A DNA stretch of 64,000 bases from Bolinopsis microptera (Eukaryota > Ctenophora > Tentaculata > Lobata > Bolinopsidae): positions 12,929,865 through 12,993,864 of the forward strand of contig NC_087082.1 of the NCBI RefSeq assembly GCF_026151205.1. Direction: 5' to 3'. A model generated the notes under the pieces. That model was not told the DNA's origin and did not search any database. It saw only the letters and a list, made by a program, of their open reading frames with translations. Both the position numbers and the translations under genes were made by a program. This document shows, one piece after another, positions 1 to 64,000 of this stretch (position 1 is the first letter of the stretch; each line of letters starts with the position of its first letter).

Positions 1-189
1 TACTTAAAATTCTGTTACAAAAACCTAAATGTCTTGCCTTCCGCTTTATCTGGCATAGAATGCAAATTTTATTATCCAAAGTATGTTTTGATAGTCATGA
101 TTAATTTTATCAACGTCTGTACTGATGGTTGTGAGCACTGGTCTAGCCCCATCTTTTCTCTTTTCATAAAGTCATAAGGAGAATTTATC

Positions 190-26762
<26,573 letters not shown>

Positions 26763-26961
26763 TTTTGTTGCTTCCTCTAAATTGCTTCTAAATTCCTCAT
26801 GGTTGACGAATTTTCATTTAAATCATTCTATAACATAAGAAAAACCATTTTAGTTGAATTAGTGAAACGTGTTGTATCTCAAGGACATGCAAATTTGCTG
26901 TGAAATGAATACAAGTCTAACTTATTTTTAAATTCTATCTTTACATTGAAGGACATTGGGC

Positions 26962-27109
26962 AGTATCCAAGTAGCCCGACAAGTGTTCCCGAACAGATGT
27001 TCCCAAACAGGTGTGTTAGGGTTAGGTTTAGGGTTAACCCTAGTAACCCTAACCCTTTCCCTGTTCGAAAACACCTGTCCGGGAACACATGTCGGGCTAC
27101 TTGGATACT
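26962..27109. mobile_element. Short foldback MITE with telomere-like core
   Basis: Terminal inverted repeats of about 30 bp (AGTATCCAAGTAGCCCGACA on the left, its reverse complement on the right) enclose internal GTGTTCCCGAACA/GGGAACACA arms. The core is built of GGGTTAGG and CCCTAACC units. It is non-coding; overlapping ORFs on both strands simply reflect the symmetry. It lies just upstream of the ERICH3-like start codon. Confidence 0.75.
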
Positions 27110-27164
27110 TCCGAACATTGTACAATTTAATGTGATAAAAATTGTACAATAGGTAAAGTAACCA

Positions 27165-27378
27165 TCTTAGGGGGGCGCCAAATCGACGTTTGAATGTGGG
27201 ACAATTTTGAAAAACTTAACTGAGGTACTAGCAAAACTGTGAGTTTTGCTCTAGAAATACACTTTTTTAGAGATTTTACCAAATACCGGTGTATCCTCTA
27301 AAATCTCCTGATTTGTTCAATTTTAGGGAGGGGCGCCAAAAGGGGAGGGGTCGCCAACAGGGGGGGCGCTTTTTCACT
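27165..27378 (+). repeat. GGCGCC-type dispersed repeat, copy 1
   Basis: The segment includes AATGTGGGACAATTTTGAAA, GAGTTTTGCTCTAGAAAT and a G-rich end (GGAGGGGCGCCAAAAGGGG). Reverse-complement and direct copies recur at 33535-33735 and 33806-33930, so it is a dispersed family. It is non-coding. Confidence 0.8.
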
Positions 27379-29050
27379 GAACAAGGTCAAGAAGAACTTG
27401 AACAAAAATAGAATATTAGTTAGTTTGTAGCTTTTGTGATGAAAGTTGTTGTGAATATGACGCAACCTGCACCCTTGGGGCCATGAAGATTTTAATGTAG
27501 TTGATCAAGGCTTTATTTTAAGATGTTTTCTGGCAGAGGAGCATTTAAGATCTACCAGATGTTCTTCACCTAATGATCAAACAAAATTGAAGTAAAAATG
27601 ATTGCTGGTTGAAGGTTAAAGATAATGATGCAAAAGAGTGTTCAATCAGAATTTCCTAAAGTGCCAATGTTTCTAAATCTTTGAATGAATCGTTGAAGCA
27701 AAACTTGCTAGGTATAAAGACGCCATCTTTAGCTTCAAATATTGAATGTTGATTAAGGACCTAATAGTTGCAGAACATTTAAAGGAAAATTGCATCATAT
27801 TGCACTTGAAATTTCTTCTTGCACACCGATTGATCAATTTTCGCCTATTGTTCTCTGTGCATAACAATAGTAAAATTTGCACCCTACTTGCTAATTATAG
27901 GATTTGAGTGTTGAATCAAAAATGAGTGCAATATTAATGGTCCCAAGTTTTTTTTGCTGTGCACATGTTTTTAAATAATTCGATTGGTTAGGGTTATAAT
28001 AGTTGTGGTTACTGTTATGGTTTATTATTTGTTATCTTCAATGTTGTCATCTTGTAATCGTCCATTGCATTCATCTTACTTGACCTCAGCAGGGCGGCTC
28101 ATGTGGACATTTGGGCGCTGAGCTGCATTCACTTTACTTATACTCAATGAAACGAAAAGTTTTCAATGAAACGAAAAGTTTTATTTTACATTCCTTTAAT
28201 CATAAATAGAATAAGAGCTTAAACCACTAATTAGTTAGCTAGACGTAAACTTGAGGAAATATTCTTTATTTAAAAAACTTTCTTTGGTTGTTAGCATTTT
28301 TATTATGGTAAGTGGACTAAAATTCAACCTTGAATTTAGGGGAATTTAGTGAGACAGGGTCAGTTTCTCTATTGTCTTAGAAAAATTTCTACTTTACAGT
28401 AGGCAATGCTGAGTGGCAGGAATGAAGGACCAAAACGCTTGGGGCTAACAATGGCCCATTTACAAACCACTTCAGACATGGCAATGATGATATTTATGCT
28501 TAATTCGTCTGAAACTGACCCTACTACACTTCTAATATTCTATAAAAATCTCTTCTAAAATAGGTATAAAGATGCATAGCGCAAAACACACAAACAAAAA
28601 TGTTTATAATCCATATATAAATAAATTAAATAAATTTCTATAGAACTTTCAAATTTCTATAAAACTGATAAACCTATAATCTATATAATATATATATCTA
28701 TTCATTTTGCACCCAGAGAAAGATGTGATCACAGAGGTAGTATCGATATTATGTTCATGACAAGGTATGGGGCTGCTGCAAGTTATATTTTGCTAAGATA
28801 TTACAGCTTTTGTAAGCTTAAGTAATCTAGGCAAGGTCAATTTTAAAGTTTTTGAATTTTGTCGAACACTGTTTAAGGCTAAGTTCCAGTCGTTTGGTTC
28901 TCCTTCCTTTTGAGTGTGAGCGATGGTTATTTTTATGGATGATTTGAGGTGATTGGGCTTACAGGTGAATGTAGTTAGCATGAGATTTTGTCGTACTGTG
29001 TTCCAGATTGTCCCTGCTCTATATATGTACTGAGGTATGAGATTGAAGGA
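27379..29050. other. Intergenic sequence between the divergent large genes
   Basis: AT-rich and without a supported gene. The minus-strand ORF at 27673-27882 has no recognisable features. Promoters for the ERICH3-like gene (26762) and, further right, the FBXO16-like gene should lie in this 8-kb block, but I cannot place them. Confidence 0.55.
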
Positions 29051-29520
29051 TTAGTCATCCAGTCCAAGGTGCTGGCCTTTTCGTCTTCCTCTGATTCCCT
29101 TGAGTGCTATGAGTGTGCTTCGTATCAGATCAAACCTGAATCGTGTTCTGATGTGATTTTTGACCTGGCTCTTAGCTTCTTTATAATTGTGGTCAGCTAT
29201 CATCTCAGAAATACGATCTATGAACACAGTGCAGAGTGGTCCCATTCCTCCAGATGTTGTAAAGACTATTGGGACAAAGGACCCTTTCTCTGACTGAAAT
29301 ACTCTCTCTTCATAGAGGTCTGTCATGCACCACTGTAGATTTTATCTAGTGGCTTAAATGTATTTGAGTCGCAATTAGGATGAGTGACCCAGATGTCAAA
29401 GAATGTTCTTTCGAATGGTGAATACAGACCAACAGCTGCTACATCCAGACGGGCTTCATCCTGGGTGTTGGTCTTCCTGGAGAATGAAGTTGGTTGGACA
29501 GGCAAGAGTGCAAGTTCTAT
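29051..29520 (-). pseudogene. Decayed fragment of a mobile-element polyprotein C-terminus
   Basis: Two minus-strand reading frames joined by a frameshift near 29330 encode ARLDVAAVGLYSP and ERTFFDIWVTHPNCDS, then YEERV and PIVFTTSGGMGP and a DLIRSTLIALKG end. I recognise this layout (D-AR-D, FFD-V-P, then P-V-STTGGMG and LLRS-CLRG) from C-terminal segments of repetitive-element proteins common in cnidarians and other invertebrates. Its class and function are uncertain; the FFD-x-V pattern hints at a nuclease fold. The fragment is cut off where the CR1/L2-like element begins. Confidence 0.5.
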
Positions 29521-29579
29521 TCTTACATCCGTACTCTCCTTACACTATTATCAATCAGTAAGGAACACTATATTTATTT

Positions 29580-31515
29580 AAAGTTAGTACTACTACACCT
29601 TCTTGCTCTTCAAATCTTGAGAGTGCTAACAACTTTGCACAGTTCTTTAAATCAAAGGTCGACAACATATACAACAACATTTATTTAGAACAACAATCGC
29701 AAGATTCTCCTAACTCAGATGAATTTGTTCCTCTTTCTAATAGCCCAAAGATAGTACAATTCCGTCATGTGTCTGATGAAGAACTAGTAAGCATCATAAA
29801 GAATATGTCTAACAAATTCTGTGATCTTGACCCCATACCTACAAAGATTCTCATCAAGTGTCTCCCAGAACTCCTTCCTCTGATCTCATTTATAGTCAAT
29901 GAATCATTAGTTAAAGGTGAGTTTCCTCTAAAACTTAAGGAGGCTCTCATTCGTCCAAGTTTGAAGAAACGTGGCCTTGACGGTGAATCTCTATCTAACT
30001 ATAGGCCTATTAGCAATCTCTCATTCTTGTCAAAAATCATTGAGAAGTGTGTATCTATACAGCTCACCAGTTATCTTGAGGATAACAACTTGCTTTCTAA
30101 AGTTCAGTCCGGCTATAGGAAGTTTCATAGCTGTGAAACTGCAACAACCAGAATCCATAACGACATCTTGATAACTATTGACAAGAAAACTAAAGTTGTT
30201 CTTTTACTTCTAGATTTGAGTGCTGCCTTTGATACTGTCAATCACCCAAGATTAATCAAGAAGCTAAGATCTGCTTATGGCATTACAGGCATTGCTCTTA
30301 CATGGATCAGGTCCTACTTGGCTAACCGTTCATTTTGTGTCAAAGTCAAGGATTCATCTTCCTCAGCAACTGTTCTTGAGATAGGTGTGCCACAAGGTTC
30401 AATCCTTGGCCCCCTGCTATTCATATTGTACACCAAAGATCTTGAGAACATTGCAAGCATGCATGGGTGCTGTATTCATTTGTATGCTGATGACACCCAG
30501 CTGTATTTCACTCTTGATTCTGATGACCCATCACAGCTAGAGCACAATATGGAACACTGTATGTCTGATATCAAGAAATGGATGACAAACAATTTCCTTC
30601 AACTGAATTCTTCTAAGACTGAAGTCATCGTTATATCCTCTAAATTTGACTCAACAAATATTCCAGCCTCTCTACAGATTGTTAGGGATCAAGAGCCACA
30701 TGTTGTTAGTGGAACTGTGAAGAGTCTTGGGCTGTATTTGGACAGTTATCTTTCAATGAGTGATCAGATTACGTCAGTGGTTCAAGCATGTAATATTCAG
30801 ATCAGAAATTTGTGGTTTAATGCATCAAAACTGTCTTTTAACCTTAAGATTCAGCTTGTTCATGCTCTAGTACTCTCTAGAATTGATTATTGCAATAGCG
30901 TATATTTTGGACTGAGCTCTTATGATTTAAGTCGTTTACAGAAGGTGCAAAATTCTGCTGTAAGATTTATTTTCGGGAGAGGAAGAAAGGCACACACTAC
31001 TCCACTACTTAAGAAAGTTCATTTTCTACCAGTTAGATTTAGAATAGATTTTAAGATTGCCCTACTTGCCTACAAGTGTTTAAATAATATAGCTCCTCCT
31101 TACTTAAAAGAGTTGATATCTCCTAGGCAGCAAAGTTTTAAAAATGTACGTCTTGATAATGATTATTTTTACCTTAGTTTTCCGCCCTCTCCTAACTATG
31201 TAAACACAGAGAAAGCTTTTAGTCACTGTGCAGTTAAAGTATTTAATTCCTTGCCATACGACATAAGATCAGCTGAGTCAGTTACATCTTTCAAGACCAA
31301 ACTTAAAACATACTCCTTTTCTCTAGCATTTGATTGATTTTGCATTTACATAGGTAAAATGAACTTGTCATGTCTAATTTTCAATTAAACTAAGCTCAGT
31401 TAATGTAAGAGCCGCTTTAGAAAGCACTGGAGTTTATCTCCAGGATTAAATTATATCGAGTTATATGATTTAGCTATAAGGCGGTTTATAAATGTTGTAA
31501 TTATTAATTATTATT
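29580..31515 (+). mobile_element. 5'-truncated CR1/L2-like non-LTR element, with reverse transcriptase ORF at 29769-31337
   Basis: The frame is open from about 29580 (NNFAQFFKSKVDNIYNN upstream of the first ATG) to the TGA at 31337. It contains NYRPISNLSFLSKIIEK, LLLDLSAAFDTVNH, GVPQGSILGPLLFILYTKDL, LYADDTQLYF and the typical C-terminal SRIDYCNSVYFGL and LKKVHFLPVRFRIDFK blocks of CR1/L2-type elements. The endonuclease and ORF1 are missing. The 3' end has the short ATT repeats typical of L2-type tails (GTAATTATTAATTATTATTA, about 31496-31515). The reading frame is intact, so the insertion is fairly young. It lies between the two large divergent genes and abuts an older minus-strand element fragment. 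Confidence 0.9.
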
Positions 31516-31954
31516 ATATCAATCGATAAGGAAGTAAAGTGGACTGTATGAAAACACAAACAAATTATAGATTTATAACCTACCAAGACGCGATGGACTC
31601 GTCGACGGTAATATTTGAAACAAATATTTTACGAGTATCACATACTCGTTAAACAAACAAACAAATAAATGAAAGGCTAACAAGCTTAACTATATCACAA
31701 CTGGTAATTAAGTTTTCTTCGTCATATCACACTATATAACAAGTATGCTACCGGTCCTGTCGATAGAAAAACATCAAAACTGCAGCAATCGAAATTGATT
31801 TTTTGTCAACCTCATTGCATAATATATTGACGTAATATAACAAGTTAATAACATGATTATGATACTAAATACTTGAAAAGTGGAACTAGATTCTAGAACT
31901 TAGACCGTACATGCACAAAAGAAATTGCTGGGCGGTGCTCAGACTGTCATCCCG

Positions 31955-32640
31955 CAGCAGTTTACTCGTTACCTGAGGACCCCAGGCTTTAATGTTGGTA
32001 GAGATTAGGCGCGGCAGAATGACAGGCTGAGCGCGGCCCAGTAAGTTTACTCGCAGCTTTATGTTTATTAACATAATAGCCTGGGGTCCCTAGGTGAATG
32101 TTATTCGTCTAAATTTCTTCGAAGTAGCGCGCGCCGCTTTTTTTCTCGAAATGTTAGCCCGATGCCAGTTCAAAGTGCTAGCAAGTTACTGGGCCGCGCT
32201 CAGCCTGTCATTCCGCAGCTAATCTCTATTCGGTTTAACAACATTCAAGCCTGGGTCCTTAGGTAAGCTAGGAAGTAGTATAGCGCGCGCCGGGTTAGTC
32301 CAGTAACAATTGATAAAGAATTACAATAATTTTGGCCCCGGGACATCCAAATACAAAAACGGCTATTTAGCTTAGGACAGGGCGTCCGTTACTGGGCCGC
32401 GCTCAGCCCGTCATTCCCCCTAATCTCTATATTTAACAACATTAAAGCCTGGGGTCCTCAGGTAAGGGCGTCCGTGGATGCCCCAAAAATTATTATTTTA
32501 TAATTTGGTAGCCGCCTTGCCCGCGCCGTGGCCGCTTCAGTGATTGAATTACCTGAAGACCCCGGCCCAGGCTTTAATTAATGTTGGTAAATAGAGATTA
32601 GGCGGAATGACAGGCTGAGCGCGGCCCAGTAAGTATATTC
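31955..32640. repeat. Cluster of four copies of a GC-rich module of about 75 bp, alternating orientation
   Basis: The module runs TTACCTGAGGACCCCAGGCT, then AGAGATTAGG and GACAGGCTGAGCGCGGCCCA. It occurs forward at about 31970-32045, reversed at about 32189-32270 and 32391-32465, and forward at about 32545-32633. The copies are diverged and separated by unrelated sequence containing GCGCGC. No ORF was found. The class is not recognised; a nested foldback family is the simplest reading. Confidence 0.75.
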
Positions 32641-33234
32641 CAACTGTGAACTGATTTGTAAAAATTCATAAATTGATTTTGAATACATTGCAAAAGATTT
32701 AATTTCGATTCACGAAGTCTGAAGGAAGTAATTAAAATTTAATACGTGCAAGCCCGGGCTTGCCGAATTGTGGCGCCCCAATTCGGAAAGTTGACTTACT
32801 CATTACTGTAAAAATACATTAACTGCATTTATTTTATATCTACGTCTGATGTATGCAATCAGATTAATGTTTCAGCGATTTACTGAATTTTCTTTGTGAG
32901 TATGTGTTGGATAAAGTTGTACTGTTTTACAAACATATGAGTGGGCTACCACTTTCCATACTGCCTACTTGATGAAATGTTTTTACTCCGTTGATAATTC
33001 AACAATCAGTCAATCTATCATATTACTGTTCCTATCATGAAGTCAGTCCTTGTTTGATCTATAGTCCCTGTAATCCAAGCCAAACATTTTGTGTAATCCT
33101 ACTTAGATCCAACAAAACTTCAAAATATAATTGCTATTCCAGAATTAGCAAGAGTGTCCTGTCATTTTTCAATCTGTCTGCAGTATGGCTGTTATGCAAA
33201 ATGACCTGGAATTACTTTTAATTCTATGAATCCA

Positions 33235-33960
33235 AAAAAGGTCGGGTACTTTTTTTGCCGCCCCTACACCTTTTTGCCGCCCCCTGAAGCAACAATGATA
33301 CCCCAAATATTTGTTTCACGTTGACCGAACGCTAAATTCGATAGGGTAGTACACCAATAAGGCGCTTTTTCCGTGAAATCAGACCTACAATCCAGGAAAA
33401 TGCCGCCCCCCTAAGGTGCCGCCCCCTGCTAGCAGGGTTAGCAGGGGCGGTTGTTACGCCACTGCCCTGCTGTGCGGGGGTGCCATCCTAGGGCACACCA
33501 AACAGTGGCGTAGCGTTGCCTGTTGGCGCTCCCCCAGCCGAAAATGCGCCCCCTGTTGGCGCCCCCTCCCCTTTTGGCGCCCCTCCCTAGAATTGAACAA
33601 ATTAGGTGATTTAAGAGGACACAGCGGTAAAATCTCTAAAAAAGTGTGTTTCGTGAGCAAAACTCACAGTTTTGCTAGTACCTCAGTTAACTTTTTCAAA
33701 ATTGTCCCACATTCAAACAACGATTTTGCGCCCCACTTAAATGGTGCCCCCCGGCCCCCCCCCCCCGCACAGTGGGGTCAGCGGGGCCCTTCGTTACGCC
33801 ACTGGCACCAAATTGTCGTTTAAATGTGGGAAAACTTTGAAAAACTGAACTTAAGTACTAGTAAAACTGTGCGTTTTGCTCTAGAAACACTTTTTTAGAG
33901 ATTTTATACCGGCATATCAAGTGAGAAATAGGGTAATGAACAACCCTGTTGATCCTGCTA
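33235..33960. repeat. Composite GC-rich repeat block (two further copies of the GGCGCC family plus flanks)
   Basis: The minus-oriented copy at 33535-33735 and a plus-oriented copy at 33806-33930 match 27165-27378. They are surrounded by GCCGCCCCC runs and by GTTACGCCACTG / CAGTGGCGTA ends, which look like DNA-transposon termini. Short ORFs here are rich in Pro and Arg and are not supported as genes. Confidence 0.65.
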
Positions 33961-34712
33961 CGAGACGCAGTGGCGTAAAGTACCTACATATTTTCCACCC
34001 TCCCTAAAATTGTTCTGATGTGCTTCAAAATAGGTCAGGCAACTTTTATTGCAGCCCCTACAGCTTTTAACTGCCCCTCTCAGTTTATGGCAGAGTCATT
34101 GTCTGTAAATTTCGTGTGTGACAACTCAATTAGACAAACTGTACAGCTATCGAAAATGCCTGTTTTCATTCAAATATTTGTGGTTTTGAGGACTAAATAT
34201 TAAGGCCAGTATCCTACCAAAATTCGTTAATTGCGACCTTAATATCAACAATTTCTACAAGTGTCGCATTGGATTATCATATTTATCAACAAAATGTTAA
34301 TCAACAGATAAAGTCTCATTATACATTTAACATAATTTATGGGTCTTCAGTCGATCGAAAGTTTTGTTCGAAAGTCGGCAGAAAGAATAATACCATATTT
34401 GGCTAATACAAGCTATGGCTTCTCTTCTAGTTCTGTAATACATGCAGGTTTATTTTTGAAATTGTTACAGCAGGAGAGAGAATCCGCAACTTATATTGAC
34501 CAAATATGGTATTATTCAAACATCAACCCTTCAAAGGACTGTTGAAGACACATACGTTATCATCACCTTTTTTAGTTGGCATTACATGCTAACGTAGTAT
34601 TATCAAACTTAATCCATTAAAGTATCATTATCAATATTTTAGTCGTGATTCAAGACATAGTGACAGCTGGATGATGCCTTACTATATAAGCATCAGGGGA
34701 TTGAGAAATTTC

Positions 34713-34773
34713 TTAATTTATCCATTAATTTATCCATTAATTTATCCATTAATTTATCCATTAATTTATCCAT
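34713..34773. repeat. 12-bp tandem array (TAATTTATCCAT)
   Basis: About five copies just upstream of the FBXO16-like start codon, in the presumed promoter/5' UTR region. Confidence 0.85.
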
Positions 34774-34868
34774 TTCTTTAATTAATTCACTTACATAACA
34801 TTTTTCAATCCTGCAGTAAAGAAACCTTGACGTTTTAAATCTTGACTTCACCTCATATTTGCTAGAAT

Positions 34869-37800
34869 ATGTCATTTTCAAAGTCTGCTCGAAAAGTTGT
34901 CAAAGGCATAACGCCAGTGAAGATAAAAGGAGAGAGAAGAACTAGCAATGAAATTGATACCACAGTGGTCAACACTTTACACAGCGCATGGACCCCTAAA
35001 AAAGGAGGTGTTCTGAACAGTCAGGTAATGATTTTAATTTTTTTAATTTCATTTAAATTATCAGTTATTGATCATTCAATCAATTCCCCGATTGGTCCTT
35101 TGATTAACCTCAGTTATTTCTTGGTATTTGAGCAAAAAGTCGTACAACTCCGCTGAGCGAGCAGCGCTGTTGCTAGAATTACATTTCTTAGCATGGACTG
35201 TGTACCAATAAGATGCTCTCCTCGACATCACATGACCGGTCATATCCAGTGAAAAGGGAGAAATTGACAGTCCAAGTGTAAGAATGTGTCATCGGGTTTG
35301 GGTGTAGCTGTCATCGCCTGCGTTGTAAAGCGTTGTAAAGAGCTCCTCTGACCTTGGGCTACTTTATACATATAACTTTATTCAAGTTAAAACTGCATTA
35401 TCTCCAATGTTAGAGGTCTTATGAAAAATAGTCAAATTATCACGATCCGGTTGCTAATTGTTAAACCCAATCATGACGTCATTCCGGTGCAGCTATCTGG
35501 TTTAATTTAAAAAAGGAATACATAAAATCGTACATGAAAGCCAAGGTGATGAGTGTAGCTTAAAATTGGATCATAGCCAAGTTTCCAGCGAGTAAGGTAT
35601 CTTAATGGAAACCTAGCTCTGGAAATTCCACCGTGCTAGGTTATTCACGGTTCATGTTAAACTTACCCTACACTTGAGAAGCCTATAGTATAACACGTAC
35701 TGGCACAGAAAAGGTTGTCGTTTACTCTCCAGTCATACTGAGACTGAGTTAAGTACATGGTCTCTGGTGGAACAACACTGATGGACAATATTCCTGAACT
35801 GAAATCATACCCGTTTGACGTTTTACGTTCAAATTCTGCGAAAAACTTAGCCAATAAACTTGGTTAATAGTAAAAAGTTAAACCATATTGCTTAGACACG
35901 TGACAGCGATTAACCATTAGCTCCAGTAGCTGTCACATCGTCCCCATAATGTATTAGCTAAATTTACCAGAGTTTGCAGAGCACTAACTGAGAACAGCAA
36001 CATCTGTGATGATGTACTGTTGCCATGGTAACTAGCACTGTTGCCATGGTAACTAGCACAAAACTATAATTTCACTAGTATACTCAAGTATCATACACAG
36101 TACACACTCGGTATTACAGAGCTGTACACTAAAGATAGACACTTTTTCCTGGTCCCGTGATATAATGGGGCCCTCAGTTGCCCCGCACTTCTTTACAGCA
36201 CACTACATTAAGTTCATATTATTGTCCTTTTGTGCCTCGACATTTTTACCTCGACATTTGCTATGTCGAACATTATGTCTTGTTCCATCACATTATAATT
36301 CACTCTCTCCGAGAAAACTAATAAAACCAAAGAGGATCTAACCTGGCATGGTTCCTCAAGATCATATATACCTTATTGACGTCATTTCACTGCTGAGCAT
36401 AGTTTTTCTGTTCCTTATTCCATGAGATTTTTAAGATCTCGTATTGTCATTGGAGGATGTTGTTCAATTGGTGCTCTCATCGCTATTTTGAAGGTTTGTA
36501 GCATTAATTGCAGCACGACTATTATAGATAGTATGGAACTAACAGGTTACACGTTGAACGACCAGGCATAGTAGAACTTACTCCAGCTTGGTGATCTATT
36601 ATTCGTTTGTTAGGAATGTTAGATCTAAACTATTTGCTCTCTTTTTAACAAGATCAAAGGGTCTGGCAGAATTCTGCATTGAATCCTTTAAATGTCTTAA
36701 TAAGACACTTTTGTCGTCTAGCCATTCTCGCCAAATAAAGTGCTATAATAGTATAATACGTGTAAAAATGTAATATTTCATCAGCTGGAGTATGTTATAG
36801 CACGTTTAATGTAATGTAGAGTGATGAGTTGTGACGGATCCTAGTCTTATCACCCTACTTTTTGTGTCCAGAAACTGGTTAACTTCCCAATTACTGTGTT
36901 ACGATTTGTTGGAATTAGTATGCAACATCATTTTGTCGCTTGTTGCTTTTCCGGAAATAAGTTTCAGAGACAAAAGAACCACTTAATTAGGACGATGATA
37001 GATATTTGATTGACATGTTGCTATGTAATGTGGTGTTTTGTCTAATTCTGGAATTTCCTGTTGTAAATACCAACATGTAATCAATTTAAAACATTTTTTA
37101 GTCCATGAAGTAATCTAGTTCATGTTGTAAACTGAACTCTATTTCAGCTGTTCGAGGAGAGGAAGATTCTGATTGGACATTGGTTTGAGAACTGGACTGA
37201 CACACAGAGAAGACAGTTCCTGGAGCATCTTGTGGAGAAGTTCAACAAGGTAAGTTCTTAAAACTTTCATAATCTGATAGATGTATAGATCCAGGAAAGT
37301 TTCATTCGTTGAAAAAGTTAATAAAAGTTGGACATTTTAAACAAGAGCTTAGAGCAGGCCGCAAAAAAGAGTTTTCTGCAAAATCACAATTCAAAACATG
37401 ATATTATCCTTGTTTGTGTTTAATCTTGACACAATAACTTTCCATCGAGATGTACGTGTTCTTACCATCACGAGTTGTCCCTTCTAATTCTAAACTTGGA
37501 CCAAATATTCGTGTAACGCCGTAACAGTCGCTGGCAACTTGTAACTTTATACTCTCCTCCTTACTTCTAACTTTATAACATTCTTTAAATAGAAATCTAC
37601 TGAATACTGATTGTTCTGCTTAGACTCATGCCAGTATTGGAAATATGTGTCACGTGGCGTGCGCAGAAGTCACCAATACATAGTCGGGGTGGTCTCTGTT
37701 AACCAAAAATATAAGATTGATAAAATAGGGGGGAATCTGTTTATTTTTCGGGAAGTTTTACTCCCAAGTTTGAAAAAGCCGATGTATACCTACTGTATAG

Positions 37801-40800
37801 AACAGCACATTTTCTGCAGATGAATCCATATTTTATGATAGATAACATCCCCTAAATAACCTTATCACTGGTCTTCAGCTAATTTTGATATTATAGAGTA
37901 AAGAACTTTCTTAACTTAACAATACGTTGTGTTTGCCGCCTTTGTGCTTTGTAACTGTAACGCCATTATCCTTACACTGCTCTATTTTAACATACTACCA
38001 TCTCGTTTAGAATATCACAGTTGTTAGTTGGCTGATGTAACTGCCTTCTGTAAACGCCTTCTACACACTAAGAAATATCACAATATGAAAGGTTTCGTTT
38101 AATTTGCATCATAAAACAGTTACATGCGCTGTATCTCATTCTGTGTACAAGGGTTATACAAGTTTAAGAGTATTAAGGATGTTTTACTGACTTTGAAAGT
38201 GGAAGTATCATAACTTTTAAAGAACTAGAAACAATATTGACTTATATACAGAAAATAACCTAGTTATGCAGTCTATGATCACTCAACATAAAATATCATT
38301 AATATCAAGACGCAACTATGACTGTGAACTGAACCACTAAACCAATGTAATCGAACACCAAAAAGCGACTTTTCACTACTCATGAGCAATTTAGTGATAC
38401 TTTCGGCTCTCCTCCCCAATTATGTTATTACGCACGCAGTTGAACCCAATCTTCAGTCCATTAAACAATTATCGGGATTAACTCAACCTACAATGAAATA
38501 TTTTGAGAACTACCCTGGTATATATACAACTTTTGTTAAGAGTGAATGTCTCAGTAAGGCAATTGCCTTCTGAGATGCACGACCCCGTCAGGAATTCCTG
38601 GAGGGCTAGCTAGCCGACTCGCCAAGTCGTGCTAGCAAACAACGAAACGTTGAGGAGCGACGTAAACGTAATACAGCGGGAACGATTAAACTGTATAAAT
38701 ATCAAACCAAACAAACAAGGAGAGAATTTTCTCCACCACTTTTGTGCTTGCTACCAAATACTCAGCTTCTAACTTTCAATACTGGTCCTTATCACTTCCC
38801 AGAGATTTTTATACGATTATGAGAAGATCCCTGAGATTAGCGAGGAGAACTGTAGTTTTGCATCTCCAATCGTAGGTAGTTAAGAGCAGCGTGACTATTA
38901 TTGCTGTCATATAATCTGTTATGTCCCGATTGAAGAATTTAAAACGTCATTATTGGAAACTTTATGGCGAACATGCAAATTGCAATGAACCAATGGAATT
39001 GATATTTAGAAACAATTGAAATTTAACCCTAGGCTCGCATACTTAATTATGTTATTACGCACGCTGTTTGACTCGGCCTTCAGCCTATTATACAATTACC
39101 AAGTCTAACTCAACCTACAAAGAAATATTTGAGAAAAACCGAGGTATATTATATACAACTTTTGTTCAGAGTGAGTGTCTCAGCAAGGTAATCGCCTTCT
39201 GAGATATCTCATCATCATGTACACCATACAAGTACCTGACCATCTATCCAGGTATCCAGGTAATCACCAATACCTTGGACGAGGCAGTATGAGTGAGATA
39301 ATCTCCTGGGCCTCCCAGGCCGGAGAAACAAACATCTGGAGACAAAAATCTGGAGACAAACAAAAATCTGGAGACAAACAAAAATCTGGAGACAAACAAA
39401 AATCTGGAGACAAACAAAAATCTGGAGACAGACAATCCAGTATAGTAGACGTACTATCGAAAATACTGATATAAAAACCATTTAACAAACAAGGAGAGAA
39501 TTCTCTCCACCACTTTAATGTGAGACAAGAATATCTTTAGCTTCTAACTTCCAGCACTGGTATTTTCCTTTAGTTTACAGTTTATAGTTTCAGTTTGGAA
39601 CGAATTCTTGGAATAAACGAGAGGAGCCATAATGATGTAGTGATAATTTTCTGGCTTGTTGGACTTTGTAATAATTATTAGTTAGACACAAGGCGATTGG
39701 AATTTAACACCCTTGTAACACTTTGCACCATATCATGCGCAGCTCACTTTAAAGTACGTTAAGGTCACGTGAGTACCCTGTCGATGGGGAATCCACAAGG
39801 AAATATTTTACAGTTACAGTGGGTATAAATACAACTTTTGCACATTGTAACTGCCCCATGCGGGCAATCTGCTGACAGAGACCAAATGTTAAATATAATC
39901 AGATCTTCTGCAAAAGTCACCAATTCTCGGGGCGGTCTCTGTCAGCCAAAAATACAAAACCAATAAAAAAGGAGACAACTCTCTCCATTTTTCTGTCACG
40001 AAATGTAGATAGAAAATTCTAATTATAATAAGGTAGTTTTTGAGATAGAGGATCAAGGATCAAGTACGGCAAATGCTTCGAAACTTACATTTTAATCGTT
40101 TTCATTTCAATCCATTTCATATATTATATCATACTAGTAGTCATTAAATGGGTCTGCCTGATTCCAGGTGTTTCATACAGCGACACAGGAAGTGTTTAGT
40201 GTAAAGATCGCTTCTTCCAAACCCTCAGGATAATAAGAAAGGTTTTTACTCTGCATAAAAAAAGCAGATCTGCTAATAATGGTGTCTGTTTAGAACCCTG
40301 TGTGTAACACTAGTGAGTAAAGAGGGAAGCAGTAGTACTATACCAATATCACTCATCGTGTCTACGACAGTATCGCTATTAATGAGCTGTATTGTAACAA
40401 ACGTGACACTGTTTTACATTGAACATTCAATCTTCAAAGTCTGTACTATACTAGCTTTATACTAGCTATACAAAATTCAAACTTTTACCGGGAAAGATTT
40501 CGTCAGAACGGTTCTCCGGGTATAATGTGTATTAAAAGTCCGGAAATTGTCACGTTCAATTATGATTGGGTCGGCAATTAGTAGTCCTACTCCAGTTTTG
40601 CTAAAAGTCAGTAGTAACGAGTTATACAGTCCTTTAACCGAACCCATACTACGGGCAGAAATAAACATTCCTTCAACTCACTAATTTGTACTCCAAATAC
40701 CGCAGCAAAGTATGTCTATATTTGTAGAAAAAAAAGGTCAGTTTGTTAAAAACACAGTTACAAAGTACTCTCGGAGGGCTGTAAATAACTCACAGTATTA

Positions 40801-43800
40801 TTATTACAGTTTTCATTACAATAGCAGAAATATTGGTACTATATTACAGTAATTATTACACTCTGTTCTCAAGTCTAAATGTTTGAACCAAGTTACACTT
40901 ACTAGTTACTAGTTACTAGTTACTATTTACTAGTTACTAGTTACTAGTTACTAGTTACTAGTTACTAGTTACTAGTTACTAATTGGTAACCATCTCCTCT
41001 TCGCACGGACCAATATTCAATTTCCGGCGTCACGTCACCATTCTCGTATTGAATTACTGATTCTTGGATTACGTTGCAAATATGTAAGAAAGTATGTAAT
41101 AAAATTTTAAATTACTGAGGATTAAGAATAAGATTTGATGATTTACATTGCTTGAATTCTATATTGAGATTAAAATTATCCGTAGCTTAAATCTAAGATG
41201 TACAATGTTAACACCTACTTGACGATGACGTTATTCGCGTGGTTCATGATAACGATTGACGCTGATTCCTCAAAAGATAGGCTTTCGCGTATTAGATCAC
41301 CTACCTAGAACATATTTTTGGAAACCTTATGCTAAATCAAATAATCCAGTTATATTCAATACTGGAGGCTACCTGCGAATATTTGATAATGCCAGAATAT
41401 TCTGAGCTAGGAGGAATGAGTGAACATTGTGTGACAGGCCCTGTACCTTATGTACAGTTCTAAGGTAAGAGTGGGATCTGTGTGGTGACAGTAAACGAAC
41501 AGTGGGTGACATGTGTCAGAGTAAGAATAATTAAAATAAACACGTTTCCAGAATAGAGACAGCTCGCTTTTAGAGAATTGGAATAGTGCCAAGTACTAAA
41601 AAATCAGCTTAATCCTCACAATCTGTCATCATAGTTCACATTAAATCAGGGGTTGTTGGAAGTGAATGATTTCCCAGGGTACGGTGAATGGTAACTGAGA
41701 TAATGTTACCGGGTTTCTCAGAATGTTTTAAAAAATGACAGTTATATTATAGATAATGGTTATGTTAATTAATCCTGGGTTAATAATCACACTAATTAAA
41801 GATTATCATGACCATGTACCCGTCTTACTGTCTATTTTGAGTGGTGTGTACCAGTGAAACTTATGGTTACGAAATTTACAGATTGAAACCCATAATGAAT
41901 GGTTTCATTTGTCATAATATCGAGTCATGAAGGAGCATATTAATCGTTGTAATGGAAGAACTGCAGTAACTCAGTTGTTACTTACAATGATTTAGTGTCC
42001 ATTGGATGTCGTTGCATTACTATTGTTTCCAAAGTTCCAACCAATTATGATAACAAATTACCTGATTATAATGACTAATTAACTGATTATAATGACTAAT
42101 TAACTGATTATAATGAATAATTAACAGATTAATGTGACTAATTTCCGTTCCTCCCCCAGATGAGTATACATTTCGTACACAACATGATAAAAGACCGAGT
42201 CCCACAAGAACCAAAAGATTTTACACGAGCACTGCCCCAACACATCAGTCTCAAGATACTGGGATACCTTGACCCCCGTACTCTTGCTCAAGCAAGCTTG
42301 GTAAGTCAAACACAAGGAAATATTTTATTCCGTGGTTTCTATAATGACGCTAATAGATGACACCCGCGAATTACAGAAAACTAATAGGCGTGGTGTAGCG
42401 CGGTTTTGTTTAGCACATTTCATTTGAGATCTGGCGTGCACAGATGACGATATGATGTGCTTGTGGTCCGAATTTTAGGACCGTATTCAATTCATATTGT
42501 GCTGAATAGTAAAGTTCATACTGACAAGTGCATGAAAAGTAGATTTAAACATTGGTCGCTGTAGTTAAGATTTCGCACGGACATTTGATCAAATCTGGCC
42601 AGATGACGTAAAATAGCTGTTATTTATATAAATAAAGAATGACATTAGAATCGCACAGCTGTTGTAAAAATAAGACATTAGTATCACATAATATCCGGTT
42701 TTAGCTGGATGATGACTGGCTGACACTGGCTGGCGAGTTGTTAGTGTCCGGTATAACAATACTCAATATCTCACTAGCGTGTGTTTACCTTTCCTCAGTA
42801 CAACACACCATGCTACTGGCATTGTGGTTGTGTGTAAGTAAGTAGGAGAATATTGGTTATAGACGGTCTAAGTGGGTGTCAAGGGTTTACAATACTCCAC
42901 TTAATCGTCAGGCAAGTTACTGAGTTTATGCGGGGTATCCTTGATAGGGTTTCTCGGTTAATTACACACAGGACCTTCATTAGTTTAGCCTGGCCATACG
43001 TAACCTTAATTTAGGCTGCGTAACCTCATCCTTACCCAGCCCCTACTTCGTGCTTACTGCTTACCCAGTAATTATTACTGACAAGATAATATATCTAGAT
43101 AATATCTACTAACGAACATATCTCTCTTCAGGTGTCCTGGCACTGGAAGTGGCTGTGTGAACACGATGTAGTGTGGAAACCAAAGTGTCTGAGACGAGGC
43201 TGGGACTACGGAAAACCTATTCCTTCTTACGAGCGTGCTGTTTGGAAACGGTACGTTCCTCGCCAACCAAATATCTAGAAATAAGTGATCTTGTGATTTT
43301 ATCAGAATCCGTTAAATTTGCGGTTTTCACAATCCACCACACCTCACCACTGTTTTTGTTCAGGTTCTACCAGCAACAAGTATGGGATCTACTCCACCCT
43401 CCCCCTCCTCCTCCCCCTCTCGATATTACTGAGGTAAGCTGATGTAATACTTGTCAACGCAATTAGCATGCTTAAAAAAGGCTGTGATCGTTGCATGATA
43501 TGAATGATAAAGATAAATTTAATGTATTTCCCGTGAGAATACGACGACCTCTAGGGCTTCAAAGACAAAAAGGCTACTGGTCAAATTCGTGGTTTTAAAA
43601 CCACTGTTCTCCCAGTGACCCTGCTCTATCCTGTGCAGGAATTTTAGTTACTAAAACTTGTGGCAATATTGTGGCTGAGATGTGGCCGCCGGTAGTTCAT
43701 AGGTTCATAATGTAGAAATCATAGAATAGAACGACGGGGAATTTTGACTTGTTTTGCACTGTATCATTAACTCTTCTAGGAGCTTGACCTTATTGTTGAT

Positions 43801-46800
43801 GAGCTTGAACTAATTGTTGAGGAAGTGGTAGAAGTAAGTTTAACAATGTCCTGTCTGATCAACCATAAACTTTGTACCATATTATTACGTGTGCTTTCTA
43901 AAAGAAAGCTTCTATGTTCCAAATTCTCGATCAATGTCAAATGTTATCAAATGTAATCAATATTTCGTTCCAAGAGTTAAATTCCGTGTATATCTGGTTA
44001 TCAGGTATTTTAAAGAGGAAATAAAATGAGTAAATGGCGTGATTTCAATGAACCTTTGGGTAATGACGGAGTACCGAACCTCTTTCCAACAGCAAGTCTC
44101 AGATATTTTAAAATCAAATTATCAGCCACATGTCCGTAATCCATATCACATGATTTTAAATTCCTCTCAATATCAGTTTGTTGAAATCGAACACCCAGGG
44201 TTTTAAAAAGTGCAATGTGGCATATCTGTGGCGATATTTGGTCGTGTGTTTTGCGTATAACAAAAAACATTTTGCAAAATTTCATGACTTTATGATGTTT
44301 TGGTAATGAAAGTAAGCATAGAAAGACCTGTAACTCTGTAATTATTCCATATATGGTCATTTAACAGTATTCAGGGTGATGTTCGTCCCAAAGATGATCT
44401 GTCAAAGTTGACTGAAACATTACTGGAGCAAATCTCATCTTGGGAGTTGGGTGCTCACCCTTTATTTTATCAAGGAGCTTTTTATGAAAATACGTAATCT
44501 ATTCCTCGAAACCTCTCAAAGAGCGACGAGGCGCCTAACGAAGTTAGAGATAACTAAGTAGTTTTCTAGTACAGGAGACTGTAAGAGTGGGAACAAATAA
44601 CGACAGCGTACCCGCAGTCACGGCGGTGCTATCCTGATTTGTAGTTAATCCTCAGTCACCGTATACTCATACATCATGACGAACGTTCCAGTGCAGTGGT
44701 TTCTATAAATATCTAATATTTTCTAGTGATAATAAGAGATTACTGTTTCAGGAGGACGGCATGTTGAACAACTCAGCGGAGTCAGGAGGCAGGAGGTCCT
44801 CTGCTGGAGGAGGAGCCAGAAAGAAGAGTCTCAAGGGACAAGGACACGGCAAACCTAAAGCTTACAAACTGGGCGAGACTGCACCCATGAACGTAAGTAC
44901 TTGCGTCTTGCTTTCTTTTCTAGAACCATGAACTGACTCAATTAATGAAAGTTGTGATCAAGGGATCGGTTTAACTTACTTTACTTTGTATGTACCTGAT
45001 TAGTAATCTTATATGTGATTTCTGAATACTCTACTAGATTCAAATTTCAATTGGCAGGCCGATTTAATTGAATACAGTGTAATGTCCCCATACAATAAGG
45101 CGAGGTTAATAACCTACTGTATTTACAGTTAGGATATATGAAGCACAGAGAGCAGGAATTACCTCCCTGGAGGTCCAGTGACAATAAACCCAAAGATATC
45201 CAGCTCTACAACAAGGAGATCCTTGGTATCAACTCAGAGACCGTGTAAGTTTAGAATGTTGTCTGTAAAGCAGTAAGTTTGTTAAGTTAATTCAGCTCGG
45301 TACATTGTCAAATGTCAGTATGTGAGTCAGTATGTGAGTCAGTAAAGTTTCCCGCCAATTTATCTGTTAATTATAATATGACCTTTCTGTAAGTTGTGGA
45401 ATACTGTCAAGTGTCAAGTTGACAGTGAAGGGTAAGGCTAGCGTCAACACGTTGTATTTGACTTTGCCTTAGTCAGTAAGTAAGTCTGTATGTCCGTATG
45501 TGTGTATATCTGTCTGTTTGTCAATGACATTAATTTTCCAACAGACCAAGACACATATCAGAGAAGTTCCAGAAAATAGAGATTCACAGATCACCTCAGA
45601 GCCCAAGATGCAACAGATCCCTCGATGTGGTAAATATGGATTGTTTTCTTTTATCGCAGTGTTGTCTTTTATCGCATTGATCGAATTTCCGTTAACATTT
45701 ATCAATATACTCGAGCCAAGAAGACACGATAAATCTACTCGATGATTTATTTACCACTAAGTTTATGATATTGATAGCCATTAGTCAGTTAGCCGGCTCG
45801 GTTAAAAAGGGCTCCCAAAATATTGTACAGATTGTCAGTGACTTGTTTTGTGTGTAAAGTTTCTACTCATCTAATAATTGAATCACAAATACTGTAAGTA
45901 TATAATATCTCTAGAACTGGAGATTACGTAAGTGATCTAGTCGTTGTTGTTTAATGATTGCGTCATAATGATTGCGTCATAAGAGCTGAACTTAGTGAAG
46001 GTGATGAAATAATCCCAGCCTCACCTACTGGCTATAGCTATAGCAAGGAGTTAGGTTTAACTAGTAGTAGTAAACCCGCGATGGGGTGGCATGTGCCTCA
46101 ATAAAAATATTACAATCATTTATTATTATATCAATGTATCATTAAATATTTCAAAAATATCAATAACGTATGGTTGATCCTTCACACTTGGTAAAATATA
46201 TAAAAATAAAGTTAATCTACACTAAAGAATAAATAATCTATATTATATAAATCAACAATATTAACTCCCCATCTTCATGTAGTCATTTATCAAAGCGGTA
46301 GAAATCCAAGTAATTTTAGTACGCGGTGCGCAAGGAATTTCGTTTTTTTTTTAAATGTGTAGGCAAGATAAGCCTAAGTGTGGCAGTGAAAATTGAAAAA
46401 TAAGTTGCAGAATAAATTGCAGTGACTGACTGTCAAATGCATTTTCGCAGTTCATTTATTTGACTGCACAGTGCACTAACGTTTAGGATTCTTACAGCTG
46501 TTATATTTTGCTAATATTTTGTTTAAAAGTTGTAAAGGACAAAGTTCTTGTCCGTCCACGAAAGGTTTTCTAGGTCAAGTTTTTGTTTGTCCAGTAAGTA
46601 ACGTACAATGTTGTCCTTGTATGAATTAATAAACTTATCTTGTAACTTAGGTACGTTGAAGGGAAGGATTTTGTTTATTTCGTTTATCGTGTTGTTATAT
46701 AATCGTGGTCCTACGTTAGAGATGCTATAATCGGTGATCCGTAATCTGTTGAACTTAATTTCAAAATACTTTGGATTTCTCCTTTCCGTTTGTCTAAGCG

Positions 46801-49800
46801 GTGATTTTTCAAATATACTACAGATACTCGATGGTGCTACTCCCATATAAACCTTGTGCATCAAAGTTAGACAGCTTTTAGCAATGAGGTTAGGAAGAGC
46901 CAAAATTCCTATTTTGTTGAAGATGGATTTTGTGTGAGATGGTAGTTTACGTTTTTCTTTGTCGTAAAAATAGTTATGATAATCTGAATCAGTGGCGCGA
47001 ATAGCTTTCTTTTGAGCAGAGAATAAAGACTGAATGGAATTTAAAGATTTAGTACCCCAAACAGTAGCGCAGTAATACAGGTGAGATTGAATTAAACTAT
47101 TGTATAGCATTTTTTGAGCTTTATTCGGAATGGAACTTTTAAGTTTCATCATTACGCCTGCATTTCTGGATATTTTAGTCTTTAACTGTTTAATGTGCTG
47201 GCTCCAGCTAAGTTTTGAGTCAATAATGACACCTAAAAATCGTTCATGTTCACTTTTCACTAGTCGCTGTCCTTCTATACTAATATTTATATCCTCTGGT
47301 AATCTGTTAGTGAATATCATGTATTTAGTTTTTCCTATATTGAGTTTAAGACCGTTGTTTTTAACCCATGTCTGTACAGTATTTAATACTCTGTTTGCAC
47401 GCATGTTCAGTTCAGTGTACGTGTCGGCAGAAACGATGATGTTTGCATCATCAGCGAAGAAAATATAATGGGCTATATCGCTTACATTTGCAAGGTCGTT
47501 TATGTAAATAATGAACAATATAGGACCAAGAATGGACCCTTGAGGAACTCCATGTTCCAATCCCATTTTTTCTGAACTGCAACCGTTGACGTGAACATAC
47601 TGTTTCCGGTTAGTTAGATAAGACTCAAACCAGGATAAGCTAAGGCCTCTTACACCATAGTGCTCCAGCTTATGTAGCAGTATCTCACTGTCTACTAGGT
47701 CAAACGCCTTGGAGAAGTCAAGAAGCAGTAATGCTGACACTTGCTTCCTTTCTAGAGCTTTATGTATGTTAAACTGAGCTTCAAGCAACGCATGTTCACA
47801 ACTGTGACCCGATCTAAAACCAAATTGCGACGCATATAGAATATTACGTGATTTTAGGTGCTTTACTAAACGTGCATGCATTATTTTTTCGAATATCTTT
47901 GAGAAGCAGGACAAAAGTGAGATTGGTCTGTAGTTTGTAATTTCGCTGCGCGATCCTCCTTTATGGAGTGGGATAACCTTAGCAAGTTTGAGCTTTTCGG
48001 GGAATACTCCTTCGTGAAGGGAGTGTGAGATCAGGTGATTAACTACTGGAGACAGCACATTGCAAACCTTTTTAAGAGGCTGTATATTCATATCTGAAGT
48101 CGATTTGTTCTTAAGATCATGTATGATTTCAGCAATTTCGGAGGGCGAGGAGTCCTCCAGCTCCATATCAAAATCACATCGACTTGATTGGGGAAGAGAA
48201 TGTCCTACTGATCCTGCACCGCGAACCAGATTGTTTTCGCTCTTTAGGTTCTCAGCTATATTAGTAAAATAATCATTAAAACTGTCAGCTATATCTTGTG
48301 AGTCGGTTATAACTCTATTTTTATAGTTAATCTTACTTATTTTTATTTTTTCTTTTGATTTCTTGTTTAATATTTGATTAATCATTTGCCATTGTAATTT
48401 GCTATTGCTCGCATGCTTTTTAAAATATGATGCGTAATACTTCTTTTTCGCAATATCTACTTGTTTTTCAACAAACTTTTTCATATGCTTATAAGTTTTT
48501 TCATTTTTTTCAGTAGGCTCTTTAACAAAGGATTTATATAGTTGGTTCTTTCGATTGCATGCACATTGAAGCCAATCTAATATCCACGGTTTAGAGTTTT
48601 TTCTGTGGTTTGATTTTTTCTTTTTAACTGGAAAACACTCATTATAGACTTCTTCATATTTAGTGTGAAAAGCTTCAAATTTTGTATTTGTCCCGTCAAC
48701 GTTGTGTAAAAAATTCCAATCAATAGACGCTATTTTCTCCTCAAAACGAGCGATTTTCTCTTCATTTATTACTCGGTTTGATGATTCACAAGTTTCATTT
48801 TTCAATTTATTTCCTATTCTATTAGTGTCGAGAAGTATGCCGGTAAATGTGGCAAGGTGATCAGATAGCGATTCAGTTCTAATGCCTGACTTTGTTATAG
48901 CATGGCATTGGTTTACGAAAATGTGATCAATAAGTGTAGCACTGTGACAAGTAATACGAGTTGGTCGTGATATCGTTGGTGCGAATCCATACTCTGCAAA
49001 AATATCAACATATTTAGTAGTATGGTCATTTACGCCGTATTCTAATAGATTAATATTGGTATCACCTAGAAATAATACGTTTTTGTTGCTATGTCGCGCC
49101 AAATCTTTTAGGGTGTTTTCCAATTTTTCTAAGTAACTGGGGACATTACCACTGGGAGACCGATACATATTGCATAGTATGACGTTTTTGTGGCCATTTT
49201 GAGCTATCTCTATTAACTGAAATTCGCCAACGTTTGGATCATCTCTATAAGATAATTCAGATCGTGCAGTGACATCAGATAATTCACAGAGATTCTTGTT
49301 TACATAGGTTACTAGACCACCGCCCTTACCAGAGTCCCTTGCGGGAGCCTGAATAAAGGGGGGATGAAAGCCTTCTAACTCTAATTCTTTTCCTTGAAAT
49401 GCCATACTTACAACCGTGCAGTTTGTTTCGTTGAAACACAGAACATCAAATTTTAGGTGCTGTTCAATTTCATCACGTATATTAGAGATTGCTTTGCTCA
49501 AAGATCGAATATTAAGAGATTGAACTTTAAATTCATAAGGCCTACTCGTGTTGATTTGCCGTGGTTCGTAGTATTTACAGCTATTTAGTACATCTGAGCA
49601 GTTATCCCATGGATTAAAGTTTAAGTCATTGTTTTCTTCAAAAGTATTACCTATATAATTAGAGTCATGGTTTCTATGGTATGGGTTAAATTTTGCGCTA
49701 TTCTCGTAATTACCGTGTACGGTGTATAATTGTCTAGGTGATACCTCGAAACCAGGAAACAATTCACGTGTGCAGCTTTTGCATCCTAACTCGCCCGCTG

Positions 49801-52800
49801 AGCATTTATTGTGCGAATAAGCGTCGCATATCCAGCAAACCGCCATTTTTGATTTGTTTCCTAGCTTTTTACAAGTTTTGCAACTCACCCTGGCAAAACT
49901 TACTTTAGATTTAGCTTTTGTTTCTGTACTACAGGGTATGTAAGTGTTACACGAATTTTCATTAGTTAGAGTGGTAATATCAGTATTAGTAAACGGAAAT
50001 ATGTCAGTAGTACATGCCAAACAATACCAGTTTATGAAACTATTGTCTAATTTCATTCGATTTACGTCATTTGGTTCAAGATTAGCACATTTACGATGAA
50101 AAATACCGTTACAAAGGCTGCATTTTAGCGGATCTTTACGTTCTAAACATTTTTTAGAACATAATCTACATCTACAAGACTCTTTGCACATCTTTAATTT
50201 GCAAGTATAACTATAGATTACTGGTTATATGATATACGATAGATTACTGATTATCAATATAAAATTAAAGATCTAAAGAGATTTATACAGGAACTGTGGG
50301 TCAAGAAAACGGGTTAAGTTTTATGTTTGACTCCTAGTTCCAAAATCAGTCAAAATCTGTAAAGGTTAAATAATTGATTAAATAGTTAAAATATTTAAAT
50401 ATAAATACACTGAATTTACTCCAGTAATTCTACGCTTGTGTTGTGTTGAAATTAGTTCGGTCCGGATTTATGTTGTTGTTATCTGCAATTTTGCTTATAA
50501 CCGGTTCAGATAAGATAAGAAAGAGTAAAAAACCGTTTAAAATTTACTGTGATACATTTACCATGGTCTATAAGCCATCGCAATAAAAAATAATTTATGA
50601 TTAGAAAAGAAAAAAGAAGATAAGGGACTTGCTGTTTTTTGAAAAATTTGAACTTAGGTACTTTCTGTGAACGTTACTATACGTTTAGCTTTGAAAAATT
50701 AAATTTGTTCAAAATTGTGTTGTAAACGATTATGTATTCGCGACGAAAAATTTGATTTAAGAATTTCTACTGCATTGGCAAAAGAGATCGGAACTCATCC
50801 CTTAAAGGCCACACCTCTTCGATTACTGTCGGTCTTCGCCTGGCCAGTTCAATGATGCAGTCCAAGAGACGCGAAACGATCCCTTTCTTGGCTGCTAAGG
50901 TTAGATGAATACCGTTCCCATTTGGATCTAGTATAGTGCACCTTTTCCTCACCAGCTCAAAGCATATTTGATGCGAGTCAAACATCAATAGATTTTCAAC
51001 CTTCGTGGTTAAAATAAATAAAGACTCGTTAAACCTACGAATTTCTGGATTTAGCCAGTGATAAGTGGTTAGTGTTATGGAGTTAAAGATGAATGTGGTG
51101 TTTGGGTATCTCTCACAATAAGTACGCAGATCATTCGCCACGACATCAAACAACGAGTAAGAACGGTGATTATACCTGGACAAATCGTTGATGCCTGCCG
51201 AAATCACCACGTAACTCATGTGAGGGAATAGGTGCTCAAACTTGTGAAGATCAGTGATTTTGTACATTGTCTCCTTGGTGCATGGCAAGTGAGTAGGAAA
51301 CAAGCTGACGGGTGTGGTTGAATGAATTGAATCCGTCAATAGCAGAACACGTTCCGTTGGAATCGGAGTCGGGTCTGTTTCTGGTCTACTAGATTGGCGG
51401 ATTGGTGGTATATGCTGTGGTGTGGTGGGAGCTGAGAGTCTGCGAAAAGTTAGTGATAGTCTCTCGCCTTGTGCTGTGGGATCTGCTTTAATACCATGTT
51501 CCCAAAAATCCTGGGAGGACCTTGACATGCAATAAGTCTGCCCGTGTTTGAGGTGTATGGATTGTGTCGTGAGAGGTCCTATTTTGCTGCGGAAGTCAAT
51601 TGTTCGGGTAGCACCGAGACTGACTGTGATTATGTTACTGGGATTGACGATGCAAGCTTCGTTGTCACTGTGCATGGGAATTGAAGATTTACCGTTCTCA
51701 TAACGAGTAAGAAGGCAAGTTATGTTGTCTGTGGTGAATGTTGGGTCTTCTGTGTGATGAGCGATTGAGTCTATGATTTCAAGGAGTGGGTGATTCGTGG
51801 GAATATCAAGTGGTTTGTGTACTGTTCTGCCATAACGATACTCTGTTCTACCAAAAAATGCTGTCTGTCGATGCCCTATCTTAGTAAAATGTACTCCGTG
51901 GCAAACTGTCTCCAGGTCTAAATGGTCAAAGTTTATATCACACGGTTCAACAGCACCTGGTATAGTTGGTAACGTCACCGTGTTGAGCTGTGCTGGTGCT
52001 GGTGGTGGCGGTGGGGTTGATGGAGGAGTTCTTCTAGAGTTGGCGGCGCTTTCATAAGCTAACATGTCCGTGATACACTGTTTCGCTGCCGCTATCGACT
52101 CTGTTAGTTGTTCAATAATCCTCGCATGATGGCTTTCTGCTTCTTGAAGTTTCTCGGAAATGAGGGAGGTTACGGAAGTGAACTGATGCAAATTTTTAGA
52201 AATATCATCTACATTGCTAGTTAGGTGTTGCTCTAGGTGTTGCTTTAAATGTTCATAGGCATGTGCCTTTCTATCCCTAGTTAGCATCCCTACTCCTATT
52301 GTATGATCTGTAAAACCACAGATTGTTGAATGGTATTCCGATTCATGTTTAAGTTGTTCTTCTGTCAGGGTTGAGAAGAGCTCTAAACTTGTTTTAGGAG
52401 ATAATAGTGCCGTCCTAAAAGTTTTATCGTACGTACCGTCTTGTTGTGGGGGTACCAGGCAGGTCTTTGAAGAGGTAGTGAGTGGGTCACTACCTGGTAG
52501 CCCCTTGTCATCTGATGAAGGATTCGTCTCGTGAGATGGGTGGGTGGTTGGCTGATCCAATAAGTTGAGCGCGGCGTCGACCATGGTAAATTTTCTTATC
52601 AGCAAACGAATTTCATGCGTAATGTAATATAATAATACCTTGGCTAATGAGTGCTGAGCGCGATAATTCCCGACAGCTTGCTGGAGGGAACGCGCGGGCA
52701 CGAAATTGCCAAGGTGTTATGTATTATAATATTTTCCGGTTCCGAATTCGAAGGGGTGTAATCCGATACGTGCGCATGATACAATATAGTGTCTAATATA

Positions 52801-55800
52801 TAGAACGCCAGTGTTATTTGTTTTACAACTTGCCGCCAGCCAGTCTGAGGTCTATGCTGATAATACCTTTGCTTCCCTTGCGGGATATATCGGCAAATTA
52901 TCAGCTCTCAGTGTCGGAGACTTTTAGTGGATATAATTCCCGGAAGGTATTATAAAATACAAATATGATGAGTCCATACAAATATGATGAGTGAAACAAA
53001 TATGATGAGTGATACAAATATGATGAGTGATACAAATATGATGAGTGATACAAATATGATGAGTCTGAGGAGAGTAATTTGTCTACTGGACCACTATACG
53101 TTCTGTGCTGTGTACAATGCCATGTGTGAGTCACGTGCATTTATGTGAGGTCTCCTACATCACATAATATAATAATATATAAGACAGTTTATGAGGATAT
53201 TAAATTGGCATATTTATATTAAACATGGCTACTTTGACAGAGAGTGACCTCCGACTGTGCTAGACTTCATCAAGTTATTGGGTGGTCAGTCTCCAGCGAC
53301 CTGAATTATCGATCCAGCTGCTGTGTATTAAGTCATCTTACTCTGGGTAGTGGGTATTTAGGATTGGGTTCGATAATTAAGCGAGCTTAGAATATTAGAA
53401 TATTACGTGTCAGAGCTAAGTGAGCTCTACTAAGTGAGCTCTACTAAGTGAGCTCTACTAAGTGAGCTCTACTAAGTGAGCTCTACTAAGTGAGCTCTAC
53501 TAAGTGAGCTCTACTAAGTGAGCTCTACTAAGTGAGCTCTACTAAGTGAGCTCTACTAAGTGAGCTCTACTAAGTGAGCTCTACTAAGTGAGCTCTACTA
53601 AGTGAGCTCTACTAAGTGAGCTCTACTAAGTGAGCTCTAATAAGTGAGCTCTACTAAGTGAGCTCTACTAAGTGAGCTCTACTAAGTGAGCTCTACTAAG
53701 TGAGCTCTACTAAGTGAGCTCTACTAAGTGAGCTCTACTAAGTGAGTGGTCCGGAAATCTGAAATGAATAAAGTATTGTATGATATTGGGAAATATAATT
53801 AGATTAAGTTAACTTGTAATTTAATAAAATGGACATTTAAGAACACACCTTCACCTTCGTCGAAACATGGAATCTTGGCCTGAATAGAATATCGAAGTTG
53901 AAATTTGACCAATGAAGTTGATTGACTGAAGTCCTTCGAATATGGAGGTTTATGTAATAACCCTAATTATCATTTCGACATTTCCAGTGATAAGGGTAAC
54001 AAAAATATTTGGAATATTTGTTGCTGTTTTGGGGCAAAGTCCTCAGTGTACCTAAAGTTCGGTATCACCAAGTCATTATCTAATTTTCTCGAGCTATCTG
54101 CATGTGTTCATCATAACTGTTAGGAGCTAGCTCAAGTCATTATCTCCTTTCTCCATGACCGAGTAGTCTACTCCTCTAGTCTAGTTCCTGATAACAAACT
54201 GCCAGCTTCCTCCAACCTTGGCGATCCCCCTTGTTCTCCTTGCACAGGTCTCAGTTTTATCCTAGAGCTTGATCTGAAATGTGCCCTGGGACTGTTTCTA
54301 ATACTAGCCCTAGAACCTTCCCTCAAGCTTATCCTGGAGCGAGCCCCGAGACTAGCTCTGGAACTTTCTCTCAAACGAGCTCTTAGGCTGGTCCTGGAAC
54401 TGCTTCTACAGCTTGATTTACTACTTCTAATAGCACTCCTGTTTGGTAAGGGAGATGTGTAATTTGACCTGGAGTGAAGGAACGTGTTCACAATCCAAAC
54501 ACGGAAGCTCTTCTTCCGTGTTAGATAGATTACAAAGTTGGAAGTTCCATTGAGCACTACAAAAAACACGTCCACTAGATTCCACAAATAGAACTGAGTA
54601 AAAGTGTTGGTATCGTAAAACGGCCCTGAGTCAGTTTTGTAGACTCCTATTTCGTAGAGCCATATCATCATGTTGGTAAACATTGGGAGGTTGCAAATGA
54701 GGTAAACTGAGGTCATGATGATGATGGTGATGGTAGCATCGCGTTTGATGTTTATCCTCGTATGTTTGAGAGCAGCAACTGGCATTTTCAGGGACGTATA
54801 AATGAGGTAAATAGAGACCAAACAGCTGACCGTGACAGCAGGAAAGGGTAGCAAGAGAAACAGAGAACCCAACACTTGAACCAGGATGTAAGAAGGCGTG
54901 TAGGAAGGATCGCTAGCATCACTCCAACAGTACATATCCTCCTTAGTGAACACTTCGTGGGTTAACCCTACTAACCCCGGTACTATCTGAACCAGCGATA
55001 TGATAACACCATACCCTGCAACCACCATCAGTACTCTTCGTCTTCTGAGTCTACGTAGAGGGTAGAACAGGCTGTAGGTGCGAGTCAGGCTGAGGATAGC
55101 TACTAGAAACACGGAGAAGTATTGTAACCCGTGAAACACTACACTCCAGAGGGAACAGAGGAGGGGGTGTTGGAAGAGAAGGGGGTGCCGCCCCGCTAAG
55201 TAGGACACCCCCACAAACACACTCAGTGAGATTAGAGCCGTGTCAGTGAGGGCTGTTAGGGTGTAGAGTAGAGTGGGGAGCTCTTTAGGGCGGAGCAGGA
55301 AGTAGAGACTGGAGATGAGGTTACCAGGGCAGCCCACAAGGAAGAAGGTGATGTAGAGTGACCCTAGGATCTGGTCGAGGAGCTGGTTGGGGTGGTTGGG
55401 GACTGTATCGGGTGATGAGGTGTGTGAGAGGGTGCCAGGGTTTGTTAGGGATCCGGAGTCTACGATAGACATTTTCTCTTCTACTGCGAAGATAAATTTA
55501 ATGAGGTCGTACTTCTTAGTAGACAAAATTAAGGATACAAAATCCCGTTTATCTTCAACAAATTTGACAGGTTTTACGGCACTTTATCTGAATAACAAAT
55601 TGTAGTGATTACTTTAATGATGTAGTAATTAGCATAAACGCATAATAATTTTTTATCACGAAGCAAATAAGAACTTTGATTGTAAAATGTAGAGAGGATC
55701 ATTTTCACAATACTAAATCTAGTAAAAACTGACACAGAAAGTGGTAATACATATTTACCTAATCCTTATGAAAAAAGTGTAACAAAGAATAGAGACACTA

Positions 55801-58800
55801 TTTTGGAACCTCGCTCGCGCTGGGTGCAGTTAATATTGCACCACTTTTTTAGCATTTTACTTGATGAGATCACAGCTTACCCTCGAAATTATACGTTATT
55901 TTACTGGGTGATTGTACACGTGCAGAAACAGCTGCTGATTCTTGAAAATTTATCAGATTAGATAATTGGAAACCAGGATTATAGTGATGCCGCGTCACGG
56001 CCACATGATGCCGCGTCACGGCCACATCAAACACCGGCCTCACAGATTCTAGTCTCTAGTATGGAGTATTTTACTGTATAACTACTTGTAAATTATAGAA
56101 TTATATAGAATACAGATGGGATTTATCAAGCTTGAAACTGGTTGGTGATCAAGTGACGATTTACAAGTAGAGATCGATCTTTACTGAAACCCACTGCAAA
56201 ATGTGAGCACTACAAGACTTGACAGTTAAGTAAGTTTAAATCTAACCATCTTTAATTGTTTCAGACTGGACGAAGCAAAAGTAGAGAGAATATCAAGAGT
56301 CCTATGCAGAGCAAGGTTAGTTCAGTCACGTGGTCAGAACAGTAGAGTTAATAGAATTGCTGACAATTTAATCTTTATTTAATTTTGTATGCGTATTTTC
56401 GTCAGAACACCCGTTTGTATTTCTTGAATTCATTAGCAAGTTTATTTGAAGTCATGATTGTTTATGTCTGGATTTAATGACGAAGGTGTTGATTAAACAG
56501 ATTATTTTAAGTATTTAAAGTCTTCAAGTTACTTTAAAGCCATAGCAATCTGAGTTATTTGGAGAAAGCAGCAAAATTTATTGCACAACCTTCATTATGC
56601 CCCTTTTGGATCAAAGGTGCATGACTTGCAATTACATTAAAGTTGAACAACAAATGCAATCTTACAACATGTCTTTTTATAGAATACTGCAGCTGCTATT
56701 CCATAGCTAGAAATTTTGTCAGAGTACCTGAAGTTTTGAGCGATGTAGCGATTATTCCAATTCTAAAGGTAGAGGGCGTATAGTGCGAAATGCTTGCTCA
56801 ATGCTTGAATCGTTTCAAGTCCTTGGCCTGATTTCAAATTTAGAATCTTGTATGCATGATGAATCTTTTCGTACATGCCAAAATGCAATGTTTTGCATTC
56901 AGTTTATTAAAAAAAACGTGAATGTCTGGAAATGGTTTTGCTGCTAGATGAAGAGAATTGATCTAGAGCGTTAAAAGTTTTGCAATCACATTGGAACCAC
57001 CATGTTCACCAATCAACGACCTTGATAAATCTGTCATAATCGTCAAAACAAATTACGACATGCTTGATGATTTAATGAGATCATCTCACCTCTTGACATA
57101 ATGACGACTTATTCGGGCGGATTTTCGTCTTGCTAAAACTCTAGAAAACTATCATCAACTTTGGGTTACAAGAAAACTTGCTAAATATTTAACAAGAAGA
57201 CTCTCCAACTATCATGAGATCTGTAGTTTCCTAACGTATATCTCGCAGAGTCTGGTAATGGAGAGAAACAAGACCGTGTCCCCATCTGCTCTGGTGAAGA
57301 GTAACAGTAGTGGTAACGTACTGACTACTTCTACTCCTGCTAGGACCAACACAAAGAAGAAGGTATACTCATTTGTTATGCTAATTCTTTTATATTAAAA
57401 TGTTATATTGTCTTTTAAATATACTGATGGTACTTGACTTCCTCAACTTTAGTAGGAAGTGAGGATTGCGTGTTCTTGAAAAGGATTGTAATTTGCAGCG
57501 ATCGGTTTTGACCAAATTAACAAATAAAATAATCTGCGGTTACCGACCTTTACAATGTTTTATCATATATAACATATTTACAACATTTAACCCTGTTATG
57601 AGAAGCTGAATAGTGTGTTAAACCCAAGAATTTCAGGCTGTGAAAGCTAAGAGACTGTCCCAAAACGTGTGTATATGTGTGCGAGAAAGAGCGCGTGTTT
57701 TGATTGAGAGTGTTTTGATTGTGCATGGGAACTTTACTTTTGATTTTGATCCCAATTCTTTTTATCTTCAATACTTACAGCAGGCAGCAGCATATTTAAT
57801 CTGGGGTTATGAAATTAGGTCTTCTGTTCTGTCAACTCACGATAGGCTTTGAGCCAACAGCGTCTGGAGCGGAACTGTTATCTTTTATTCTTAGGATCAG
57901 GAATTTTCTTAATGAGTCAACATTCCTCCTTTTCTATTTTCATACTATATACACCATACAGTATACACTATACAGCCTTTATCTCACCTTTAATCTCACC
58001 TTATTATTAAAAGAAAAATAAGTTTCTCGAAAAAGCACCACTTGACTTATAAGCGCCTGTTATTAGTCCTTCCCCCCTTACAGTCACATTTTGTTCCACG
58101 TGACTCACTAAGTACCGATAATAACTATAATTGTACTCATTATTATGACCTCTAGTACACTAATGGGTATTATAGTGTACTAGCCACGATATTATACACC
58201 GTACCAAACAGTAAATGTATTATATGTTTACAGTGTGGGTTTTACCGATATAATACATAATATCTGCGTGTTCAGAGTGTGCTTTTCTACCCTTTGTTTT
58301 TTTATAATTCAAGTAAACAATTGTTCCGTGTGGAGTTTATAGAGCTTGCAACATATTTGCAACATATTTGCAACATATTTGCAACATATTTGCCTGATTT
58401 GAAGACACTGACCTGTTCGCCTGTTCAGTAACGCTAATAGTACATAAAACTAAAAGCCCGATACTCACCACTTATTTATTCTACAATTATATACCAAGTT
58501 ACTTACTCTCTCCTCTCACAGCAGGGACCAATGCAGAGGAAACTTAACGGTGTCAGCACTAAGACTATGACCAACGCTGCCAAGAGGGGGGCGACTAACC
58601 CGCGCAACAAGAACCTTAAGAAGAACGGAAGTGATTCAGTTGATGACGGAGAGGACATTACTCTTCCTGCAGCTTGGGTGAGTATTGGTTGAGGAGAAGG
58701 GGGGCCTTGTGAGCGAAGGTCTGGTTGTAGAATAAGTGGTTGCAGAATAAGTAGGTCAGTGTCAGGGAGTCAGGACCTTATCAAACCACCAACAAATTAT

Positions 58801-58994
58801 GGAACACTGGAAATTTTCCCGATTGTATAACAGTAAGGAATCTTAATGCCATCTTCGTAATTATTGGTTGCATTTGATAGTTAGAACTTAGAACTACAGG
58901 AATATTTACTTCTGGAATGTTTACTGACAGTCAATTATTAAAATTGATAGCTGACACCTGATACCAAATAAAAGTCAGTCATGTTAAAACCAGA

Positions 58995-59038
<44 letters not shown>

Positions 59039-60909
59039 AACTATCATCACAACGCCACGTTAATTCTGTACATAATAGAACTATAATAGAGCAACGGTGT
59101 CGGTATTGAGAACAATAATTTGTTTGTCGTCGTCTCACAATGTCCCTCAACTCTCTACATAAATACTGACTACTTAAATGTAGGAGATAGAATCAGTACA
59201 GTAATTTCATGGCTGGTGATATTAATTTGATGTGGTTCTCATGAGATCGAGAATTGCTAAAATTCTACCTCCATCACAAAATTGCTTGTTGTTTGCCGGC
59301 GTGGAATGGAAGAAGCAGCCAATTTTGCAGATTTGACCATGTTATTATGACTTTACATATTGTGTGAGCACGTTACGCAAATCAGCTAGGTTTAGTCATT
59401 AACAAGCACTCAGCTGCATATTATATGATTGTAATATTACGAGAACACATGATAAATGTTTGTTATCAGCAAACGAGATAAAATATCCTTTTGTAAGTGG
59501 CGGTTTAGCTAGATATTATAAGTATAGTACAATGTACGTTATATACTTACATATTTTTGATAAGTAAAATCTAGATCTGTTATGCATTACATGATTTTGT
59601 CATTTTGAAGTGAGAATAATGGATTTATAACTTATAAAGGGATAATTTCCACTTTGTCACTTATTCCATACTTCTTGCTGTCGATCATTACAGATTCTTG
59701 GGAATTTAATTCACGCCAAGAGCTTTTAATGCTTCAATGGTAATGACACGTCGAGTATTGAAATATGTAATCTCAAATTTCCCAAATTTTCTGGCAACGA
59801 GAACCATTGGATTGCATGTAACTGCTCCACTAGCCATTTACGTCTTTACGTCAAACACAAATCTGACTCTGATTGGCTGTCCAAGATCATGTGACACAGG
59901 ATGATGTTTCTCATTGGTTTGGTTACTTTATGGAGCTGTAGCTAATATGCCACCTGAACAAGGACACTAAGTTTCCAGAATTTGATTTTCTGCTGCCTCC
60001 TTGCCAACAATGGGGTATTTCGTGTTAGCGATGTGAGGAACATGGTTAGGATGACGTGTAATGAAATTTTAGTTGCAAATAATGTGGAAAATTTCCAGAT
60101 AAATTGTAGATAAAATTAATGCCCTTATTGATTAGCAATGAACATTATACACGTACATCCTTTAAAACTTATACAGTTATTGCGTTTTGTTTTTTGGTAG
60201 AACTATAGAAGTTAACGTCACGCTGACTATCTATACAAGAGTTTTTAACAGAATTCTTCACCAGGGCCAGAAACCAGACCTCCACGCCGCGAAAAGAATA
60301 GCAAGTACAGATACTCTGGGATCAGACGCAGCACTCGATCAGGAGTCAAACGACTCCCTTTACGGTAAGTTCTTGTATTTTTAGTTTATTGGATAAAGAC
60401 TATTCTTAAACAAATTGTTGTTCGAAACAAGTATGAAACGCTCCAACCTATGATCTATGGACTATGATCTATAAAGCTTTAAATATAAAGCTTTAAAAAT
60501 GATCAGAATCTTATTTTAATCCGATCTCCATTGCATTTAATGTAACGCGCGTAAAATATTTCCTACTAAAGGATCCTAAATAACATTCAGTGTAACGCGC
60601 GCACGAACGTAACATATTTTTCGGTGGGTTAGAACTTCATTCTAGGCCGGAATTCTCTTATGACAAGCCGAAAAACTGAGAATTTTAAATTCCTGAGCCG
60701 GGTTACTTAACCCCTCAACTATTTGCCAAGTTTGCGTTTGTCGTGATGGAACACTTGTTCGGCTTCAATACATACCAACAATAACATGACAAGGCGTGCT
60801 ACATGCCCTTTACAGAATATATTGGTAACGTCTTCTATTCTTAGGCGACGACTCAGGAAAGCTTTTGGGCGAAGCGTGGGAAATGCACTCCAACATTTCC
60901 GATCAATGA
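34869..60909 (+). CDS. FBXO16: F-box protein, FBXO16-like, 14 exons
   Basis: Exons: 34869-35024, 37148-37249, 42160-42300, 43132-43250, 43364-43433, 43780-43833, 44752-44892, 45129-45244, 45545-45629, 56265-56315, 57249-57362, 58522-58677, 60265-60364, 60845-60909. They sum to 1470 nt (489 aa) with every phase matching. AWTPKK, then LFEERKILIGHWFENWTDTQRRQFL, matches the FBXO16 N-terminus in order. The F-box spans about residues 109-150 (LPQHISLKILGYLDPRTL, then VSWHWKWL), followed by WKPKCLRRGWDYG and YERAVWKRFY. LPPWRSSDNKPKDI matches a conserved C-terminal FBXO16 block. The family supplies substrate recognition for SCF ubiquitin ligases; the substrate is unknown. The tail from residue 300 on is basic and Ser-rich and appears longer than in vertebrates. 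Intron 9 (45630-56264) hosts a retrotransposon and a GPCR on the other strand. Exon 58522 has a tandem CAGCAG acceptor. Confidence 0.88.
38375..39560. repeat. Diverged duplicated segment in FBXO16-like intron 2
   Basis: 38395-38770 and 39045-39545 share ordered blocks: TTATGTTATTACGCACGC, AACTCAACCTACAA, GTCTCAG-AAGG and a shared end AACAAACAAGGAGAGAATT. The second copy contains an 18-bp tandem array (39345-39430, AAAATCTGGAGACAAACA, five copies). Related end sequences near 37650-37740 and 39905-39990 suggest more copies of one repeat family. Confidence 0.65.
40893..40981. repeat. 7-bp tandem array (TTACTAG)
   Basis: About 12 copies of TTACTAG with one ATTTACT variant, in intron 2 of the FBXO16-like gene. 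Confidence 0.92.
46523..50191 (-). CDS. Retrotransposon ORF2: PHD-like fingers, AP endonuclease, reverse transcriptase
   Basis: A 1222-aa protein with an ATG at 50191. Residues 6-60 form a PHD-like C4HC3 finger (CRCRLCSKKC, CSLCNGIFHRKC, WYCLAC). A second Cys/His cluster follows at about 104-140 (CKTC, CWICDAYSHNKC, CKSC). The endonuclease/exonuclease/phosphatase domain spans about 220-455, with SLNIRSL, CFNETN, MYRSPSG, FLGDTNIN, LIDHIF and SLSDH, so all catalytic blocks look intact. The reverse transcriptase spans about 725-1000: NYRPISLLSCFSKIFEK, LLLDFSKAFD, GVPQGSILGP, and the active site FADD (about 912) instead of the more usual YADD. A C-terminal thumb/connection region completes it. 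No internal stop is present. The protein would nick target DNA and prime reverse transcription. Confidence 0.92.
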   Translation of the reverse strand: MCKESCRCRLCSKKCLERKDPLKCSLCNGIFHRKCANLEPNDVNRMKLDNSFINWYCLACTTDIFPFTNTDITTLTNENSCNTYIPCSTETKAKSKVSFARVSCKTCKKLGNKSKMAVCWICDAYSHNKCSAGELGCKSCTRELFPGFEVSPRQLYTVHGNYENSAKFNPYHRNHDSNYIGNTFEENNDLNFNPWDNCSDVLNSCKYYEPRQINTSRPYEFKVQSLNIRSLSKAISNIRDEIEQHLKFDVLCFNETNCTVVSMAFQGKELELEGFHPPFIQAPARDSGKGGGLVTYVNKNLCELSDVTARSELSYRDDPNVGEFQLIEIAQNGHKNVILCNMYRSPSGNVPSYLEKLENTLKDLARHSNKNVLFLGDTNINLLEYGVNDHTTKYVDIFAEYGFAPTISRPTRITCHSATLIDHIFVNQCHAITKSGIRTESLSDHLATFTGILLDTNRIGNKLKNETCESSNRVINEEKIARFEEKIASIDWNFLHNVDGTNTKFEAFHTKYEEVYNECFPVKKKKSNHRKNSKPWILDWLQCACNRKNQLYKSFVKEPTEKNEKTYKHMKKFVEKQVDIAKKKYYASYFKKHASNSKLQWQMINQILNKKSKEKIKISKINYKNRVITDSQDIADSFNDYFTNIAENLKSENNLVRGAGSVGHSLPQSSRCDFDMELEDSSPSEIAEIIHDLKNKSTSDMNIQPLKKVCNVLSPVVNHLISHSLHEGVFPEKLKLAKVIPLHKGGSRSEITNYRPISLLSCFSKIFEKIMHARLVKHLKSRNILYASQFGFRSGHSCEHALLEAQFNIHKALERKQVSALLLLDFSKAFDLVDSEILLHKLEHYGVRGLSLSWFESYLTNRKQYVHVNGCSSEKMGLEHGVPQGSILGPILFIIYINDLANVSDIAHYIFFADDANIIVSADTYTELNMRANRVLNTVQTWVKNNGLKLNIGKTKYMIFTNRLPEDINISIEGQRLVKSEHERFLGVIIDSKLSWSQHIKQLKTKISRNAGVMMKLKSSIPNKAQKMLYNSLIQSHLYYCATVWGTKSLNSIQSLFSAQKKAIRATDSDYHNYFYDKEKRKLPSHTKSIFNKIGILALPNLIAKSCLTLMHKVYMGVAPSSICSIFEKSPLRQTERRNPKYFEIKFNRLRITDYSISNVGPRLYNNTINEINKILPFNVPKLQDKFINSYKDNIVRYLLDKQKLDLENLSWTDKNFVLYNF
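50767..52584 (-). CDS. Retrotransposon ORF1: coiled coil, AlkB-type dioxygenase and SGNH-like domain
   Basis: The ATG at 52584 (ACCATGG context) gives 605 aa; the frame extends upstream without an ATG. Residues about 55-180 are helical and coiled-coil-like, followed by a Pro-rich linker. Residues about 220-383 form an AlkB-family 2OG-Fe(II) dioxygenase: FFGRTEYRYG, then RYENGKSSIPMHSD with iron ligands H305 and D307, SLGATRTIDF, FWEHGI with H363, and GERLSLTFR with 2OG-binding R375 and the second Arg R381. Residues about 411-580 resemble an SGNH/GDSL hydrolase: TDS (Ser419), SAGINDLS (Gly464, Asn466) and NGIHLT (His560), with Asn where the Asp of DxxH usually lies. CR1-type ORF1 proteins are known to carry esterase domains. 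The added AlkB domain suggests repair or demethylation of the element RNA, which is inference. Confidence 0.85.
   Translation of the reverse strand: MVDAALNLLDQPTTHPSHETNPSSDDKGLPGSDPLTTSSKTCLVPPQQDGTYDKTFRTALLSPKTSLELFSTLTEEQLKHESEYHSTICGFTDHTIGVGMLTRDRKAHAYEHLKQHLEQHLTSNVDDISKNLHQFTSVTSLISEKLQEAESHHARIIEQLTESIAAAKQCITDMLAYESAANSRRTPPSTPPPPPAPAQLNTVTLPTIPGAVEPCDINFDHLDLETVCHGVHFTKIGHRQTAFFGRTEYRYGRTVHKPLDIPTNHPLLEIIDSIAHHTEDPTFTTDNITCLLTRYENGKSSIPMHSDNEACIVNPSNIITVSLGATRTIDFRSKIGPLTTQSIHLKHGQTYCMSRSSQDFWEHGIKADPTAQGERLSLTFRRLSAPTTPQHIPPIRQSSRPETDPTPIPTERVLLLTDSIHSTTPVSLFPTHLPCTKETMYKITDLHKFEHLFPHMSYVVISAGINDLSRYNHRSYSLFDVVANDLRTYCERYPNTTFIFNSITLTTYHWLNPEIRRFNESLFILTTKVENLLMFDSHQICFELVRKRCTILDPNGNGIHLTLAAKKGIVSRLLDCIIELARRRPTVIEEVWPLRDEFRSLLPMQ
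52955..53065. repeat. 18-bp tandem array (ATACAAATATGATGAGTG)
   Basis: Five to six copies next to the presumed 5' end of the retrotransposon. The minus-strand Ser-Tyr-His repeat ORF over it is an artefact. Confidence 0.9.
53411..53746. repeat. 14-bp satellite-like array (TGAGCTCTACTAAG), about 24 copies
   Basis: Nearly perfect head-to-tail copies, with one CTAATAAG variant at about 53637. Each unit has a SacI-like GAGCTC core. It lies in FBXO16-like intron 9, between the retrotransposon and the GPCR. There are no spacers, so it is not a CRISPR array. Confidence 0.95.
54168..55472 (-). CDS. Orphan class A-type GPCR, single exon
   Basis: The ATG at 55472 gives 434 aa; an upstream in-frame TTG is not needed. 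Seven hydrophobic segments are visible. TM1 has the GCPGN motif (Asn51). Cys106 before TM3 and the Cys in EDMYCW of extracellular loop 2 can form the usual disulfide. The DRY position at the end of TM3 is TRT (LSLTRTYSLFYP). In place of NPxxY, TM7 has GTSNFVIYLTRK. The roughly 80-residue cytoplasmic tail is built from imperfect Arg/Ser repeats (SSRTSLRARLRESSRASL), a likely kinase target. The tail of N-terminal residues is short and Ser/Pro-rich, as in peptide-type receptors. The ligand is unknown. It lies alone within intron 9 of the FBXO16-like gene on the opposite strand. Confidence 0.85.
   Translation of the reverse strand: MSIVDSGSLTNPGTLSHTSSPDTVPNHPNQLLDQILGSLYITFFLVGCPGNLISSLYFLLRPKELPTLLYTLTALTDTALISLSVFVGVSYLAGRHPLLFQHPLLCSLWSVVFHGLQYFSVFLVAILSLTRTYSLFYPLRRLRRRRVLMVVAGYGVIISLVQIVPGLVGLTHEVFTKEDMYCWSDASDPSYTPSYILVQVLGSLFLLLPFPAVTVSCLVSIYLIYTSLKMPVAALKHTRINIKRDATITIIIMTSVYLICNLPMFTNMMIWLYEIGVYKTDSGPFYDTNTFTQFYLWNLVDVFFVVLNGTSNFVIYLTRKKSFRVWIVNTFLHSRSNYTSPLPNRSAIRSSKSSCRSSSRTSLRARLRESSRASLGARSRISLREGSRASIRNSPRAHFRSSSRIKLRPVQGEQGGSPRLEEAGSLLSGTRLEE
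58348..58393. repeat. 11-bp tandem array (GCAACATATTT)
   Basis: Four copies in intron 11 of the FBXO16-like gene, upstream of exon 58522. Confidence 0.85.
58678..60264. other. FBXO16-like intron 12, mostly featureless
   Basis: Holds the GT microsatellite and otherwise AT-rich sequence with no supported feature. Confidence 0.6.
58992..59035. repeat. (GT)n microsatellite
   Basis: About 20 GT units in intron 12 of the FBXO16-like gene. Confidence 0.95.
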
Positions 60910-62894
60910 CATCCGGAAACCACCTTTACGTCACGTGAACCAACGTGACATTATTTCCCGCTCGACGTCGTGTCATGTGACATGACGTCATTGATTATGC
61001 GTGACTACAGACGAACAACAGATGGGACAGGCAATCATTTTGTACAGTTGTGATTTGGAATCCACAAACTTAGCATGCCAAACTCAAGTCAGACTTTTGA
61101 ATGTGAATGATATAACCAAATTTTATATATTTATTTAGTTTTTAATTTTACGAAATTCGAAATAATGATAACGTCAAAAAGAGAATGCGATGTGACGACA
61201 ATGATGTTCGCAGTGGTGCAGTTTTTGTTTAGGTTTGCAGAATTTTCAGTAAAATTGTCGGTTATTATGAACCGAAGGCTGTGACGCTGATTTAATGCTG
61301 TATTGTGCAGTGACTGCGATTCAGGCAGGATTTCTGAAAGAGTTGACTGGTAATATTTTTGGGACCCGACATTTCAGCCCTGTCATTTTAAACTAGGTTT
61401 GATTTTGGGTTGGTGTCAGGGTTAGAAGGATAGAGTGTAAATTTTGAGTTAAGTTTAAGGTTAAATATCGGTGTATTAAACGTCGTGAGATATGGAATGA
61501 TGAAATGGAGGAGGATACTAAAATGTCGTATTTTCTAATCCTCAAAGACGCTCGTTTACCTTATAATAGCTCATAAATTTAAGTTTATAGATTAACTTAT
61601 TACTTTAAAATTATATACCTGAGAAAGTTTTAAAATATTTATCTGTAACCTAGCATATTTACACGATATTTGAAACGATTACAATTTCTCTTTAGATTTC
61701 GGCGTCAAAATGTTCAGCATCTATAACATTGGCGATCCAACAAGGATTATATAACATTTGGAAATTCACATTTTGATTAGGGTTTAGCTGTTACTTGTTT
61801 GTACATAATAACTATTTTGAGTTTGTAATGTATGATGATTTGCGTGCCATGGATATTGATTGTGAAACATGATGAACGGTTTGAGCGACTCTTAATTTTG
61901 TGCAGACAAAAAGTGTTCTTTAACGAGAATAATAAGACCACTATAATAGCTTGCAGAAAAATTAGAATTGTATCAAATATTTACATTTTCATGCATTTGT
62001 TAAATAAAGACGATTTATTTTATGACAAAAAATGAAGTATAAATTGTTATCTATCTGATTAAAAAATTTTGATTCAGTTAAATAGAAAAATCGCCAGCCT
62101 CGGTTATATTCTCAATTATCTACTAGTACTAATACCTTAATTGAAGTGAATTCAATTGCAGTCACGGTACCATTGGTCTAGAATAATTTGCCTAACCAGT
62201 ATCTTTCGGTTTAAGTGCATCAATCACTATCATAAATTTAAGATAAATCTATGATACATCTAAGATGAGTTTAGCATAAATCTAGCATAAATACAGTATA
62301 AATCTAGCGTAAATTAGCCTTAAGCTAATGTAGCGTATATCACTATTCTAGAATCTGGAAAGTTAAAACAAGTTGCCAACGATTTGGGTTATCTTGTTCA
62401 AAAGTTCAAAGGAATTCGTTTGTTTGGACACGTGACACATCTGGAACAATCGGATTGCAAGCTCAATTGTCACAGCCACTCAACTATTCTGCTACAATTG
62501 TTGCCACGTGTCAAAGCTGAATTTAACCATCTCGTCCATAAAAGAAATTTGCAAGCCGATAAAATGTTTTCGTAAGCAATTGTTTCCGTAAGCAATTGTT
62601 TCCGTAAGCAAGTGATCAACAAGCCGATTTTGGCATCCATGCCAAACTTTAATTTTAACAGTTTAGAACACCGCCTTTTCAAACAGAAGTTTGCATGAAG
62701 GAAAACTTGGGACAATAGAACAGCGCGGAACAGTTTCATCAAACACGTATCTGTGAGTGTGGGGGAGGGGTACAGTGTACACTGTGGAGGAGGCGTACAC
62801 TGTACGCTCTTAATCTAACGATTATATCATCTCACATCGTTACTACAAATTAAAGTTAACTTTACAGTTCTAAAACGAACATATACAAGAGTCG
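60910..62894. other. 3' regions of convergent genes
   Basis: Contains the 3' UTR of the FBXO16-like gene on the left and of the small gene on the right. A candidate AATAAA lies at about 62003 on the plus strand. No gene was seen; ORFs at 61832-62035 and 62384-62742 lack support. Confidence 0.5.
62572..62615. repeat. 16-bp tandem repeat (CGTAAGCAATTGTTTC)
   Basis: Almost three copies between the convergent FBXO16-like gene and the small 3-exon gene. Confidence 0.85.
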
Positions 62895-63658
62895 TTAAGT
62901 CTTTTTAGCTTTAGTCCCTGAGAAGGGAAATGGTGGTGTCGGCTCGCTCTCCGTACTCTCGTGATCGCTCACTTCTCCTCCTCTTGGAAGCATGAAGGTA
63001 ACTGACTTAGTTGAAGGGCAGTTAGTTGTGCTGGAGGTAGCTGACGATTTTATAGATGGGGCGCAGTTACCTGGTTTGGCGGATACCTGGGAAGAATTTG
63101 ATCATAGAAAGTTATAATTTCAGTTGTCTCGGTTGAAAGGTAATATTGTGGTGATGTCTAGAACAAAAAAGCGCTGTAAGTGTAAGTATAAAAATAATTT
63201 CAATTTCAAACCTTTCTGAGAAATGCTTTGTCTGATATCTCAGTGTTTGGTGACTTCACTCGTCTCAGTGCTGGTTGAGACCTCGGTCTTTGCTGTGAAT
63301 CTATAACTACAAGCAAGTATTCTAAATTACGTTAGTACAGCAATGAATACTTATAGTTGTACCCACAACTAGATACACATATAATAATCAGATATCAGCG
63401 GCAAATTTCACTTAATTCATTAATGGTGAGGTTTACGAAATTTATCACTTCCGCAATCTCACTTTTCACAAATCCGGGATACTGACTTGAGGATCTGCGT
63501 GTTTTATCATTAGTAGGTTTCCCTGAAGATACTCTCAACCTCTGCAACTTCTCCCAGTACTGATACTCCACATAGTGATGAAGTCTCCTCTCGAACTGCC
63601 ACCGATCTAATTCAATCGTCATTGCTGCCGGGTGATCTAAAATGTCAGAATCTTCCAT
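62895..63658 (-). CDS. Small basic/Ser-rich protein, 3 exons, not recognised
   Basis: Exons are complement 63463-63658, 63212-63300 and 62895-63086, giving 158 aa. Junction phases are 1 and 0, with a GTGAGA donor, ATAG and CCCAG acceptors, and a TAA stop. The N-terminus has a helical, aromatic-rich stretch (ERRLHHYVEYQYWEKLQRLR). The remainder is Ser/Thr/Pro-rich and probably disordered, with a basic end (SGTKAKKT). No signal peptide, membrane segment or known domain was recognised. It converges with the FBXO16-like gene, with about 2 kb between the stop codons. A longer first exon running to the stop at 63395 is possible but lacks the good donor. Confidence rests on phase agreement only. Confidence 0.6.
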
Positions 63659-64000
63659 AAAAAAGTGTAGCTTTTGACTAGTGTCTAGTATCGCGTATTT
63701 ATTGTAGGAGACTCAAAAAAGCAAACTTTAAAATACAGGTCATGAGTATATAATAGCTTACTGAAGAAAATAAATGTCACATATCTTTCACTTTGGCAAT
63801 GTGTTATCATCTAACACTGACGCAGCTTGCACTATACACATTGTTCATGTTATTAACTTAATGAAAACGTTTTATCTGCACTCTAAAAGCAAGCTGTACT
63901 CTTAAATCTTGGCACAATTGAGCTATCTCTGCTAGATGCGTGATATTATGTAAAGTATAGACTTTTAAAACAATGAAAAGAAAACTATGACTATATCTCT

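Follow-up and report, generated by a model that had tools for sequence, protein, structure and literature searches.

We analyzed a 64,000-nucleotide stretch of the Bolinopsis microptera genome (contig NC_087082.1, positions 12,929,865 to 12,993,864; hereafter the window), in which two long open reading frames, ORF1 and ORF2, lie on the minus strand with a spacer between them (Table 1). Judged from its sequence, the pair is an uninterrupted copy of a non-LTR (LINE-type) element with an endonuclease and a reverse transcriptase. The closest solved relative of ORF2 is L1 ORF2p (E 4.5e-22), and no RNase H match was obtained in ORF2 with Pfam. The N-terminus of ORF2 carries two consecutive PHD-like Cys/His arrays. 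The first matches PHD with an E-value of 0.0057, below the Pfam cut-off, and the Cys and His residues of both are kept in 26–31 of 31 rows (the window and the best 30, P0047–P0076, of 120 relatives listed from 209 matches). According to a published survey (PMC4120745), PHD domains are common in the CR1/L2 groups; most lie in ORF1, and in one L2 subgroup they probably stand at the N-terminal end of ORF2. The endonuclease and reverse transcriptase layout with no RNase H match, together with the PHD-like N-terminus, suggests that the element belongs to CR1/L2 (Jockey superfamily). In a search for the element ends, the two flanks had no repeat longer than 10 bp in common, and Rfam gave 0 matches in the interval 44000–56000.

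Table 1. Features of the ORF1–ORF2 element in the window
Feature	Position	Strand	Evidence
ORF1, 605 aa; from the N-terminus: disordered segment, short helices, long helix, AlkB domain, SGNH domain	50767..52584	-	ORF call, AlphaFold2
ORF1 N-terminal helices, residues 63-89	52318..52398	-	consensus pattern; AlphaFold2 helices
ORF1 long helix, residues 105-181	52042..52272	-	AlphaFold2, block pLDDT 65-91
AlkB / 2OG-Fe(II) dioxygenase domain, residues 213-382	51439..51948	-	PF13532; ALKBH3/ALKBH2 matches
HxD iron ligands H305-S-D307	51664..51672	-	kept in 48/48 undecayed rows
Iron ligand H363	51496..51498	-	kept in 48/48 undecayed rows
R375..R381 (RLSLTFR), 2OG-binding pair by homology	51442..51462	-	48/48 undecayed rows
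SGNH/GDSL domain, residues 411-581	50842..51354	-	
Spacer ORF1-ORF2, 575 bp, GC 0.273	50192..50766	-	
ORF2, 1222 aa, open throughout	46523..50191	-	
Two PHD-like Cys/His arrays, ORF2 residues 8-60, 104-140	49772..50170	-	Cys/His conservation
APE-type endonuclease of ORF2	48857..49519	-	PF03372 E 2.3e-11
Reverse transcriptase of ORF2, FADD motif at residue 912	47222..47941	-	PF00078 E 5.8e-37

ORF1 starts at the ATG at 52584 (context ACCATGG) and ends with the stop at 50767 after 605 codons; a GTG start is also possible, which would extend the frame to 52701 and the protein to 644 aa. Translation of the frame confirmed the coordinates and AlkB residue numbers of the original prediction and placed them on the minus strand. 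The claim that an AlkB and an SGNH domain share the ORF1 of a two-ORF non-LTR element was likewise borne out, by Pfam for AlkB, by the folds that AlphaFold2 confidently predicts for both domains, and by the endonuclease and reverse transcriptase of ORF2. Sequence comparison revealed that the pattern F...TC..L.......N/E.E, or a similar one, opens ORF1 relatives both with and without AlkB. The long helix at residues 105–181 is a putative coiled coil for ORF1p oligomerisation. Two tandem arrays lie upstream of ORF1: a 14-mer minisatellite (53416–53746; 23.6 copies, 99% match) about 0.8 kb away, and an 18-mer array of 5.9 copies (52957–53064), which could belong to the 5' region of the element.

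The AlkB domain matches PF13532 with an E-value of about 4e-19 to 4.7e-19 (69.8 bits against a curated cut-off of 31.2); NCBIfam returned a single weak AlkB match, far below cut-off. The domain contains the HxD...H iron triad and the R-x5-R pair (H305, D307, H363, R375, and R381). A structure search finding no double-stranded beta-helix had been named beforehand as refuting the claim; AlphaFold2 predicts this helix, and the search matched it to ALKBH2/3. A chance motif match is ruled out by the Pfam, profile, and fold matches together. Profile E-values and fold ranks identify ALKBH3 and ALKBH2 as the closest solved relatives; by their titles, the structure entries hold ALKBH3 with 3-methylcytosine in ssDNA, and ALKBH2 with duplex DNA that bears N1-methyladenine and N3-methylcytosine. 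The ALKBH5 structures come much lower in the ranking (Foldseek 4.3e-9). For the DNA N6-methyladenine demethylase NMAD-1, the sequence match is weak (E 0.047) and the fold rank lower (9.8e-9). ALKBH2/3 are nearer to the domain than ALKBH5 or other solved ALKBHs. In a tree of element rows with only ALKBH2 and ALKBH3 as cellular members, the element rows fall on one side (100/99); this tree holds 47 of the 63 family rows, leaving out P0038 and the 15 rows in which AlkB is missing or decayed. In the viral library, AlkB domains match the model with E-values down to 5.5e-15, roughly on a par with ALKBH2/3, so that the domain may be of viral source.

All five catalytic residues are intact in 48 of the 52 rows that have the domain, and their invariance outside one decayed sub-lineage points to selection for catalysis, as far as the sequences tell. 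Human ALKBH3 and ALKBH2 resemble the domain in their HSDDE or HRDDE motif and R-x5-R, but they are stand-alone host repair enzymes, and they differ at the second residue upstream of the conserved tyrosine (Tyr295 in ORF1), where both have N. At this position, T occurs in 42 of 48 family rows and N in 2, so cofactor handling may differ.

For the C-terminal part of ORF1, AlphaFold2 predicts an SGNH (flavodoxin-like) fold, and the SGNH residues S419 (block I), G464, N466, and H560 (block V) are present. Three residues before this His, 36 of 47 members have N and 4 have D. The domain does not reach the Pfam cut-off in ORF1 (Lipase_GDSL 14.5 bits vs 23.6), and Lipase_GDSL_2 matches 21 of the 47 members at E <= 0.01.

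Several other features lie in the window. Another reverse transcriptase ORF (29754–31334, plus strand; RVT_1 9.8e-34) aligns with ORF2 over 492 columns at 31% identity and belongs to a separate non-LTR element, which is apparently partial. Upstream of the ORF1–ORF2 element, a rhodopsin-type GPCR occupies a single open frame (54168–55526, minus strand; 7tm_1 1.3e-11). Elsewhere in the window, a sulfotransferase is likewise encoded in a single frame (14480–15562, plus strand; Sulfotransfer_2 8.9e-20). Two ORFs match TIR domains (6912–7661, minus strand, and 10670–11383, plus strand; TIR_2), the second below the curated cut-off. A TC dinucleotide run at 9639–10213 (287.5 copies, 98% match) is probably the reason for the overlapping long ORFs found there on both strands.

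Searching about 5.8 billion proteins yielded 46 ORF1 relatives at E <= 1e-3, of which 45 carry AlkB and the nearest is 83% identical; the two that are named both come from the ctenophore Mnemiopsis leidyi. This search and a second one admitted only proteins of 0.55–1.75 times the query length. The original prediction had held that genomic copies lacking AlkB would mark the architecture as a private fusion or an annotation artefact. Both are ruled out by the 46 relatives and the 45 AlkB domains among them, although the second search did recover relatives with a decayed AlkB or none. Scans of viral contigs (queries A1 and P0010) and of genome contigs (query A1) found no ORF1 relatives.

One M. 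leidyi gene model (P0013, 1014 aa) joins an AlkB-SGNH ORF1 to an ORF2-type endonuclease: its residues 34–469 match ORF1 130–569 (40%, 2e-100), and residues 475–991 match ORF2 177–690 (55%, E 0). Since P0013 carries both parts, the ORF1–ORF2 order recurs in another genome; direct linkage is seen in two cases only, the window and P0013. Comparison of contig sizes, covering 45 of the 62 ORF1 relatives (without P0013, P0044, P0046, and P0167–P0180) and 114 distinct listed ORF2 sizes, revealed two exact matches, at 7438 and 6765, between the contig of an ORF1 relative and that of an ORF2 relative. In the shifted controls, coincidences averaged 0.275; two were reached in 6 of 200 shifts for all 45 contigs, and in 0 of 200 for the 8 contigs of 5.5–10 kb. 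As the controls also reach such coincidences, these lend weak support to linkage.

Of the 63 family rows, 15 have a decayed AlkB or none, and one sub-lineage has kept SGNH while its AlkB decayed or is missing, which is new here. Of the five catalytic residues, the four decayed rows lack either three or all. In the other 11 rows, the domain is clearly absent from eight: P0046, P0167, P0168, P0171, and P0172 pass from the N-terminal motif straight into SGNH, and P0170, P0175, and P0178 pass directly from the helix region into SGNH, while P0169, P0174, and P0179 are too short to judge. One decayed relative still models as an AlkB fold; the alignment underlying the P0176 model holds 18 active rows among 27 and may have guided the fold. 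P0173, whose AlkB is decayed, shows an apparent short internal duplication before the domain, which P0180 is without.

Comparison of the AlkB and SGNH trees revealed that the two histories correlate across the family and disagree in places, e.g., at P0012, P0181, and P0041/P0042/P0044. This comparison used 46 of the 63 rows, omitting the 11 without AlkB, five of low coverage, and P0045, which has a very long branch. The correlated histories rule out that the sub-lineage of the window acquired AlkB only recently. Because one sub-lineage kept SGNH while AlkB decayed or went missing, AlkB is probably ancestral but dispensable in the family, and its absence or decay in these 15 rows indicates a replication mechanism that does not need it. 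Loss is a simpler account than original absence followed by gain, since the decayed copies lie on the AlkB-poor side of the SGNH tree, which holds 57 of the 63 rows (coverage below 0.75 dropped). As this tree is unrooted, an original absence keeps some probability.

The architecture combines traits of several known systems. CR1 and L2 elements are known to encode esterase-bearing ORF1s of type IV (PMC4120745), and the present element resembles these, e.g., ZfL2-1, as a LINE with two ORFs and an SGNH hydrolase in the first. The type IV ORF1s, for which a coiled coil has been reported too (PMC5408684), are described without AlkB, unlike the ORF1 found here. A survey of 448 Jockey-superfamily elements places esterase ORF1s in vertebrate groups only, and its main text does not contain the terms alkb, dioxygenase, or oxygenase (PMC4120745). 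The ZfL2-1 esterase paper lists chordates, cnidarians, and sponges as hosts, and does not contain the words alkb and dioxygenase (PMC3905857); nor do the parts examined of two further papers mention AlkB in LINEs (PMC11458739, PMC5408684). A Phalaenopsis Ty3/Gypsy element offers a parallel as a retrotransposon with its own AlkB-type demethylase, encoded in a separate extra ORF of an LTR element and of the plant m6A-demethylase type (PMC9289625). In contrast, the element studied here is non-LTR, and its AlkB lies inside ORF1, nearer to ALKBH2/3 and fused to SGNH. AlkB domains are also known in plant RNA viruses (PMC9289625). These viruses are likewise RNA-based replicators, and their AlkBs share the fold, with E-values of 5.5e-15 for the Pinela virus polyprotein and 2.0e-13 for Grapevine virus T, but are part of replicases. 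To our knowledge, no SGNH partner is known for them. Among the open-access papers that literature searches listed, no title or abstract opening reported AlkB in a LINE ORF1; an unnoticed Repbase or Dfam entry is possible.

Methylated bases such as m1A and m3C block base pairing and reverse transcription, and ALKBH3 acts on RNA as well as on DNA. The reading we prefer, at a probability of roughly 55%, is that the ALKBH2/3-like AlkB clears m1A/m3C from the element RNA and/or cDNA and that SGNH has a localisation or membrane job. The ORF1 protein would oligomerise via the long helix and coat the element RNA, as other ORF1 proteins do. Given its ALKBH2/3 affinity and intact active site, AlkB would strip Watson-Crick-face methyls (m1A, m3C) off this RNA, off single-stranded cDNA as it is made, or off both. 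Removal of these lesions, which stop reverse transcriptase, would yield more full-length copies, to the benefit of a LINE whose RNA has to be copied over its entire length. The SGNH domain may have the function in membranes or localisation that has been suggested for the esterases of other ORF1s, a membrane-related role having been put forward in the ZfL2-1 work (PMC3905857).

Alternative roles for ORF1 differ in substrate and in the need for catalysis. AlkB may be an epitranscriptomic eraser that takes m6A or a similar mark off the transcript to evade host control; the orchid Ty3/Gypsy-encoded protein binds RNA and shows demethylase activity in vitro (PMC9289625), and ALKBH5 structures do match the AlkB model, though less well. 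We consider this unlikely, as sequence and fold favour ALKBH2/3 over ALKBH5, and human L1 is helped by METTL3 and suppressed by ALKBH5, so that m6A removal would harm that LINE (PMC7873242). From the affinity and the predicted fold, m1A/m3C repair is favoured over m6A erasure; of the activities originally proposed, repair of alkylated RNA or cDNA fits, and m6A erasure is less supported. AlkB could instead act on DNA, either where the element integrates or in the new duplex, by ALKBH2-like m1A/m3C repair or by N6-methyladenine removal; this appears improbable in view of the weak sequence match and lower fold rank of NMAD-1.

AlkB might also be retained as a non-catalytic nucleic-acid-binding module for RNA packaging, a notion that the four relatives keeping a domain stripped of catalytic residues, one of them still modelled as the fold, would fit. 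We regard it as rather improbable, because all 48 other rows keep the five residues despite a mean pairwise identity of 42.5% (47 rows). That ORF1 lies outside the element, as a host AlkB-SGNH gene or an ORF of another element placed beside ORF2 by chance, would suit the GC mismatch (ORF1 0.448 vs ORF2 0.359) and the element boundaries that were not found. Such a chance neighbourhood is very improbable in light of the identical strand and order in the window and the Mnemiopsis model matching both ORFs, the 605 open codons, and the many diverse relatives; the P0013 linkage rules out a host gene.

The preferred template-repair role leads to a broader picture, which we hold tentatively, at somewhat below even odds: an animal LINE lineage may carry its own template-repair enzyme in a self-mending RNP that strips m1A/m3C or host-deposited methyl marks, with decay where the pressure is absent and a series of active, dead, and deleted domains as the result. 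Should the enzyme prove active, LINE mobility would truly be limited by methylation of the template RNA, either as damage or as a means of host control, and so strongly that a LINE acquired and retained an enzyme for repair. One could then test directly whether base lesions in RNA hold back target-primed reverse transcription and whether an ORF1 protein can be an enzyme that acts on nucleic acid, with the active, decayed, and AlkB-less relatives serving as ready controls.
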